Assembly: GCF_031624495.1 (NCBI RefSeq)
Contig: NZ_JAMQOP010000004.1
Coordinates: 1-64,000, forward strand
Source: Halogeometricum sp. S1BR25-6
GTDB lineage: Archaea > Halobacteriota > Halobacteria > Halobacteriales > Haloferacaceae
Length of the DNA: 64,000 nt
Direction of reading: 5' to 3'
The notes below the pieces were generated by a model that did not search any database, was not told where the DNA came from, and saw only the letters and a list, made by a program, of their open reading frames with translations. The translations under genes were made by a program, and so were the position numbers. Below are positions 1 through 64,000 of this stretch, piece by piece (position 1 is the stretch's first letter; each line of letters begins with the position of its first letter).

Positions 1-1656
1 CAGCGCCGCGCCGCAGGTCCGCCAGAAGTTCGCCTCCGCGATGCCGGCAGCGACGACGGCCGCCGTCGCTACCGGTGGTGTGATGCCCGCCAAGATAGCG
101 GCGTAGAACATCGTGTAGTGGGCCGTAATCTCCGCGATGCCGAACTCGGAGACGAACGTCGGCACGATGAGGATGGCCACGATGACGTAGGCGGCCACCG
201 TCGGCATCCCGACGCCCATCACGATGGCGACGGCCATGCCGAGCAGCACCGCGAACAGCAGGATGCCGCCGGAGAGGTTGATCATCAGTAGTGCGATTTT
301 CGCGGGGACGCCGGTCGTCGAGAACAGGTTCACGACGCCGCTGATGACCACGAGGATGATGGCGATGGGTGCGAGGATGATGGCACCCCGGCGGAAGCCG
401 TGAATCGTGTTTCTGACCTGCGTGACGAACTCCGAGGCCGGCGAGGCGTCGGAGGAGTCGACGAGCCGCTGGAGCGGCGGCATCAGGACGCCCGTGAGAA
501 TCATCGCGAACACGGTGTACATCGCGGACGTCATCACGGTAAACTGGGCGAAGCCGAGGTAGTAAATCAGGACGCCGAACGGGATGCCGAACCGAAGCGC
601 CTCGGCGATCTTCTCGTTGCGCGAGAGCGGGTCGTCGAAGAAATTCGAGAACTCCATGTCCTGGTCGCTGGCGTCGCTAATCGCGGTGTAGTGGACCGCG
701 ATGGCGATGGACGCGACCAAAATCGCCGCGGGGAGCAACCCCGCGACGACGATGTTGAGGTACGCGACGCCGAGGTACGACGCCATCACGAACGCGGAGG
801 CGCCCATCACCGGCGGGAGCACCTGCCCCGCGGTCGAGGCGACGGCTTCGATGCCGGCCGCGCGGTGGCCGGACATCCCGCTCTCCTTCATCGTCGGAAT
901 CGTGAACGACCCCGTCATGGCGGCGTTCGCCGTGTACGAGCCGTTGATGGAGCCGATGACGGCTGAGGAGAGAACGGCAGTCTGCGCCACGCCCGAGCGG
1001 ATGCGCCCGGCCGCGACGATGGCGAGCCGGAGAATCAGGTCGAACGCGCCGTACGCGAACAGGAGCCCCGCGTACAGGAGGAACGGCGCGATCCACGACG
1101 CGGTCAGTTGCGTGAGCGAACCGTAGAACCCGTACAGGTCCGTGACCGTCGCCTGTAGGAGCGTCAGCTGAGACATCCCCGCGTGCCCGAGGACGCCGGG
1201 GACGGCGTCGCCGAACATCGCGTACAGCATCACGCCGATGACGAGTCCGAGGAACAGGTTCCCGAACTCGCGCCACGTGAGGTACAGGAGCGAGATGATG
1301 ATGAGTCGCGCGAGCATGTACTCGTGCTCGGTGGCGAACCCCTGCCGCAGGAGGTACACCGTCTCGAAGTTCAAGAAGAAGTAAAACGACGCCGTGATGA
1401 GCACGCCGGCCGACGGCAGCAACACGAGCGCGTCTATCCAGCTGCCTTCTTCGAGCGATTCGCGCGTCTCGTTGAGGGCGTACACCGTCATGATGCCGCC
1501 GACGAACAGGACGGCGTATCTGACCGTCGACCAGGTCTGGGTGTAGGCCCACCAGAGGACGACGCACCAGAACAGGCCGGCTACGAGCGTGACGCTGATA
1601 TCGAGGCCCCGTAGCCACCCCGTGGGACCGGTTTCTCGTTCGGATTGTGTGTCCAT
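1..1656 (-). CDS. TRAP transporter fused permease, TAXI/4TM-12TM type (3' part beyond window)
   Basis: This is the membrane component of a tripartite ATP-independent periplasmic transporter in which the small and large permease subunits are fused. It would use an ion gradient to import an organic acid delivered by the adjacent binding protein. The frame is open from an ATG at 1656 to the window edge (552 residues seen). It is a run of hydrophobic segments, with a DctM-like repeat region rich in Gly, Ala and Ser in the second half (for example GVGMPTVAAYVIVA). The stop codon lies outside the window. The start was chosen because a short acidic and polar stretch (MDTQSERETGPTG) precedes the first membrane segment. 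The gene follows the binding-protein gene with a gap of about 70 nt on the same strand, so the two are probably one operon. The substrate cannot be read from the sequence. Confidence 0.9.
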   Translation of the reverse strand, partial: MDTQSERETGPTGWLRGLDISVTLVAGLFWCVVLWWAYTQTWSTVRYAVLFVGGIMTVYALNETRESLEEGSWIDALVLLPSAGVLITASFYFFLNFETVYLLRQGFATEHEYMLARLIIISLLYLTWREFGNLFLGLVIGVMLYAMFGDAVPGVLGHAGMSQLTLLQATVTDLYGFYGSLTQLTASWIAPFLLYAGLLFAYGAFDLILRLAIVAAGRIRSGVAQTAVLSSAVIGSINGSYTANAAMTGSFTIPTMKESGMSGHRAAGIEAVASTAGQVLPPVMGASAFVMASYLGVAYLNIVVAGLLPAAILVASIAIAVHYTAISDASDQDMEFSNFFDDPLSRNEKIAEALRFGIPFGVLIYYLGFAQFTVMTSAMYTVFAMILTGVLMPPLQRLVDSSDASPASEFVTQVRNTIHGFRRGAIILAPIAIILVVISGVVNLFSTTGVPAKIALLMINLSGGILLFAVLLGMAVAIVMGVGMPTVAAYVIVAILIVPTFVSEFGIAEITAHYTMFYAAILAGITPPVATAAVVAAGIAEANFWRTCGAAL

Positions 1657-1728
1657 GTGTTGGTGTGGGTTGTGTGTAATAGAATCTTGGTTGGCTTCTT
1701 CGCGAACCGGGACGGCGCCGCGGAGGGA

Positions 1729-2871
1729 TTACGCGGTGTCGCCCTCTTGCAGGCTGTCGTCCCAGGCGTCGTTCTCCTTGTAGTACTGCACCGCGCCCGG
1801 GTGGACCGGGATGCGCTCCTGCGCGTACCCGAGCATCTCCTTGGCGGCGTCGTAGTCGTTGAACTGCTCTTCGCCGTTGTTGACGACGTCGTTGTGCTCG
1901 TGGACGACGCGACAGAGTTCGTAGACGGCGTCGGGGTTGGCCTCGGGGTTGAACGTGTAGTTGACCTCGAGGTCCCAGGTGAACACCTCGTCGGTACCGA
2001 TGTCGGCGTTCGCGATCGGCCACTCGCTGTAGGGCGTCCGGGTGGTCCCAGCGCCGGAGTACGACTCCGCGGACTCGATGAGCGCGTCCGTCGGTTCGAC
2101 GTAGTGGAGGTCGACACGAGAAGCCATCTCCTGAACGAAGCCGGTGTACCGGACGCCCGGCGACCCGTACGCGATGGACGCGTCGATGCTGCCTTCCTCC
2201 ATCGCACCGGGCGCGTCACCGACGCCCATGTTCTGGATGTTCATCTGGTCGTGGACGTCCGCGGTCGGGTCCTGCGACCAGACGTCGAGCGTCGTCGCGC
2301 GCGTCGAGTAGCCCGGTTCGGCGGGGTAGACGTTCTTCCCCGCGAGGTCGGCGAACGTCTCGATGTCCGTGCCGTCGCGGGCGACGATGTAGATGCTGTA
2401 CGGGAACGCGCCGAACCCGTACTGGGGGATGCGGGATACCGACTGCTCGGAGAACCGACCGCGGTCGTCGAGCGCCTTGTTCAGGGAGTTGTTGTCGGTG
2501 ATGCCGGCGTTGAACTGGCTCTGGGCCATCCGGTAGATGGTCCCGATGTAGCCGGGGCTCTCGATGGTCGAGTAGTCGAGGGTATCGCTCTCCTGGCTGA
2601 CAGCACGCTCGACGGCGAGTCCGACGTCCTGCGTCCCGCCGGCGGAGGTTCCGACCCGAAGCGTCATGTCTCCGCTGCCGCCGCCACCGCCACCGCCACC
2701 GCCACTCCCGCCACCGCCGGTTCCGTCGCCTCCGTCACCACTACCGCCTCCTCCGCCGCCGCCATTACCGCCACCGCCGCCACCACTACACCCGGCGAGG
2801 CCCGCGAGACCCGCCGTTGCCGCACCATACAAGAACTTGCGCCGCTGCATACTCTCTTCGCGCATGTCCAT
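1729..2871 (-). CDS. TAXI family TRAP transporter solute-binding lipoprotein
   Basis: This is the extracytoplasmic substrate receptor for the fused TRAP permease just downstream. The N-terminus has a twin-arginine motif (RRKFLYG) followed by a lipobox (LAGC), so it should be exported by Tat and lipid-anchored. A very long Gly-rich linker of about 40 residues follows, then the TAXI fold, which starts near MTLRVGTSAGGTQD. Start choice is uncertain. ATG codons at 2871, 2865 and 2850 and a TTG at 2880 all lead into the signal; 2850 gives the shortest signal peptide. The upstream region 2881-2950 is AT-rich and probably holds the promoter. TAXI proteins bind varied organic acids, and the neighbouring sugar-acid genes make a sugar acid or a related carboxylate a reasonable guess, but this is inference only. 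Confidence 0.9.
   Translation of the reverse strand: MDMREESMQRRKFLYGAATAGLAGLAGCSGGGGGGNGGGGGGGSGDGGDGTGGGGSGGGGGGGGGSGDMTLRVGTSAGGTQDVGLAVERAVSQESDTLDYSTIESPGYIGTIYRMAQSQFNAGITDNNSLNKALDDRGRFSEQSVSRIPQYGFGAFPYSIYIVARDGTDIETFADLAGKNVYPAEPGYSTRATTLDVWSQDPTADVHDQMNIQNMGVGDAPGAMEEGSIDASIAYGSPGVRYTGFVQEMASRVDLHYVEPTDALIESAESYSGAGTTRTPYSEWPIANADIGTDEVFTWDLEVNYTFNPEANPDAVYELCRVVHEHNDVVNNGEEQFNDYDAAKEMLGYAQERIPVHPGAVQYYKENDAWDDSLQEGDTA
2668..2787 (-). repeat. Poly-glycine linker-coding low-complexity tract
   Basis: These bases encode about 40 residues made almost only of Gly with scattered Ser, Asp, Asn and Thr, between the lipobox Cys and the first beta strand of the TAXI binding protein. Such linkers are common in haloarchaeal lipoproteins, but this one is long. 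The near-repetitive GGC/GGT codons make it prone to slippage. Confidence 0.85.
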
Positions 2872-3039
2872 TGATGACAAAAACCGTGCGTGCTTAACAA
2901 TCTATCCATTTAGAGCACAGACAATCGTTATATTAATACCCTCTCTCGGAGGCGACACCGCGGCGCCGGGGCGGAGAACCTTCGACGGCGAGTCGAGTGA
3001 GCGACGGGTCGCGCCGTCGTGGTTCGGACGTCGACGGCG

Positions 3040-3861
3040 CTACCGCGTCACCGGGGCCTCGACGGACCCGACGGATTCGACGGTCGTCCGGACGCTGTCG
3101 CCGGGTTCGATGGTCGCCGCGCCCGGCGTTCCGGTGCTGAACAGGTCGCCCGGTTCGAGCGTCATCACCTCCGAGTGGAAGGAGACGAGTTCCGCGGGCG
3201 GGAACAGCATGTTCCGTATCTCGTTTTCCGACTCGACGGTTCCGTTGACCTCCGTTCGGACGGTCACGCCGTCGAGGTCCGGAGGCTCCTCGGGGACGGC
3301 GAGCATCGGACCGACGACGAGAAACGTGTCGTAGCTCTTCGCCCGGGTGAGGAACCGGGGGTTGCGCTGGAGGACGTCCTCGGCCGTCATATCGATGACC
3401 GGGAGGTAGCCGGCGACGACGTCGTGGACGTCCGACTCGTCGACGTCCCGGCACTCCCGACCCATCACGACGGCCAGTTCGGCTTCCGCCGTCACGCGTT
3501 CGCTCTGGGAAGTGGGCGGCAGGCGGATGGGGCCGCCGGGACCGACGAGCGCCGTCGAGGGCTTCATGAAACTCGCCGGCTCCTCCGGGCGCTGTTCGTC
3601 CAAGTCGCCCGCGTGTTCCTCGTAGTTCAGTCCGATTCCCCAGAGCTTTCCGAACCGTTCCAGCGGCGGGCCGAAGGCGTGGTCGGCGGCCGGAACTCGC
3701 GTCGCTGGCGCGTCGTCGACGTCGCCGAGCGTTCCCGCCGCGGCCCGCGGGAGCGCCTCGCGGACGCTTTCGAGGTCCGGTTCGACCGATTCGAGCGGAA
3801 CGAACCCCCCGTCGTCGCCGAGGAGCGGTCGACCGCTCGCCGTGCGTGCGAGGTACTTCAT
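3040..3861 (-). CDS. Fumarylacetoacetate hydrolase family protein (possible 2,4-diketo-3-deoxy sugar acid hydrolase)
   Basis: FAH-fold enzymes hydrolyse carbon-carbon bonds of diketo acids or decarboxylate and hydrate oxo acids, using a divalent metal. The 273-residue product shows the family signatures in order: GLNYEEHA, the acidic metal-binding stretch EAELAVVMG, a KSYDTF segment, and GDLFSTGTP near the C-terminus. Longer in-frame extensions upstream are Arg-rich and unlike the protein, so the ATG at 3861 was chosen. It starts 4 nt after the cupin stop codon, and the order isomerase, SDR, cupin, FAH suggests one operon. In oxidative L-fucose and L-rhamnose degradation an FAH-family hydrolase splits a 2,4-diketo-3-deoxy acid to pyruvate and a hydroxy acid. 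That role fits the neighbours but is not proven. Confidence 0.85.
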   Translation of the reverse strand: MKYLARTASGRPLLGDDGGFVPLESVEPDLESVREALPRAAAGTLGDVDDAPATRVPAADHAFGPPLERFGKLWGIGLNYEEHAGDLDEQRPEEPASFMKPSTALVGPGGPIRLPPTSQSERVTAEAELAVVMGRECRDVDESDVHDVVAGYLPVIDMTAEDVLQRNPRFLTRAKSYDTFLVVGPMLAVPEEPPDLDGVTVRTEVNGTVESENEIRNMLFPPAELVSFHSEVMTLEPGDLFSTGTPGAATIEPGDSVRTTVESVGSVEAPVTR

Positions 3862-3865
3862 CGCT

Positions 3866-4213
3866 CTACTCCTCGCGGTCCGTCCAGAAGTCGAACGAGC
3901 GACCCGGTGCGAACACGTCCAGTCCGACCGCCGTCTCGTCGCCGGTGTTCTCGACTCGGTGGGCCTCGTCCGATTCGAGCAGCACCGAGTCATTCGGTTC
4001 GAGAGTCACCTCGTCGTCCTCGGTGACGACGGTGAGTTCGCCCTCGAGGCAGAGACACACCTGCTCGTTCTCGTGGTCGTGCATCGGCGAACTGTGACCC
4101 GCCGGCTTCTCGAACCACTCGAAGGAGAAGCGGTCGCTGCCCGCCATCGAGACGCGCCGCCAACCCTCCTCCGGTTCGTACGTCTCGGCGTCGTCGAACG
4201 GGACGGGCTTCAC
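3866..4213 (-). CDS. Cupin domain protein
   Basis: This is a small single-domain cupin of 115 residues starting with GTG at 4213, which overlaps the upstream SDR stop codon as GTGA. The first cupin motif is visible (PMHDHENEQVCLCLEGELTV), giving His, His, Glu metal ligands, and the second motif contains DEAHRVEN. The protein ends soon after the barrel, so there is no second domain. Its position between the SDR and the FAH hydrolase suggests a role in the same pathway, perhaps as an isomerase or a sugar-binding accessory protein. Cupin folds are too diverse to assign a reaction from this sequence. Confidence 0.85.
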   Translation of the reverse strand: MKPVPFDDAETYEPEEGWRRVSMAGSDRFSFEWFEKPAGHSSPMHDHENEQVCLCLEGELTVVTEDDEVTLEPNDSVLLESDEAHRVENTGDETAVGLDVFAPGRSFDFWTDREE

Positions 4214-4998
4214 AGGTTCGCTCCCGTGGACCCGCCGTCGATGGGCAGGGCGGTGCCGTTGACGAACCCGGACTTCGGGGAGGAGAGGAAGGCGACAGTG
4301 TTCCCCAGTTCCATCGGGTCGCCGATGCGCTCCAAGGGGTTGCCGGCCCACCCCTCCAGTCCCTCCTCGTAGGAGTCGTACTCGCCGCGGTCGACGGCGG
4401 CGTTCACGAGGTCCTGAATTCGGGACGTCTCGTGGGGACCCGGGAGGACGGCGTTGGCCCGTATCTCCGGCGCGAACTCCTTCGAGAGCGTCTTCTCCAG
4501 ACCGATGACGCCCATTCGAACCGAGTTCGAGAGCACGAGGTTGTCCAGCGCCTCCTTGACGCTCCGGGAGGTGATGGTGACGATGGTGCCGCCGTCGCCC
4601 TCGCGGAGGTGCGGTTCGGCCTCGCGGGCGAGTCTGACGACGCTCATCACGAGGAGGTCGTACGCCTCCTGCCAGTCCTCGTCGTCCGTGTCGAGGAAGC
4701 CGCCGGACGGCGGGCCGCCGGCGCTGGTCACGAGGTGGTCGAGGCGGCCGAACTCCTCGACGGTCGTCTCCACGAGGTTCGTCACGTCGTCGGCGTCGGT
4801 CAGGTCGCCGGGTTGGGCGACCACTTCGCCCTCGGCCACCTCGGCTATCTCTTCGCGCGCGTCGTCGAGTCGGTCCTCGTCGCGGCCGTTGACGACGACG
4901 TCGACGCCCTCGCGGGCGAGCGCTTTCGCCGACGCCTTGCCGAGTCCGCTGGACGACGCCGTCACGAGCGCCGCGTTACCGTCTATCTGTAGGTCCAT
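4210..4998 (-). CDS. SDR family oxidoreductase lacking the usual Tyr-x3-Lys pair
   Basis: This is a Rossmann-fold short-chain dehydrogenase of 262 residues. The cofactor-binding motif is TASSSGLG near residue 15, with VVNGRDED after beta 2 and LVTSAGGPP at the NAG position. The catalytic Ser is probably in TITSRS. Where most family members have Tyr-x3-Lys, this protein reads NLVLSNSVRMG. A subgroup of bacterial and archaeal SDRs shares this SNxxR pattern. The start is the ATG of MDLQIDG at 4998; the upstream extension is Arg-rich and unlikely. In the cluster it could oxidise a 2-keto-3-deoxy sugar acid before hydrolysis by the FAH enzyme. Confidence 0.87.
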   Translation of the reverse strand: MDLQIDGNAALVTASSSGLGKASAKALAREGVDVVVNGRDEDRLDDAREEIAEVAEGEVVAQPGDLTDADDVTNLVETTVEEFGRLDHLVTSAGGPPSGGFLDTDDEDWQEAYDLLVMSVVRLAREAEPHLREGDGGTIVTITSRSVKEALDNLVLSNSVRMGVIGLEKTLSKEFAPEIRANAVLPGPHETSRIQDLVNAAVDRGEYDSYEEGLEGWAGNPLERIGDPMELGNTVAFLSSPKSGFVNGTALPIDGGSTGANL

Positions 4999-5063
4999 GT
5001 GATACCGCATCAAAGTCCATCGGCAAAACGGTTTCCGTCCCGGCGCCCCGGAGGACCGACGGC

Positions 5064-6368
5064 TCACGACTCGGAGAAGACGGCCGTCCCGTCCTCGAAG
5101 GCGAGCGACCCATCACCGAGCACCGTCGCGGCGTCCGGGAGGTCCGAGACGACGGCGTCGGAGACCCACATCTCCCCGAGGTCCTGCGTGTTCCGTATCC
5201 AGAGGATGCGCACGGTCTCGGGGTCGTAGCCGCCGAGGGCGGCCAGCGCCGTCCGCAGGGCGAACTCGTCGTCCGGCGCGACAACCGGGAGTTTCGCCTT
5301 CGCGAGCGACCCGCTGGTGAGCGCGTTCGCGTACGTCTTCCGGAGGTCCAGTCGGTCGAGCGCGGCCCGTCGGGTGAGGTCCGCGAGGCCGATGCCGTTC
5401 CCGTTCCCCTTCGTCGCCTCGGTGAGGCCGCGGGCGTAAACGAGCTTCACGTCCGGCGTCTCGGGTTCGTCCCGGTTGAGCACGCGGTAGCGGCCGATGA
5501 CGTTGGTGTCCATCCCGGCGCCGGATATCTCCTTACCGAGTTCGTCGACGACGAGCAGGTCCACCTCCTCGACCGGCAGCGTCGGCATCTCCTCGTCGGC
5601 AAGTGCCAGTAGGTCGGGTTCGCGGTCGAGGAACGACCCGGTCGGAATCGACTCGACGCGGGCGATTCGCTCCTCGAAGTTCTCCACGAGCGCGATTCCT
5701 CCCACGAGCGGCGTCTCCGACTCGATGACCGACAGGGCGGCCCGGAGCGTCTCGACGTAGCCCTCCGCGATGGCCGTCGAGTGGAACGATTTCGCGCCGC
5801 GCTGTTTGCCCAGTCCGACGACGCTCATCTTCGTGAGCCCGCTCTCTATCGGTCCCGAGAAGTTCGTGTGGGCCTTGACGCGGTTGAGGACGAGGACCGC
5901 GTCGGCCGCCAGCGCCGCGACCGAGAAGTACACCGGCATCTTCGTGTCGCCGACCGTCACCGCGTCGAGTTCCTCGGCGTCCATCCGCGCGTCTATCGGC
6001 GCGCCCGTCCGGTCCTCGGTGACACCCAGCGACTCCAGCACCTCCCGCTGTCCCTCCGCCGTTGCCCCGCCGTGGCTCCCCATCGCGGGCACGATGACGG
6101 GGTCGAACCCGCGCTCTCGGAGTGTAGCGACCACCGACGCCGCGACGTCGTCGATAGCGTGAATCCCGCGGCTCCCGACGGCGACGGCGACGGTCGCTCC
6201 CTCGCCCAGTCCGTCGAGGGGCAGGCCGTCGAGTTCCGCCCGCGCCGCGTCGGCGGGGTCGGCGACGGTTTCGACCGACGGCTCGTACCGGACCCGCGCG
6301 AACGGCGGGAGCGGTTGCGGGTCTATCAGGTGGTCGACGTCGCTCCGTGCGGGGACGTTGATGTTCAT
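5064..6368 (-). CDS. LarA-like nickel-pincer cofactor-dependent isomerase family (DUF2088)
   Basis: The 434-residue protein resembles the lactate racemase LarA superfamily, whose members use a nickel-pincer nucleotide to racemise or epimerise hydroxy acids. The N-terminal half carries the DUF2088-type signatures VAVGSRGIH and PAMGSHGGATAEGQ. A middle segment NRVKAHTNFSGPIESG is followed by KMSVVGLGKQRGAKSFH, which contains the conserved His and Lys region. The ATG at 6368 starts a short leader before LIDPQPLPP. It is the first gene of the minus-strand operon (gap of 65 nt to the SDR) and faces the enolase-superfamily genes across a 92-nt divergent promoter region. I infer epimerisation of a sugar acid or of a lactate-type product. 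LarB, LarC and LarE cofactor genes are not in the window. Confidence 0.82.
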   Translation of the reverse strand: MNINVPARSDVDHLIDPQPLPPFARVRYEPSVETVADPADAARAELDGLPLDGLGEGATVAVAVGSRGIHAIDDVAASVVATLRERGFDPVIVPAMGSHGGATAEGQREVLESLGVTEDRTGAPIDARMDAEELDAVTVGDTKMPVYFSVAALAADAVLVLNRVKAHTNFSGPIESGLTKMSVVGLGKQRGAKSFHSTAIAEGYVETLRAALSVIESETPLVGGIALVENFEERIARVESIPTGSFLDREPDLLALADEEMPTLPVEEVDLLVVDELGKEISGAGMDTNVIGRYRVLNRDEPETPDVKLVYARGLTEATKGNGNGIGLADLTRRAALDRLDLRKTYANALTSGSLAKAKLPVVAPDDEFALRTALAALGGYDPETVRILWIRNTQDLGEMWVSDAVVSDLPDAATVLGDGSLAFEDGTAVFSES

Positions 6369-6460
6369 CCGGGCGGTGCTTGGCGGAGGTGCACGAATAA
6401 TCCTGTGGTAAGTATTGTCGAGACGGGGGATTATTACTCCGTGTGCCGCGGCGCTGTCGT

Positions 6461-7567
6461 ATGGAAATCGAAGCAGTGGAGTCGTTTCCGATAGAGATAC
6501 CGCTCTCCTCGCCGGTGTCGTTCTCCAACCGGACGCTCACGTTCCGCGACCACGCGATAACGTACGTCCGGACGGCGGACGGGCGCGAGGGCGTCGGCTA
6601 CTCGCTGGGCTACGAGGGCGCCGGACTCATCGCGGAGGCGGTCGAGTCGCTCCTCGAACCGATGCTCGTCGGCGAGGACCCGCGCGACACCGAACGACTG
6701 TGGCACGAGATGTACGAGGGGACGGTCCAGATCGGGCGGGCGGGCCTGCTGCTCCGCGCCATCTCGACGGTCGACATCGCGCTCTGGGACCTGAAGGCGA
6801 AGGCGGCCGGCGAACCGCTGTACAAACTGCTGGGCGGGTACGCCGACAGCGTCCCCTCGTACGCCAGCGGGGGCTACTACCGCGACGACAAGGGCCACGA
6901 GGGCCTGCGCGAGGAGATGCGACGGTACCTCGACGAGGGCCACGACGTCGTCAAGATGAAGGTGGGTCGCCGGACGGTGAGCGAGGAGGTCGACCGCGTG
7001 GCGGCCGTCCGCGACGAAATCGGGCCGGACCGGACGCTCCTCTTGGACGCCAACGGCGTCTGGTCCTCGCCGCCGGAGGCGATTCGGGCGTGCCGCGCCT
7101 TCGAACCCTACGACCCCTACTTCATGGAGGAACCGGCGATGGTCGAGAAGGTGGAGACGATGGCGGCGGTGAACGACGCCATCGACTACCCCGTCGCCAC
7201 CGGCGAACTCGAAGGCACGCGGCAGAACTTCGCTCGTCTCCGCGATACGGGCGCAGCGGGTATCCTCCAACCCGACGCGACGGTGTGCGGCGGCATCACG
7301 GAGTGGCTCCGCATCGCCAACTACGCGGCGGCGTACGACGTGCCCATCGCCCCGCACTACAACTGGAACCTCCACGCGTCGCTCTTGGGCGCCATCGAGA
7401 ACGGCCTCTGGGTGGAGTATTTCTACCGCGACATGGACGTGAAGGTGTTCGACGACGTGGTTGCGGACCCCCTCGAACCGGACGACGACGGCAGGATTCC
7501 GCTCCCCGACAGGCCCGGTCACGGCGTACCGCTCGATAAAGACGCGCTCGAAGAATTCAGACAATGA
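6461..7567 (+). CDS. Mandelate racemase/muconate lactonizing enzyme family protein
   Basis: This is an enolase-superfamily enzyme of 368 residues that would abstract a proton next to a carboxylate with Mg2+ bound. The mandelate-racemase subgroup residues are visible: Lys-x-Lys at about 165 and 167 (VVKMKVG), Asp 196 (LLLDANG), Glu 223 (FMEEP), Glu 249 (GELEG) and His near 299 (APHYN). Start is the ATG of MEIEAVESFPI; a TATA-like TTATTAC lies about 27 nt upstream. Its stop overlaps the next gene as ATGA. Family members include sugar-acid dehydratases such as rhamnonate and fuconate dehydratase as well as racemases. With an SDR and an FAH hydrolase alongside, a sugar-acid dehydratase is the favoured role. 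Confidence 0.9.
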   Translation: MEIEAVESFPIEIPLSSPVSFSNRTLTFRDHAITYVRTADGREGVGYSLGYEGAGLIAEAVESLLEPMLVGEDPRDTERLWHEMYEGTVQIGRAGLLLRAISTVDIALWDLKAKAAGEPLYKLLGGYADSVPSYASGGYYRDDKGHEGLREEMRRYLDEGHDVVKMKVGRRTVSEEVDRVAAVRDEIGPDRTLLLDANGVWSSPPEAIRACRAFEPYDPYFMEEPAMVEKVETMAAVNDAIDYPVATGELEGTRQNFARLRDTGAAGILQPDATVCGGITEWLRIANYAAAYDVPIAPHYNWNLHASLLGAIENGLWVEYFYRDMDVKVFDDVVADPLEPDDDGRIPLPDRPGHGVPLDKDALEEFRQ

Positions 7568-8781
7568 GAGACTACTCCGACCAGATAGCGACCCGCGACC
7601 CGGACCGCGACGTAGAGATAACCGACATCAAGACCTGCGTGGTGGAAGGAAACTTCGAGTGGAACCTCATCAAAGTCGAGACGGACGCCGGTGTCACCGG
7701 CATCGGCGAGTCCTACCGCGGCGGCGGCGTCCCGGAACTCGTCGAGTACACGAAGCGGTTCCTGCTCGGGGAGAACCCTCTCGACGTGGAACGTCTCGTC
7801 CGGTACATCTTCCAGGAGATGTCAGGGCACGGTGGGACGACCGGCAAGGTCGTCACGGCCGCCTCGGGCATCGAAGTCGCCCTCTGGGACGTCGCCGGGA
7901 AAATTCTCGACCTCCCGGTCTACCAACTGTTGGGGTCGAAGTACCGCGACGAGATTCGCCTCTACTGCGACTGCCACGCCGGGGAGGCCTACGCCGTCGA
8001 GGACGGCGCGACGGCCTACGCCGACGCCGAAGCGTACTCGCCCGAGGCGTACGCCGCCGAGGCCGCCCGCGTCACCGACATGGGGTTCACCGCCCTGAAG
8101 TTCGACCTCGATTTGCCCGCGGACAACGACCCCGACCCGTACAACGGCCGCCTCTCCAACCGGGCCATCCGGGAGAAACGCGAAATCGTCGAGGCGGTGC
8201 GGGACGAAATCGGCTACGACGTCGACCTCGCGTTCGACTGCCACTGGGACTACTCCGTCGAGAGCGCGAAACGCCTCGCGCACGAACTTGAGGAGTACAA
8301 GTTGATGTGGCTCGAAGACCTCGTCCCGCCGGAGAACATGGACGCCCAGAAGGAGGTGACGAAGGCCACGCGGACGCCCGTCGCGACCGGCGAAAACCGC
8401 TTCCGCGTGTTCGAACTCTCCGAACTCGTCTACGAACACGGGGTCGACGTCATCACCCCCGACCCGACGACGGTGGGTGGTCTCGCCGAGACGATGCGCG
8501 TCGCGGACCGGGCCGAGGAGAACTACATGCCGATGTCGCCGCACAACGTCTGTAGCCCCGTCGGGACGATGGCCTGCGTCCACCTCGGCGCGGCGACGCC
8601 GAACTTCGACCTCTTGGAGTACCACGCCCTCGAAGTCGACTGGTGGGATGACATGCTCGCGCGCGAGGAACCGCTGATTCAGGACGGTCACATCGAAGTC
8701 CCCGAGGAACCGGGACTCGGTATCGAACTCGACGAGTCGGTCGTCGAAGAACACCTGCTTGACGGGACGACCGGATTCTGA
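7564..8781 (+). CDS. Enolase-superfamily sugar acid dehydratase (galactonate/xylonate dehydratase-like)
   Basis: This second enolase-superfamily gene is translationally coupled to the first by an ATGA overlap. The 405-residue protein has ALKFDLD in place of Lys-x-Lys and AFDCHWD (Asp and His) at the first metal position. The remaining metal-site motifs are WLEDLVPPEN and ATGENRF, with SPHNVCSPVG at the C-terminal His. This pattern is closer to D-galactonate and pentonate dehydratases, including those used by haloarchaea for xylose and arabinose, than to mandelate racemase. Two different dehydratase-type genes in one operon could act on two epimeric sugar acids, with the LarA-like protein interconverting them. 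That is inference. Confidence 0.88.
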   Translation: MRDYSDQIATRDPDRDVEITDIKTCVVEGNFEWNLIKVETDAGVTGIGESYRGGGVPELVEYTKRFLLGENPLDVERLVRYIFQEMSGHGGTTGKVVTAASGIEVALWDVAGKILDLPVYQLLGSKYRDEIRLYCDCHAGEAYAVEDGATAYADAEAYSPEAYAAEAARVTDMGFTALKFDLDLPADNDPDPYNGRLSNRAIREKREIVEAVRDEIGYDVDLAFDCHWDYSVESAKRLAHELEEYKLMWLEDLVPPENMDAQKEVTKATRTPVATGENRFRVFELSELVYEHGVDVITPDPTTVGGLAETMRVADRAEENYMPMSPHNVCSPVGTMACVHLGAATPNFDLLEYHALEVDWWDDMLAREEPLIQDGHIEVPEEPGLGIELDESVVEEHLLDGTTGF

Positions 8782-8835
8782 TAGGTTCCTCCGCCCTCGA
8801 AATGCGCGTTTTGGGGCCAGAAAAAACGGACTGAG

Positions 8836-8857
8836 TTACATACACTCGTATATGTAA
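8836..8857. promoter_or_regulatory. Inverted repeat TTACATA-8-TATGTAA in an AT-rich spacer
   Basis: Perfect 7-nt arms TTACATA and TATGTAA are separated by 8 nt in the AT-rich gap between the dehydratase pair and the amidase. It could be an operator for the amidase or part of a weak terminator for the upstream operon. No regulator gene is adjacent. Confidence 0.4.
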
Positions 8858-9045
8858 ACAAAAACCATATTTAGAATCTGTATTACGCAATCTGAACTCG
8901 GATAGGCTACTTAACTCACAGTATACGACTACTTCCTCGAGATTGACGACGCAACCACTCGATACGACCGCCGAGAGAGGAACTTCGGGAAGGCGAAAAC
9001 TTACGCTCGTGGTCCGGAATCGTTCGACAGGAGAGACCCGAGACG

Positions 9046-10569
9046 ATGTCCACGCCACCCGCCGACGCCTTCGACCTCCCGGAGACCACCATCGCCGACG
9101 TCCGCGCCGCCATCGCGGACGGGCGCGTCACCGTCGAGACGCTTCTCGACCGCTATCTGGCGCGCATCGACGCGTACGACGACGACCTGAACGCGGTTCT
9201 CACGCTGAACGACGGGGCGCGCGAACGTGCCCGGCGACTCGACGCCCGGTACGAGGAGGAGGGTTTCGTCGGACCGCTTCACGGCGTTCCGATGCTCCTG
9301 AAGGACAACCACGATACACACGATATGCCGACGACGGCCGGGTCCGTCGCCCTCGCCGACTCCGTCCCGCCGCGGGACGCCTTCGTCGTCGAGCGACTCC
9401 GGGACGCCGGCGCCGTCGTCGTCGGGAAGACCAACCTCCAGGAACTGTCGTTCGGGGTGGATACGATAAGCTCACTCGGCGGCGCGACCCGAAACGCCTA
9501 CGACCTGAACCGGCGGCCCTCAGGGTCCAGCGGTGGCACCGCGGCGGCCGTCGCCGCGAACTTGGCGACCGTCGGCACGGGTTCGGACACCTGCTCGTCA
9601 GTCCGGTCCCCGCCCGCGTTCAACAACCTCGTCGGCGTCCGCCCGACGCGGGGACTGGTCAGTCGGACGGGCATCGTCCCCCTGAGCGAGACGCAGGACA
9701 CCGCGGGTCCCATCACCAGAACCGTCGCCGACGCGGCCCGACTGCTCGACGCGATGGCCGGCTACGACCCCGAGGACCCCGTGACGGCCGCCGGCGCCGA
9801 CGCCGTTCCCGACGACGGCTACGTCTCCCACCTCGACCCCGACGGACTCGACGGCGCGCGCATCGGCGTCGCCCGCCAGTTCTTCGGCCTGCAGGGGGAT
9901 TCCGAAGACCTCCCCGTCGACGAGGCGGACGCCGCGGCCGTGACCGGCGCCGTCGAGGGAGCCATCGAGGAGATGGAAGCGGCCGGCGCGACGGTGCTCG
10001 ACCCAGTCGACGTCGTCGACGTCGACCTGCTCAAAAGTGCCCGCGTGCTCCAGTACGAGTTCGCCCGCGACTTCGACCGTTACCTCGCGCGCCTCGGCGA
10101 CGCGGCGCCGCACGGGTCGCTGGCAGAGGTGTACGAGACGGGCGAGATAGCGCCCTCCATCGAGTCGCGCTTCGAGGGAGCCGGAATCCTCGACGTCGAC
10201 GCCGACTCGCTGGAGAGGAACGTCGACTACCTCCGTCGACTTCGACGCCGCGACCGACTCGCGGAGACCGTCCTCGCGCGGATGGTGGAGGACGACTTCG
10301 ACGCCCTCCTCTACCCGCCGTCGACGGTCCCCCCGGTCGAGATACCCGAGCACCAACCGTTCTCCGAGATGAACTGCGAACTCTCGGCGCACACCGGGTT
10401 GCCCGCTATCGTCCTCCCAGCCGGATTCACGGACGACGGCCTCCCCGTGGGTGTCGAACTGCTCGGACGGCGGTTCGCCGAACCGCGCTTGCTCGAACTC
10501 GGATACGGGTTCGAACGCGTTTCGGGCCACCGCCGCCCCCCGGAGCGATTCGGGGAACTCGACGCGTAA
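9046..10569 (+). CDS. Amidase (amidase signature family)
   Basis: This is an amidase-signature hydrolase of 507 residues, the usual length for the family. It should cleave amides to a carboxylate and ammonia in the cytoplasm with a Ser-cisSer-Lys triad. The catalytic Lys is in MLLKDNHDT, the Gly/Ser-rich loop is GSSGGTAAAVA, and the nucleophile region reads GSDTCSSVRSPPA where most homologues have GTDTGGSIR. Start is the ATG of MSTPPADAFDLPET, preceded by GAGAGACCCGAG. The gene stands alone between an AT-rich gap and a small zinc-ribbon gene on the other strand. The substrate is unknown. Confidence 0.92.
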   Translation: MSTPPADAFDLPETTIADVRAAIADGRVTVETLLDRYLARIDAYDDDLNAVLTLNDGARERARRLDARYEEEGFVGPLHGVPMLLKDNHDTHDMPTTAGSVALADSVPPRDAFVVERLRDAGAVVVGKTNLQELSFGVDTISSLGGATRNAYDLNRRPSGSSGGTAAAVAANLATVGTGSDTCSSVRSPPAFNNLVGVRPTRGLVSRTGIVPLSETQDTAGPITRTVADAARLLDAMAGYDPEDPVTAAGADAVPDDGYVSHLDPDGLDGARIGVARQFFGLQGDSEDLPVDEADAAAVTGAVEGAIEEMEAAGATVLDPVDVVDVDLLKSARVLQYEFARDFDRYLARLGDAAPHGSLAEVYETGEIAPSIESRFEGAGILDVDADSLERNVDYLRRLRRRDRLAETVLARMVEDDFDALLYPPSTVPPVEIPEHQPFSEMNCELSAHTGLPAIVLPAGFTDDGLPVGVELLGRRFAEPRLLELGYGFERVSGHRRPPERFGELDA

Positions 10570-10733
10570 TCCGGTATCCGTTCGACCCGCGAGGCGGGAG
10601 GGTTCTCACGTCCCCCGCCCGTATTCACATAGCGAGCAGAATCATACCTCGTCGGACCAACCGGCGTAAACGAGAGGGAATTCTGCCTTTCCCGGTTCAC
10701 ACCTCGCTCCCTCTCACCCGCTCACCGCGCCCC

Positions 10734-10949
10734 TCAGACGACCTGCTCGCTCCGCGACGCCCCGCAGTAGTAACACTTCAACAGCCGATACGGCTGGCGC
10801 GCGAACATCTCGTTCTTCGGCTGTACCGCCTCCCGAGTCGCCTCCGTTCGGAACCGGACCGTCACCTCATGCTCGCGTTCGCCGCCGCAGTCGGGACACG
10901 CTCTGATCCGCCAGTCGGGGACGTCTCCGGTGGGGTCTTTGACTGCCAT
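10734..10949 (-). CDS. Small CPxCG-type zinc-ribbon protein
   Basis: This 71-residue protein has two cysteine pairs, CPDCGG and CYYCGA, that would bind one zinc ion. Between them are a basic beta hairpin (HEVTVRFRTEATRE) and FARQPYRLLKC. Start is the ATG of MAVKDPTGD; the longer in-frame extension runs into an AT-rich promoter-like stretch (TTTATA around 10975). Very small zinc-finger proteins of this kind are abundant in haloarchaea and mostly uncharacterised. Protein or nucleic-acid contact is the general expectation. It converges on the amidase. Confidence 0.75.
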   Translation of the reverse strand: MAVKDPTGDVPDWRIRACPDCGGEREHEVTVRFRTEATREAVQPKNEMFARQPYRLLKCYYCGASRSEQVV

Positions 10950-11200
10950 GTGCACCGCCCCTATTCTGTGGTTGTTTATACAACTTTTTGCCGAGTTGAT
11001 GAGTCTCAGGAGCGACACAACACGCACTCGTGACGGAGAGGCTCACTCCTTCTCGAACCAGTGCGAAGTGATGACGAGTGCTCCGTGCCGAAAACTCGCT
11101 TCCGAACACACGTGTTGAATCTGTCACGCTCTATGAGTACTCGATTAGAGATAGACAAACTCACACAAAGGTATAAGTAACGGCTCAGAGAGTGTCTGGT

Positions 11201-11374
11201 ATGTCTGACCAGGTGGACGGGGTGCTCGGACTGATAACCGCGTGCGCGCTCATCGGAACGGTCGCGTACGGACGGTCACCGGGTTCCGCGGACGCGCTCC
11301 TGATCGGGTTGCTCCAGGTCGGGGTGTTCGCGGCCGTCGGGGGAAGCCTCGTCCGAATCGCCGTCGGTCGGTAA
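11201..11374 (+). CDS. Small hypothetical membrane protein
   Basis: This 57-residue protein has two predicted membrane segments (GLITACALIGTVAYG and LLIGLLQVGVFAAVGG) and a short acidic N-terminus. The ATG at 11201 was preferred to the upstream GTG at 11192. The sequence GTATAAGTAA at 11171-11180 sits about 26 nt before the ATG and could be its TATA box, which supports a leaderless transcript. I do not recognise a family. It lies on the opposite strand to the histidine kinase gene and converges on it. Confidence 0.6.
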   Translation: MSDQVDGVLGLITACALIGTVAYGRSPGSADALLIGLLQVGVFAAVGGSLVRIAVGR

Positions 11375-11447
11375 CGACGTCGTCCCGCCCTCCGTCGCCG
11401 CCATCGAGTGTCGGTCGTTCGGAGCAAATCGAACCGATGGGCTCTCG

Positions 11448-13211
11448 TCAGGGCGTCTGTGGCTCCGCTGTCGGGTTCTGCTCGGACGGCGCCTTCGGAA
11501 GGCGGACGAAGAAGACCGACCCGCGAGGGTCGTTGTCCTCGACCCAGACGTCGCCGCCGTACCCGCTCACCAGCGTTTCGACGAGGTAGAGCCCGATGCC
11601 CGTTCCCGGGCTCTCGAGTCCCTTGTTGCCGCGGCCGAATATCTCCTCGCGTCGCTCGGGAGGGACCCCGGGTCCGTCGTCCGCGACGGCGACGACGACG
11701 GCGTCGCTCTCGTCGGTCGCAGACACCGTCACGGTCGGCGTTTCGGTATCCCTGTGTCGAATCCCGTTCGTGAGGAGGTTTCGGAACACGGTCCCCAGCG
11801 CATCGTCGGCGAGGACACACACGTCCGGAACGTCCTCGGAGATGCGAAGCGTGCACTCGTCGTCGCCCGCTCGCACGGAGTCGACCTCGTGCGTCAGAAC
11901 CTCCCGGAGCGACACCGCTTCGAGGTCCGACGCGTCGTTGAGCATCGTCTGCATCAGGCCGCGCATCGTCTCGGTGAGTTCGACGGCATGTTCGCCGTTC
12001 CGGACGATGGTCTCGAGTCGGGTCTCAGCCTCCTCGCCGTCGACGAGCGATTCGAGGAGGTGCGCGTTGCCGAGGACGACCGACATGTCGTTCCGGATGT
12101 CGTGCCGGACGATCTGATTGAGGAGCGTGAGCCGTTCGTTCTGCTCTTCGATAGCGCGCTTTCGCTCTTGGAGGGTGGTCACGTCGCGCAGGACGACGAC
12201 CCAGCCGACGTGTTGCCCGCGCCGGTCGAGCGTCTGCGTCCGGACGCTCAGGAACCGCTCGTCCGCTCCCCCGCCATCTTTTCCGTCGACGCGGACGGTG
12301 TCCGTTTCGGGTTTCGCGAGGTCGACGTCCGGGAAGCCCGCCTCGAAAGCGTCGCCGACTCCCGCTCCGCCCGCGGCGAAGAACCGCTCGCCGGGTCCGT
12401 TCGCGTGGACGACTCGCCCGGTTCTGTCGACGACGAGAACGCCGTCGGGCGACGCTTCGAGCGCCGTCGTGTAGGCGATGGGCGGGAGGTCCAACAGTCG
12501 ATAGCGAAACAGCGCGACGCCGAGCGCCGCGGCCGTCACCGCGGTGGACGCCGGGACGAGGTTGACGTGGTCGGCCGTGAACGGCGGGATTCCCGCGTAC
12601 GTCGCGCCCACGACCAAGAGCGGGGCGCCGATTCCGACGCCGAGAAGCAACGCCTGCGGGACGTACTCGCGGCCGAGTCGGAACGCCTCGACGGCGACGA
12701 TGGCGAGGGCGGCGAGCGAGAGCGCCGCGTTGTAGAGGAGTTGCAACAGCAGGTGCGCGGGGCCCACGTCGACCCGGAGGACGAGGAGTCCGCCCCGTTC
12801 GACGAGGCGCGTGCTCTCGATGGCGAGACCGGCGGGGTTCGCGAACACGAGGGCCACGTAGAGCGCCGGGACGCTCAGCAGCGCCGCGACGACGGGCGGT
12901 CGCAACCACTCGTCGCGGTCGGTGTACGACAGGGCGAATAGCAGGCTGAACGCGCCGATGGGCGCCGCGCCCACGTAGAGCAGGCGGTAGGCGAGTAGTT
13001 TCACCGCGGGGTCTGTGCTGAGAAGTTTGACGGCCGAGAACCCCGACCAGAGCGAGAGCGCGACGCTCGCGCAGATGAACGCTGTCAGGACCGGAGTTCG
13101 ACCGTTCCGGTTCGCGTACGAAAGAGCGTAAACCCCGAGAAAGACCGAGAGCAGCGCCGCGAACAGAGCCGGATACGCGTAAAGTGTCTGTTGCCAACTC
13201 ATCGAACTCAT
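11448..13211 (-). CDS. Membrane sensor histidine kinase with 7TM, PAS and HATPase domains
   Basis: The 587-residue kinase begins with about seven hydrophobic segments (residues 1-210, histidine-kinase 7TM type). A PAS domain follows (about 220-330, containing DGVLVVDRTGRVVHANG), then a coiled linker ending in the phosphoacceptor box IVRHDIRNDMSVV. The HATPase domain shows the N box VFRNLLTNGIRHRD and the G boxes VADDGPGVP and GTGIGLYLV. Start was set at ATG 13211 because a TATA-like CTTTATG lies about 30 nt upstream; 13202 and 13250 are alternatives. No response regulator is adjacent, as is usual for haloarchaeal orphan kinases. The signal is unknown. Confidence 0.9.
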   Translation of the reverse strand: MSSMSWQQTLYAYPALFAALLSVFLGVYALSYANRNGRTPVLTAFICASVALSLWSGFSAVKLLSTDPAVKLLAYRLLYVGAAPIGAFSLLFALSYTDRDEWLRPPVVAALLSVPALYVALVFANPAGLAIESTRLVERGGLLVLRVDVGPAHLLLQLLYNAALSLAALAIVAVEAFRLGREYVPQALLLGVGIGAPLLVVGATYAGIPPFTADHVNLVPASTAVTAAALGVALFRYRLLDLPPIAYTTALEASPDGVLVVDRTGRVVHANGPGERFFAAGGAGVGDAFEAGFPDVDLAKPETDTVRVDGKDGGGADERFLSVRTQTLDRRGQHVGWVVVLRDVTTLQERKRAIEEQNERLTLLNQIVRHDIRNDMSVVLGNAHLLESLVDGEEAETRLETIVRNGEHAVELTETMRGLMQTMLNDASDLEAVSLREVLTHEVDSVRAGDDECTLRISEDVPDVCVLADDALGTVFRNLLTNGIRHRDTETPTVTVSATDESDAVVVAVADDGPGVPPERREEIFGRGNKGLESPGTGIGLYLVETLVSGYGGDVWVEDNDPRGSVFFVRLPKAPSEQNPTAEPQTP

Positions 13212-13240
13212 CCAACCGGTGACTGTCTCAGTGGCTAGAA

Positions 13241-13246
13241 CATAAA
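13241..13246 (-). promoter_or_regulatory. TATA-like box for the histidine kinase
   Basis: On the minus strand this reads TTTATG, about 30 nt upstream of the ATG at 13211. The spacing favours a leaderless transcript from that ATG. Confidence 0.45.
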
Positions 13247-13419
13247 GCATTCGTCCGACTCATCAGCCATCTGTTGCGTTCGCTCTCTTCTCGTCTCCGT
13301 CGGCCGTCTTTGCGCCCTCCGGTCGCGCCCGTGAAACGGCGTTTCCACCGAAAGCGGTTCGACAGTCAGGACCTGCGAATAGGGCGAGTAGTTATGATAT
13401 CGATTCGATATTACTCCGT

Positions 13420-13902
13420 ATGGGTCCCTCCAAACGCGAACGGATGCAGATCAGTCGGCAGGACTTCACGCGGGTGTGGAAGCAGCGAGATATGGATGCG
13501 ATTCGCGACATCTACTCGCTCGACTTCCGCGGCCACGGCTTCCCGGGCAACCGAACGGTCACGCGGTCGCAGTACCGCCGGACGGTCGAACTGTTCCAAC
13601 GGGTGTTCCCCGACTGCCGGATCGAACTCGAAGAGATGCGCGCGGACAGCGAGTTCGTGTACGCCTCGTGGGTGTTCTCCGGCACCCCCGCGATACCCGG
13701 ATTCGGTCCGAACGCGTCGCCGGTGTCGTTCCGCGGCACCGGACGGCACCGGCACCGGGGCGGAAAAGTGGTGGAAGTGTGGGTCGAGACCGACTGGCTC
13801 TCGGTCGCAAAGCAGGTCGGACGGTCGTACTCCCGGTCTGTTCACGAAACGATATCGCGGCTACCGACCGTTTTTCGACTTTCTACGCTCGAAGGTATCT
13901 AA
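13420..13902 (+). CDS. SnoaL-like (NTF2-fold) ester cyclase family protein
   Basis: The 160-residue product matches the SnoaL-like polyketide-cyclase fold: an N-terminal helix (DFTRVWKQRDMDAIRDIYS), a strand with HGFPGNRTVTRSQYR, FQRVFPDCRIELEEMRAD, and late strands VSFRGTGRHRH and KVVEVWVETDW. The last 25 residues after VAKQVG look atypical for the family and may be a lineage-specific tail or a shifted end. The ATG at 13420 has TATA-like sequence (GATATTACT) about 15-20 nt upstream; a second ATG at 13444 is possible. The reaction is unknown. Family members bind small hydrophobic compounds. Confidence 0.7.
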   Translation: MGPSKRERMQISRQDFTRVWKQRDMDAIRDIYSLDFRGHGFPGNRTVTRSQYRRTVELFQRVFPDCRIELEEMRADSEFVYASWVFSGTPAIPGFGPNASPVSFRGTGRHRHRGGKVVEVWVETDWLSVAKQVGRSYSRSVHETISRLPTVFRLSTLEGI

Positions 13903-14062
13903 CATAGGTGCGCCCCGAAGTAGACGAATACTATTCCGAGTTTTCGCTCCCAAATATAGTCGCTATGAATACGAATGCGGTAAGTATGGTGTAGAACCCG
14001 GCTCCCTTTTGGTCGAATCAATTCACACTCTTTTCGAGCAAAGCACACAGCCGGCACGTACG

Positions 14063-14068
14063 TTTATG
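14063..14068 (+). promoter_or_regulatory. TATA-like box for acyl-CoA dehydrogenase
   Basis: TTTATG lies about 28 nt before the ATG at 14094, matching the spacing of a leaderless haloarchaeal promoter. Confidence 0.45.
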
Positions 14069-14093
14069 AGGGCGCACGCCGACTCGCTGTCGT

Positions 14094-15248
14094 ATGCATC
14101 TCATCGAGTCCGCACTGTCGGAGAGCCATCGGACCGTCCGTGACCGAGCGGACGCGTTCGCCGAAGAGGTCGTCGCGCCGCGCGCGGAGGAGATAGAAGA
14201 GACCGACGAGTTCCCGCGCGACGTCGTCGAAGCGGCGGGTGAGCGCGGCCTGCTCGGACTGCTCTTACCCGACGGGTACGGCGACCTCTCCTCGGATTTC
14301 CTCGGCTACTGTCTGGCGGTCGAGCGAATCGCGGCCGAGAGTGGCGCCGTCGCGGAGACGATTCAGGGCCACACGTTCGCCGCCCTTCCCGTCGCTCGGT
14401 TCGGAACGGACGAACAGAAGGAGCGCTACCTCGAACCGATGGCTCGCGGAGAGGCGGTCGGGGCGATGCTTCTGACCGAACCCGGCGCGGGGAGTTCTCC
14501 CTCCGAGTTGGAGACCGTCGCCGAGGCGACTGACGACGGCTACCGACTCTCCGGCGAGAAGGCGTTCGGGACCAACGCCGGCGTCGCGGACGTTCACCTT
14601 GTCGTCGCCCGCAAGCGTCCGCAACCCGACGACTCCCACGGCGTCAGCGTCTTCCTCGTCCCCGGCGCGGACGAGACGGCGGGTTTCGCGTTCGACCGCG
14701 TCGAGTACATGGGCATGCGCGGCCACGTCACCGGCGACTCGACGTTCGACGGCGTAGTCGTCCCCGCGGACGACCTCCTCGGGAGCGTCGGGCAGGGCTT
14801 CCGCATCGCGATGGGCACGATCGACATGGCGCGAACCGGCATCGGCGCCATTGGCACCGGCATCGCGCGCGGCGCGTTCGACGCCGCCGTCGACTACGCG
14901 GGCGACCGGGAGCAGGGAGGCAAAGCAATCGGCGAGTACCAAGCGGTCCAAGTGCTCGTCGCCGACATGTACCAACAGCTCTCGGCCGCCCGTCACTCCG
15001 TCTACTCCTCCGCGCTCGCTATTTCCGAGGACGACGGCGAGACCCGACTGTCGAGCGCAGCCAAACTCGCCGGAAGCGAGGCGGCCGAGTTCGTCACCCG
15101 CAACGCGATGCAGGTGTACGGGGGGAAAGGCTACCGAACGGACCTGCCGCTCGAACGCTACTACCGTGATGCGCGCATTCTCAGTCTCATCGGCGGCACT
15201 TCGGAGATACAGCGGACGACAATCGCCCGCGAGACGCTCGACCTCTGA
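14094..15248 (+). CDS. Acyl-CoA dehydrogenase
   Basis: This FAD-dependent acyl-CoA dehydrogenase has 384 residues, the standard length. It introduces a 2,3 double bond into an acyl-CoA and passes electrons to ETF. Visible signatures include the FAD/substrate segment AMLLTEPGAGSSPSEL, a GYRLSGEKAFGTNA motif, YGGKGYRTDLPLERYYRDAR with the probable catalytic Glu, and GGTSEIQRTTIARETL at the C-terminus. It converges on the enoyl-CoA hydratase beside the paa operon. It could process a dicarboxyl-CoA or phenylpropanoyl-CoA-type intermediate or serve general beta-oxidation. The substrate cannot be decided from sequence. Confidence 0.93.
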   Translation: MHLIESALSESHRTVRDRADAFAEEVVAPRAEEIEETDEFPRDVVEAAGERGLLGLLLPDGYGDLSSDFLGYCLAVERIAAESGAVAETIQGHTFAALPVARFGTDEQKERYLEPMARGEAVGAMLLTEPGAGSSPSELETVAEATDDGYRLSGEKAFGTNAGVADVHLVVARKRPQPDDSHGVSVFLVPGADETAGFAFDRVEYMGMRGHVTGDSTFDGVVVPADDLLGSVGQGFRIAMGTIDMARTGIGAIGTGIARGAFDAAVDYAGDREQGGKAIGEYQAVQVLVADMYQQLSAARHSVYSSALAISEDDGETRLSSAAKLAGSEAAEFVTRNAMQVYGGKGYRTDLPLERYYRDARILSLIGGTSEIQRTTIARETLDL

Positions 15249-15382
15249 GACGCCGGCACTCCGCTTGCGGCGACGGTCGTTCTCTCCGCGAAAAAGAACT
15301 CGACCCGGGATGGGCGGTCGACGGTCAGGCCCGCGCATCCCGATAGCTTTCCGCCCGTTTCGCTCGTGGGACTCCCGCCTGC

Positions 15383-16222
15383 TCAGTCGTCGTCGGTCGT
15401 GACGGCGTCATCGCCGAGTTCGGCCTTGATGAAGTCCGGGTCGCGCTTCTCGAGGAACGCGCTGATTCCCTCTTTGGCACCCTCGGTGTCGAACAGTTGG
15501 TTCTGCAGTTCGCGCTCGTGCGCCAGCGCGTCGTACAGCGACATCTCCATGCCCTCGTTGATGGCGACTTTGATGTGTCCGACGGCCTTGTTGGGAAGGC
15601 TCGCGACCTGTTTCGCGAACGCGATGGCTTCCTCCTCGCAGGTACCGGGTTCGACCAGTTCGTCGATGATGCCGGCGTCGGCCGCTTCCTTCGGCGTGAG
15701 GCGCTCGTCGTTGAGCATCATCTTGAGCGCCTTCGACCGGCCGACGTAGCGGGGGAGCAGTTGGGTGCCGGCCTCGCCGGGGATGAGACCGAGTTTCACC
15801 TCGGGGACGCCGAGGTTGTAGCCGTCGTCGTCGCCGCAGTACCGGATGTCCGTCGCGAGCGCGAACTCCAGACCGCCACCCATGCAGTGGCCGTCGACGG
15901 CGGCGATGAAGATGGTGTCCGTCGAGCGCATCTTCAGGATGGACTCCTTGCTGGTCTGACTCGCGTAGCCGATGTGCTCGGGGCTCTCGTCCTGCAGCGC
16001 CTGGATGTCGTATCCGGAGGAGAAGAACTTGTCACTGGTGCTGCTGAGGACGGCGGCGCGGACCGTCTCGTCGAAGCGGATGGTCTCCACCATCTTCTGG
16101 AACTCCAATACCATGTCCGCGTCGTGGGCGTTCGCGGGCGGCTTGTTCAACCGGACGATGCCGACGTGGCCGTCCTGTTCCGTCTCGAAGTTCTCTAGCT
16201 CGAGTTCTGCGAAGGTCTCCAT
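15383..16222 (-). CDS. Enoyl-CoA hydratase/isomerase family protein
   Basis: This crotonase-fold protein has 279 residues. The oxyanion-hole segments are SSGYDIQALQ and GHCMGGGLEFALATDIR, and the active-site stretch VPEVKLGLIPGEAGTQLL includes a Glu at the hydratase position. A Lys/Glu-rich C-terminal region contains SAFLEKRDPDF, the usual family ending. It lies just downstream of the phenylacetyl-CoA epoxidase genes on the same strand but has its own TATA-like box 28 nt upstream, so it is probably transcribed separately as a leaderless mRNA. A hydratase step in phenylacetate degradation is plausible. The PaaG-type isomerase is better represented by the gene at 39367-40131. Confidence 0.9.
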   Translation of the reverse strand: METFAELELENFETEQDGHVGIVRLNKPPANAHDADMVLEFQKMVETIRFDETVRAAVLSSTSDKFFSSGYDIQALQDESPEHIGYASQTSKESILKMRSTDTIFIAAVDGHCMGGGLEFALATDIRYCGDDDGYNLGVPEVKLGLIPGEAGTQLLPRYVGRSKALKMMLNDERLTPKEAADAGIIDELVEPGTCEEEAIAFAKQVASLPNKAVGHIKVAINEGMEMSLYDALAHERELQNQLFDTEGAKEGISAFLEKRDPDFIKAELGDDAVTTDDD

Positions 16223-16246
16223 ACGACTCCTACATCCATAGGACAG

Positions 16247-16254
16247 TATAAATA
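16247..16254 (-). promoter_or_regulatory. TATA box for enoyl-CoA hydratase
   Basis: The minus strand reads TATTTATA centred about 28 nt upstream of the ATG at 16222, a strong match to the haloarchaeal leaderless promoter layout. Confidence 0.6.
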
Positions 16255-16332
16255 GTTATCGACACGTAAAACCGAGAATACGGCTAGTACAGCCGCTAAC
16301 AACGCCACATTCCTCATTCCGAAGGTCGCCGA

Positions 16333-16497
16333 CTATCGGCCCGAGTCCGCGACTTCGCCGTCGTATTTGATGCGCTCGAAGACGGTGTGACAGCCGTTGC
16401 AGTAGTACTGGCTCTTCGAGACCTCGGAGCCGAACTGCGAGTGCCGTTCGGTGTCCGTCGACCCGCAGAACGGGCACTCGGGGTGCGTCGCCGACAT
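16333..16497 (-). CDS. PaaD zinc-ribbon domain as a separate small protein
   Basis: This 54-residue protein has two cysteine pairs, CPFCGS and CNGCH, separated by HSQFGSEVSKSQYY. It ends after VFERIKYDGEV. The pattern matches the zinc ribbon found at the C-terminus of bacterial PaaD proteins, where it follows the DUF59 domain. Here it is the last gene of the epoxidase operon, 2 nt after the paaC stop codon, while the DUF59 part is encoded separately at 17476-17859. PaaD is thought to help maturation of the epoxidase. The split suggests the two halves act as two subunits, which is inference. Confidence 0.8.
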   Translation of the reverse strand: MSATHPECPFCGSTDTERHSQFGSEVSKSQYYCNGCHTVFERIKYDGEVADSGR

Positions 16498-16499
16498 CG

Positions 16500-17270
16500 T
16501 CACTCCATCCTGAACTCGGCGTTCTGGACGCCGCTGAGCGATTCGACGTCACCCTCCGAGATGGTGCCGTCGCCCGTCCGACGGCGGCGCTCGTCCCACT
16601 CCTCGACGTCGGGAGCGTCCCAGTTCACGTCGAGAGCGTCGACGTCGACGGCCGTTCCCCCGAATATCTCTTCGAGGCGGTCGACGAACGCCGCGCGCAG
16701 GGCCGACGCCGACCGGTCGGTAAAGCCGGACGCGACGAGCGGGTCCGTCTCATCGTCGTACGCGGCGGGCCCGAGGAAAGCGAGTACGTCGGGGAGCGCC
16801 GATTCGAGCGCGGCGGTCACCTGGTCGGTCCGTTCGTCTCCCATCGTCTCCAGTCGACCGTCGAGGAACTCCAAGTGGAAGTACTCGTCCTGCCCGATGC
16901 GGGTGCCGAGACCCTCGAAGTCCTCATGATCGATGGCGTCGATGAGGTACCACGCCGCGCGTTCGGTCAGTCCGATGCGCACGACGAACTCCACCCACGA
17001 CCCGGGCCGTTCGTCGATGGTCGCCGCGTTCGAGAACTCGGCGGCGGTCCGGTCGCCTTCGAGCCAGTCGTCCGCGCGTCCCTGCTGTCCGAGCAGTCGG
17101 AACAGTTGGCGAACGTGTCCGAGTTCGTCCTGCGCGGCGCTCGCGCCCGCGATGTCGTCTTCGAGTACCGGGCCCGAGAACATCCACTCGGCGTACCGCT
17201 GCGACAGCACGAGTTTCGTGTCGGCGATGGCCTGCACGTAGTTGACCGCCTCGTCGGACCACTTGCTCAC
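16500..17270 (-). CDS. paaC: 1,2-phenylacetyl-CoA epoxidase subunit PaaC
   Basis: This ferritin-like structural subunit of the phenylacetyl-CoA monooxygenase has 256 residues. PaaC pairs with catalytic PaaA. Characteristic segments are DTKLVLSQRYAEWMFSGP, AAQDELGHVRQLFRLLG and RIGQDEYFHLEFLDGRLE. In characterised systems PaaC lacks a functional metal site and stabilises PaaA. Start is a GTG at 17270 overlapping the paaB stop (GTGA). The C-terminal 50 residues are acidic and typical of halophiles. Confidence 0.92.
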   Translation of the reverse strand: MSKWSDEAVNYVQAIADTKLVLSQRYAEWMFSGPVLEDDIAGASAAQDELGHVRQLFRLLGQQGRADDWLEGDRTAAEFSNAATIDERPGSWVEFVVRIGLTERAAWYLIDAIDHEDFEGLGTRIGQDEYFHLEFLDGRLETMGDERTDQVTAALESALPDVLAFLGPAAYDDETDPLVASGFTDRSASALRAAFVDRLEEIFGGTAVDVDALDVNWDAPDVEEWDERRRRTGDGTISEGDVESLSGVQNAEFRME

Positions 17271-17479
17271 GCGGCATCACCCGGCGTGTCCGGCATGGTG
17301 CCGACGTTGGTGGCCTCGACCATGTGCTCGCGCCGGACGACGACGAGTCGGTCCCAGTCCTCCTCGTCGAACGTCCGGTAGGCGTACACTTTGGCGAGTC
17401 GGTCGTTCTCCGCGTCGACGTTGCCGACGTTGATGAGCTCGTCTCCGGCGTTGATGCGAGCGAACACCTCGTACTTCAT
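17267..17479 (-). CDS. paaB: 1,2-phenylacetyl-CoA epoxidase subunit PaaB
   Basis: This small 70-residue subunit starts with ATG at 17479 inside the paaD stop (ATGA) and ends in the paaC start. It contains the PaaB core MKYEVFARINAGDELINVG followed by AKVYAYRTFDEEDWDRLVVV. PaaB from Escherichia coli is longer (about 95 residues), so this is a short version that keeps the central strand-helix unit. PaaB is thought to bridge PaaAC heterodimers. The position between paaD and paaC supports the assignment. Confidence 0.9.
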   Translation of the reverse strand: MKYEVFARINAGDELINVGNVDAENDRLAKVYAYRTFDEEDWDRLVVVRREHMVEATNVGTMPDTPGDAA

Positions 17480-17859
17480 AGCGCGATACCGGACTCCCGC
17501 ATCTTCTCTCGGACGTCCTGCGTCAGCATGCTCTTCTCCCAGAGGGGGGTCCACACCACGTCCACCTCGACGTCGTCGACGCCCGCCATCGTCCGCAGGC
17601 ACGCGCGGATATCGTCGAGTATCATGTCGTAGGCCGGACATCCCATGCAGGGAAACGTCATCTCGACGAGCACGTCCGCCCCGTCGGCGTTCTGCTCGAC
17701 GTGTACGTCGTATATCATCGCCATCTCCACGAGGCTCACCGGGATGTGCGGGTCCGGAATCTCGTCGAGGTTCGCCCAAATCTCCTCCTCGAAGGCGGTG
17801 GCGTCCTCGGTCGGTCCGAGCGGTGCTGCGTCCGATTCGGTCTGTTGTTGGATGCTCAT
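17476..17859 (-). CDS. paaD: PaaD, DUF59/MIP18-type maturation protein (lacks C-terminal zinc ribbon)
   Basis: The 127-residue protein is the DUF59 part of PaaD. It shows IWANLDEIPDPHIPVSLVEM, EMTFPCMGCPAYDMI with the conserved Cys pair, and a C-terminal PLWEKSMLTQDVREKM. Bacterial PaaD normally continues into a zinc ribbon, but here translation stops after ESGIAL and the ribbon is encoded two genes downstream. DUF59 proteins act in iron-sulfur or iron-site maturation, so a role in assembling the PaaA di-iron centre is expected. It starts at ATG 17859 overlapping the paaA stop by 4 nt. Confidence 0.9.
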   Translation of the reverse strand: MSIQQQTESDAAPLGPTEDATAFEEEIWANLDEIPDPHIPVSLVEMAMIYDVHVEQNADGADVLVEMTFPCMGCPAYDMILDDIRACLRTMAGVDDVEVDVVWTPLWEKSMLTQDVREKMRESGIAL

Positions 17860-18779
17860 GCTGAGACGGGGTCCATCTGGCTGGACTGCAGGAGGTCGAC
17901 GTACTTTTCGTTGGCCGGACCGCGGGAGCGCCAGCGGTCGATGACGTCGTCCCACGTGGTGTTCTCGTCGAAGTGCCAGGTCTTCGTCTCGGCGTCGAAG
18001 TGCGCCGGCATTTCGTACTCGACGACGTACTCGTCGGCCTCCTCGTCGTAGTGGGCGGGGACGTCGATGCCCATCTGGTTGCAGACGGGGACGGCGCTGT
18101 CCATCCACTTCTGGCGGAGTTCGTCGTTGCTCAGGCCCTTTATCTGGTAGGCGAGTTGGTCGTCGTGCTTCTTCTTGTCGTCCGGCAGTCCGAACCACTC
18201 TAAGGCGATGGGGAACATCCAGTCGACGGCGTCCTGCACCTTCTGCTTCGTCTTGTCGTTCTTGTTGGAGAGGCGACGCATCCACGTCTCTCCGTGGCGG
18301 AGGTGGAACTGCTCTTCCTTTCCGACTTTCGTCAGCGCCCGCTTCCACGGGGCGTAGGAGGTGTTCTCGTGGATGTCCGACAGCAGCGCGATGCCCGCGC
18401 GGTCCCACAGACCGTGTGCGGTCACCAGTTCCGCGAAGTTGTCGAGGTGCTGATCGAAGCCGTACGTGTTGCGGAACTCGTGCGGCTCACGCCCGTGGAT
18501 GAGGTACTCGCGGTCGTACCCCAAGTCCTCGAGCAGTCGGTACGCGATGTGGCCGTGACCGAGTTCGTCTTGGATGACACTGATACAGGAAGCGCGCGCG
18601 TTGACGCTCGGCGCGTTCAGCGAGGGCCCGTAGTATGCGGGGGCGCTCATCAGTTCGGTGTCGCCGGAGACGAGGAGCGTCTGCGTCAGCGCCTTCTTGT
18701 AGCCCTCCGTCATCTGCTCCTCGGACTCTATCATCTTCCCGTCTTGCAGCTGCTGCTTTAGCTTCTTGTCGGTCACCAT
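17856..18779 (-). CDS. paaA: 1,2-phenylacetyl-CoA epoxidase catalytic subunit PaaA
   Basis: This is the di-iron catalytic subunit that epoxidises the ring of phenylacetyl-CoA with O2. It has 307 residues, near the usual length. The carboxylate-bridged di-iron ligands are in VIQDELGHGHIAYRL and KEEQFHLRHGETW. Other family segments are LVSGDTELMSAPAYYGPSLN and WKRALTKVGK. The start was set at ATG 18779 (MVTDKKLKQQL), the first Met that gives a normal N-terminus. It is the first gene of the operon paaA-paaD-paaB-paaC-zinc ribbon, all joined by overlaps or a 2-nt gap. The divergent region to the acetyltransferase (18780-18900) should hold the promoter and includes an AT-rich CTATTAATTG. Confidence 0.95.
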   Translation of the reverse strand: MVTDKKLKQQLQDGKMIESEEQMTEGYKKALTQTLLVSGDTELMSAPAYYGPSLNAPSVNARASCISVIQDELGHGHIAYRLLEDLGYDREYLIHGREPHEFRNTYGFDQHLDNFAELVTAHGLWDRAGIALLSDIHENTSYAPWKRALTKVGKEEQFHLRHGETWMRRLSNKNDKTKQKVQDAVDWMFPIALEWFGLPDDKKKHDDQLAYQIKGLSNDELRQKWMDSAVPVCNQMGIDVPAHYDEEADEYVVEYEMPAHFDAETKTWHFDENTTWDDVIDRWRSRGPANEKYVDLLQSSQMDPVSA

Positions 18780-18900
18780 GCTCGTGTCTCTCGTTGCCGT
18801 CCACACCTATTAATTGTTTGCATTGTGCGAGATTCGAACGCCGAACGACGGCCCTCACCCTCCGATACACCTTTTTGCTCGGGGGTCCGCATGGATTGAC

Positions 18901-19383
18901 ATGGACGTTGAAATCCGGCGGGCGACCACGGAGGACGGACCGGCCTTACTCGACCTCTGGCACGGGTTCACCGAACACCTCTCCGAGTACGACGAGCGCT
19001 ACCAGCACAAGGAGGACGCCGACGACCGGTGGCTCCAGTACTTCGAGAACCAACTCGTCGACTCGAAGTACGGCGCCGTGTTCATCGCCGTCGCCGAGGA
19101 CGACATCGTCGGCGTCATCGAGGCCCGACTCACGGGCGACCACCCCATCTTCCGCCTCTCCGACCACGGTTACATCAACGGCCACTACGTCGCCGAATCG
19201 CATCGCGACCAGGGCGTCGGAGATGCGCTGGTGGAGGCGGCCGTCGAGTGGTTCTCGGAGTCCGACCGCGACGTTTCCTTCTGTCGCGTCGACGTCATCG
19301 AGGGCGACGACCAAGGGCGCGAGGCGTACGAGCGGATGGGCTTTTCTCCGGTCGAACACGTGTACGAGCGACAGGTGGACTGA
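18901..19383 (+). CDS. GNAT family N-acetyltransferase
   Basis: The 160-residue protein has the GNAT fold: MDVEIRRATTED at the N-terminus, the acetyl-CoA-binding Q/R-x-x-G-x-G element in SHRDQGVGDALVE, and REAYERMGFSPVEHVYE at the C-terminus. The start ATG at 18901 is 121 bp from the divergently transcribed paaA. Its stop overlaps the ferredoxin start (TGATG), so the two are co-translated. The substrate is unknown. The neighbourhood hints at a link to the phenylacetate genes, but GNAT proteins often sit beside unrelated genes. Confidence 0.88.
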   Translation: MDVEIRRATTEDGPALLDLWHGFTEHLSEYDERYQHKEDADDRWLQYFENQLVDSKYGAVFIAVAEDDIVGVIEARLTGDHPIFRLSDHGYINGHYVAESHRDQGVGDALVEAAVEWFSESDRDVSFCRVDVIEGDDQGREAYERMGFSPVEHVYERQVD

Positions 19384-19667
19384 TGACAGAAACGTACGAG
19401 GTCGAATTCGTAAACGAGGGTCGCACTATCGAGGTGCCCGCGGACCAGCCTATCCTCGAAGCGGCCGAGGAGGCGGGACTCGACCTCCCCTACCAGTGCC
19501 GGATGGGCGTCTGCGGCGTCTGCAGCGCCATCCGCGTCGTGGACGGCGATGTCGAACAGACCGAGGGGATGTTCCTCTCCGGGAGCGAGAAGGAGGAGGG
19601 ATACGTCCTCACGTGCGTCGCCCGAGCGCGGTCGGACCTGAAACTCGAATCGAATTCCGGTCCGTAA
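19383..19667 (+). CDS. Plant-type 2Fe-2S ferredoxin
   Basis: This 94-residue ferredoxin has the cluster-binding motif CRMGVCGVC followed by a fourth Cys in VLTCVARA, and the VPADQPILEAAEEAGLDLP segment typical of the fold. It is closest in layout to the stand-alone form of the domain that ends the PaaE reductase. No PaaE flavin domain is encoded here, so this ferredoxin is the best candidate for electron supply to PaaA. That is inferred from position. It is coupled to the GNAT gene by TGATG. Confidence 0.9.
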   Translation: MTETYEVEFVNEGRTIEVPADQPILEAAEEAGLDLPYQCRMGVCGVCSAIRVVDGDVEQTEGMFLSGSEKEEGYVLTCVARARSDLKLESNSGP

Positions 19668-19980
19668 CTCCTCTCTGCAGCCCTCCTCGTTTCCGCCGGT
19701 CTTCGACCCCGAACGAGAGGTGTTTCGGTCTCTTGTTTACAAATCTGCTTACGGAATCTGCGAACTCGACGGTGAAGATTGACCGACGCTCGGCACCGTG
19801 GGTGAGGAGCGGCCCGACGGTGAACGCAGCGATAGGCGAACGATTTTAGCAGTGTAATGAAAACCGTCGTAGGATGTTCTCGCCGCACCGAGGGCGCTGG
19901 CGTTGACAGGATCGTAAACACACGACGGCGCAGTAACTGGGATTCATCGGACGAGCCGACCGGCGAACGAGAGGTCGCGG
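19668..19980. other. Non-coding gap
   Basis: This 313-nt gap lies between the ferredoxin and the convergent MBL-fold gene. No plausible gene was found in either strand. It is moderately AT-rich around 19730-19760 (TTGTTTACAAATCTGCTTAC). Short pyrimidine runs after 19667 could serve termination. Confidence 0.5.
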
Positions 19981-20940
19981 TCACTCGAAGAGCGAGGACG
20001 GAACTGCCCCCGCCGGAGCGCCGTCGAGAACGTAGCGTTCGGGGTCGGACCCGACGCGCGAGACGGGGGCCTCTGCCTCGGCGGCCAGCGCTCGGAGGTG
20101 TGCCGCCGCCTCTCCGGCACCGAACTTGACGTGAACGCCCCGCATCTCGCCGAACAGGTCCACCGCCACCTGCCACGGCGTCGCTTCGCCGCGCGCGCCG
20201 AGGCGTTCGGCCACTCGCTCGGCTCGCTGTCGGTGGTGGGACCGAATCGCACCGACGCGCTCGGGGAGCGACAGACCGTCGCCGTGACCCGGGTAGCACT
20301 CACCGTCGTGCCGCAGTAGTCGACGGAGGGTTCGGAGGTAGTCCGGTAAGGGATTCTTCGCTCGGGTGTCGCTTCCGCCGACGTTCGGCGTGTACGTCGG
20401 CAGGACGGTGTCGCCGACGAACAGGACGTCGTCGCATCGAAACGCGAGGTGTCCCTCGGTGTGACCCGGCGTGTGCAGGAGTTCGCCGTCGGCGACCCGT
20501 TCGCCGTCCTCGTGGGCGACGACCGGGGTCTGGTCGGGGAGCGGCGAGGGGGCGTCCCGCTCTCGAACCTCCTCGATGCGTCCCTTGGGGGCGCCCCACC
20601 CGGCGAGTACCGACGCATCCCGTCGCACCCGCCGACGGCGCGCCTCGCGGTACTCGGCGAGCAACGGCGCGTCCCGCCGGTGCATATGAATCGTCGCGTC
20701 CGCGGCGTCGGCGAGTCGCGGCGCGAGGCCCACGTGGTCGACGTGCCAGTGCGTGAGGACGACGTGTTCCACGTCAGTCATGGCGAGACCGGCGGCCTCG
20801 ATACCCGCCCGCACTCGCTCGAAGTCGTCGTTGCCGGGCGGTCCGGGGTCGACTACCACACCGCGGTCCGGGAGCACGTAGGCGCTGTTCGACCCCTCGG
20901 GCGAACCTTCGTTGACGGCGATTCGATGCGGCTCACTCAC
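19981..20940 (-). CDS. MBL-fold metallo-hydrolase
   Basis: This metallo-beta-lactamase-fold hydrolase has 319 residues and the metal motif THWHVDHVG, then a His in HTPGHTEGH, an Asp in FVGDTVL and a late His in CYPGHGDG. A C-terminal helical domain (GEATPWQVAVDLFGEM) resembles LACTB2-like thioesterase/nuclease relatives. A GTG at 20940 is the likely start, which makes an 8-nt overlap with the upstream UbiD gene. It is the last gene of the UbiD operon. A thioesterase or lactone hydrolase acting on the UbiD product is possible but unproven. Confidence 0.88.
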   Translation of the reverse strand: MSEPHRIAVNEGSPEGSNSAYVLPDRGVVVDPGPPGNDDFERVRAGIEAAGLAMTDVEHVVLTHWHVDHVGLAPRLADAADATIHMHRRDAPLLAEYREARRRRVRRDASVLAGWGAPKGRIEEVRERDAPSPLPDQTPVVAHEDGERVADGELLHTPGHTEGHLAFRCDDVLFVGDTVLPTYTPNVGGSDTRAKNPLPDYLRTLRRLLRHDGECYPGHGDGLSLPERVGAIRSHHRQRAERVAERLGARGEATPWQVAVDLFGEMRGVHVKFGAGEAAAHLRALAAEAEAPVSRVGSDPERYVLDGAPAGAVPSSLFE

Positions 20941-22366
20941 CGCCGCTCTCGCCTCCCTCCGCCGCGTCGTCCGCATCGACCGCGTCGTTCCCGCCGTCGA
21001 ACCCCAGTTCCGTCCACCGCTCTTCGACCGTCCGCCGCACCTCCGGGGGGTACATCTGTTCGAAGTTCACCTCGGGCGCGATGAACTCCTCGTCCCAGCG
21101 GGGGTCCCACGCGGCGTTGACGAACAGTCTCGACCCCGTCTGTCCGTCCCGCCGGTAGGCCGGTGCGGCCGCCGCGGGAGCGGCCGCCTCGCTGAACACC
21201 CAGTCATGTGAGGGATGCGCCTTCACCCAGATGTCGTCAAGCGCCCGCGCGAGGTCCTCGAACGCCGCGTCAGCGTCGAGGACAACCACCTTGTCGAACG
21301 ACGTGGCGAACGAGAACAGCGTGTTCGCCAGCTGCCACTCGAACCCGGCGTACAGTATCTCGCTGGCGACGAAGCAGACGCCGAGTTGCGCCTCGACCGG
21401 TAAACCGATCCAACTGACCGGCGAGACGCCCCAGTAGCCGTTCACGCGGGCCTGAAGGCGTGCGCCTTCTACGAGGCTCGTCTGGTGAATGTCGTCACCG
21501 AGCGGTTCGCCGACCGGGGCGAGGGGGACGAGCGGGTCTGACCGAGTGGCGACCCGGTCGACCGAGACGGTCACCGACGTGGCGTCCGCGATGCTCTCCC
21601 ACGCCGCTCGGGGTCCGGCGGCCGGATCGTCGGCCGGAGCGACCGTCCCGTCGAGGACGATCTCCGCGCTGGCCGGGACGAGGCCGCCGGCGTGCGGCGC
21701 GACGGGCACGTCGTCCAGCGCCGCGGCTATCTCCGGGGCGGTCCACGCCCGCCACGGATGCGTCCGGGCGCACGAGAGGTGAGCGGCCATCAGCGCCGCC
21801 GTCGGCACGCCCAGTGCCACCGTTGCCGACCCCGGTTCGAGGCGGTCCGCGACGGTGGCGGGGACGTGGAGGCGGAGCGTCGTCCGCCCCCGGAGGTCGC
21901 CGCGGACGGGCGCCCAGAACTGCCGCCCGTCGATTTCGACGGCAAGCAGCCCCTCGGATACGAGCGGTCGGTCGCTCGACGACACCGTCGGCAGGCAGAG
22001 CGCCGAGGCGTCCCGCTCGTGTCCGCTCGCCGCGGCCGCCCGACGCTGCAGCGGCGGACGCTCCGCGGGGGCGGTCGACAGCACGTCGAGCATCGTCTCG
22101 TACGTCGCGTCGGCCGGCAGGCCCATCCCCACCGCGAGTCGGCTCCACGGCAGCCGTCGCCGCCGGACCATCCGGTCGGGCCCGCCCCGGACGCCGCAGG
22201 CCAATCGGCCGACGCCGGGCACGTCCGTCAGCAGCACGGCGGGGCCGTTCGACCGCGCGCTCTCGGCGGCGAGCGCGAACGCGAGGTCGGGGTCCGCGAC
22301 CGGTTCGTCGACCGTCAGGAGGTCACCGTTCCCCGCCAACGCGTCGACGGTTTCCCGAAACTCCAT
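20933..22366 (-). CDS. UbiD-family protein lacking the catalytic EGPFG-type motif
   Basis: The 477-residue protein aligns by eye with UbiD decarboxylases at the N-terminal segment (FRETVDALAGNGDLLTVDEPV), the central strand region and the C-terminal part (VNGYWGVSPVSWIG, KAHPSHDWVFSEA). At the place where active members carry Glu-Gly-Pro-Phe-Gly-Glu it reads PAAGPRAAWESIAD, with no acidic pair. It starts at ATG 22366 inside the stop of the canonical paralogue (ATGA). I infer a non-catalytic or strongly altered partner subunit, comparable in outline to multi-subunit UbiD carboxylases such as phenylphosphate carboxylase. No UbiX (prenyl-FMN synthase) gene is in the window. Confidence 0.8.
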   Translation of the reverse strand: MEFRETVDALAGNGDLLTVDEPVADPDLAFALAAESARSNGPAVLLTDVPGVGRLACGVRGGPDRMVRRRRLPWSRLAVGMGLPADATYETMLDVLSTAPAERPPLQRRAAAASGHERDASALCLPTVSSSDRPLVSEGLLAVEIDGRQFWAPVRGDLRGRTTLRLHVPATVADRLEPGSATVALGVPTAALMAAHLSCARTHPWRAWTAPEIAAALDDVPVAPHAGGLVPASAEIVLDGTVAPADDPAAGPRAAWESIADATSVTVSVDRVATRSDPLVPLAPVGEPLGDDIHQTSLVEGARLQARVNGYWGVSPVSWIGLPVEAQLGVCFVASEILYAGFEWQLANTLFSFATSFDKVVVLDADAAFEDLARALDDIWVKAHPSHDWVFSEAAAPAAAAPAYRRDGQTGSRLFVNAAWDPRWDEEFIAPEVNFEQMYPPEVRRTVEERWTELGFDGGNDAVDADDAAEGGESGGE

Positions 22367-23928
22367 CAGCGCTCGCCTCCCGACGCCGAGGCGTCACTCG
22401 CGAGGTCTACGCGCTCCGTCCCGCCTCGGGGCGCCGCCACGACGCCGGCCGTCGAGAGCAGTTCCCGCGCGCGCGCCCGACTCGACTCGGAGACGACCGC
22501 CGGTCGCGCCTCCTCCGACCCGGTCGCGTCGATGTACGCCTTCGCGGTCTTCGCCTTCGAGGTACCGGTCTGCGCGTCCCCCTTCTCGTCCGGCGTCTGG
22601 TAGATGTTCAGCGGCACCTTCGGCATCGTCTCCACGCCGAACTGGTGAAAGTCGGCGTCGGGGTCGGCGTGCAGGGCGATGGCCTCGAACACCGCCCTCG
22701 TGTCCAGCGGGTCGACGCAGGCGTCGACGAAGATGAAGAAGTCGATGTGGAGCATCCCCCACGTCGTGAAGATGAAGTTCGCCAGTTCGTGGAGCGTCCC
22801 CGGGTCGTCTGTCGCCGTCGCCACCACGTACGCCGTCCGCGGCGTGAACTGCCACGGGACGCAGCGGACCACGTCGAACCCCGCCGCGCGCAGGCCGAGC
22901 GTCGCGTCCGGGCCGACGCACCCGACCTCCATCGAACTCGTCGTGTTCTCGGTGTAGCCGACGCCCATCCCCTCGACGCAGAACGGGATGATGGGCGATT
23001 CGCGGTGCGTGATGGCGTCGACTCTGAACGCGGGCATCGACCGTCTGGGACCGTGCATGTAGCCGAAGTAGTCGCCGAACGGCCCCTCGTCGAGTCGCTC
23101 CTCGGGGAGAAGGTGCCCCTCGACGACGAGTTCCGCGTTGGCCGGAACGCGCAGGTCGTTCGTCTCGCACTCGACGAGTTCGACCGGCGCGCCGCGGAGG
23201 CCGCCCGCGTACCGCGCCTCGTCGCTTCCGGTCGGAATCCACATCACCGACGTGCATTGGACCGCTGGCTCGGCGCCGACGACGACGGCGGCGGGCATCG
23301 GTTCGTCCCGTCGCTCGTACTTGTAGTAGTAGAGGTTCGGCGTCTGTTCACCCGCCAGCAGCAGGACGCTGCCCTGCCGGTCGTCGTGTATCATCATCCG
23401 ATGGGTCGACCAGTCGACCCACTCGGAATCGGGGTCCGGGACGACGAGCGTGTGGAGGTTCGAGTAGCGCCCGCCGTCGCCCGAGTGGATGTACGGCCAC
23501 GGCAGCGACAGCAGTCGCGCCTCCTCGCCCGTCCGAACCACCTCCTTGCACGGCGCGTCCTCGGGGTCGGCGTCAACGAGGACGGGGTCGACGGGGTCGG
23601 TCAACCGCTCCAGCATCGCGTCGTAGTACGCCGCGCTGTCCGCGTCGGCCGGGAGGCCCAGCGCCGTCGCGATACGGTCCCACGGCCTGCGCTGCGACCC
23701 GCGGTACGGGTCGCCGACCAACCGCGCGCCGGGCACGTCGCTTCCTCGCACGTGTTCGAACAACGGAATCGGTCCGTCCCGGTCGCCGGCGCGCATGGCG
23801 ACGGCGCTCGCTTCGAGGTCCCACGATAGCTCCTCGGTCACGCGCACGAGGTCCCCCCGGTCGTCGAGCGCGTCGAGGTACGACCGCAGGCTGGGTTCGG
23901 AGACGACCCGGCGGTCGGATTCGCTCAC
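22366..23928 (-). CDS. UbiD family (prFMN-dependent) decarboxylase
   Basis: This 520-residue UbiD-family enzyme carries the catalytic motif EGPFGDYFGYM, with Glu near residue 281 and Asp near 286 where many homologues have a second Glu. Other family elements are LRSYLDALDDRGDLVRVTEEL at the N-terminus, PWPYIHSGDGGRYSN, and HIDFFIFVDACVDPL late in the chain. UbiD enzymes reversibly decarboxylate aromatic or unsaturated acids with prenylated FMN. It starts with GTG at 23928 overlapping the stop of the 166-residue protein (GTGA). The setting in an aromatic island points to an aromatic acid substrate. Confidence 0.92.
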   Translation of the reverse strand: MSESDRRVVSEPSLRSYLDALDDRGDLVRVTEELSWDLEASAVAMRAGDRDGPIPLFEHVRGSDVPGARLVGDPYRGSQRRPWDRIATALGLPADADSAAYYDAMLERLTDPVDPVLVDADPEDAPCKEVVRTGEEARLLSLPWPYIHSGDGGRYSNLHTLVVPDPDSEWVDWSTHRMMIHDDRQGSVLLLAGEQTPNLYYYKYERRDEPMPAAVVVGAEPAVQCTSVMWIPTGSDEARYAGGLRGAPVELVECETNDLRVPANAELVVEGHLLPEERLDEGPFGDYFGYMHGPRRSMPAFRVDAITHRESPIIPFCVEGMGVGYTENTTSSMEVGCVGPDATLGLRAAGFDVVRCVPWQFTPRTAYVVATATDDPGTLHELANFIFTTWGMLHIDFFIFVDACVDPLDTRAVFEAIALHADPDADFHQFGVETMPKVPLNIYQTPDEKGDAQTGTSKAKTAKAYIDATGSEEARPAVVSESSRARARELLSTAGVVAAPRGGTERVDLASDASASGGER

Positions 23929-24425
23929 CGCTCCTCCCCGCGGAACGTGGCTTCGACGGACTCCCGCTCCAGCGCAGTCCGGAGGTCGACGTACTCCTCG
24001 ACCAACTCCGGGTACTCCCGCGAGAGCTGCGCCGACAGCAGCGACCGAACCGCATCGGAGAGCGAGTCGTACTCACCGGTGCGGACGAGATACTGGAGCA
24101 TCGCTCGCAGTTCCTCCGAACGCGCGTTCATCAGGTCGGAGCCCTCCCGCGCCTCCCGGAGACACTCTCGAAGGAGGTCCTCGTCGACGTCTCCCTCGCC
24201 CACGTCCGTCTCGATGAAGTCGATGTACCACTGCTCCTGTCTGTTCTCGTGCGGTCCCTTGACGACCGTCAGCGGCACCGCCTCCGAGAGGTCGTCTGGG
24301 TCGCGCGAGACGCGTGCCCGCGTCCGGAATATCTCGCGGGACTCCGTGTCCGTCACCTGCAGGGTGACCTCCCCCTCCGTGTCCTCGGGGAGGTATTCTT
24401 CGGACGTGGTGTACGTGCGTGCCAT
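23925..24425 (-). CDS. Unknown 166-residue protein, first gene of the UbiD operon
   Basis: I do not recognise a named family. The first 60 residues look beta-rich (GEVTLQVTDTESREIF, VPLTVVKGP). The middle has QEQWYIDFIETDVG, and the C-terminal third is helical and acidic. The stretch YLVRTGEYDSLSDAVRSLL resembles the helix-turn of ribbon-helix-helix proteins, but no matching strand is obvious. It overlaps the catalytic UbiD gene by GTGA. The start is the ATG at 24425; the first 30 residues are polar. Tight coupling suggests a small subunit or an assembly or regulatory partner of the UbiD pair. Confidence 0.75.
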   Translation of the reverse strand: MARTYTTSEEYLPEDTEGEVTLQVTDTESREIFRTRARVSRDPDDLSEAVPLTVVKGPHENRQEQWYIDFIETDVGEGDVDEDLLRECLREAREGSDLMNARSEELRAMLQYLVRTGEYDSLSDAVRSLLSAQLSREYPELVEEYVDLRTALERESVEATFRGEER

Positions 24426-24599
24426 GAGCGTTCGAACGACGGTCTCTGCCCATACCGCATAAATGTTCGCACAGAATTTGGAAAATGGACAGCGAATCCG
24501 CGGTTGAAGTGAGTTTACACCTCTGTAATCGATTCCGGTTTGTGACGGCCGATTCGAGAGGTTAATCCGAGAATATCTGCACGAATCGCGGCTACCGGT

Positions 24600-25061
24600 T
24601 CACGAACGAGCGCCGCTGTCCGGTTTCCGCAGGAAGATGTTCGTCGCGCGCCAGTAGACGACTTCGTCGCCGTCGCCGTTCGTTCCCTCGACCTCCGACT
24701 CGACGTACCCGCGGTCGTCTCGGCTGGTCGATTCGGTCTTTCCGAGGATGCGCGCCTCGACGCGCACGGTGTCACCCGGATACACCGGGTTCCGCCAGCG
24801 GAGTTCTTCGGGGCCGAACGACCCGAGCGTCGCCGTCTCCGCGAGGAAGCCGTCGACCAGCAGTCGCATGCAGGAACTCGCGGTGTGCCATCCGCTGGCG
24901 ATGACTTCGCCGTACATCGTCTCCGCCGCCGCGTCCGGGTCGACGTGGATGGGTTGGGGGTCGTACCGCTCGGCGAACGACAGGAGTTCCGTCCGGTCGG
25001 CCGTGTAGGAGCCGAGGTCGTGCGTTTCGTCGGCGTCAATGTCCTCGTAGTAGCGTGTCAC
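24600..25061 (-). CDS. MaoC-like hot-dog dehydratase
   Basis: This 153-residue MaoC-family hydratase has the signature FAERYDPQPIHVD (catalytic Asp and His), GEVIASGWHTASSCMRL, and LRWRNPVYPGDTVRV. No upstream ATG gives a sensible N-terminus, so the GTG at 25061 (VTRYYEDIDADET) is preferred. It lies downstream of the aromatic-CoA ligase on the same strand with a gap of about 130 nt. R-specific enoyl-CoA hydration is the common activity. The same fold forms the ring-opening oxepin-CoA hydrolase domain of PaaZ, so it may act in phenylacetate ring cleavage with the aldehyde dehydrogenase at 40208-41659. Confidence 0.85.
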   Translation of the reverse strand: MTRYYEDIDADETHDLGSYTADRTELLSFAERYDPQPIHVDPDAAAETMYGEVIASGWHTASSCMRLLVDGFLAETATLGSFGPEELRWRNPVYPGDTVRVEARILGKTESTSRDDRGYVESEVEGTNGDGDEVVYWRATNIFLRKPDSGARS

Positions 25062-25195
25062 GAACGGTACGTCTCGCGACCGACTGATAAACGCTCGCGT
25101 CTCGGGCGGTTCGGAGATGGTAACGACGGTAGAGGAAGAGGCGGTAACGCAGCGGATGCGGGCGATATCGTTGGTCTGGATGGCGGTCCGATTGG

Positions 25196-26866
25196 TCAGT
25201 TCTGTTCTCGTTCGCGGAGTTTGATACGCTGTATCTTCCCAGTTTCCGTGCGCGGGAGGTTCTCGACGAACTCGACGGCACGCGGGTACTTGTAGGGTGC
25301 GAGCGTGTTCTTCACGTGCGTCTGGAACTGCTCGACGAGGTCGTCGCTCGGTTCGTGGCCCGCTTCGAGGACGACGTAGGCCTTCACTATCTGCCCGCGT
25401 TCTTCGTCCGGCGCGCCGATAACGGCCACTTCCGAGACGGCCTCCAGTTCTTGGAGGACGTTCTCGACCTCCGGGCCGGGGATGTTGTACCCCGAGGAGA
25501 TGATGAGGTCGTCGTGCCTCGATTTGTACTCCAGACGGCCGTCCGTCCGGTGGACGTAGATATCGCCGGGAAGGCTCCAGCCGTCGACGACGGCCTCCTC
25601 CTGTTTGTCCTGCCGCCCCCAATAGGAGATGCCGGTCGGCCCGCGCACGGCTAACAGCCCCGCTTCCCCGCGCGGCAACTCCTCCTCGGTGTCGGGGTCG
25701 ATAACCTTGCACTCGTAGCCCGGCACCGGGAACCCGGTCGCCGAGGGGTCGATGTCGTCGGTGTATCGGTGGCTGATGAAGATGTGGAGCATCTCCGTCG
25801 TCCCGATGCCGTCGAGGATAGTCACGCCGAACTCCTCTTTGAACTCGTCGAACGTGCTCGGGGCCAGCGGTTCGCCAGCGCTCATGCCCGCGCGGAGCGA
25901 CGAGAGGTCGTACTCCTCGGCCGCGTTCGGGTGCGCCGACAGAATCTGGTTGAACGCCGTCGGGACCGTGCAGAGGACGGTGATACCGTGGTCTTCGACC
26001 GCCTGCAGGAGGTCCGCGGGCGTTGCGTCCTCGACGAGGCTCGTCGTCGCGCCGAACCGGAGCGGGAAGGTGACGAGGTCACCGTAGCCGTACGCGAACG
26101 GGAGCGGTGGGTTGCCGCCGAACACGTCCTCGCGGCTGGGTTCGAGACAGTAGCGAGCGTACGTGTCCGCGGTCGCGAGCACTTGTCGGTGCGTGTGGAT
26201 GGCGCCCTTCGGTTCGCCCGTGGTACCGCTCGTGTACAGCATCAGCGCCAGGTCGTCGCGCTCGGTCTCGTAGGCGTCGAGTTCGTCGTCGGCACCCTCC
26301 AGCAGGTCGTCGTAGTCGTGGTGGTCGTGTTCGACGCCCGCCCCCCGGTCGGCGACGACGACTTCCTCGAGCGTCTCCAACTCGGGCAGCGCCTTCTCCA
26401 CTTCCTCGAACAGGTCGTCGTAGACTACGCAGTGGGTCGCGCCGGCGTCGTTGACGATTTTCTTCAGTTCGGCCGCCCGGAGGAGCTTCATCGACGGGAG
26501 CGCGACGGCGCCTATCTTCTGTGCGGCTAGACAGGCGACGATGGCCTCTGGTCGGTTCGGGAAGCGGACGACGACCCGACTCCCGGGTTCGACGCCGATG
26601 TCGGAGAGTGCGTTTCCGAACCGGTTCACCCGCGTCTGCAGGTCCGCGTACGAAATCGCACCCTTCTCGAAGCTGATGTCGGGATTGTCGTCGTATCCGG
26701 TGAACCGGATGGCCGGGTCGCCCCCGTGCCCGTCTTCGACGTGCCTGTCGACCAGTTCGCTGACGACGTTCACCGTCTCGGGGTAGTGCGCTTCGGGAAC
26801 CGCGTGGATCAGTTCCGGCCCCGTACCCGAGTCTGGAAGCTTCTCCGCTGGGACGCGTGTTTGCAT
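25196..26866 (-). CDS. Aromatic acid-CoA ligase (2-aminobenzoate/benzoate-CoA ligase-like)
   Basis: This AMP-forming acyl-CoA synthetase has 556 residues. The phosphate loop is LMLYTSGTTGEPKGA. The substrate and adenine region is GIGTTEMLHIF, the ATP Asp is in LPGDIYVH, the hinge is KSRHDDLIISSGYNI, and the C-terminal catalytic Lys is in PRTETGKIQR. The GTTEMLHIF context and overall layout resemble benzoate-type and 2-aminobenzoate-CoA ligases. It would activate the aromatic acid entering the pathway, possibly phenylacetate as well. The start is ATG 26866. An ACGAATTGCGT near-palindrome at 26873-26883 and a TATA-like ACTATATC at about 26895-26902 lie upstream. Confidence 0.9.
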   Translation of the reverse strand: MQTRVPAEKLPDSGTGPELIHAVPEAHYPETVNVVSELVDRHVEDGHGGDPAIRFTGYDDNPDISFEKGAISYADLQTRVNRFGNALSDIGVEPGSRVVVRFPNRPEAIVACLAAQKIGAVALPSMKLLRAAELKKIVNDAGATHCVVYDDLFEEVEKALPELETLEEVVVADRGAGVEHDHHDYDDLLEGADDELDAYETERDDLALMLYTSGTTGEPKGAIHTHRQVLATADTYARYCLEPSREDVFGGNPPLPFAYGYGDLVTFPLRFGATTSLVEDATPADLLQAVEDHGITVLCTVPTAFNQILSAHPNAAEEYDLSSLRAGMSAGEPLAPSTFDEFKEEFGVTILDGIGTTEMLHIFISHRYTDDIDPSATGFPVPGYECKVIDPDTEEELPRGEAGLLAVRGPTGISYWGRQDKQEEAVVDGWSLPGDIYVHRTDGRLEYKSRHDDLIISSGYNIPGPEVENVLQELEAVSEVAVIGAPDEERGQIVKAYVVLEAGHEPSDDLVEQFQTHVKNTLAPYKYPRAVEFVENLPRTETGKIQRIKLREREQN

Positions 26867-26946
26867 CTCATGACGAATTGCGTGAGCGGGGGATATAGTA
26901 GTTCCTACTGATTCTTCGTGTTATTGTCGTTCCTCCGACGCTCCGC

Positions 26947-27753
26947 TCACTCCCCCGTCCAGAACCCGTCGGGGTCGAACTCCCGGACGAGCGACAGCAC
27001 CTCGTCGGTCGGTTCGGGCGTCTCGCCCATCGGGTCGCCCGTCACGTCCTCGCGCGTCCGCAGGTCCCACGGGAAGTCCGCGGCGACGGCGTCGGCGTCC
27101 TCGCCGGGGTGGACGGTCCGTAAGTAGAGTTCGCCCCCGTCGAACCCGAACGTCGCCTTCGAGGTGACGAGCGCCGACGGACCGCCGCCCGGCACCGACT
27201 GTTCCTCGCGCCAGTCGCCGCCGTCCCCGTGGCCGGGACTGGTGACGTACTCGACGCGTTCGACGAACCGGCGCGGTTCGTGCGCCATGAGAATTACCGT
27301 CCGGTCGGACATGCAGGCGATGTCGCAGGCGCCGCCGCTGCCCGGCAGGCGAATCTCTCTCTCACCGGCGTGTACGCGCGTCGTGTTGAGGTTGCCGTAG
27401 CGGTCTATCTCCGCGCCGCCGAGAAAGCCAACGTCGATGTCGCCGCGGGCGAGCCGCCCCATTACGTCGAGCATCCCCGTCGTCGAGACGGCTCGGTCGA
27501 GGTTCGGCAGGTCGCACATCGTGTGCAGGAAGCCGTCCGCGGGGTCGTCGCGGACGACGCCGCTCTCGAACACCGACATTGCGTTCGGCGCGTGGGTGCT
27601 GACTGCCACCTGAAAGGCGATGAGGGGGAGACGCATCCCGACGAACGCCACGTCGCCGTCTTCGATTTCGCGGGCGGCCGCGCTCACCATCATCTCACGG
27701 GCGGTGTAGCCGTCTGCGCCGCCCGTCCCGTCCGCTCCGTCGTCACTGACCAT
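26947..27753 (-). CDS. CoA-transferase subunit B
   Basis: This is the beta subunit of a family I CoA-transferase, of the glutaconate or 3-oxoacid type, with 268 residues. Recognisable segments are MVSAAAREIEDGDVAFVGMRLP, FESGVVRDDPADGF, GFLGGAEIDRYGNLN and DRTVILMAHEPRRFVE. The subunit starts 11 nt before the end of the A-subunit gene. CoA-transferases of this kind move CoA between an acyl-CoA and a free acid, for example 3-oxoadipate or glutaconate. With thiolase and beta-oxidation genes nearby, a dicarboxylic acid intermediate of aromatic breakdown is a likely substrate. Confidence 0.88.
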   Translation of the reverse strand: MVSDDGADGTGGADGYTAREMMVSAAAREIEDGDVAFVGMRLPLIAFQVAVSTHAPNAMSVFESGVVRDDPADGFLHTMCDLPNLDRAVSTTGMLDVMGRLARGDIDVGFLGGAEIDRYGNLNTTRVHAGEREIRLPGSGGACDIACMSDRTVILMAHEPRRFVERVEYVTSPGHGDGGDWREEQSVPGGGPSALVTSKATFGFDGGELYLRTVHPGEDADAVAADFPWDLRTREDVTGDPMGETPEPTDEVLSLVREFDPDGFWTGE

Positions 27754-28636
27754 AGGTCACCTCCGCGGCCGCCGTCGGTTCCTGCACGGAGAGGTCACGC
27801 TCCACCTTCTCGCGGTACTCTTCCCGGCCGTCGACGCCGTACACCCACTCGTCGGCCCACGCGTCGAACCCGTCGGCGTCGCGGGTCGCGTCGGCGTACT
27901 TGAGGAAGTACTCGTTGTCGCGGTTGTACCGGCCAGCCACCGGCGAGGGATGCGCGCCGAACGGCGCTTCGACGACGGCGTCGACCTGTTCGCGAGTGAT
28001 TCGTGTTCTGCTCGGGTCGCTCTTGATGACTTCGAGGTCGACTACTTCCTCGGCCGTGACGAGGACGTGTTCGGCGGCCCGGACGGCCTCGTATGTGACG
28101 CCGGTGTTGCCCCAGAGGTGCGCGTCACCGGTCGGCGCGGCGCGTTGGACGTGGACGAACGCCCAGTCGGGGGCGATGGCGGGAACCTGTACGACGCGTT
28201 CGCCCTCGAAGGGGTCCTCCGCGATTCGGAACTGCGGTTCCTCGGCGATGTCGCTGCCGAGGAGCGACCGGGTCGGCAGGTAGGGGACGCCCAGTGCCGC
28301 CGCGTGCAACGAGAGGGCGACCGAGAAGTTCGAGTGGTTCTCCACCGAGAGGTCGCCCGCCTCGACGGCCCGCCGGAAGTTGTAGCCGCTCCCGGCGCTG
28401 ACGTTCCCGGTCCACGCCGCCCGAACGTGAGAGACCAACCCCGCGCCCACGAGTTGGTCGAACAGCACGTCGCTGATGGGGCCGACGAGCGTCAGATCGT
28501 CTGTCCCCTGTCTCGCGAGTTCGTGACCGGCCGCGAACGGGATGGCGTGTTCCAACGCCAACCCCGCCGCGACGGTGCTTCCGGGTTCGATTCGGCTGAT
28601 TGCCTCGGCCATGCTAGTCGTCTTGTCCGCTGGCAT
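27743..28636 (-). CDS. CoA-transferase subunit A
   Basis: This is the alpha subunit of the same CoA-transferase, with 297 residues from the ATG at 28636 (MPADKTTSMAEAISRIEPG). A Met 43 codons upstream would add a disordered leader and is rejected. Family segments include GSTVAAGLALEHAIPFAAGHEL, AWTGNVSAGSGYNFRRAVEAG and FVHVQRAAPTGDAHLWGN. Gene order A then B on the minus strand with an 11-nt overlap indicates coupled translation. The pair precedes the ligase gene on the same strand. Confidence 0.88.
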   Translation of the reverse strand: MPADKTTSMAEAISRIEPGSTVAAGLALEHAIPFAAGHELARQGTDDLTLVGPISDVLFDQLVGAGLVSHVRAAWTGNVSAGSGYNFRRAVEAGDLSVENHSNFSVALSLHAAALGVPYLPTRSLLGSDIAEEPQFRIAEDPFEGERVVQVPAIAPDWAFVHVQRAAPTGDAHLWGNTGVTYEAVRAAEHVLVTAEEVVDLEVIKSDPSRTRITREQVDAVVEAPFGAHPSPVAGRYNRDNEYFLKYADATRDADGFDAWADEWVYGVDGREEYREKVERDLSVQEPTAAAEVTYGQ

Positions 28637-28817
28637 ACGACAGACACCTCCGGCACCGGTCATAAATCCACGCCTCTCTCCCACCACTGCCGAATCCGCG
28701 GTCGAATCGGAGTCGGAACCCGGACGCACCACACGGGCCACGACGGGCGAGTCGGTTTTACCCACCCTGCCCCCACTACCGACTGATGTTCACAGATGAG
28801 AATACACTACAAAGCTA

Positions 28818-28823
28818 TTTATA
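28818..28823 (+). promoter_or_regulatory. TATA box for the first Liv binding protein
   Basis: TTTATA is centred about 27 nt before the ATG at 28847, consistent with a leaderless transcript. Confidence 0.55.
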
Positions 28824-28846
28824 CTCCGTGAATAATTGTGACACTC

Positions 28847-30139
28847 ATGGTTGAACGAAGACGATTCCGACGACGAAGTTTCCTGAAAGCGGGCGGTGTC
28901 GCGGGTGTCGGACTCCTCGCGGGGTGTGCGGGTGGCGGGTCGGGTTCCGACGGCGGGTCGGAGACCAGCGAGGGTAGCGGCGGCACCGACGGCGGGACGA
29001 GTCAGAGCGGGGACGGCGGCTCCGGCGGAAGCTCGGGCGACTCGGTCGTTATCGGTTCGCTCCAGCCGCTCTCGGGGTCGTTCACTCCGTGGGGGAACGC
29101 CCACCGCGCCGGACTGGCGTTCGCCGTCCAAGAAGTGAACGACGACGGCGGCGTTCTCGGCGGCCGACAGCTCGAAATCGTGGAAGCGGACACGAAGAGC
29201 GACGCCGGACAGGCCGACTCCATCTTCCGGCGGTTCGTCGAACAGGAGAACGCGGTGGCGACGGTCGGTCCCGTCTCCTCCGACGTGGGCATCCGCACCG
29301 CCCGCACCGCACAGGAGCTCGAAGTACCGATGCTGCTGCACATGTCGGGGACGAACAAGGCTATCACGTCCGACACGACGTACACGTTCCGGGTGGGTCT
29401 GCTCCCGGCGGCCACGACGATGCAGGCGCAGGCGAACCTCGTCGCCGACGCGGGCTACTCGAAGGTCGGCGCCATCATCGGCGACTACGCGTGGGGTCGG
29501 TCCGTCGAGGCGGGGATTCAGGAGCACTTCGATGTGGAGGTGAACGTGCAGGCTGCGCCGGTCGGCGCCAGCGACTTCAAGTCGTTCATCAGAAAGTACC
29601 CGCAGGACTTGGAGATGATGGTCGCGACGGGTCATCCGCCGGGCTCTCTCACCATCGCCAATCAGCTGAACGAACTCGACTACTCGCCGGAAGTCATCAC
29701 CGGTCCGAGCTTTCCCCCGGGCGTCATCGCGGGCGCCCTCGGCGAGTTGGCCTTCGAGGGCGGGTTCACTCACGTCCACAACACGGACGTCTACAGCGAC
29801 GAATTCGCGGAGGTCGCCCAGCGGTTCGGCGAGGCGCGCGGTGAGCAGTTCGACACACACAGCGCCTACGGCTACGTCTCCGGGAAGATGCTGGCGCAGG
29901 CCATCGAGAACGCCGGCTCCGCCGACCCGACGGCCATCGCCGACGCCGTCCGCAGCATCGAGTTCGACACGCTGTTCGCCAACCCTATCCAGTACACGGA
30001 GAACGGCGAACTGAAGAACCAGGTACAGATATACAGCCAGCTGACGCCGGAGGCGCCGTCGTACTACCCGGATGGGAAGTTCGGCTTCGAAGAGCAGTTC
30101 CGAACCGACGCGCTGCCCGCACTCCCCGCAGACCAGTGA
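28847..30139 (+). CDS. livK: ABC transporter substrate-binding lipoprotein (branched-chain amino acid/aromatic acid type)
   Basis: This is the receptor of a Liv-type (HAAT family) importer, with 430 residues. The N-terminus has a Tat motif (RRRSFLK) and lipobox (LLAGC), then a Gly/Ser/Asp linker of about 45 residues. The type I periplasmic-binding fold starts at VVIGSLQPLSGSFTPWGN and continues with FAVQEVNDDGGVLGG and VATVGPVSSDVGI. The ATG at 28847 follows the TATA box; an upstream GTG at 28838 is less likely. Liv-type systems import aromatic acids in several bacteria, and the location suggests an aromatic substrate, though a branched-chain amino acid cannot be excluded. Confidence 0.92.
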   Translation: MVERRRFRRRSFLKAGGVAGVGLLAGCAGGGSGSDGGSETSEGSGGTDGGTSQSGDGGSGGSSGDSVVIGSLQPLSGSFTPWGNAHRAGLAFAVQEVNDDGGVLGGRQLEIVEADTKSDAGQADSIFRRFVEQENAVATVGPVSSDVGIRTARTAQELEVPMLLHMSGTNKAITSDTTYTFRVGLLPAATTMQAQANLVADAGYSKVGAIIGDYAWGRSVEAGIQEHFDVEVNVQAAPVGASDFKSFIRKYPQDLEMMVATGHPPGSLTIANQLNELDYSPEVITGPSFPPGVIAGALGELAFEGGFTHVHNTDVYSDEFAEVAQRFGEARGEQFDTHSAYGYVSGKMLAQAIENAGSADPTAIADAVRSIEFDTLFANPIQYTENGELKNQVQIYSQLTPEAPSYYPDGKFGFEEQFRTDALPALPADQ

Positions 30140-30226
30140 CCGCGCGTCTCACGTGGGAAACCGTCGACGCACCGCTCGATTCCTCCCGTGGAGTCGACCG
30201 TCCGCTCGACGCCGTAGGTGACACGC

Positions 30227-31087
30227 ATGGTGGCAGCTAGCACGCTCCTCGGCGTTGCCGTCGACGGCCTCGCCTTCGGCGTGTTCCTCGCGCTTCTCGG
30301 CGTCGGCATCACGCTCGTCTTCGGACTGGGAGAGGTACTCAACCTCGCCATCGGCACGTTCGCCGTGATGGCGGTGCTCGTAGCGACGGTGGTTGTCGAG
30401 AGCGGGATGGGGCTCGTCGTCGCGGGGGTGGCCGCGCTGGTCGCCGTCGCTGCGTTCGGATTGGTCGTCGACCGGACCATCCTCTCGCTCGTCTACCGCT
30501 CGGAGGGCGAAGAGCGCATCCTCCTCGGCATCTTCACGACGCTCGGACTGACGGTGTTCCTCGACGGCGTCCTCATCAACTACTTCCCGTCGCGGTACAC
30601 GCTCCCGTTAAATGTCGGGACCGTCTCGGTCGGCGGCGCGACGCTCACCGGCGGGTCGCTCATCATCATCACCGTCGGGGCCGTCGTCCTCGCGATTCTG
30701 TTCGGGTTCCTCCGCGGGACGTTCCTCGGGAAGGCCACCCGCACGGTGTTCCAAGACGAACGCGGCGCGCGCCTCGTCGGCGTCAACCCGCGGCGCATCC
30801 GGACGCTCATCTTCGTCCTCTCGGCCGCCGTCGCGGGCCTCGGCGGTCTGGTGTTCGCTGCCGGGTCGGCCGTCGCCGTGGCGAACGGTTTCCAGTTCAC
30901 GACGTTCGCGCTCATCATCTCCATCGTGGGCGGCGTCAGGAGCCTCGTCGGCGCCGTCACCGCCGGCGTCCTCCTCGGCCTCGTCAACCAATTCGCCAAC
31001 TTTTTCGTCGGGTCGTATATCGCGACCATCATCCTGTTCGTGACGGCCATCGTCGTACTCCTCGCGCGACCGGAGGCGATATCATGA
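30227..31087 (+). CDS. livH: Liv-type ABC transporter permease (LivH-like)
   Basis: This membrane permease has 286 residues and about eight hydrophobic segments. It begins DGLAFGVFLALLGVGITL, the usual LivH opening, and includes GVNPRRIRTLIFVLSAAVAG with the cytoplasmic loop that contacts the ATPase. The start is ATG 30227, with a GTG at 30218 as an alternative. It lies 87 nt after livK and overlaps the next permease by ATGA. Confidence 0.9.
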   Translation: MVAASTLLGVAVDGLAFGVFLALLGVGITLVFGLGEVLNLAIGTFAVMAVLVATVVVESGMGLVVAGVAALVAVAAFGLVVDRTILSLVYRSEGEERILLGIFTTLGLTVFLDGVLINYFPSRYTLPLNVGTVSVGGATLTGGSLIIITVGAVVLAILFGFLRGTFLGKATRTVFQDERGARLVGVNPRRIRTLIFVLSAAVAGLGGLVFAAGSAVAVANGFQFTTFALIISIVGGVRSLVGAVTAGVLLGLVNQFANFFVGSYIATIILFVTAIVVLLARPEAIS

Positions 31088-32124
31088 GCGCCCGGCCGTC
31101 ACTCGGGACGGAGGCGCGCAACGTCGCCGTCGTGGCGGTGCTGTTCGCGCTCGCCCCCCTCGCGGTACTCGGCAGCAGTTACTACGAGAGCGTGCTCGCG
31201 CACCTGCTCCTCATCGCGCTGCTCGCCGTCGCCCTGAACATCGTGTTCGGCCACACCGACCAACTGTTCCTGTTCGTCGGCGGACTGGCGGGCGTCGGCG
31301 CGTACGGGACGGCGCTCTTGGCGGACGCGCTGTCCGTCTCGGCGTGGGTGACGCTCCCCGTCGCGGCGCTCGTCTGCGGGCTCATCGGCCTCCTCGTCAG
31401 CTACGTCGCCGCCAAGCGCAAGTTCACCGTCGTACTCATCTCCATCCTCACGCTGAACCTGCAACTCGTGTTCAGCGAGGTGTTCGTCGGCGCCCGCGAC
31501 CTCACGGGCGGGTCGACCGGCTTCCCCTACGAGTACTTCGAACTCGGCGTCGTCGCCGACGCCCTCGGCGTCGGGGAGAAACTCGTCCTCTACTACCTCG
31601 TGTTGCTCCTCTTGGTGGCGACGCTCGGCGTCTACCTCAGGCTGGTGCACTCGAAGTACGGCGTCGCCTTCGACGCCATCCGCGAGGACGAAATCGCCGC
31701 CGAGTCCATCGGCATCGACGTCGTCCGCTACAAGACCATCGCGGGGTTCGTCGCCGCGTTCCTCATCGGCCTCGTCGGCGCGTTCTTCGCCCGGGAGTCC
31801 GGCTACATCCTCCCCGGCGGGTTCACGTTCCTCGCCGTCGACGTCGTCGTCCTCATCGTCCTCGTCGTCGGCGGCCTGCGAACCACGCTCGGTCCCATCG
31901 TCGGCGCGATCATCGTCGTCGGCATCGAGGAGTTCCTGAGTTCCGCACAGAGCCTCCAGTCGTGGCAGTCGGCCATCTTCGGCGCGCTCCTCATCGTGCT
32001 GTTCCTCTACTTCCGTCGGGGCGTGGTGCGCTCGGTGCGGGACGCTCTCGACGACGCCGGCCTCGTCGGCGAACGGGAGGGCGGTGGCGGGGGAGGGGGG
32101 ACCGACGCCGACGGCGGCCGCTGA
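31084..32124 (+). CDS. livM: Liv-type ABC transporter permease (LivM-like)
   Basis: The second permease has 346 residues. It has LivM features such as LLIALLAVALNIVFGHTDQLFLFVGG and the ATPase-coupling loop DAIREDEIAAESIGIDV. The C-terminus ends in a Gly-rich, acidic tail. The two ATPase genes of this transporter are not downstream on the same strand but on the opposite strand, converging from the right across a gap of about 100 nt. Confidence 0.9.
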   Translation: MSARPSLGTEARNVAVVAVLFALAPLAVLGSSYYESVLAHLLLIALLAVALNIVFGHTDQLFLFVGGLAGVGAYGTALLADALSVSAWVTLPVAALVCGLIGLLVSYVAAKRKFTVVLISILTLNLQLVFSEVFVGARDLTGGSTGFPYEYFELGVVADALGVGEKLVLYYLVLLLLVATLGVYLRLVHSKYGVAFDAIREDEIAAESIGIDVVRYKTIAGFVAAFLIGLVGAFFARESGYILPGGFTFLAVDVVVLIVLVVGGLRTTLGPIVGAIIVVGIEEFLSSAQSLQSWQSAIFGALLIVLFLYFRRGVVRSVRDALDDAGLVGEREGGGGGGGTDADGGR

Positions 32125-32228
32125 CGTCGGCAATCGTAGGCCGGTGTCGGCGGCCGCGACGGCTGCTCCGCTCTTCGCTCTTTTCTACCGACGGAGATAC
32201 CCGAAACGCGCGCGCGGACGACCCGCGC

Positions 32229-32921
32229 TCAGAGATACGCGTCTTTCACGTGCTCGGACTCCAACAGCGCCGGGCCGGTGTCCTCCGTGACGAACTCGCC
32301 GTTCTCCAAGAGGTAGGCCCGGTCGGCCAGTCGGAGTGCCTTGTGGACGTGCTGTTCGACGAGCAGCACGGTCACCTCCTCGCTTATCTCGTCTATCTTC
32401 TCGAACACCCGATTCGTTATCTGCGGGGCCAGCCCCTCCGAGGGTTCGTCGAGGGCGAGAATCTTCGGTCTGGCCATCAGTCCGCGGCCGATGGCGAGCA
32501 TCTGCTGTTGCCCGCCGCTCATCGACTCGGCGCGCTGGTCTTCGCGCTCTTCGAGGATGGGGAAGAGTTCGAACACCTCCTCCATCGTCTCGTCGAGGGT
32601 GTCCCGACGGGTGTACGCGCCCATCTCCAGGTTCTCTCGGACGGTCATGTTGCCGAAGAGGTTCCGCTCCTCGGAGACGTGGACGAACCCGCGTTTGACG
32701 ACTTCGGAGGGGTCGAGTCCCGCCACGTCGGCGCCCCACGCGGTCACGGTGCCGTCGTCGACGGGGTGGAGTCCGGATATGACGCGCAGGAGCGTCGACT
32801 TCCCGGCGCCGTTCGGACCGACGATGGAGACGACGCGGTCCTCCTCGGAGACGTGAAAGGAGAGGTCCCACAGCACCTGGATGGAGCCGTAGGAGACGTC
32901 TATCTCCTCGACTTCGATCAC
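32229..32921 (-). CDS. livF: Liv-type ABC transporter ATP-binding protein (LivF-like)
   Basis: This ATPase subunit has 230 residues with Walker A GPNGAGKSTLLRVI, signature SMSGGQQQML, Walker B KILALDEPSEGLAPQ and the switch His in LLVEQHVHKAL. It starts with GTG at 32921 overlapping the livG stop (GTGA). It most likely pairs with the convergent permease genes at 30227-32124. Confidence 0.92.
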   Translation of the reverse strand: MIEVEEIDVSYGSIQVLWDLSFHVSEEDRVVSIVGPNGAGKSTLLRVISGLHPVDDGTVTAWGADVAGLDPSEVVKRGFVHVSEERNLFGNMTVRENLEMGAYTRRDTLDETMEEVFELFPILEEREDQRAESMSGGQQQMLAIGRGLMARPKILALDEPSEGLAPQITNRVFEKIDEISEEVTVLLVEQHVHKALRLADRAYLLENGEFVTEDTGPALLESEHVKDAYL

Positions 32922-33643
32922 GCTTCGTCCCCCAGGTAGGCCTCGACGACCGACTCGTCGTTGCGTATCTCCTCGGGCGTCCCCTCGGCGAGCTTTCGGC
33001 CGCTGTTCAGCACGATGACGCGGTCGGCGACGCTCATCACGGCGTCCATGATGTGTTCGATCCAGAAGACGGAGATGCCGCGGTCGTCCCGAAGGCGGCG
33101 AATCGTGTCGGTGAGGTCGTCTATCTCTCCCGGCGTGAGCCCGCTCGCTATCTCGTCCAACAAGAGCAACCGAGGCCGGGACGCCAGCGCCCGCGCCAGC
33201 TCGAGCTGTTTTTTCTGCGCGATGGGAAGACTCCCCGTCGACAGGTCGGCCCTGTCGGCGAGGCCGATGAACGCCAGCGCGTCGTGAGCGCGCTCTTCGG
33301 CCTCCCCCCGGGAGAGGTCCTCGTCGGTGCCGAACAGCGCGCCCGTCAGCACGTTCTCGAAGACGGTCATCTCGTCGAACACGCGGACGATTTGGAACGT
33401 CCGGACGAGTCCTCTCCGGGCGATATCGTGCGTCTCTAAGGCGACGATGTCGGTACCGTCGAACTCGACGCCGCTCCCGTCCTCGGGCGTGAGGACGCCG
33501 GTGATGCTGTTGAACAGGGTGGTCTTTCCGGCACCGTTCGGCCCGATGAGCCCCACTATCTCGCCCTCGCCTATCTCGAACGTCACGTCGTCGACGGCGA
33601 CCAACCCGCCGAACTCCTTCCGGAGGTCGGAGACTGCTAACAT
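32918..33643 (-). CDS. livG: Liv-type ABC transporter ATP-binding protein (LivG-like)
   Basis: This ATPase subunit has 241 residues with Walker [15 protein letters not shown] and Walker [17 protein letters not shown]. The LivG-type insertion after Walker A contains [20 protein letters not shown]. The usual ABC signature LSxGQ is here [12 protein letters not shown], the degenerate form common in LivG. Its start at 33643 follows a TATA-like TTATAA by about 27 nt, so the livG-livF pair has its own promoter. Confidence 0.92.
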
Positions 33644-33667
33644 AGTTCGTTAACGACTGTCCACTCT

Positions 33668-33673
33668 TATAAT
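33668..33673 (-). promoter_or_regulatory. TATA box for livG-livF
   Basis: The minus strand reads TTATAA centred about 27 nt upstream of the livG ATG at 33643, consistent with a leaderless transcript. Confidence 0.5.
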
Positions 33674-33747
33674 GTTTTCTCGTGCGCGCGTCGTCACAGA
33701 AGCGATTCGCGGTGCGGTTCGACGCGGACCGGCCCGGACCGGAGCGC

Positions 33748-34860
33748 TCAGGCGTCGCTCATCCGGAGAACCGGTTTGATGGTGTCGCCGCTCTCGGAAT
33801 CCTCGACCGCCTGCTCTATGTCCTCGAAGTCGTAGTAGGTGACGAGTTCGTCGAACGGGAACTTCCCCTGTCTGTAGAGTTCGATGAGGTCGGGGATGAA
33901 CTGCTGAGGGTCCGAGTCGCCCTCCACGATGCCGGTGATACTGCGGCCGCCGAGGATGAGATTGTTCACGTCGTAACTGGCCTCCGTTCCGAGCGCCGGT
34001 GCGCCGATGATGCCGAGCGTCCCCCGCTGTGTGAGGGTCTCTGTGGCCTGCTCTGCGACCGCGGGAACGCCCGTCGTCTCCAGAGCGTAGTCGACGCCGC
34101 CCCCGGTCGCCTCTCGGATTGCCTCGACCACGTCGTCCACCTCCTCGGGATTCACCGTCGCCGTCGCGCCGAATTCCGCCGCCTTCTCCAGCCGGTTCGG
34201 TTTGAGGTCAATGGAAATAATTTCCGTGCAGCTCTTGATTCCGGCCGCCATAACGGCCGACAGTCCGACGGAGCCGGCGCCGAAGACGGCTATCGACGAC
34301 CCCGCCTGCGGGTTCAGGGTGTTGATGACGCCGCCCGCACCCGTCTGGACGCCGCAGCCGAGCGGTCCGAGCAGTTCCAGCGGTACGTCGTCCTCAACGG
34401 GGACGACGTTCCGTTCGGTCGCTATCGCGTGCGTCGCGAACGAGGACTGCCCGAAGAAGCGACCGCTGATTCGCTCGCCGTCCTGCGAGATGGGCGATGT
34501 CTCGTCGTGCGGCCGAGAGCCGCCGAAGTTGTGTGCGAAGAAGTCCGAACAGAACGCCGGATGTCCGTCCCGGCAACTCGGACAGGTCGTGTCGTAGTCG
34601 AAGCTCATGACGACGCGGTCGCCTGGTTCGACTCGCGTCACGTCCGATCCGACCGCTTCGACGACGCCCGACCCCTCGTGGCCGAGTACCGCTGGCAGCG
34701 GCGTCGGATACATCTGGTCGCGGACGATCATATCTGTGTGACAGACGCCCGCTCCGACGACGCGGACGAGGACCTCGTCCGACTGGGGGTCTTCGAGGCT
34801 CACTTCCTCTATCTCGAACGCGCCGCCCTCCTCGTGTGTTACCGCGGCCTGTATATTCAT
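33748..34860 (-). CDS. Zinc-dependent alcohol dehydrogenase (aryl/benzyl alcohol dehydrogenase-like)
   Basis: This MDR-family alcohol dehydrogenase has 370 residues. The catalytic zinc ligands are in GAGVCHTDMI, LGHEGSGVVEAVG and PLGCGVQTGAG. A structural-zinc region with fewer Cys than usual reads TCPSCRDGHPAFCSDF. The NAD motif is VFGAGSVGLSAVM. The pattern CGVQTGAG and the overall length resemble benzyl-alcohol dehydrogenases. It may convert an aromatic alcohol to the aldehyde oxidised by the dehydrogenase at 40208-41659. An inverted repeat CACGA-5-TCGTG lies 11-25 nt before the start. Confidence 0.9.
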   Translation of the reverse strand: MNIQAAVTHEEGGAFEIEEVSLEDPQSDEVLVRVVGAGVCHTDMIVRDQMYPTPLPAVLGHEGSGVVEAVGSDVTRVEPGDRVVMSFDYDTTCPSCRDGHPAFCSDFFAHNFGGSRPHDETSPISQDGERISGRFFGQSSFATHAIATERNVVPVEDDVPLELLGPLGCGVQTGAGGVINTLNPQAGSSIAVFGAGSVGLSAVMAAGIKSCTEIISIDLKPNRLEKAAEFGATATVNPEEVDDVVEAIREATGGGVDYALETTGVPAVAEQATETLTQRGTLGIIGAPALGTEASYDVNNLILGGRSITGIVEGDSDPQQFIPDLIELYRQGKFPFDELVTYYDFEDIEQAVEDSESGDTIKPVLRMSDA

Positions 34861-34870
34861 CGGAATACCA

Positions 34871-34885
34871 CACGATTAATTCGTG
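34871..34885. promoter_or_regulatory. Inverted repeat CACGA-TTAAT-TCGTG at the alcohol dehydrogenase promoter
   Basis: Perfect 5-nt arms surround an AT core 11-25 nt upstream of the dehydrogenase start. A similar AT-centred repeat precedes the aldehyde dehydrogenase (41680-41697). It may be a repressor site covering the transcription start. Confidence 0.45.
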
Positions 34886-35000
34886 AGATTACACGTATAC
34901 CTTCCGGTACGGTGACTCGGGTCCCGTTCAGTTCGACTCGCCGACCCGTCCTCTCGCGTCCCGCATCCTTTTCTACGGGGGCATCGACAGACGAGTAACG

Positions 35001-36176
35001 ATGAGTGAGGCGTACATCGTCGGGGCCGGGCAGTCGCCGTTCGGGTCCTTTCCGGAGGAGACGTACCGTTCGCTGTTCGACACTGCGTTCGACCGGACGC
35101 TTTCGAGCGTCGACGGCGGCGTTGACGCGGCGGACATCGAGGAGGCGTTCCTCGGAACGCTCGGCGTCGGCGGCCGACAGATCGGATTGAGCGGACCGGC
35201 CGTCACCGAACACGTGGGACTGCACGGCATCCCGACGACGCGCGTCGAGAACGCCTGCGCGTCAAGCGGTTACGCGCTCAGAAACGCTGTCGCAACGGTC
35301 CGCGCGGGGATGGCCGACGTCGTCCTCGCGGGCGGCTACGAGGTGATGACCGACACGAGTTCGGACAACACGAAGTGGTGGCTCGGCGTCAGCGGCGAGA
35401 CGGAGTGGGAGCGGCTCTCGGGGACGACGTTCGCGGGCGTCTACGCGCAGATGGCGTCGGCCCACATGGACGAACACGGCACGACGGTCGAGGACCTCTC
35501 GCGCGTCGCCGTGAAGAACCACGCGAACGGCGCGCAGAACCCCGACGCGCACCTCGGCTTCGAGTGCTCGCTCGAAGACGCGGTGAACGCCCCCGAGGTG
35601 GCGGACCCCCTCAACCTGTATCACTGCTGTCCGACGACCGACGGCGCGAGTGCGGTCCTCGTGGCGAGCGAGGACGTCGCCTTCGACCTGACGGACGACC
35701 CGATTCGAGTCGCTGGCGTCGGCGCCGCGAGCGGTCGCGTCGGCCTCTTCCAGCGACCCTCGCTCACCTCCATCCCGGCGACGCAGACGGCCGCCGAGCG
35801 AGCCTACGAGATGGCGGGCGTCGGCCCCGAAGACCTCGACTTCGCGGAGGTGCACGACTGCTTCGCCATCGCGGAACTGCTCGCCTACGAGGATTTGGGA
35901 TTCTGCGACCCCGGAGAGGCCGGTCGGCTCCTCCGCGAGGGGCGGACCGACTCCGACGGCGACCTGCCCGTGAACACCTCGGGCGGGTTGAAGTCGAAGG
36001 GTCACCCCATCGGCGCGACGGGCACCGGACAGGTCGTCGAGGCGTTCAAGCAACTCCGCGGGAAGGCGTCGGTGCAGACGGACGACCCCGTCCGCGGGCT
36101 GACCCACAACGTCGGCGGGTCGGGCGGCGGCGTCACCGTCCACGTGTTCGAGCGGAGTTCGGAGGTGGAGCCGTGA
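35001..36176 (+). CDS. Thiolase family protein (SCP2/acetyl-CoA acetyltransferase type)
   Basis: This thiolase-fold protein has 391 residues. The nucleophile Cys is in RVENACASSGYALR and the His in KSKGHPIGATGTGQV. The C-terminal loop reads HNVGGSGGGVTVHVFE, without the second Cys of classical thiolases, as in the archaeal and SCP2-type group. Such thiolases work with a DUF35 zinc-ribbon protein, and here the next gene, overlapping by GTGA, ends in a DUF35 domain. It could carry out the final thiolytic step of ring-derived beta-oxidation, or acetoacetyl-CoA chemistry. Confidence 0.9.
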   Translation: MSEAYIVGAGQSPFGSFPEETYRSLFDTAFDRTLSSVDGGVDAADIEEAFLGTLGVGGRQIGLSGPAVTEHVGLHGIPTTRVENACASSGYALRNAVATVRAGMADVVLAGGYEVMTDTSSDNTKWWLGVSGETEWERLSGTTFAGVYAQMASAHMDEHGTTVEDLSRVAVKNHANGAQNPDAHLGFECSLEDAVNAPEVADPLNLYHCCPTTDGASAVLVASEDVAFDLTDDPIRVAGVGAASGRVGLFQRPSLTSIPATQTAAERAYEMAGVGPEDLDFAEVHDCFAIAELLAYEDLGFCDPGEAGRLLREGRTDSDGDLPVNTSGGLKSKGHPIGATGTGQVVEAFKQLRGKASVQTDDPVRGLTHNVGGSGGGVTVHVFERSSEVEP

Positions 36177-37594
36177 GCGACCGCGGCATCGCCGCGGCGG
36201 GCGTCTCCGTCCCGCGCGGCCGCGTGAGCGCCGACGAGGTGGCCGAGGCGTGGGGGACGTTCGACGGCCGAGGAATCGATTCGACGGCCGTCCCTGCGGG
36301 CGACGAGGACGCGGTGACGATGGCTGTCGCCGCCGCGCGGCGCGCTCTCGACAACGCCGACGCGGACCCCGCGTCGGTCGACGCCGTCGCCCTCGCCACG
36401 ACCACGCCCCCGTTGGCGGAAGAGGAACTCGTCCCCCGACTCGTCCGCGCCCTCAGGCTCCCCCGGAAGACGCGCGCGTGGCATCACGGACAGAGTACGG
36501 CCGCCGGCGCGGACGCCTTGGAGACGGCGCTGAACGCCGAGGGAACCGTACTGGCCGTCGCCGCCGACGCGCCGACCGGTGACCTCGCCGGCGACGACCA
36601 CGCCCTCGGCGCGGGCGCCGCGGCGTTCCTCGTCGACGACGGCGCGTCCGTCTCGTTCGAGGGTGTCGCGGCGGCGACGGACGAGTCGCCGGGCGTCCGC
36701 TTCCGCGAGGCCGACAGCGACGAGGTGACCTCCCTCGACATCACGGGCTACGAACGGGCGGCCGTTCGCGAGACGACGCGGAGTGCGATTGCGGGACTCG
36801 GACTCGACGCCGACGATATCGGGGCCGCGTCGCTCCCTCAGCCGAACGGGTCGATGCCGTACCGCGTCGCCGGCGAGGGCGTCGTCTCGAACGAGGCCGT
36901 CGCCGAGGGCGTCGTGGTCGACCGAATCGGCGACGCCGGAGCGGCGACCGTCCCCATCGGACTGGTCGCCGCGCTGGAGTCCGATACCGACGGCTCGGTC
37001 CTCGCCGCGTTCTTCGGGAGCGGCGGGAGCGGCGTCGCCTTCGCCCTCTCCGGGCGACTCGACACCGCCGAGGCGGCGGCGGTCGACGGCGGCGAAGCGG
37101 TGAGCTACGTCGAGTCGCTCCGCAAGCGGGGGCGCGTCGTAGACGGCGACGTGGCCGGCGGCGGCGCGAACGTCTCGCTGCCGACGTGGCGGCGGACGCT
37201 CGACAGCCGCTACGCGCTGACCGCGGGCCGGTGTCCCGAGTGCGGTTCGCTGTCGTTCCCCGGCGAGGGGGCGTGCGACGACTGTTTCGAGCGGGTCGAA
37301 TTCGAACGAGTTCCCCTCTCCCCCGACGGCACTGTCGCAGCGCGGACCATCATCGGGCAGGGCGGCGCGCCACCGGAGTTCGTCGAACTTCAGGAGCGCG
37401 AGGGGGCGTACGGCGCCGTCCTCGTCCGCGTCGACGCCGCCGACGGGGACGGGTCGGCGCTCATGCCGGCGCAGTTGACCGACTGCGACCCCGAGGAAGT
37501 CGAAGTCGGTGACGCGGTCCGGCGGACGGTCCGGCGCATCTACGTGCAGGAGGGCGTCCCGCGGTACGGCGCGAAGTTCGCGCCGGTCGAGTAG
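36173..37594 (+). CDS. Fusion of degenerate HMG-CoA synthase-like domain with DUF35 zinc-ribbon/OB domain
   Basis: The 473-residue protein starts with GTG at 36173. Residues 1 to about 320 follow the archaeal HMG-CoA synthase fold (MSDRGIAAAGVSVPRGRVS, DADPASVDAVALATTTPP, PQPNGSMPYRVAGEG). The zinc ribbon starts near 354 with CPECGS and CDDC, followed by an OB fold (DGTVAARTIIGQGGAPP, VGDAVRRTVRRIY). The position of the catalytic Cys reads HGQSTAAGADAL (about residues 104-115) with no Cys, and the conserved His before PNG is replaced by Pro. It may therefore be a non-catalytic scaffold for the neighbouring thiolase, joining acyl-CoA channelling and DUF35 functions in one chain. Confidence 0.85.
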   Translation: MSDRGIAAAGVSVPRGRVSADEVAEAWGTFDGRGIDSTAVPAGDEDAVTMAVAAARRALDNADADPASVDAVALATTTPPLAEEELVPRLVRALRLPRKTRAWHHGQSTAAGADALETALNAEGTVLAVAADAPTGDLAGDDHALGAGAAAFLVDDGASVSFEGVAAATDESPGVRFREADSDEVTSLDITGYERAAVRETTRSAIAGLGLDADDIGAASLPQPNGSMPYRVAGEGVVSNEAVAEGVVVDRIGDAGAATVPIGLVAALESDTDGSVLAAFFGSGGSGVAFALSGRLDTAEAAAVDGGEAVSYVESLRKRGRVVDGDVAGGGANVSLPTWRRTLDSRYALTAGRCPECGSLSFPGEGACDDCFERVEFERVPLSPDGTVAARTIIGQGGAPPEFVELQEREGAYGAVLVRVDAADGDGSALMPAQLTDCDPEEVEVGDAVRRTVRRIYVQEGVPRYGAKFAPVE

Positions 37595-37662
37595 TCGGGG
37601 AGGTACCCTCGGGTTGGCCGAGAAGTAGGTTTTTTACGGTTGTCCGACCGTATCGAAAGACG

Positions 37663-38550
37663 ATGAACGTATGCGTACTCGGCGCCGGGACCATGGGTCA
37701 CGGCATCGCGCAGGTGACGGCGACGGCGGGGCACGACGTCCGCCTCCGGGACGTCGAACGAGAGTTCGTCGACGACGGACTCGACGCGATTCGGTCGAAC
37801 CTCGACGGCGGCGTCGAACGGGACAAACTGACTGCTAAGGACGCTGACGCGGCGTTCGACCGAATCCAGGGACACACCGACCTCGCCGAGGCGGTGTCGG
37901 GCGCGGACCTCGTGATAGAGGCCGTCCCCGAGGACATCGACATCAAACAGGAGACGTTTCGGGACGTGGAGGCGCACACCGGAGAAGATACGGTCGTCGC
38001 CTCGAACACGTCGTCGCTGTCGGTGACGGAGATAGCGAGCGTCCTCTCGGACCCCTCGCGGGCGGTCGGACTGCACTTTTTCAACCCGGTTCACATCATG
38101 GGTCTGGTCGAAATCGTCGTCGCCGAGCGGACCGACGAAGCGACGCGCGAGTTCGCCCGCGAGTTCGTCGCCGACATCGACAAGACGGCCGTCGAGGTGA
38201 CCGACTCGCCCGGGTTCGCCTCCTCTCGACTGGGCGTGGCGCTCGGATGCGAAGCGATGCGGATGGTCGAGACTGGTGTGGCGTCGGCAGAAGACATCGA
38301 CGCGGCGATGGAACTCGGTTACCGGCACCCGATGGGACCGCTCGAACTGACCGACGTCGTCGGACTCGACGTCCGCCTCGATATCCTCGAATATCTCCGC
38401 GAGGAGTTGGGTGAGCGGTTCCGGCCGCCGCAGGTGCTCAAGCGGAAGGTGCATGCGGGCAACCTCGGGAAGAAGAGCGGCGAGGGCTTCTACGTCTGGG
38501 AGAACGGCGAGGCGGTCCGGCCCGCCGACGCTCCCGAGGGGGACGAGTGA
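37663..38550 (+). CDS. 3-hydroxyacyl-CoA dehydrogenase
   Basis: This NAD-dependent dehydrogenase of beta-oxidation has 295 residues. The Rossmann motif is GAGTMGHGIAQV, the segment with the catalytic His is GLHFFNPVHIMGLVE, and the C-terminal domain contains MELGYRHPMGPLELTDVVGLD. It is the PaaH/PaaC-type enzyme expected for 3-hydroxyadipyl-CoA oxidation. A T-rich TTTTTTAC about 28 nt upstream may be its TATA element. Its stop overlaps the hydratase start (TGATG). Confidence 0.93.
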   Translation: MNVCVLGAGTMGHGIAQVTATAGHDVRLRDVEREFVDDGLDAIRSNLDGGVERDKLTAKDADAAFDRIQGHTDLAEAVSGADLVIEAVPEDIDIKQETFRDVEAHTGEDTVVASNTSSLSVTEIASVLSDPSRAVGLHFFNPVHIMGLVEIVVAERTDEATREFAREFVADIDKTAVEVTDSPGFASSRLGVALGCEAMRMVETGVASAEDIDAAMELGYRHPMGPLELTDVVGLDVRLDILEYLREELGERFRPPQVLKRKVHAGNLGKKSGEGFYVWENGEAVRPADAPEGDE

Positions 38551-39347
38551 TGACGGCGCCGCACGCCGACGACTGCGAGTCGGTCCGCGTTTCGACGACG
38601 GATCACGTCGTCACCGTCACCATCGACAGACCGGACGCGCGAAACGCGCTGAACGCGCAGGTCAGAACCGAGTTGAAGCGAGTGGTCGAGCGAATCGACG
38701 ACAGCGACGCCCGCGTCGTCGTTCTTACGGGGTCCGACGAGGCGAAGGCGTTCGTCGCGGGCGCGGACGTCTCCGAACTCAGGGAACGAGACACGTTCGA
38801 ACAGCGGGAGGCGAGCCGTCGTCCCCGGGTGTACGAGGCCGTCGCGGACCTCCCCCAACCGGTCGTCGCTCGAATCAACGGCCACGCCCTCGGCGGCGGG
38901 TGCGAACTCGCCCTCGCCTGTGATATCCGCGTCGCCCACGAGCGCGCGAAACTCGGCCAGCCGGAGATAAATCTGGGTCTCATCCCGGGCGGCGGCGGCA
39001 CCCAGCGACTCCCGCGCCTCGTTGGCGAGGGGCAGGCGATGCGCCTGATTCTCACCGGTGAACTCGTCGACGCGCACGAGGCCGCCGACATCGGCCTCGT
39101 CGACATCGTCTGTTCGGACGAGGAGTTCGACGACCGGGTGGACGAACTCGCCGCGTCTATCGCCGCGAAGTCGCCGCTGGCGCTCGAACTCGGGAAAGAG
39201 GCCGTCAAGGTGAGCGGTCGCCTCGGAATCGACGACGGTCTCGACTACGAGGCGAACCTGTTTGTCCAACTGTTCTCGTCCGCGGACAAAGACGAAGGCA
39301 TCGACGCCTTCTTCGAGGAGCGCGACCCCGAGTGGCGCGGGCGGTAG
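38550..39347 (+). CDS. Enoyl-CoA hydratase
   Basis: This crotonase-fold enzyme has 265 residues. The oxyanion hole is in AFVAGADVSEL and GHALGGGCELALACD, and the catalytic Glu region is LGQPEINLGLIPGGGGTQRLP. The C-terminus FFEERDPEWRGR matches true hydratases. Coupled to the 3-hydroxyacyl-CoA dehydrogenase, it fits the PaaF-type step. A GTG one codon earlier (38547) is possible but the ATG is preferred. Confidence 0.92.
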   Translation: MTAPHADDCESVRVSTTDHVVTVTIDRPDARNALNAQVRTELKRVVERIDDSDARVVVLTGSDEAKAFVAGADVSELRERDTFEQREASRRPRVYEAVADLPQPVVARINGHALGGGCELALACDIRVAHERAKLGQPEINLGLIPGGGGTQRLPRLVGEGQAMRLILTGELVDAHEAADIGLVDIVCSDEEFDDRVDELAASIAAKSPLALELGKEAVKVSGRLGIDDGLDYEANLFVQLFSSADKDEGIDAFFEERDPEWRGR

Positions 39348-39366
39348 GCGGTCGCGTCGACGGCCC

Positions 39367-40131
39367 TCACTCGAACTCGGGCCGACGACTCTCCAGAAAG
39401 GCGTTCACCCCCTCTTCGTGGGCGTCCGTGTCGTAGGCGAGCGTCTGCGCTTGCGCCTCGCGTTCGAGGCCGTCGCGCCACGACCGGCCGAGGTTCGCGT
39501 GGATGACCTCCTTCGCCAAGCCGATGCTCTCCGTCGGGCGCTTCGAGAGCGTCTCGACCGTCTCGTCGACGGCCGCGTCGAGTTCGTCGGCGGGGACGAC
39601 GCCGTTGAGCAGACCGAGTTCGTCCGCCTCGGCGGCCGGTATCAGTTTCCCGGTAAACGCGAGTTCCTTCGCGGCGCGGAGACCGACGAGTCGCGAGAGC
39701 GTCACCGTGCCTCCTAAGTCGGGTACGAGGCCGACGTTGACGAACGACGCGGCGAACCGGGCCTCTCCGGTAGCGTAGGCGAAATCGCAGGCGGCGACGA
39801 GCGACAGTCCCGCGCCGGTGGCGTCGCCGTTCACGCGCGCGACGACGGGCACCGGCGCGGTGAGGAGGGCCTCGGCCACGCGGCCCAACGTCTCGCGGAC
39901 CCGTTCGTACGCCTCGTGAGCCGTCTCGTCGCGTTCAGCCATCGCCTCGATGTCACCACCGGCGCAGAACGCGTCGCCGGCGCCCGTCAGCACCGCGGCG
40001 TCGTGCGTCTTCGAGTCCAGTTCCTCGACGGCCGCGGCGAGTTCGCGGGCGGCGTCGGCGGTGAGCGCGTTCTTCACTTCCGGACGGTCGAACGTGAGAC
40101 GGCGCACGCCGTCCGCGTCTTCGATTCGCAT
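39367..40131 (-). CDS. paaG: Enoyl-CoA isomerase, PaaG-like (candidate 1,2-epoxyphenylacetyl-CoA isomerase)
   Basis: This crotonase-fold protein has 254 residues. At the active site it reads NVGLVPDLGGTVTLSRLVG, with Asp rather than the hydratase Glu pair, as in PaaG isomerases that convert the ring epoxide to oxepin-CoA. The oxyanion segments are AFCAGGDIEAM and GDATGAGLSLVAACDF. The start is ATG 40131. It is the gene after the aldehyde dehydrogenase (gap about 75 nt, same strand), the order expected if the dehydrogenase supplies the PaaZ oxidation step. The symbol is a best match, not certain. Confidence 0.75.
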   Translation of the reverse strand: MRIEDADGVRRLTFDRPEVKNALTADAARELAAAVEELDSKTHDAAVLTGAGDAFCAGGDIEAMAERDETAHEAYERVRETLGRVAEALLTAPVPVVARVNGDATGAGLSLVAACDFAYATGEARFAASFVNVGLVPDLGGTVTLSRLVGLRAAKELAFTGKLIPAAEADELGLLNGVVPADELDAAVDETVETLSKRPTESIGLAKEVIHANLGRSWRDGLEREAQAQTLAYDTDAHEEGVNAFLESRRPEFE

Positions 40132-40207
40132 GGCATCGAGTAGGGCGGGGCAGTACAAAACGTTGGCCGGAACACGGTCGGCGTCGGGCGGGCGACTCGG
40201 TCGCCCG

Positions 40208-41659
40208 CTATTCGAGTTTGACGTTGACGTTCTTCGTCTGCGTGTACTCGCCGACGGCTTCGAGCCCCTGTTCGCGGCCGTGTCCGCTCTCTTTCGTCCC
40301 GCCGAACGGCGTCTGCGGGAACGTCACGGGGTACTCGTTGACGCTGACCATCCCGTAGTCGAGCAGGTCGGCGACGCGGTGTGCCCGCGAGAGGTCGTTC
40401 GTCCAGATGCCCGACAGCAGCCCGTACGGGGAGTCGTTGGCGATTTCGAGCGCCTCCTCTTCGTCGGCGAACTCGATGACGACGAGGACGGGGCCGAATA
40501 TCTCTTCGCGGGCGACGGTCATGTCGTTCGTCACGTCGGTGAGAACGGTCGGTTCGACGAAGTAGCCCGTCTCCTTGTCCTCGGGGGCGCCGCCGCCGCA
40601 GGCGACGGTGGCGCCCTCCTTCTTCCCGGTTTCGATGTAGTCGAGTACCGTCTCTCGCTGGTCCTCGCTGACCATCGGTCCCATGCGGCCGTCGTCGTCG
40701 ATACCGGACCCGAGCGGCGTGGACTCGGCGCCCTGCACGACGCGTTCGACCACCTCGTCGGCGACGTCCTCGTGAACGAGGAGGCGCGACCCGGCCCAGC
40801 ACATCTGACCGGCGTTCATGAAGATGCCGTAGTGGACACCCTTAGCGGCGGCGTCGAGGTCCGCGTCGGGGAAGACGAGTTGTGGGCCCTTTCCGCCGAG
40901 TTCGAGCGTCACGCCTGTGACGTTCTGCGCCGCGTCGGCCATGACGCCTTTGCCTATCTCCGTGCTGCCAGTGAAGGCGATGTGCGCCACATCGGGGTGC
41001 TGGGCGAGCGTCGCGCCCGCGCCCGACCCGGACCCGGGGAGGACGTTCACGACGCCGTCGGGAAGTCCGGCCTCCTCGGCTGCGACGCCGTAGTACAGCG
41101 CAGAGAGCGGCGTCTCGCTCGACGGCTTCATCACGGCCGTGTTACCGCACGCGAGTGCGGGGGCGAGCGAGCGTCCGGCGAGTTGGAACGGGTAGTTCCA
41201 CGGGACGATGTGCGCCGTCACGCCGAGGGGTTCGCGCGAGGTGTAGTTCAACCGTTCGCCGGGGACGGGGTTGTGTTCACCGGTCAGTTTGTCGGTCCAT
41301 CCGGCGAAGTACCGGAACGTGTCGATGACCATCTGCACCTCGATGCCCGCCTCGAACGGCGTCTTGCCGTTGTCGTGCGACTCGACGAGCGATATCTCGT
41401 CTTTCCGCTCTTCGATGGCGTCGGCCATCCGTCGCAGGGCCGCCCCCCGGTCGCCGGGGTCCATCTCGCGCCACTCGCTCCCCCGCGCCGCCGCCTCGTG
41501 GGCGGCGTCGACGGCGCGGTTCACGTCGTCGGCGTCAGCCATCGATACGGTGGCGTACTCCGTCTCGGTCGCCGGATCGAGCGTTCGAATCGTCTCGCCG
41601 GACGCCGCGTCCGTCCACTGTCCGTCTACGTACAACTGTGTGGGGCCGCTGTGTTCCAT
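40208..41659 (-). CDS. Aldehyde dehydrogenase
   Basis: This NAD(P)-dependent aldehyde dehydrogenase has 483 residues. The general base Glu is in TLELGGKGPQLVF and the nucleophile Cys in NAGQMCWAGSR. PWNYPFQLAGRSLAPAL and TPFGGTKESGHGREQG are the other family motifs. Possible roles are benzaldehyde-type oxidation after the alcohol dehydrogenase, or the semialdehyde oxidation normally done by the PaaZ N-terminal domain. An 18-nt inverted repeat with an AT core overlaps its likely TATA region. The start is the ATG at 41659. Confidence 0.92.
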   Translation of the reverse strand: MEHSGPTQLYVDGQWTDAASGETIRTLDPATETEYATVSMADADDVNRAVDAAHEAAARGSEWREMDPGDRGAALRRMADAIEERKDEISLVESHDNGKTPFEAGIEVQMVIDTFRYFAGWTDKLTGEHNPVPGERLNYTSREPLGVTAHIVPWNYPFQLAGRSLAPALACGNTAVMKPSSETPLSALYYGVAAEEAGLPDGVVNVLPGSGSGAGATLAQHPDVAHIAFTGSTEIGKGVMADAAQNVTGVTLELGGKGPQLVFPDADLDAAAKGVHYGIFMNAGQMCWAGSRLLVHEDVADEVVERVVQGAESTPLGSGIDDDGRMGPMVSEDQRETVLDYIETGKKEGATVACGGGAPEDKETGYFVEPTVLTDVTNDMTVAREEIFGPVLVVIEFADEEEALEIANDSPYGLLSGIWTNDLSRAHRVADLLDYGMVSVNEYPVTFPQTPFGGTKESGHGREQGLEAVGEYTQTKNVNVKLE

Positions 41660-41679
41660 TCGGTGTCCTCCACGTAGCC

Positions 41680-41697
41680 CGAATTATTAATGATTCG
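41680..41697. promoter_or_regulatory. Near-palindrome CGAAT-8-ATTCG at the aldehyde dehydrogenase promoter
   Basis: The 18-nt element has 5-nt arms and an AT-rich core (TATTAATG) that also looks TATA-like, 21-38 nt before the start codon. It resembles the repeat before the alcohol dehydrogenase at 34871-34885. Confidence 0.4.
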
Positions 41698-42310
41698 TGT
41701 TCCGCGGCGGCGCCGACGGAGACGACGCACGCGCGTTTCTCGCCTTGACGTGCCTTGACGTGCGCGCCGACTGCCCGGGTATTCCCGTGGCGGAGAGGTC
41801 GCTCTACTCTACCAGTTCCCGTTTACGATTCCGTATACGAACTGCGCGTCCGACCGATGTCGTGTCCGTTCCCCGTCTCGCCGCTTCGCAGGACGTCCCC
41901 CCTCACGAGTTCGCTCGCCTCGACTCGCCGCGGCGGAGGAACTCCGATACGACGTTTAAAAGTGGACGATACGGAACCGCGCTCCGATTCGGCTCGTATA
42001 CATATCTGTGTTCAACCGTACAGTCCTTCCTACGTTACAGATTTAGGTTTGTTACGGACTCCGAGCCTGAATGAAAACGGACTGAATCGTTATCAATTAT
42101 TAGAAGCGTAGTTGAATTCCGACTATCCTCTCCCTCCCGGTTTAGCTGTCGCTATTTTGATCCGAACCGGAGATTAAAACGAAGATATGACTTTTCAGGA
42201 CGATTCTATCGCCTATTTTTGGTTACTTTGGGTTAAGTGACACTTCGAGTCGGTCGCGGTGCCCGGAAAAATCTCATTTCTAATATTGATAATAAAGTCC
42301 GTACCTTCAT
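41698..42310. other. Long non-coding gap between divergent genes
   Basis: About 610 nt separate the aldehyde dehydrogenase and transducer genes. No plausible gene was found. The left half is GC-rich with no codon signature; the right half (42080-42300) is AT-rich. TAATATTG at 42281-42288 is centred about 27 nt before the transducer ATG and is its likely TATA box. Confidence 0.6.
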
Positions 42311-43687
42311 ATGGGAATCGTTCGCTCGGTGGGTATGAGCAAGACGGCAACGAGAGACGGTCGGCCGGCCGACGCCGACGCGCTATACACGCCGCCCGCC
42401 GGCGCGACGGAGGGCGAGCGACTCCGCCACGAACGGGACTTCTGGCGCCACCAGTTCGAGCAACTCGTCGACCGCTTCCCCGAACCCGCTATGGTCGTCG
42501 ACGGTCGCGGCGACCTCACCCACTGGAACGACCCGATGGCCGACCTCATCGGACGGTCGGCGGCGGACGTCGTCGGGAAGCCGTCCCGCGAGGTCATCGG
42601 CACCGACGGCATCGAGGAGATACTGGCCGAGACTATCGTTCGGACGGGCAAGGTCATCCGCGAGGACGAGGTCCGCTCGGGAACCGACGCCGACGGTACG
42701 CCGTGGCACGTCAGGGCCGCGGGACAGCCCCTGACGGCGACAGACGGCACCGTCGTCGGCGCGTTCGAGTTCGTCAGCCACGTGACGACGCTGGTCGAGC
42801 AACGCGAGGAGGTCGAACGGGTCGGGAGGCGTATCGAAGAGGAAGTCGAAGGCAGCGTCGAGGAACTGCTCTCGACCTCCCGCCGCGTCGCCGACCGAAG
42901 CCGGGAGATAGACGCCGCCGGCGACGAGCAGGCCGAACACCTGAGTTCGGTGCAGGCTAAGGTCGAATCGCTCAGCGCGACGGTCGAGGAGATAGCCTCC
43001 AGCGCCGACGAGGTCAGTCGCCGGGTTCAGACCGCCGGTGAACGCGCCGAGGCGTCCGAGGACGCCGCCGCGGAGGTGTTAGTGCTGATGCACGAGGTGG
43101 CCGCGGCGAGTCGCGCATTGAGCGACGACCACGAGGAACTCCGGTCGTGGGTGGACGACATCGACTCCATCGTCGACGTCATCGACTCCATCGTCGGTCA
43201 GATCAACCTACTGGCGCTCAACGCCTCTATCGAGGCCGCCCGTGCCGACGTCGAGGGGAACGGTTTCGCCGTCGTCGCCGACGAGATAAAACGGCTCGCC
43301 GACCAGTCGAAGACGGAGGTGAAGGGGGTAGAGACCGTCGTCGCTCGCGTGACTCAGAACACCGCCGGGACGACCGAGAGCGTCGCGGAGACGACCGACC
43401 GCGTCGAACGGGCCGTCGACCGCGTCGAGTCGTTGAGCGACGACCAGAGCGACATCAGAGAGACGGTTCGAGTGGCCTCAACGAGCGTCGACGAGATAGC
43501 GCGCGCGACCGACGAGCAGGCCAACAGCGCCGAGGAAGTCGTCAGCACGCTCAACGCGACGGTCGATGGCGTCGACGTCGTCGTCGACGAGGTGCGGGCG
43601 CTCACCGGAGACAACGAGGAACTGGCTACGCAGGTCGTGGGCATCCGGGACGCGGTGCGCGAACTCGGGACGAGCATCGACCGGTGA
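42311..43687 (+). CDS. Soluble methyl-accepting chemotaxis transducer with PAS domain
   Basis: The 458-residue protein has no membrane segment. It has a PAS domain at about residues 55-165 (PEPAMVVDGRGDLTHWNDPM, GAFEFVSHVTTLV). A long coiled-coil signalling domain follows, with the hairpin tip INLLALNASIEAARA and GFAVVADEIKRLADQSK. It should sense a cytoplasmic signal (ligand, redox or energy state) and control CheA. The ATG at 42311 fits a leaderless start; ATG 42335 (MSKTATRDGR) is an alternative. No che genes are nearby. Confidence 0.92.
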   Translation: MGIVRSVGMSKTATRDGRPADADALYTPPAGATEGERLRHERDFWRHQFEQLVDRFPEPAMVVDGRGDLTHWNDPMADLIGRSAADVVGKPSREVIGTDGIEEILAETIVRTGKVIREDEVRSGTDADGTPWHVRAAGQPLTATDGTVVGAFEFVSHVTTLVEQREEVERVGRRIEEEVEGSVEELLSTSRRVADRSREIDAAGDEQAEHLSSVQAKVESLSATVEEIASSADEVSRRVQTAGERAEASEDAAAEVLVLMHEVAAASRALSDDHEELRSWVDDIDSIVDVIDSIVGQINLLALNASIEAARADVEGNGFAVVADEIKRLADQSKTEVKGVETVVARVTQNTAGTTESVAETTDRVERAVDRVESLSDDQSDIRETVRVASTSVDEIARATDEQANSAEEVVSTLNATVDGVDVVVDEVRALTGDNEELATQVVGIRDAVRELGTSIDR

Positions 43688-44011
43688 CGACGCTCGCGTT
43701 CGCTCCTCCCCGAACGCACGTGATACCGCCCTCGTCCGTCACTCCCCGTCCGGTTTCGACTACTTCGTCTCGGCTTCCGCGGGCGAGCTAACTTCGGTGT
43801 CTGTCACCCGAGTTCGCTGCGCTTCTCGCAACTGTCGAACTGCCGTCTCGCGCTCTCCGATACGTGGTCGAAGACAGCCCCTCACGTTCGACGTCGTCCG
43901 CTTCCACGCCCGCGAGACGGAACACCGAAAAGATAGCTCCGGAACCGTCGAGAGGGGACTCGGAGGAATGCCCCGTTTCGTCCGGTTTCCGGACCGCTCG
44001 CCCGAGAGCGC
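43688..44011. other. Non-coding gap
   Basis: This 324-nt stretch lies between the transducer and the malectin remnant. No gene with haloarchaeal codon use or a recognisable product was found on either strand. Confidence 0.5.
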
Positions 44012-44452
44012 CTATCCGCTCGTAGCCGTTTCGTTCGTGTCGACTACCTCGATAGCGTTGACCAAGGGATTGTCGACCGCCCCCTGCTCGAAGGTCACGG
44101 TGACGGTACCGTCGCCGTCGTCGGTCGCGGTGAACGTCTTCGTCGTCCCAGTAGTGTGTCCGACGTCCGCGACCGGGTCGTAGTTCGAGAGTACCTGTGA
44201 CCCTTCGACAGAGACGTTGAACTCTCGCTCTTTCGGCTCACTCGTCCCCGGGTAGGAGTTACCCACGAAGAGGCGGACGTCGACCTGCTGGCCGACATCC
44301 ACCGGGAACTCCCACGTCATCGTGCCGTAGCGCTCGCAGTCGAACACCGCGTCGGGGGTGGTGGAGGGGACCGTGCCGTCCCGGTACAGGACATCACTTC
44401 TCCCGTTCCCGATCCACATCCGGTCGTCCGCGTGGTGGCGCGCGTCCGGCAA
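44012..44452 (-). pseudogene. Malectin-like carbohydrate-binding domain, 5'-truncated remnant
   Basis: The frame encodes the second half of a malectin-type beta-sandwich: TMTWEFPVDVGQQVDVRLF, EREFNVSVEG and NPLVNAIEVVD. The first strands, a signal peptide and any upstream domains are missing, and the frame is closed by a stop at 44471-44473. The only available start is a TTG at 44452. In haloarchaea such domains usually occur in large secreted proteins. It is best read as a leftover of a larger gene, though a short standalone protein cannot be excluded. Confidence 0.55.
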
Positions 44453-44483
44453 ATTCGTGTTGCCGTGTAGTCACTTCCGGGCT

Positions 44484-45277
44484 GTGCGTCCCCGCTTCCC
44501 CTCCGACGACGGGTTCAGCCTCTCCGTCGGCCTCGCTCTGACGGCGCTGTCGATGTTCTGTCTGCCCCGCCTCTCACTCGGCGTCCCCGCCGAATCGCTG
44601 ATGAGCGGTTCGATACTGCTCGGCCTGGTGGTCTGGACGGCCGTCGAACAGGCGCCGATTCGGGTGGATGAACTAGTGCTCCGAGGCGTCCACGTCGTCC
44701 TCGCCGCCGTCACGATGCTGCCGGCGGTCCTGCTCGGTGCCCACCGGATAGTTACCGGTGCGCCGACCGGTCTCGGTTCCGACGTACTCGCCTCATTCGG
44801 GTTGATTCTAGTGGGTGGACTTACGCGGACGACCGGGAGGTCGAGTACGACTCGGGTGTATCTCGAACGCGAGACAACTCACCTTGCGAGGCCCGCGACG
44901 GAGTCGCTCGCCCACCGTCTCGTCTTCGACGCTGTGGCGGTGCTCGGCGGACTCCTCCTCGCGGCGGTCGTCAGCGGCGAACCGCTGTCCGTCTGGACCG
45001 CCGTCGGCACTCTCATCGGTGCCGTCGTCGGATTCGCGTTCTCGACCCCTCGAACAGTCCGATTGACCGCGCTGGACTCCGGGTTGGTCCTTGACTCCGG
45101 CGGCCTGTTCGGAGAGCGGTTCGTCCCGTGGCGCGGGGTCCTCGGGGTCGGGTCCGACGACGACGCCGTTCGCTTTCGGTTCCGATTCCCCGTCCGACGA
45201 ACTACCGTATCGACGTACGCGAGGCCGATCACCGACGGCGCGTCGTCGACACGCTTCGACGCTGCCACAGGCGGTGA
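44484..45277 (+). pseudogene. Membrane protein with C-terminal PH-like domain, frameshifted
   Basis: From a GTG at 44484 the frame encodes at least four hydrophobic segments (for example SGSILLGLVVWTAVEQAP and AVAVLGGLLLAAVVSG). A soluble PH-like region follows (VRLTALDSGLVLDSGGLFG, FVPWRGVLGVGSDDDAVRF). At the CCCC run 45188-45191 the reading frame is lost. Adding one C restores a sensible C-terminus in the +2 frame (RPTNYRIDVREADHRRRVVD) that ends at TGA 45275-45277. Without the correction the frame runs on through the antisense of the next gene. This is either a one-base deletion in the genome or a homopolymer sequencing error. Function unknown. Confidence 0.65.
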
Positions 45278-45335
45278 CCGCCGCGGCAGCAGAGCGGCGA
45301 CGTCGCGCGCCGCGCGCGTCGCCTGCGTTCGCGCG

Positions 45336-46067
45336 TCACTGCACACGCTCGGGCGAGAGGAGTTCGGCTTCGGCCTTTCGGAGGTGTTCGAGGAACGTCG
45401 TCTTCGTGATGTCCAGTTCGGCGGCCATCTCGCGTGTCGTCGTCTCCCGGGGCCACGAGTAGTACCCCATCTCGCAGGCGAGCAGGAACGCCTCCCGCTG
45501 GCGCTTCGAGAGCCCCTCCGAGGCGGTCGGGTCCGCCGTCCCGAACTCGGGGTCGGACACGATTCGGGTGACCGCTATCTCGGCGTCTTTCTCCTCGCGC
45601 AGGAAGTCGAGACGACGGTTGATGGACTCGCGGTCGGCGCTCACGAACACTGGCCAGTACTCGTGCCCATCGTGGACGCGCACGGGGGCGTCGTGTATGA
45701 ATCCCATCGACAGAAGCGCGTCGCTCATGCTGTTCTGGGGGTCGTACTCCACGAACAGTTCGCGCGAGGTGTTGCCGAGACGGGAATCGCGCTCGGAGAA
45801 GTCGTGCCGCTTGTTCATCCCCACGACCGACTCCGTGAGGTCGAGGTCCCGGGCCACCTCGACCAGTTCCTCGACGTCCTCGGTCTCGTCGGCGTAGGCG
45901 GTGAAGTGGCCCTTGACGGCGTCTCCCGAGGCGTTGTAGACCGTGTGGGCGACCAGCCCGCAGTCCGTCCGCTCGGTCGCTTTCAGCGTCCAGCAGTTCG
46001 GATGCCGGATATCCAACGTCAAGCGCGTCGCGTCCTGTTTTTCCAGCTCGTTGCCGACGATTGCCAT
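45336..46067 (-). CDS. HTH-10 (Bat-type) transcriptional regulator
   Basis: The 243-residue regulator has an N-terminal sensory region (MAIVGNELEKQDATRLTLDI, VYNASGDAVKGHFTAYADE) and the C-terminal HTH-10 domain, LSKRQREAFLLACEMGYYSW followed by TTREMAAELDITKTTFLEHL. Family members usually activate nearby operons. It is divergent from the proline racemase-family gene, and CCATGG-centred palindromes lie in the shared 149-nt region and before the symporter. This suggests control of an amino-acid or imino-acid catabolic set. Start is ATG 46067, about 27 nt downstream of a TATA-like GTTTTTAG. Confidence 0.9.
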   Translation of the reverse strand: MAIVGNELEKQDATRLTLDIRHPNCWTLKATERTDCGLVAHTVYNASGDAVKGHFTAYADETEDVEELVEVARDLDLTESVVGMNKRHDFSERDSRLGNTSRELFVEYDPQNSMSDALLSMGFIHDAPVRVHDGHEYWPVFVSADRESINRRLDFLREEKDAEIAVTRIVSDPEFGTADPTASEGLSKRQREAFLLACEMGYYSWPRETTTREMAAELDITKTTFLEHLRKAEAELLSPERVQ

Positions 46068-46105
46068 GTCATGTGTATACGAAACAGCCACTAAAAACCA
46101 ACCCC

Positions 46106-46119
46106 CGTCCATGGAAGGC
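46106..46119. promoter_or_regulatory. Imperfect CCATGG-centred palindrome before the HTH-10 gene
   Basis: TCCATGGA forms a perfect 8-nt core, flanked by CC and GG with one mismatched pair. Its centre is about 17 bp upstream of the regulator's TATA-like element, the same geometry as the stronger sites at 46162 and 47359. It may mediate autoregulation. Confidence 0.4.
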
Positions 46120-46161
46120 CGCCGTCGAGCGGGCGCCTCCGGAAGCCGGTCGGTTCGCACC

Positions 46162-46173
46162 CTCCCATGGGAG
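46162..46173. promoter_or_regulatory. Perfect palindrome CTCCCATGGGAG before the racemase gene
   Basis: This 12-nt perfect palindrome is centred about 18 bp upstream of a TATA-like TGATACC and about 49 nt before the ATG. The same 12-mer occurs inside the 16-nt palindrome at 47359-47374 before the symporter. It is a probable activator-binding site. Confidence 0.65.
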
Positions 46174-46216
46174 CGGACCGAGTGATACCGCTCGGACGGC
46201 TCTCTCGTCGGTACCG

Positions 46217-47209
46217 ATGGAATCAGACCCCTTCGCCGAGTGCGTCGACACCCACACCGCGGGCGAACCGACTCGGATACTCACTGGCGGGTTCGACGCG
46301 AGCGAACTGGACCGACGGAGCGCCGAAGCCAGTCGCGATTCGTTCGCCGAGCGGTACGACTGGCTCCGACGACTCTTGGTCCGCGAACCCCGCGGGCACG
46401 AGCACATGTTCGGGGCGATTCCCGTGTTCGAGGTGGACGACGCCGCGGACTTCGGTCTGTTCTTCTTCGACAACGGCGGGTATCTCGACATGTGCGGCCA
46501 CGGGACCATCGGCGTCGTCACGGCGCTGATAGAGACGGGGCGACTACCCGAGCGGTCGTCGTACGAGATAGCGACCCCCGCGGGAACGGTGACGGCGGAG
46601 CCGACGGTCGAGGACGGTCGGGTCCGGTCGGTCGAGATAGACAACATCCCCTCCTACATGACCGGCGGGACGAGGGTCGACCTTCCCGGAACAGGACCGG
46701 TCGACGTCGACCTCGTCTACTCCGGCAACGTCGTCGCACTCGTGGACGCAGCCCAGTTCGACTTCGCGCTCGAAGAATCGAATCTCGACCGGATTCGAGA
46801 GTGCGGTCGCACGTTGAAGCGACGACTCAACGCCAACGACGCGGCGCCGACCGACGACTCGCTTCCCGCACCGGTCTCGGTGGTGGAGTTCTACGAGCGC
46901 CGTTCCGACGTCGACCGGAATGTGGTCGTCTTCGGGAACGGCTCGATCGACCGGTCCCCCTGCGGCACGGGGACGTGCGCGAAGATGACGCTACTCTACG
47001 AGGAGGGCGAACTCGCCGTCGGAACGCCCTACCGGTACCAGAGCGTCCTCGGTCGGGAATTCGTCGGGACCGTTCGAGACGTAGAGGACGGGGAGGACGG
47101 CGCGGTCGTCCACCCGGTCGTGAGGGGGTCGGCGTACGTCACCGGGACACACCAGTTCGTCCGCGACCCGGAGGACGACCTCGGCAGTTTCCACCTCGGG
47201 TCCGGATAA
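46217..47209 (+). CDS. Proline racemase family protein (proline racemase/hydroxyproline epimerase)
   Basis: The 330-residue protein carries both catalytic cysteines of the family: FFDNGGYLDMCGHGTIGVV and RSPCGTGTCAKM. Two Cys indicate a racemase or epimerase rather than the Thr-containing dehydratase (trans-3-hydroxyproline type). VDTHTAGEPTRILTGG is the usual N-terminal motif. The start is ATG 46217 (MESDPFAECVDTH). Conversion of proline or trans-4-hydroxyproline is expected; sequence alone does not separate them. A nearby sodium symporter with the same upstream palindrome may import the substrate. Confidence 0.9.
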   Translation: MESDPFAECVDTHTAGEPTRILTGGFDASELDRRSAEASRDSFAERYDWLRRLLVREPRGHEHMFGAIPVFEVDDAADFGLFFFDNGGYLDMCGHGTIGVVTALIETGRLPERSSYEIATPAGTVTAEPTVEDGRVRSVEIDNIPSYMTGGTRVDLPGTGPVDVDLVYSGNVVALVDAAQFDFALEESNLDRIRECGRTLKRRLNANDAAPTDDSLPAPVSVVEFYERRSDVDRNVVVFGNGSIDRSPCGTGTCAKMTLLYEEGELAVGTPYRYQSVLGREFVGTVRDVEDGEDGAVVHPVVRGSAYVTGTHQFVRDPEDDLGSFHLGSG

Positions 47210-47358
47210 TCCGGGATGCGTATCAACCGTCCGCGGTACATTGTCTCCGCGACCGTCTTTTGACGGGGAGATGCGCCGGAGTCCGCCGACTACAGCCTCT
47301 CCGAGAGGGAGGCGACGAATACGTTGTCCGTGGAGATAGTGTCTGGAACCTGTGAGTT

Positions 47359-47374
47359 CCCTCCCATGGGAGGG
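47359..47374. promoter_or_regulatory. Perfect 16-nt palindrome CCCTCCCATGGGAGGG before the symporter gene
   Basis: All eight base pairs of the two arms match. Its centre lies about 16 bp upstream of a TATA-like GATATAAC, which is followed by the ATG at 47405. The inner 12 nt equal the site before the racemase gene. The position directly upstream of TATA fits an activator site. Confidence 0.68.
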
Positions 47375-47404
47375 CGCTGATATAACCGCCGTCTTCAGAA
47401 TAGC

Positions 47405-48883
47405 ATGGGTAGAGATATCATGGCAGACTCAGAGGCGAGAACGGCGAGAGAGGAGTGGGGGAGTCGGTTCGGCTTCCTCATGGCGATGCTCGGGGCGATG
47501 GTGGGGGCCGGGAACATCTGGCGGATGCCGTTCACCACGGGACAGAACGGCGGTGGGGCGTTCCTCATCGCTTACATCCTCCTGTTGTACGTCATCGCGG
47601 TCCCCGGTCTCATGGCCGAGACGATGGTGGGCCGGTACACGAACCACGGGGTCATCGGGGCGTTCAAACGGCTCACCAAGAGCAAGCGTGCACGGGGACT
47701 CGGTCTCGTCGTCCTCGTCGTCAACATCGCGCTGATGTCGTACTACGCGCCGATCATCGGGTGGGCGCTCTACTACGCGGGGCACTCGCTGCTCGCGACG
47801 TTCACCCAACCCGGTTTCCAACCGCAGGCGTTCTGGGACGGCTTCATCTCCAACCCGGCGCTGGTCATCGGGATGCACACGGTGACCATGGCCGGACTCG
47901 CCGGCGTTCTCGTCTTCGGCATCCGCCGCGGCATCGAGCGGGTGGTGAAGTGGATGATTCCGCTGCTCGTCGTCGCCCTGCTCGCGGTGGCGGTGCGCGG
48001 CGTCACCCTTCCCGGTGGGATGGACGGACTGGCGTTCGTGTTCACGCCCGACTGGACGTACCTCACCCGCGGGAGCACCTGGATCGCGGCGCTCAGTCAG
48101 GCGCTGTTCTCGACGGGGCTGGGATGGGGTATCGCGCTCACCTACGGGAGCTACCTCGGTCGGTACGACGACGTTCCGCTCGGCGGGGGTCTGTTCACCG
48201 CCATCGGGAATACGAGTATCGGGCTCCTCGCGGTGTTCGCGACGTTCCCCGTCGTCTTCGCGTTCGGACTCGAACCGAGTGCAGGGTCCAATCTGCTGTT
48301 CATCTCGCTGGCTCGCGTGTTCCCTGAACTGCTCGGCGGTGCGCTGTGGGCCGTCGTGTTCTTCGTCTCCTTCTTCTTCGCGACGTTCACCTCCGGCCTC
48401 GGCATCACCGAAGTCGGCGTGACCTCCGTCTCCGAAGAGACGCGTCTCTCCCGCACCGGGTCGGTGCTCGCGGTCTGCGGGGCCATCTGGTTGTTCGGGC
48501 TTCCGAGCGCCTACTCGTCGTCGTTCCTCGGTCAGATGGACTTCATCATCGGGAGTTTCGGACTCCCGCTGGCGACGCTATCCATCATCGCGCTCGTCGC
48601 GTGGAAGTTCGGTCCGGAGCGCGCTCGCGTCATCGACCTCAATCGCAACGCCGGAATCTACATCGGTCAGTGGTGGAATCCGGTCGTCAAATACGTTATC
48701 CCCATCGTGATGGTATTCATCGTCGGTTACGGCGTCGTCGGGAGCATCGGGACGGAGAACCAGACGCTGATGATACTGGGCGTCGCGCTCATGGTCGCTC
48801 TCGTCGCCGTGAGCATGGCCGTGATGGGCGTCACGGACGGGATGGGCGATTCTCCGGACCCCGCGTCCAAGGGGGGTGACTGA
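47405..48883 (+). CDS. Sodium-dependent transporter, neurotransmitter:sodium symporter (SNF) family
   Basis: The 492-residue protein has about 11-12 membrane segments. It begins with the NSS TM1 motif AMVGAGNIWRMPF, which forms part of the sodium and substrate sites, and continues with GGGAFLIAYILLLYVIAVPG. Members import amino acids or related amines with sodium. The shared palindrome and adjacency suggest uptake of the racemase substrate. ATG 47405 is about 22 nt from the TATA-like element; ATG 47420 is an alternative. The next small gene begins 1 nt after its stop. Confidence 0.93.
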   Translation: MGRDIMADSEARTAREEWGSRFGFLMAMLGAMVGAGNIWRMPFTTGQNGGGAFLIAYILLLYVIAVPGLMAETMVGRYTNHGVIGAFKRLTKSKRARGLGLVVLVVNIALMSYYAPIIGWALYYAGHSLLATFTQPGFQPQAFWDGFISNPALVIGMHTVTMAGLAGVLVFGIRRGIERVVKWMIPLLVVALLAVAVRGVTLPGGMDGLAFVFTPDWTYLTRGSTWIAALSQALFSTGLGWGIALTYGSYLGRYDDVPLGGGLFTAIGNTSIGLLAVFATFPVVFAFGLEPSAGSNLLFISLARVFPELLGGALWAVVFFVSFFFATFTSGLGITEVGVTSVSEETRLSRTGSVLAVCGAIWLFGLPSAYSSSFLGQMDFIIGSFGLPLATLSIIALVAWKFGPERARVIDLNRNAGIYIGQWWNPVVKYVIPIVMVFIVGYGVVGSIGTENQTLMILGVALMVALVAVSMAVMGVTDGMGDSPDPASKGGD

Positions 48884-48884
48884 G

Positions 48885-49214
48885 ATGGCGCTCTCGACTC
48901 TCGCTTGGGTGACGATGCTCCTCTCGTTGCTCGTGCTCCCCGGCGTCGCGAGCGTCGCCCTCGTCAGGTCGCTTCGGACCGAAGAGCGGAAACTCGAACT
49001 GCTCAGAGAACAGGGGAGCGTCGACAGCTACTCCCCGCGCGCGCTGGCGGACCTCCGAGAGTGGATTCGGACGCACCCGAACGACCCCTACACGACCGAC
49101 GCACGAGAACGGCACAACGAGTGCGTACGGACGCTACGAGAGATCGAAGAACCGTACTACGACTGGTCCGCAGAGCAGATAGCGGAACTGGAGACCATCG
49201 AACGAGAGAGCTAG
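48885..49214 (+). CDS. Small membrane-anchored hypothetical protein, possible symporter subunit
   Basis: This 109-residue protein has one N-terminal membrane segment (WVTMLLSLLVLPGVASVALV). A soluble charged tail follows with RALADLREWIRTHPNDPY and ERHNECVRTLREIEEPYYDW. It starts 1 nt after the symporter stop; a GTG at 48876 would overlap it. Some NSS symporters have small partner subunits, so an accessory role is possible. The reading frame just after the stop (49213-49377) also codes in a haloarchaeal style, so the end may be frameshifted. Confidence 0.65.
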   Translation: MALSTLAWVTMLLSLLVLPGVASVALVRSLRTEERKLELLREQGSVDSYSPRALADLREWIRTHPNDPYTTDARERHNECVRTLREIEEPYYDWSAEQIAELETIERES

Positions 49215-49263
49215 GCGCGGGACCGCCCTCGAATCCGCTGCGTCTCGTGTCGACCTCGTCGAG

Positions 49264-49377
49264 ATGGACGCGGACATCAGTGACGAGGCGTTCGCCGTGG
49301 CGATGGCCGAACGGGTCGAGCAGTTCGTCGGCGGAAGCGACTCCGACGCCGCCGCGGGGGGTGAGTCCGATGCCTGA
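49264..49377 (+). CDS. Short acidic reading frame, possible displaced C-terminus of the preceding gene
   Basis: From ATG 49264 this frame gives 37 residues (EMDADISDEAFAVAMAERV, then an acidic tail) ending at TGA 49377. The frame is already open and protein-like from 49213 (TALESAASRVDLVE). It could be a separate small protein. It could also be the real C-terminal part of the 48885 gene, separated by an indel near 49205-49225. The following gene overlaps its end and has several indels, which favours the second reading. Confidence 0.35.
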   Translation: MDADISDEAFAVAMAERVEQFVGGSDSDAAAGGESDA

Positions 49378-50133
49378 GGAGACGCCCCGCGTCCCGCTCT
49401 GGCTTGCGGTCGCGATCACCGCGTTCGTCTCGGTCCCGTTCGGGACGCTCCTCGGGGTGTACAGCATCCCGGTCTGGGCCTCGTTCATCGCGTGGGCCGA
49501 GTACTTCACGTTCGGTTCCTCTCCGGGGCAGTTGAAGTGGATCTACGGGCTGTTCCCGCTGGGGGCGTTCACGATGGCGGTCTTCGGGACCGTCAACAAC
49601 TACGTCGTGGACGTGATGGGGTCAACCACGTCGCCTCGTCCGCGGTGCTGCTGTTCGTCATGGTCGCCGCGGCGACGTACCTGCTCACGCTGATTCCGAA
49701 CGGGATGGACAAGAGCCTCGCGTACTTCAACGGGCTGTCGATTCCTGGTCCTCTACTTCGCCGGCATCGTCGGCGGGCCCGGCACCGGCGGCGGTCCGTT
49801 GATCTCCGGCGACCTCGCGTGGCTCGTCAACCCCTGGATTCGCTGGGGCTGGATCAGCCTCGCGGGAATCTTCGGAGGGTTCTTGGGGTGGTTCAACATC
49901 TTCATCACGTTCCCCGAAGTGGACGGCGAACCGGTGGACGTGAAACCCTGGGAGTGGGCCGGCATCGGTGCGACCGTCGGCCTCTGCGCCCTGCTGTGGG
50001 TGCTCTATCACCCGTGGTTTAGCGTGCTCGACGCACGCCGACCCAGTTCCTCGCTATCGTGGCCGGTATCGGCGCCCTCATCTTGGCCTTCGGCGGGCAG
50101 GCGATCAGGAAATCGAGGCTTCAGACGGCGTAG
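49370..50133 (+). pseudogene. Multi-pass membrane protein, DUF1097-like start, with at least three frameshifts
   Basis: The coding signal passes through three frame changes. Segment 1 (49370 to about 49620) starts MPEETPRVPLWLAVAITAF and includes SIPVWASFIAWAEYFTF. Segment 2 (about 49621-49740) contains AVLLFVMVAAATYLLTLIP. Segment 3 (about 49742-50034) contains GWISLAGIFGGFLGWFNIF. Segment 4 reads TPTQFLAIVAGIGALILAFG and ends at TAG 50131-50133. Breaks lie at the GGGG run 49618-49621, near 49741, and near 50034. Joined, they give one protein of about 250 residues with six or more membrane segments. The first part resembles DUF1097 membrane proteins. Either a pseudogene or clustered base-call errors. 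Confidence 0.7.
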
Positions 50134-50567
50134 CGCGCGGGTCCGGCCGAGCGGACGGTGACGACGAGCGATCGGGCCGAACCGCCGGATCCAGAAGTAC
50201 TACTATATTTCTCAAACCCTTCCCTCCTCGCCCAGGTCAGAAAACGCATCGCCTCAATAAGAATCTACAATACCCATAATAGAGATATAAACGGATAGTA
50301 TAGAAACATTAGATCAGATAAATAACGAACGAGAGGTAGGGGGACTTGTGGTCGTAGCATATGCTCACATGGTTAACAGCGTAGTTGGCGAAAGCCGCTC
50401 GAACCGTCTCCATCCGTCGTCGGTCGTCCTCGAATATCGCTGAAGATGGCGACCGAATCGCACGCGAAAATTTCCGAACGTATGGGCTACCTATGACATA
50501 TTAGTGACCGTATCAACCGGAAACGATACTAATATCTGACGAACGTTCGACACTGTGACATCTGAGC
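50134..50567. other. AT-rich non-coding gap
   Basis: No gene was found. The stretch from 50205 to 50330 is unusually AT-rich for this window. A perfect 10-nt palindrome CGAACGTTCG lies at 50540-50549, about 40 bp upstream of the TATA-like GGTTATAC (50584-50591) of the next gene. Confidence 0.5.
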
Positions 50568-50580
50568 GTCCATGGTCGGG
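50568..50580. promoter_or_regulatory. CCATGG-centred element before the second Liv operon
   Basis: GTCCATGGTCGGG has its CCATGG centre about 15 bp upstream of the TATA-like TTATAC. The downstream half resembles the site near 46106 read on the minus strand (CCATGGACGGGG). Only the hexamer core is symmetrical, so this may be chance. Confidence 0.25.
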
Positions 50581-50620
50581 GAGGGTTATACGACCCCCTG
50601 ATGATGTGTGATTATCACGC

Positions 50621-51988
50621 ATGGTGAGCGACAACGGCACGGCGACGCGGAGAGCAGTTCTCAAAGGTGTGGGCGCGGGCGGTCTCGTCGGGGTGGCGGG
50701 CTGTCTCGGCGTCGAAGGCGGCGACGAGGGTGGCGACGGCGGAACCGAGGGGAACGGCGGCGGGAGCACCGGAACGGACGGCGGCACGGCGGGTGGCGGA
50801 AGTTCGCCGGACAGCATCGTGTTCGGGCAACCCGCCGCGCAGACGGGCCAGTGGGACTTCCTGCAACCCGGCGTCTCGCAGGCGACCGACGCCGCGCTTC
50901 AGAACATCAACGACGCTGGGGGTCCGCTGGGGACCGAAGTCGAACTCGTGCGCCGCGACACCGGCGTCAACCCGCAGGAGGCCCGCACCGTCGTCACGCA
51001 ACTGATAGAGAACGACGGCGCGTCGGCGATTCTGGGGCTGTTCTCCAGCGAGATAAACCCGCTGTGGGACTTCCTGCAGGAGCAGCGGACGCCCGTCGTC
51101 ACCCCGTGGCCGGGGTCGACGTTCCTCGACACCCGCGGCGGCGACAAGGGGACGCCCGAGAACCTCGACGACGACGAGTGGGTGTGGCGGACCGTCGTCG
51201 GCGACACCGTCCACACGGCCGGGAACGCGAAGCGGACGCTCGACGAAGGCTTCGAGACCATCGGCGTCATCAACGGCAACACCGAAGGGGAGCGGAGTTA
51301 CGTCGAGGGATTCCTCGCGCCGTACGAGGCCGAGGGCGGCAGCGTCGCACAGCGAGTGGAGGTCGGTCTCGGGGAGTCCAGCTACCAGTCCGCGCTCGAA
51401 CGCCTGTTCGGCGCCGACTTCGACGCGTTCCTCGTCAGCCTCCCGCAGGAGTCGGCCATCACGATGCTGAGCGACTGGGCCGACGGCGGCTACGGCGGCC
51501 AACCCGTCCTCTCGGACACGCTGGGCACGCAGGCGGTCATCGACCAGGTGGGCGACGCATTGAACGGCGCGTGGGCGGCCTCGCCCGGACAGTCGGGACC
51601 GAACTACGACACCTTCGAGCAGGCGTTTCAGAACGCGGGCGACGCGGAGGTCAACGCGTGGTCGCCGCCGGCCTGGGACGCGATGCACGTCGTCGCTCTC
51701 GCCGTCGAACGCGCCGGCGAGGCGACGCCGGAGGCCATCGAGCGGAATCTCGGACCGGTCAGCGGTGGCGAGGGGATGACGGTATCGACGTTCGCGGAAG
51801 GGAAGGAGGCCTTGGCGAACGGGGAGGAGGTCAACTTCGAGGGCGCGGCGACCCCGACGAACTTCACGCAGCACGGCAACGTCTTCGGTTCGGTGACCAT
51901 CAGCGTCGCCGAGAACGGCGAGTTCACCGAGGCGGAGGTCATCCCGGCCGAGGAGGTTCGCGGGTTCGTCGAGGAGGGTGAGTACTGA
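50621..51988 (+). CDS. livK: ABC transporter substrate-binding lipoprotein (Liv type)
   Basis: This is the receptor of a second Liv-type importer, with 455 residues. A Tat motif (TRRAVLKG) and lipobox (VAGC) precede a Gly/Asp/Glu-rich linker. The binding fold begins SIVFGQPAAQTGQWDFLQPG and includes ALQNINDAGGPLGTEVELV. Start is ATG 50621, about 32 nt after a TATA-like TTATAC. It heads a five-gene operon with permeases and ATPases in the order K-H-M-G-F on one strand. The substrate may be an amino acid, amide or carboxylate. Confidence 0.92.
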   Translation: MVSDNGTATRRAVLKGVGAGGLVGVAGCLGVEGGDEGGDGGTEGNGGGSTGTDGGTAGGGSSPDSIVFGQPAAQTGQWDFLQPGVSQATDAALQNINDAGGPLGTEVELVRRDTGVNPQEARTVVTQLIENDGASAILGLFSSEINPLWDFLQEQRTPVVTPWPGSTFLDTRGGDKGTPENLDDDEWVWRTVVGDTVHTAGNAKRTLDEGFETIGVINGNTEGERSYVEGFLAPYEAEGGSVAQRVEVGLGESSYQSALERLFGADFDAFLVSLPQESAITMLSDWADGGYGGQPVLSDTLGTQAVIDQVGDALNGAWAASPGQSGPNYDTFEQAFQNAGDAEVNAWSPPAWDAMHVVALAVERAGEATPEAIERNLGPVSGGEGMTVSTFAEGKEALANGEEVNFEGAATPTNFTQHGNVFGSVTISVAENGEFTEAEVIPAEEVRGFVEEGEY

Positions 51989-51991
51989 GCG

Positions 51992-52906
51992 ATGGGACTC
52001 CTCCAGAACGTCATCTTCGGCCTCGTCACGGGGTCGTACATCGCTATCGCCGCTATCGGGTTCACGCTCATCTACGGCATCGTGAACATGATCAACTTCG
52101 CGTACGGCGAGTACCTCACTATCGGCGCGTTCGTCGGGTTGCTCACCGCGGTGACGCTCCCCTTGCCGCTCCCCGTCGCGGTGTTGGTGGCGATGGTCGG
52201 CGGCGGCGTCGCCAGTCTCGTGCTCGCGCGACTGTTCTTCACGCCCATCAACCACACCGGTCCGGTGCCGATGCTTCTCACCTCTATCGGGTTGGGTATC
52301 GCGCTCCGAAACCTCATCCGGCTCGCGGCCGGACGGAACGCCCGCTACTTCGACACGGAGACAGCGACGTTTCGACTCTCCGGCGTCCCCGACGTCCCGG
52401 TGGGGCCGTTCGACCTGCTCGGCGACTTCTTCGTCACCTCCGAGCACCTCGTCGTCGTCGGCTGTGCGGTGGCCGTCTTTTTCCTCCTCCACGGTCTCCT
52501 GACCCGGACTGACGTGGGCATCGCCATGCGGGCGATGGGCGACGACGAGGACCTCGCGCGCGTCCGCGGCGTCGACACGCAGTGGATTCGCGACAGCGTC
52601 TGGGTGCTGGCCGGCGTCCTCGCCGGACTGGCGGGCGTGCTCATCGCGATTCAGACGAACGTCAGCGCCGGGACGGGCTACAGCCACATCCTGCAGATTC
52701 TCGCGGCCGCCATCCTCGGCGGCGCCGGGAGCCCCTACGGCGCCATCGCGGGGTCGTACATCATCGGACTGGTGCTGTCGCTCTCGACGGCCTTCCTCCC
52801 CGGCGGGATGACCGAACTCTCCTCGGCGATGGCGTTTCTCATCCTCATCGTCGTCCTCCTCGTGAAGCCGAGCGGACTCGCCGCGCAGGAGGTGCGCGAG
52901 GCGTGA
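51992..52906 (+). CDS. livH: Liv-type ABC transporter permease (LivH-like)
   Basis: This permease has 304 residues and about eight membrane segments, with the LivH opening GLVTGSYIAIAAIGFTLIYG and INFAYGEYLTIGAF. The ATPase-contact loop AMGDDEDLARVRGVD is followed by LAAAILGGAGSPYGAIAGSY. It begins 3 nt after the livK stop and overlaps the next permease as GTGA. Confidence 0.93.
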   Translation: MGLLQNVIFGLVTGSYIAIAAIGFTLIYGIVNMINFAYGEYLTIGAFVGLLTAVTLPLPLPVAVLVAMVGGGVASLVLARLFFTPINHTGPVPMLLTSIGLGIALRNLIRLAAGRNARYFDTETATFRLSGVPDVPVGPFDLLGDFFVTSEHLVVVGCAVAVFFLLHGLLTRTDVGIAMRAMGDDEDLARVRGVDTQWIRDSVWVLAGVLAGLAGVLIAIQTNVSAGTGYSHILQILAAAILGGAGSPYGAIAGSYIIGLVLSLSTAFLPGGMTELSSAMAFLILIVVLLVKPSGLAAQEVREA

Positions 52907-53952
52907 GCGTCGCCGACAGACTCCCGCTCGGGGACGCCGCGGGGAACGGTGCGCTGCTCCTCGGCGGCCTCTGCGTGCTCCTCGCGGCGGTGTTCGCGTT
53001 GACGCCGCTCGTCGTCTCGCTTCCGGGGTCGCTGTACGTGTTCTTCGAGGTGGGTATCCTCTTCGCCCTCTACGGCGTATTGGTGCTCGGACTGGACCTC
53101 CAGTACGGCCACACCGGCCTCGTGAACTTCGGGCACGTCGCGTTCTTCGCCGTCGGCGCGTACGCCGTCGCGATGCTGTCCGCGCGGGACAGTTTCGCCG
53201 GCATCAGCCTCGGTCTTCCGTGGCCCGTCGCCCTCATCGGCGGTATCGTCGCCGCGGCTCTGCTCGGCGCCGCCGTCGGCGCCACCTCGATTCGGCTCCG
53301 CGACGACTTCCTCGCCGTCGCCACGCTGGCGACCGCCGAAATCGTCCACTCGCTGTTCGTCAGCTTCGAGGGCATCTTCGGCGGCAACGTCGGTATCGGG
53401 AGCATCCCCCAACCCGTCTCGGACCTCGCGGGCGACGCCGACACCGCGATGCTGGCGACCATCCTCCTGTTCGGGGGCGTGATGCTCCTCACCCTCGCGG
53501 CGGTGACGCGACTGACCGAGGCGCCCTACGGACGCGTCCTGCGGGCGATTCGGGCGGACGAACTCGTCACCCGGTCGGTCGGCAAGTCGGTGATCACCTA
53601 CAAGATGCAGTCGTTCGTGTACGGGGCCGCCCTCGCGGGGCTGGCCGGGGGGCTGTTCGCCCTCTACACGGGCGCGGTCGCGCCGGGCTACTTCACCATC
53701 CAGGTGACGGTGACGGTGTGGATCGGAATGCTGCTCGGCGGCGCGGCGAACCACCGCGGGGTGCTGGCCGGCCTCGCCGTCATCATGGGGCTGCGACTGC
53801 TCTCGCGGTTCGCACTCGGCGTGACGCCGATATCCGCCGACGCGTTCGCGTCGGTCCGCCTCGTCGTCGTCGGCCTGGTACTGGTCGCCGTCATCCGCTA
53901 CCGACCGGCGGGCATCTGGGGCGACGCCGAGGAGTTGGGGGTGGACACGTGA
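52903..53952 (+). CDS. livM: Liv-type ABC transporter permease (LivM-like)
   Basis: This permease of 349 residues starts with GTG at 52903 inside the livH stop. It shows ALYGVLVLGLDLQYGHTGLV, GHVAFFAVGAYAVAML, and the cytoplasmic loop RAIRADELVTRSVGKSV. The C-terminus YRPAGIWGDAEELG is typical of LivM. It overlaps livG by GTGA. Confidence 0.93.
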   Translation: MSVADRLPLGDAAGNGALLLGGLCVLLAAVFALTPLVVSLPGSLYVFFEVGILFALYGVLVLGLDLQYGHTGLVNFGHVAFFAVGAYAVAMLSARDSFAGISLGLPWPVALIGGIVAAALLGAAVGATSIRLRDDFLAVATLATAEIVHSLFVSFEGIFGGNVGIGSIPQPVSDLAGDADTAMLATILLFGGVMLLTLAAVTRLTEAPYGRVLRAIRADELVTRSVGKSVITYKMQSFVYGAALAGLAGGLFALYTGAVAPGYFTIQVTVTVWIGMLLGGAANHRGVLAGLAVIMGLRLLSRFALGVTPISADAFASVRLVVVGLVLVAVIRYRPAGIWGDAEELGVDT

Positions 53953-54704
53953 GCCTCCTCGCCGTCGAGAACCTCGTGAAGACGTTCGGCGGTCTCCGCG
54001 CGCTGGACGGCCTCTCCGTCTCGGTCGACCGCGGCGAACTGGTCGGCGTGATGGGACCGAACGGCGCCGGCAAGTCCACGTTCTTCAACTGCGTCAGCGG
54101 CGTCGTGAGTCCCGACGGGGGTCGCGTCCTGCTCGACGGCGCGGACGTGACCGGCGACTCGCCGGAGTCGCTGGCCCGAACCGGCATGGTCCGGACGTTC
54201 CAGCACACGAGAGAGTTAGAGACGATGACCGTCCGCGACAACGTGCGTCTGGCGGCGTCGGACCAACCCGGCGAGCGCACGCTCCCCGCGCTCTTTCGAA
54301 CGGAGTCGATGCGCGACCGAGAGCAGGAGGTCCGCGAGCGCGCCGACGGACTCGTCGAGACGTTCGAACTCGACCACCTCGCCGACGAGTACAGCGGGAG
54401 CCTCTCCGGCGGGCAGCGCAAACTGCTCGAACTCGCCCGCGTGCTGATGTTGGACCCGAATCTGCTCCTCTTGGACGAACCGTTCGCGGGCGTCAATCCG
54501 ACGCTCACGCGGGAGATAGCCGGGCGCATCCGCGCGCTCAACGACGAGGGAATGACCGTCGTCGTCATCGAGCACGAACTGGAGACGCTGACCGAACTGG
54601 TCGACCGACTGGTCGTCCTCCAGCAGGGGTCGCTGCTCGTCGAGGGCGACCCGGAGACCGTCCTGTCGGACGAACGCGTCATCGAGGCCTACTTGGGAGA
54701 ATGA
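53949..54704 (+). CDS. livG: Liv-type ABC transporter ATP-binding protein (LivG-like)
   Basis: This 251-residue ATPase starts with GTG at 53949. It has Walker A GPNGAGKSTFFNCVSG, the LivG element RTGMVRTFQHTRELETM, a signature SGSLSGGQRKLLELA, Walker B LLLLDEPFAGVNPTL and switch His VVVIEHELETL. Its stop overlaps the ATG of a 19-codon mini-ORF that ends exactly in the livF start. Confidence 0.93.
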   Translation: MSLLAVENLVKTFGGLRALDGLSVSVDRGELVGVMGPNGAGKSTFFNCVSGVVSPDGGRVLLDGADVTGDSPESLARTGMVRTFQHTRELETMTVRDNVRLAASDQPGERTLPALFRTESMRDREQEVRERADGLVETFELDHLADEYSGSLSGGQRKLLELARVLMLDPNLLLLDEPFAGVNPTLTREIAGRIRALNDEGMTVVVIEHELETLTELVDRLVVLQQGSLLVEGDPETVLSDERVIEAYLGE

Positions 54705-54760
54705 CCGTGATACGAACACTACACCACGGCGAACGCGGACACTCGGAGGCGAGCGCGTGA
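54701..54760 (+). CDS. 19-codon mini-ORF bridging livG and livF
   Basis: The ATG at 54701 overlaps the livG stop (ATGA). The TGA at 54758-54760 overlaps the livF GTG start (GTGA). The peptide begins MTVIRTLHHGERG. The frame differs from both neighbours. It may carry ribosomes across the gap for translational coupling rather than make a functional peptide. It may also be chance. Confidence 0.3.
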   Translation: MTVIRTLHHGERGHSEASA

Positions 54761-55461
54761 GCCTCCTGAACGTCTCCGCGCTGGACGCCGGCTACGGCGA
54801 CCTGCGGGTGCTCTCGAACGTCGACCTGCACGTCGACCCCGGCGAGTACGTCGCCATCGTCGGCCCGAACGGCGCGGGTAAGTCGACGGCGATGAAGGCC
54901 GTCTTCGGCCTCGCCGACAGGCAGGGCGGCGCCATCACCTTCGACGGGACGGACATCACGGACCACCCGCCGGAGTCCGTCATCCGCGAGGGGCTGAGCT
55001 ACGTTCCGCAGGTGGACAACGTGTTCCCCTCGCTGACCGTCGCGGAGAACCTGCGGCTCGGGGCGTACATTCTCGACGAGCAACCCGAGGCGCGCCGCGA
55101 GGCCGTCTTCGAGCGCTTCCCCGTCCTCCGGGACAAACTCGACGCCAACGCGGGGACGCTCTCGGGCGGCCAACAGCAGATGCTCGCGATGGGGTGTGCG
55201 CTGATGCTCGACCCGGACCTGCTCCTGTTGGACGAACCGTCCGCCGGCCTCTCGCCGGACCTCGTCACCGAGATGTTCGACCGCGTCGACGCCGTCAACG
55301 AGGCCGGAACCGCCGTCCTCATGGTCGAACAGAACGCCAAGGAGGCGCTCAGACGCTGCGACCGCGGCTACGTCCTCGCCAACGGCGAGAACCGCTACGA
55401 GGGGTCGGGCGACGACTTACTCGACGACGAGGAGGTGCGCCGGCAGTTCCTCGGCGGGTGA
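54757..55461 (+). CDS. livF: Liv-type ABC transporter ATP-binding protein (LivF-like)
   Basis: This ATPase has 234 residues with Walker A GPNGAGKSTAMKAV, signature GTLSGGQQQMLAMG, Walker B LLLLDEPSAGLSPDLV and LMVEQNAKEAL at the switch region. It starts with GTG 54757. It is the last gene of the second Liv operon and converges on the CNNM-type pseudogene. Confidence 0.93.
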   Translation: MSLLNVSALDAGYGDLRVLSNVDLHVDPGEYVAIVGPNGAGKSTAMKAVFGLADRQGGAITFDGTDITDHPPESVIREGLSYVPQVDNVFPSLTVAENLRLGAYILDEQPEARREAVFERFPVLRDKLDANAGTLSGGQQQMLAMGCALMLDPDLLLLDEPSAGLSPDLVTEMFDRVDAVNEAGTAVLMVEQNAKEALRRCDRGYVLANGENRYEGSGDDLLDDEEVRRQFLGG

Positions 55462-55509
55462 GCCGCGAGCGAGTACCGCTCGGCTCCGTCGGGGACCTTC
55501 CGGTCGGAA

Positions 55510-56610
55510 CTACGACTCGGCTTCTCGGTCCTGTGGGTCCTCCAACTGACCCGTGATGGCCTCGAACGCGTCCGTCGCGGTGATGAGACCGACCGTCCGC
55601 CCGTCTTCGACGACGACGGCCAGTTCTTGGTCGGTCTCTTGGAACTCGTCGATCAGGTCGCTGATAGGGAGGTCCGGCGCGACGGTCAGCGCGGGCGAGG
55701 AGATATCGGCGAAGTCGGCGTCTCCCGATTCGAGGTCGTCCTGCGAGCGGACGAACGCCGGGAGGTAGACCACGCCGACGACGTCGTCGAGGCTCGCCCC
55801 GACGAGCGGGAAACGGGTCAGCGGGCTCGACCGGATTGTCTCGACGTTCTCGGCGACTGACCGCTCGGTCGACAGCGGGACGATGTCCTCGCGGTCGACC
55901 ATGACGTCGGATGTCTGGATTCGGTCGATGGCGATGGCGTTGATGATCTCCTCGCGTCGCTCCTCGGAAACGTCGAGGTTCCCGAGAACGCTGCCCATCT
56001 GGTTCATGAGTTCGCCCCGCGAAGTCGCCTCTACGTCCCCGTCTTCGCGTTCCTCTTCGGCCCACGACCGGGTCATCTCGATGCCGAACGCCGAGAGGAT
56101 GGCCTTCGCCATCCAGTCGGCCAGCCGGATGACCGGCGAGAAGATGCGCGTCCACCAGTAGAGAATGGGAGCGCCGTACTTCGCGATCTGTTTGGACCGC
56201 TCGATGCCGAGGTACGTCGGCGCCTGTTCGCCCACCGTCAGGTGGAGGAGGTTGATGATGGCGAGCGCCGTCAGCGCCGCGAGCGCGGTGTGACCGCCGC
56301 TACCCGGTCCGAGCAGTCCCCCGATTCCCAGCGCCGCGAGCACCGGGTCGAGTAACGCCGCGAGCGCGGGTTCGGCGACGACGCCGAGCCCGACGCTGCA
56401 GATGGTAATACCGAGCTGACAGCCGGAGAGAAATATCTCCAGTCGTTCTGTCATCTCCTAGGCGCGCTCGAGCCCCCGGGAGCCCTGGAACTCCGCCTCG
56501 TCGAACTGCCGAACGCGGGTCATGGCGAATTCGACCGTGACGAAGTACCCGTTGCCCAACAGGAGTGCCAGGCCGGCAACTAACTGTCCGATTGTCGCGA
56601 CCGTAGCCAT
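55510..56610 (-). pseudogene. CNNM/hemolysin-type membrane protein (DUF21 plus CBS pair) interrupted by an in-frame TAG
   Basis: The gene starts at ATG 56610 (MATVATIGQLVAGLALLLG). It encodes the DUF21 transmembrane domain with FVTVEFAMTRVRQF, then GITICSVGLGVVAEPAL and HLTVGEQAPTYLGIE. A CBS-domain pair follows (TSDVMVDREDIVPL, DDVVGVVYL, ELAVVVEDGRTVGLIT). At 56458-56460 the frame reads TAG between GLERA and EMTERLEIFL, where relatives usually have Trp (TGG). The rest of the frame is intact. One base substitution would therefore split a protein of about 366 residues into a 50-residue fragment and a large remainder that has a Met two codons later. Family members transport divalent cations. 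Confidence 0.75.
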
Positions 56611-56820
56611 TCTCTTTTCTCCAAACCGCCACCGATGGGTAAATATTGTTGCCGCCGAGCCGGTGTTCGAGTACAAATCACACGACGGCGAGGCGGGAAA
56701 TTCGCGCGGATTCGAGCAGAGCGAGGGGGTGCGAGGCGAACCGGGACAGGCAGATAACCCCCTCGCACGGCACGGTACAAACGACCGTCGGATAGTTCTA
56801 CTCGCCGACTCTCGGGTCCG

Positions 56821-57975
56821 TCAGTACACCCGTTCGGTCGCGATGTCGGCGCCCTCGACGAGTGCTTCCAGTTTCGCCCACGCTATCTCGGGGTCGACCA
56901 TCCCGATGCCGGCCTGCGTGCCGAACCCGCAGTCCGGCGCGGCCACGAGCGGCGTTCCGTCGTCGACGGCGTCGGCGACTCGCTCCAAGCGGTCCGCGAT
57001 GGTCTCCGGATGGTCGATGATGTTCGTCTTCACGTCGACGACGCCCGGGATGAGCGTCCACCCGTCCGGGACTGGATGCTCGGCGAACGCGCGGTACTCG
57101 TGCTGGTGGCGGTGGTTGGCTTGCTCGACGCTGAGTCCGCTGATGTCGGCCTCGTATATCTCCGGGAGCATCTCGACCAAGTCGGTGTCGAGGTGGCCGG
57201 GACCCTCGTAGCTCCCCCAGCAGGTGTGGAGGCGGACCTGCTCTTCGGGGACGCCCGACAGCGCCTCGTTGAGCGCCTCGACGTGAAGGCGCGTGGCGCC
57301 CTTGATGTCTTCGAGGGATTCGTCGGCGTACGCCGCCGTCTGGCCGATAGTGAGGAGTTCGGGGGCGTCTATCTGAAGGGTCATCCCGGTGTCGGCGACG
57401 AGTTCGTACTCCTCGGCCATCGCGTCGGCGACGGCGAAGAGGAACTCCTCGTAGGAGTCGTAGTAGTCGTTGACGTGGGTGGCGGTGACGACGCTGGGGG
57501 ACGCCGACGTGACGAACGTGTCCTCGAAGTCGGCCCCGACGGCGTCGAGGGCGTCGTCGAACGCTACGAGTTCGGCCTCGGCGTCGTCGTGGCCCGTGTA
57601 CTCGACGGCGTCGGCCACGACGGGGTGCATCGAGAGGTCTATGACGTCCGTTTTGAACGTCTCCTCGGCGTAGTCGGGGAACTCCTGCAGGTCCGCCCAG
57701 AGTTCCTGTTCGCGTTTGCCCTCGATGCCGCTGAGTCGGTCCTCGACGTACCAGTTGAACGAGACGCGGGACTGCTCGCCGTTGTTGGCGACGTCGATGC
57801 CGACGTCGGCCTGTCGCTCGACGACGCGGCGCGTGGCGTCCGCGACGGTTTCGTCCCACTCGTCGGCGTCGACGTCCTCGTCGTCCTGTCGCTTCTTCAG
57901 GAGGTCGAGCAGTTCCGGCGGGCGCGGGAGGCTTCCGATGTGCGTCGTGCGGATGCGGTCGTCGTTCGCTGTCAT
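56821..57975 (-). CDS. Cobalamin-independent methionine synthase family protein (MetE C-terminal domain-like)
   Basis: This single-domain protein of 384 residues resembles the catalytic half of MetE. It opens with RTTHIGSLPRPPELLDLL. Zinc-ligand candidates are VRLHTCWGSYEGPGH (His and Cys) and VAAPDCGFGTQAGIG (Cys). Archaeal homologues may use methylcobalamin or other methyl donors to methylate homocysteine, and some relatives handle other thiols. Start is ATG 57975 (MTANDDRIRTTH). The gene stands alone. Confidence 0.88.
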   Translation of the reverse strand: MTANDDRIRTTHIGSLPRPPELLDLLKKRQDDEDVDADEWDETVADATRRVVERQADVGIDVANNGEQSRVSFNWYVEDRLSGIEGKREQELWADLQEFPDYAEETFKTDVIDLSMHPVVADAVEYTGHDDAEAELVAFDDALDAVGADFEDTFVTSASPSVVTATHVNDYYDSYEEFLFAVADAMAEEYELVADTGMTLQIDAPELLTIGQTAAYADESLEDIKGATRLHVEALNEALSGVPEEQVRLHTCWGSYEGPGHLDTDLVEMLPEIYEADISGLSVEQANHRHQHEYRAFAEHPVPDGWTLIPGVVDVKTNIIDHPETIADRLERVADAVDDGTPLVAAPDCGFGTQAGIGMVDPEIAWAKLEALVEGADIATERVY

Positions 57976-58305
57976 TGAGTACTCGTCTCGGTAATAGTTA
58001 GATCGGACAATATAACCTGTGGTATTGGAGCGCCGGTCGGTCGGCGGAGCGGAGGTGACCTGAGCGACGCTTCGATTCGAACATCGGACGTTAATTTCGG
58101 AGTAGACAAATCCAAGCAGGTGGAGACAGATATGTAGTTTGTAGACATACGTTTCTATATTCCTCTGTACTCGGCTTTATACGAGAAAGGCAGCTTAGCA
58201 CGTACAGATGCTCGCTACTAGAACCTAATAACGTGTCAGAAGACTTCAAAATCAAAATTTGGACTTATATTCGAGCAACCGAACCCCACTCTCGCTTTCG
58301 TGTCT
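57976..58305. other. AT-rich non-coding gap next to the truncated ABC transporter gene
   Basis: No gene was found. From about 58080 to 58270 the DNA is clearly AT-rich (for example GACTTCAAAATCAAAATTTG). The right edge coincides with the abrupt end of the ABC exporter reading frame near 58320, so this may be a recombination or insertion junction. No terminal inverted repeat or transposase was recognised. Confidence 0.5.
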
Positions 58306-59627
58306 CTACGGTTCGATTCGACGGTCTATCTCGATACTCCCGCCGTTCACCTCGTACATCCGAGGAAGAAGCTGCAACACCGTCGATTTCCCCGCGCCGG
58401 TGGGTCCGACGAGCGCGACCGTTTCGCCGCGGTCGACCGCGAAACTGATTCCGTCGAGTACCGAGGCTCCGGACGCGTCGTACGAGAACGTCACGTCGTC
58501 GTACTCCACGCGGCCCGCCCGCCCCTCGGAGTCGACGGCGTCCGGAGCGTCGCGAATCCGTTCGGGCATATCTTGGAGCCCCACCGCTCGCTTCCCGGAC
58601 GCTCGCGCGTTCTCGTACTGCTCGATGACGAACGCGATCTGCTTGAGCGGACCCGTGAACCGCTGACTCATGAACAGGAACGTGACGAGCGCTCCGACGG
58701 TGAGCGTCCCCGAGAGCAGCGGCGGCGGTCCGACGACGACCCAGTATCCGCCGACGAGGAACGTCACGCCGAAGGAGGCGTTCGTGATGAAACTGCTTCC
58801 GGGGTGGTAGACGGTCGCGAGTTTAATTCGGTCCCAGTTGGTCTCGAAGTAGGCGTAGGAGGCGTCGGAGACGCGCGCCGACTCGTACGGTTCGGTCGTC
58901 ATGCTCTTGATGAGGTGTATCCCTCCGAGGTTGTTCTTGAGGCGCGTGTTCAGCGTACCGACGGCGACCCGGATGTCGTCGTAGATGGGTTCGACCCGGC
59001 GCATGAACACGCGGTGAGCGCCACGAGCAGCGGTACCGCGAGCAGCGTGATGATCGCCAACTGCCAGTTGAGATAGAGGAGAAAGCCGGTGATGCCGATG
59101 ATGACCGTGACGATTCGCACCGCCCTCGTGAGCGCGTCGTCGAAGAACCGCTCGAAGTTGGAGATGTCGTTGTTGAGGACGCTCATCAGTTCTCCCTTCT
59201 GTTGGTGGTCGAAGAACTGCATCCCCATCCGCTGGAGTTTGTCGTACGTGTTCGTCCGGACCGTGTGCATGAGGTGGTGGCTGTAGTAGTCGACCGTGAG
59301 CATCCGAACGGTCGAGAGGGCGGCGGCGACGACGAACGACCCGCTGGTGAGTCCGAACGAGAGCCACAGTTGTGATACCCGCGCCGTCGGAATCCACGCG
59401 TCCGGAACGAGCGGAAGTCGGTACCCTGTCTGCTGGTTGAACACGGCGTTGATGGCGACTCCCAGGACGAACGACGGAACGAGAGAGGCCAACCGTTCGA
59501 ACAACCCCGCGACCAGACCGACGACGAACCACGGCAGCCGCCCTCTCCCGAATGCGGAGAAGAGTCGCCACAGCGGGCGTTCGACGCCGTTTCGGTACCA
59601 CTCGAACGTGTGACGCTCTTCGGACAT
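58306..59627 (-). pseudogene. ABC exporter (membrane-ATPase fusion), frameshifted and truncated in the ATPase domain
   Basis: The gene starts at ATG 59627 (MSEERHTFEWYRNGVERP). It encodes a type IV ABC exporter membrane domain with MQFFDHQQKGELMSVLNND and NWQLAIITLLAVPLLVALT. Near 59010-59013 the frame is lost; one extra base restores VFMRRVEPIYDDIRVA. The second half continues through FLFMSQRFTGPLKQIAFV to the ATPase Walker A GPTGAGKSTVLQLLP. It then stops after NGGSIEID, so the Q loop, signature, Walker B and switch His are absent. The product cannot be an active exporter. Confidence 0.8.
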
Positions 59628-59757
59628 CTGCCCTGTCGATGAGACAAACAGATAAAGTAGTTGTCTTCTCGGCGTCTTCACCCGCTTTCGACTACGAAAT
59701 ACACCGGTCTGAGGCCGCTTTCGGGCGTACTTCCTCATCGAAGCGAGTGCCGACGGT

Positions 59758-60558
59758 CTACAGCGCCGCGTACCCGCCGTCGGCGTAGAGAAGGTGTCCC
59801 GTGACGTACGACGCGTCTTCGCTGGCGAGGAACAGATAGTTCCCGGCGATCTCTTCGGGGTCGGCCGACCGTCCCATCGGAATGTCCTTCCGGAGTTTCT
59901 GCCACCCGGATTCGGGGGGTTCCGACCGGTTCGAATGCGAGGACCCGATTCGCGTGTCGATGCTTCCCGGCGCGACGGCGTTGACCCGGACGCCGCTCTG
60001 CGCCAGTTCGAGCGCGGCGACCCGAGTGAGCATCATCACCGCGCCCTTGGTCGCGTCGTACGCCGCGTGGTTCGCCTGTCCGAACTCCGAACTGATCGAC
60101 GCGGTGTTGAGTATCGTCCCCTCCGCGCCCCGGTCCAGCATGTCCTGTGCGGCCGCCCGCGTCCCCACGAGCACGCTTCGAACGTTGACCCCGTACAGTT
60201 CGTCGAGGGTCTCGCTCTCCGTCTGAAGAAGCGGTGCACCCCGGAAGATGCCCGCGTTGTTGACCATCACGTCCACGCCGCCGAACTCGCGGGCGGCCTC
60301 GACGACCGATTCGAGTTGTCGGGGGTCGGAGACGTCGGTCTCGACGAACGACGCCGTCCCGCCGTCCTGACGGATTCGAGCGTGCGTCGGCGCCCGTTCG
60401 TCCTCGCCGCTCGCCGCTTTGGGGGCCTCTCTGACGTCCGCGACGACGACGTTCGCCCCGGCGCCGCCGAACCGCCGTGCGACCGCCCGTCCGATTCCCG
60501 AACTGCCGCCGGTAACGACGACGGTTTCGCCGTCGAACGAGTAGTTCGCTCTGCCCAT
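59758..60558 (-). CDS. SDR family NAD(P)-dependent oxidoreductase
   Basis: This classical short-chain dehydrogenase has 266 residues with cofactor motif VTGGSSGIGRAVA, NNAGIFRG, a catalytic Ser in LNTASISSEFG and Tyr-x3-Lys in YDATKGAVMML. VRVNAVAPGSIDTRIG and HLLYADGGYAAL complete the pattern. Asp in VVVADVREAP after beta 2 suggests NAD preference. Start ATG 60558 (MGRANYSFDG) avoids a Leu-rich extension. The substrate is unknown, and there is no operon partner because the upstream exporter gene ends its own unit. Confidence 0.9.
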   Translation of the reverse strand: MGRANYSFDGETVVVTGGSSGIGRAVARRFGGAGANVVVADVREAPKAASGEDERAPTHARIRQDGGTASFVETDVSDPRQLESVVEAAREFGGVDVMVNNAGIFRGAPLLQTESETLDELYGVNVRSVLVGTRAAAQDMLDRGAEGTILNTASISSEFGQANHAAYDATKGAVMMLTRVAALELAQSGVRVNAVAPGSIDTRIGSSHSNRSEPPESGWQKLRKDIPMGRSADPEEIAGNYLFLASEDASYVTGHLLYADGGYAAL

Positions 60559-61081
60559 AGGGTCTCTGAGCGCGAGTAGCACTTGTATGTACTGCACAGC
60601 CATCTCCGACATTCCGCTCCGTCGCGGGTCGGCCGGCGTTAGTGCAGATTGCCGGAATGGAGACCGTCCGGTGACTCCGGACCGCGTGAACCGGACGCCG
60701 GAATCGGCAACCCGCCGTTACAGCAGTACGCGTGTAACACTCGTGAACTCCTCTCGATTACAGCTCGGACGCGACCGCCACCATCCGACGACGTCGGACC
60801 GTCGAACTCGAAGGATGTCGGATTCCCAGCCGGCTACACGGGACCGGCCGGAGGATTCCACCCGGTGCCGAGTCGCCGTCTGGGCGTAGCAGCCTCCGCC
60901 CTCTTCCCGGTATCGAACGGCGCACTCGACCGAGCGCGCGTTCGGTCCTTCTCTCTCCGAATCGCCGGAAAGCGCATCTGAATACCGGGAAACGGGTGCC
61001 GAACTCCCCGAACTTGCCTCTGTTCCTCCGTTCTCTCCCCTTCGTACCTCCTCGCTCGACCCTGCGACGGCGCTCACCCGG
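60559..61081. other. Non-coding gap
   Basis: About 520 nt lie between the MFS and SDR genes. Several frames are open on both strands, but their products are Arg/Ser-rich and lack hydrophobic cores, so none is called. CCGGA/TCCGG motifs recur around 60650-60720 but form no clear repeat array. Confidence 0.5.
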
Positions 61082-62347
61082 TCACTCGTTCGACGATTTG
61101 CGGGCCGCACCGGTCGTGTCCGCCCGCGCCGGTTCCTCCATGACGTACCCGGCGACCGCCGTGAGGAGGCTCGCGGCCGCCAGCGCGACCAGCGCCGGGC
61201 CGAACGTCCCCGTGCGGTCGTAGACGACACCGATGGTGAACGGACCGAGGAAGCCGCCGACTTCGCCGACGGTGAAGATGAGACCCGTCGCGACGGCGGT
61301 GAGACCGGGGCCGATACCCTCCATCTCGATGGGAATCGCGCGGACGAGCGGCGCGAGTCCGCCGACGGCGAACACGCCGACCAGCGCGAGCGAGACCAAC
61401 AGCGTCCAGACGGACCCGCTCGCGAGCAGTCCGACCGTTCCGACCGCGCCGGCGATACCGCACGCGATGATCGGGAGCCGACGGGTCGAGAAGTGGTCGG
61501 AGAGCGCGGGGACGCCGACGATTCCGATGATTCGGACGAAGACGAACAGGCTCGCCAGCGTCCCCGCCAGCGCCGGCGCCATCCCGCGCGCTCGGAGTAT
61601 CGCGACGAGCCAGTTCGACAGTCCGTGGCTGATGAACAGTTGCACCGTCCCCACGACGACGAGCAGCAACAGACCGCGGTGGGTCAGCACGCGCGCGAGG
61701 TCGTCGGTGACGGAGGCCAGCGCGAACGTCCGCCCGTCGTCGTCGCCGAATCGCTCGACGCGGTCCCAGAGTCCCCACGAGACGGCGAACCAGAGCAGGG
61801 CGAAGGCGACGACGAAGACGCCGGTGTAGGTGAAGAACTGCCGCCACCCGGTCACCAGCGGGTCGACGAGCGGTTGTGCGACGGCGAATACGGTCGCGCT
61901 TCCAAGCGTCGACCCGACGGTGTACACCGAGGACATCGCGCCGGCGCGCTCGGCGGGGAACAGTTCGGAGACGAGTTTGGGAAGCCCGAACGTGACGGCT
62001 GTTCCCCCGACGCCGAGGAGGAGCGTCGGCGCGACGACCGTTGTGAACCCGGTGGCGGACCCCCTGAGAACGTGGGCGACGCCGACCACGAGCAGTCCGA
62101 CGCCGAGCGAGACCCGTGACCCGAGGCGGTCGATGACGAGACCGGAGACGAGCGCCAGCGGGATGTAGCTGAGTTGTACGGCGCCGGTGACGACGCCGGC
62201 CTCCGTTCCCGATAGGCCGAGCGCGTCGATGATGGGCACGAGGTATGCGGCGAGGGAGAACCACGAGAACGTGTACAGGAAGTAGCCGAGCGTGGCGAAC
62301 GCGAGTAGCACGTAGGATTCGGTCGAGACGTCGCCGTCGTCGGTCAT
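61082..62347 (-). CDS. MFS transporter
   Basis: This is a 12-segment major facilitator transporter of 421 residues. It starts with a short polar N-terminus (MTDDGDVSTESYVLLAFATL) and has the MFS motif A-like loop GLVIDRLGSRVSLG between segments 2 and 3. SHGLSNWLVAILRARGMAP in the second half is typical of organic anion or nitrate-type members. ATG 62347 is preferred over a Met 11 codons upstream. It could export or import a small organic compound; the substrate is unknown. Confidence 0.9.
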   Translation of the reverse strand: MTDDGDVSTESYVLLAFATLGYFLYTFSWFSLAAYLVPIIDALGLSGTEAGVVTGAVQLSYIPLALVSGLVIDRLGSRVSLGVGLLVVGVAHVLRGSATGFTTVVAPTLLLGVGGTAVTFGLPKLVSELFPAERAGAMSSVYTVGSTLGSATVFAVAQPLVDPLVTGWRQFFTYTGVFVVAFALLWFAVSWGLWDRVERFGDDDGRTFALASVTDDLARVLTHRGLLLLVVVGTVQLFISHGLSNWLVAILRARGMAPALAGTLASLFVFVRIIGIVGVPALSDHFSTRRLPIIACGIAGAVGTVGLLASGSVWTLLVSLALVGVFAVGGLAPLVRAIPIEMEGIGPGLTAVATGLIFTVGEVGGFLGPFTIGVVYDRTGTFGPALVALAAASLLTAVAGYVMEEPARADTTGAARKSSNE

Positions 62348-62450
62348 TCGGATACGAAGATACCGCGGCCCCACGTACATGGAGTTGACTGAACCGGCGG
62401 CGGTGGCCGTCGTTTCGCAAAGAGCGCCCCGCGGCCCCGACTGCGACGGT

Positions 62451-62687
62451 TCAGAACCGGTAGCCGTCCTCGGACGGTCGTTCGGTGTAATCCGCCTGCA
62501 GACCGAGCGACCCTCGAACGGCGTCTCCGAGCGTGACCTCTCGTATCTCGACGCCGGCCTGCGAGCCGCAGACCGCCATCATCGACGTTCGCTGCCGTCG
62601 TCGAAGGCCGGCGAGGAGGCCGAGGAACAGGACGGCCGGGGTGACGCTGAGAAGCGCCATTAGGAGTATCGCGTGGAGTACGGACAT
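62451..62687 (-). CDS. Small hypothetical membrane protein
   Basis: This 78-residue protein has one N-terminal membrane segment (AILLMALLSVTPAVLFLGL), a basic RRRQR anchor and a soluble acidic tail ending EDGYRF. It is about 100 nt upstream of the MFS gene on the same strand and may be co-transcribed. No family is recognised. The start is ATG 62687. Confidence 0.55.
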   Translation of the reverse strand: MSVLHAILLMALLSVTPAVLFLGLLAGLRRRQRTSMMAVCGSQAGVEIREVTLGDAVRGSLGLQADYTERPSEDGYRF

Positions 62688-62868
62688 ACTCCCGGATTCG
62701 GTAGAGATGGCGTAAGAACACTATCTAGGAGTATAGTACCCCTGTGAGACCGGGGCTAGTCGGGTACGGTCGGTCGAGCCCCGATTCGAGGGCGGCCGGT
62801 CGAAACGGGCCTCGGCCCCGCGCGGGGCACCGGTGCCTCTATGTTCCGTCCCGAGCATCGCTACCGAA

Positions 62869-63561
62869 ATGGCGTCCGACCCGATAACCGTTCACCTGAT
62901 CGGAGACTCCACCGCGGCGGAGAAGGCGGCGAGCGAGCGTCCCGAAACGGGCTGGGGAACGCCGTTCGCCGAACGCGTCGACGACTCGGTGACGGTCGAG
63001 AACCACGCCCGCAACGGGCGCAGCACTCGCACCTTTCTGGAAGAGGGGCGCTGGCATCCCGTCGTGACCGCCTTGGAGGCGGGCGACTACGTGTTCGTCC
63101 AGTTCGGCCACAACGACGAGGTTCCCTCGAAAGAGCAGTACACGCCGGAAGCGGAGTTCGAGGCCAACCTCGAACGGTTCGTCGCCGAGACGCGCGAACG
63201 AGGGGCGGAAGTGGTGCTACTCACGCCTCTCGCACGCCGTCACTTCGGCGAAGAGGGGATACCGGAGGACACGCACCGAGCCTACTCGGAACTCACCAGG
63301 GACGTCGCGCGACTGCACGACGTACCCCTCGTCGACGCGGACGAGCGAAGCCGGTCTCTCCTGCGCGAGTTGGGTCCCGAGGAGTCGGAATCCCTCTACA
63401 ACCATCTCTCGCCGGGCGAGCACCCGAACTACCCGGACGGCGTGACCGACGACACGCACTTCAGCGAGGCCGGCGCCCGCCGGATGGCCGACCTGATTCT
63501 CGACGGCGTCGAAGCGCTGGACCTCGGGTTGGCGACCCGCCTCGACCGGGATTCCGGATAA
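62869..63561 (+). CDS. SGNH/GDSL esterase (rhamnogalacturonan acetylesterase-like)
   Basis: This SGNH hydrolase has 230 residues. Block I is LIGDSTAAEK (nucleophile Ser), the Gly block is in VENHARNGRSTRTF, block III is FVQFGHNDE (Asn), and block V is TDDTHFSEAGARRMADL (Asp and His). The Asp-Ser-Thr and GHND motifs are typical of rhamnogalacturonan acetylesterases, which remove acetyl groups from pectic polymers. No signal peptide is visible from the ATG at 62869, so it probably acts in the cytoplasm on imported oligosaccharides. Confidence 0.88.
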   Translation: MASDPITVHLIGDSTAAEKAASERPETGWGTPFAERVDDSVTVENHARNGRSTRTFLEEGRWHPVVTALEAGDYVFVQFGHNDEVPSKEQYTPEAEFEANLERFVAETRERGAEVVLLTPLARRHFGEEGIPEDTHRAYSELTRDVARLHDVPLVDADERSRSLLRELGPEESESLYNHLSPGEHPNYPDGVTDDTHFSEAGARRMADLILDGVEALDLGLATRLDRDSG

Positions 63562-63592
63562 TCGCCCCGTCTCGACGCGTGCAAAAACCGGA

Positions 63593-64000
63593 CTATCCCG
63601 GTCCGAACGCGGCGATGTCGGCGCCCACCGTCGCCAGCGCGTCCGCCGGGTTCGGGTCGCTGTCCGCCAAGTGCGTGTAGCGGTGGTCCGGGACGTTCGA
63701 CAGCGCCGCGGCGATGGCCTCGCTGTACGTCTCCACGCCCGGTTCCGTCGGGTCGTCGCCGCCCCAGACGTCCCGGATGACCGTCATCGAGTCGATGCGA
63801 ACCTCCAGACTGCGCGGCTCGTAGCGGGTCAGCAGCTCCGAAAGCCCGAGTTGGAGGGCGACGTACTCGGCGACGTTGTTCCCCGTCCGAGAACCGGCGG
63901 GGCGGCCGAGGCGTGCGAGTTGCGTCTCCTGGGAGTCCACGATGACGGCCCCCGCCCCCGCGGGGCCGGGGTTCCCGCGCGAACTGCCGTCGACGTAGAG
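63593..64000 (-). CDS. rnhA: RNase HI family protein (5' part beyond window)
   Basis: The last 136 codons include YVDGSSRGNPGPAGAG, the first active-site Asp region of archaeal type I RNase H, then NNVAEYVALQLGLSELL with the Glu, and VRIDSMTVIRDV with the next Asp. The C-terminal Asp region is SDSNPADALAT-like (ADSDPNPADALATV). These enzymes cleave RNA in RNA-DNA hybrids. The N-terminus is outside the window, so the full length and start cannot be given. Confidence 0.88.
   Translation of the reverse strand, partial: LYVDGSSRGNPGPAGAGAVIVDSQETQLARLGRPAGSRTGNNVAEYVALQLGLSELLTRYEPRSLEVRIDSMTVIRDVWGGDDPTEPGVETYSEAIAAALSNVPDHRYTHLADSDPNPADALATVGADIAAFGPG

Follow-up and report, generated by a model that had tools for sequence, protein, structure and literature searches.

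A candidate operator for proline use assigned to one clade of HTH_10 regulators in Halogeometricum and other haloarchaea

We identified a palindromic promoter element in Halogeometricum sp. S1BR25-6 that is very likely the operator of a clade of short, Bat-like HTH_10 regulators for proline use, from which the HTH_10 protein encoded beside it would activate four units. The window protein (the window being the whole 64,000-nucleotide stretch of DNA analysed) would bind, presumably as a dimer, the 14-bp element CCKHCCATGGDMGG about 7 bp upstream of TATA and beside the BRE. Its targets would be the HTH_10 gene itself, a proline racemase gene, an NSS symporter gene with the gene for its small partner, and the genes of a Liv-type ABC transporter. 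The same operator would be read by a paralogue in a put locus, where the gene order is P5C dehydrogenase-like, HTH_10, proline dehydrogenase. Because the module and the put locus share this operator, a single code in the cell would cover proline uptake, the interconversion of D- and L-proline, and the oxidation of L-proline to glutamate. From the comparison of sequences we infer that the HTH_10 protein physically binds the operator; proline as the inducing signal and the substrates of the transporters are likewise putative assignments. HTH_10 proteins are abundant in haloarchaea, and we know of few besides Bat that have known targets. What is new here is the assignment, predicted from comparative evidence, of an operator and a pathway to one HTH_10 regulator clade, for which clade, operator, promoter geometry and pathway can be named together.

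An earlier reading made from the sequence of the window only had reported a 12-nt palindrome, CTCCCATGGGAG, before the racemase and symporter genes. Both copies are present (46162-46173 and 47361-47372), where dinucleotide shuffles give an expectation of 0.00, and they are the only two in the whole 4.5-Mb genome, against 0 for the reversed control. The 16-nt perfect palindrome CCCTCCCATGGGAGGG reported at 47359-47374 was also confirmed, and the weaker site proposed before the regulator gene is real, with an exact TCCATGGA at 46108-46115 inside the 14-mer listed as O1 in the table. That reading missed that the element proper is a 14-mer of slight degeneracy, each half tolerating variation at two positions. 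A locus comparison across relatives yielded the looser pattern CCNNCCATGGNNGG, which was then refined to CCKHCCATGGDMGG. The looser pattern has three copies genome-wide (46105, 47360 and contig C1:1369530), and 14-mers with one mismatch precede the racemase gene (46161) and the Liv-type ABC operon (50566), the latter being a fourth window site that had not been reported. Both of these mismatched sites have counterparts in the congener G040. The concern that the element might be scattered through coding DNA was not borne out, as the two exact 12-mers and three copies of CCNNCCATGGNNGG in 4.5 Mb all lie in regulator, transport or put promoters. Other sites with one mismatch in the same genome were, among those examined, mostly intragenic or without promoter context, and most of them are attributed to chance because the control gave 11 against 19 in that search.

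Table. Candidate operators and genes of the proposed regulon in the window
Feature	Position	Strand	Sequence	Context and evidence
Operator O1	46105..46118		CCGTCCATGGAAGG	HTH_10 gene's own promoter; TATA-like TTTTTA at 46097-46092 (minus strand), 7 bp off
Operator O2	46161..46174		CCTCCCATGGGAGC, one mismatch	Racemase promoter; weak TATA-like GATA at 46184-46187; orthologous site in G040 at L083:7621
Operator O3	47360..47373		CCTCCCATGGGAGG	Inside the 16-nt palindrome 47359-47374; NSS promoter; TATAA at 47381-47385
Operator O4	50566..50579		GCGTCCATGGTCGG, one mismatch	Liv-type ABC operon promoter; TTATA about 6-7 bp downstream; orthologous site in G040 CCGACCATGGACGG (L083:3627)
HTH_10 (PF04967) regulator, 243 aa	45336..46067	-		N-terminal domain without assigned fold; Pfam E 4.4e-18
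Proline racemase-type enzyme, 330 aa	46217..47209	+		Pfam PF05544, E 8e-81; closest PDB match AsProR
NSS-family (SNF, PF00209) sodium symporter	47420..48883	+		Pfam; tblastn and promoter comparison
Small protein, 107-112 aa	48876..49214	+		Directly 3' of NSS in the conserved module; no Pfam family
ABC substrate-binding protein (Peripla_BP_6)	50621..51988	+		First gene of the Liv-type operon; Pfam
Liv-type permease (BPD_transp_2)	51992..52906	+		Pfam
Liv-type permease (BPD_transp_2)	52903..53952	+		Pfam
ABC ATPase with BCA_ABC_TP_C	53949..54704	+		Pfam
ABC ATPase	54757..55461	+		Pfam

The regulator carries its HTH_10 domain at the C-terminus (residues 186-237), with 65.3 bits against a Pfam cut-off of 23.1. 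A Pfam search found no GAF or PAS match in the protein, which does not qualify as a Bat-type sensor, and a single-sequence AlphaFold model (pLDDT 36) was too poor for use. The symporter belongs to the NSS/SNF family, with two stretches of PF00209 above the cut-off (8.8e-58); its start at 47420 (ATGGCAGAC) is preferred over 47405 because it is kept in the congeners G039 and G040. The protein encoded immediately downstream may be a small subunit of the symporter. The Liv-type operon (50621-55461) lies beyond a gap after the small-protein gene. Between 49370 and 50160 there is a membrane-protein reading frame that appears split over frames (MPEETPRVPLW... followed by ...ISGDLAWLVNPW), which suggests a frameshift or decay, and a short ORF with a malectin-like domain (PF11721) is found near the module at 44012-44419. 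On contig C1, the site at 1369530 lies in the divergent promoter between a P5CDH-like aldehyde dehydrogenase gene (PF00171) and the HTH_10 paralogue, whose other neighbor is a proline dehydrogenase gene (PF01619).

The conservation search covered 170 genomes of the family. A close orthologue of the HTH_10 protein (52-91% identical) is accompanied nearby by the racemase and by an NSS protein of high similarity in nearly all genomes that have it. The module occurs in 14 genomes including that of the window, most commonly in the order NSS, 107-aa protein, racemase, with the HTH_10 gene beside them; in the genus of the window, the racemase gene is not part of the NSS operon, and a separate copy of the site precedes it. 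The small protein encoded at 48876-49214 has a hydrophobic N-terminus, and its counterparts follow NSS in nearly all of the module carriers examined. A contig scan with the regulator gave one remote locus, and the named relatives were drawn from plasmids, those of Haloferax gibbonsii, Haloterrigena sp. KLK7, Natrarchaeobaculum, Natronorubrum aibiense and Halorussus vallis. The clusters of N. aibiense and H. vallis also contain aldehyde dehydrogenase and proline dehydrogenase genes, and in Natrinema and Halopiger the neighbors of the regulator include proline dehydrogenase and a symporter annotated as sodium/proline. In relatives, the element is kept upstream of orthologous HTH_10 and NSS genes and of put genes, an outcome that favors the earlier reading. 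Degenerate sites with two to three mismatches occur in the module carriers G006 and Haloterrigena KLK7. No operator was found before the HTH_10 gene of H. vallis, which follows the racemase gene, or in the module of Natrinema pallidum. In another genome (G033, L112:6154), a perfect CCTCCCATGGGAGG is located at the 3' end of an HTH_10 gene whose divergent product is 39% identical.

Across the 170 genomes the element tracks this HTH_10 clade, as the sequence-only reading had anticipated. In the training genomes, 47 of 51 refined sites are within 6 kb of a gene of the HTH_10 clade, where about 0.6% would be expected by chance, as compared with 0 of 22 non-refined sites. A hand count in 30 other genomes placed 43 of 53 sites within this distance of an HTH_10-clade gene and 10 away from any listed one, and the reversed control pattern gave nine sites in total. 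Some of the sites tested had gone into building the refined consensus, which these held-out genomes offset only in part. Genomes with the regulator clade average 2.7 CCNNCCATGGNNGG sites and those without it 0.9 (p 5e-16, a descriptive value because related genomes are not independent), and the same trend was seen within one genus. Among 69 classified promoters from many haloarchaea, the targets are P5CDH-like genes (26), HTH_10 genes (24), genes for Liv-type substrate-binding proteins (15), NSS genes (3) and a PRODH gene (1), every one of them a proline-use or regulator gene. The operator precedes P5CDH or PRODH genes both at C1:1369530 and in the ALDH promoters, and one PRODH promoter, of relatives.

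This comparative evidence supports the proposal of an HTH_10 regulon comprising regulator, racemase and symporter, and assigns the putative operator to the HTH_10 clade. The module is not self-contained as had been suggested, since the operator is shared by the window's Liv-type ABC operon and by PRODH and P5CDH genes elsewhere; with a paralogous HTH_10 protein sharing it as well, the regulon would be wider than claimed. The sharing also raises the question of which protein acts in the window. In a tree of 54 HTH_10 proteins, the operator accompanies 40 of 45 members of two clades, the window type and the put type, and none of the remaining nine. Both clades have the identical operator and the same HTH residues, and the congener G039 has an NSS gene with a perfect operator and HTH_10 proteins of the paralogue clades only, without a close orthologue of the window HTH_10 protein or racemase. 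The sites in the window could therefore be read mainly by the put-locus paralogue, or by both regulators, and we give this a substantial but minority chance, given that nearly all module carriers retain the adjacent HTH_10 gene together with racemase and NSS, and that this gene has an operator of its own.

The palindromes had been placed 16-18 bp upstream of TATA-like elements, which holds from center to center; from edge to edge, the gap between 14-mer and AT-rich box is shorter, 6-9 bp. In the window it is 7 bp for the HTH_10 gene, 9 bp for the racemase, 7 bp for NSS and 6-7 bp for the ABC operon, the racemase site combining its one mismatch with a poor TATA. In the 69 classified promoters, an AT-rich hexamer mostly occurs 4-8 bp past the motif, AT content is highest 7-10 bp after it, and the start codon is usually 35-45 bp beyond it. 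In the Natrialbaceae the operator precedes HTH_10 and ALDH genes, mostly 36-38 nt from the start codon. The operator thus lies upstream of TATA/BRE at a fixed spacing, as archaeal activator sites do. Local autoregulated regulators are frequently repressors, and the adjacent HTH_10 gene has an operator in its own promoter, so that HTH_10 proteins could instead repress these genes until proline relieves the repression. We think this unlikely. The steady gap of 5-8 bp upstream of TATA is the position of activator sites for TrmB and GvpE, and Bat, the studied HTH_10 protein, is an activator that acts through an upstream element (PMC3184054). The position of a TrmB site relative to TATA sets its effect, with upstream sites activating and overlapping or downstream sites repressing (PMC10817205), although TrmB differs in family, motif and targets (sugar metabolism). 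The UAS for GvpE in gas vesicle genes is similarly a two-part activator element at a fixed distance, adjoining BRE/TATA (PMC4390858); GvpE itself is a leucine-zipper-like protein with another DNA sequence. The earlier suggestion that the position just upstream of TATA is that of an archaeal activator agrees with both systems, and by this analogy activation by the HTH_10 regulators appears likelier than repression.

The racemase has the catalytic pair of its family, Cys93 in MCGHG and Cys249 in SPCGTGT. It also has Phe65 at ligand site 1, Phe239 at site 5 and no histidine in the site-4 region, as in proline racemases according to the residue criteria of Watanabe et al. 2015 (PMC4364671). Its score of 259.8 bits is below the NCBIfam equivalog cut-off of 556 for NF010576, the best of those models, so specificity was judged from residues and context. 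The Cys-Cys pair is present in all module racemases, as is Phe in both discriminating positions, whereas most family homologues outside the module have Tyr and His, or Cys-Thr; an exception, L067, has proline-type residues and no adjacent HTH_10 gene. Since these residues fit the criteria of that study, proline is favored as substrate, and of the imino-acid use first proposed, proline is retained and hydroxyproline becomes less likely. The family does include 4-hydroxyproline epimerases, and an enzyme from Haloarcula japonica used both substrates in a preliminary assay (PMC4364671). A module for hydroxyproline instead of proline nevertheless seems rather improbable, because its racemases lack the HypE histidine and the PRODH/P5CDH loci bear the same operator. 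Proline is accordingly the more likely substrate on the predicted active-site residues.

Although the core CCATGG is itself a palindrome of six bases, and palindromes this short occur often, it is very improbable that the sites are chance palindromes, NcoI-like restriction or methylation sites, RNA hairpins or sites of an unrelated global factor, given three copies of CCNNCCATGGNNGG in 4.5 Mb, their steady position before TATA, their linkage to one HTH_10 clade and the absence of any Rfam element found near them.

The proposed system resembles and differs from several known ones. Bat, the bacterioopsin activator of Halobacterium, is likewise an HTH_10 protein with a C-terminal helix-turn-helix DNA-binding domain. 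The GAF and PAS domains of Bat, whose signals are light and oxygen, contrast with the unassigned N-terminal domain of the 243-aa window protein, which would act on proline-use genes through a putative palindrome with a CCATGG core. In Haloferax volcanii, growth on alanine induced ProDH and P5CDH jointly, and neither a regulator nor a signal was assigned to them (PMC6801745). The HVO_1189-HVO_1191 locus has the same ALDH-PRODH pair as the operator-bearing put locus, and from synteny in related genomes we infer that the gene between HVO_1189 and HVO_1191 encodes an HTH_10 paralogue. That study proposed an AT-rich, Lrp-linked motif for a gene cluster on pHV4 (PMC6801745), whereas our proposal is a GC-rich palindrome read by an HTH_10 paralogue. 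A literature search that largely lacked subscription journals found no publication on HVO_1190 and none on a proline regulator in haloarchaea. The H. volcanii proline genes of that 2019 study would thereby gain a testable candidate regulator and an exact site in a tractable genus. The Haloarcula japonica racemase HjProR and its relatives are also Cys-Cys enzymes, and haloarchaeal racemases are often clustered with a PutA-type L-ProDH; the available part of that work describes no regulator or operator (PMC4364671), both of which are proposed here.

Residues 211-212 of the HTH_10 proteins, where a helix of the HTH domain begins, are Thr-Arg in both operator clades and Ala plus a varied residue in the others. 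For the closest of these others within the genus, clade C, a palindrome of another sequence, CCTCTCATGAGAGG, is present in single copy ahead of a gene for an amino-acid permease, and this is probably the operator of the third HTH_10 paralogue. Tentatively, HTH_10 proteins may share a code of CATG-centered palindromes upstream of TATA, in which Thr211-Arg212 or Ala211-x helps to choose CCATGG or TCATGA; this possible specificity switch is drawn from one genus. If it is true, residues of the HTH may set operator choice and other HTH_10 regulons would be predictable from sequence. The palindrome CCTCTCATGAGAGG lies directly 3' of the third paralogue's gene, at G000 contig C2:663050-663063 (L106:8051-8064), and also occurs in G039, G040 and G041, once per genome in four of five congeners.
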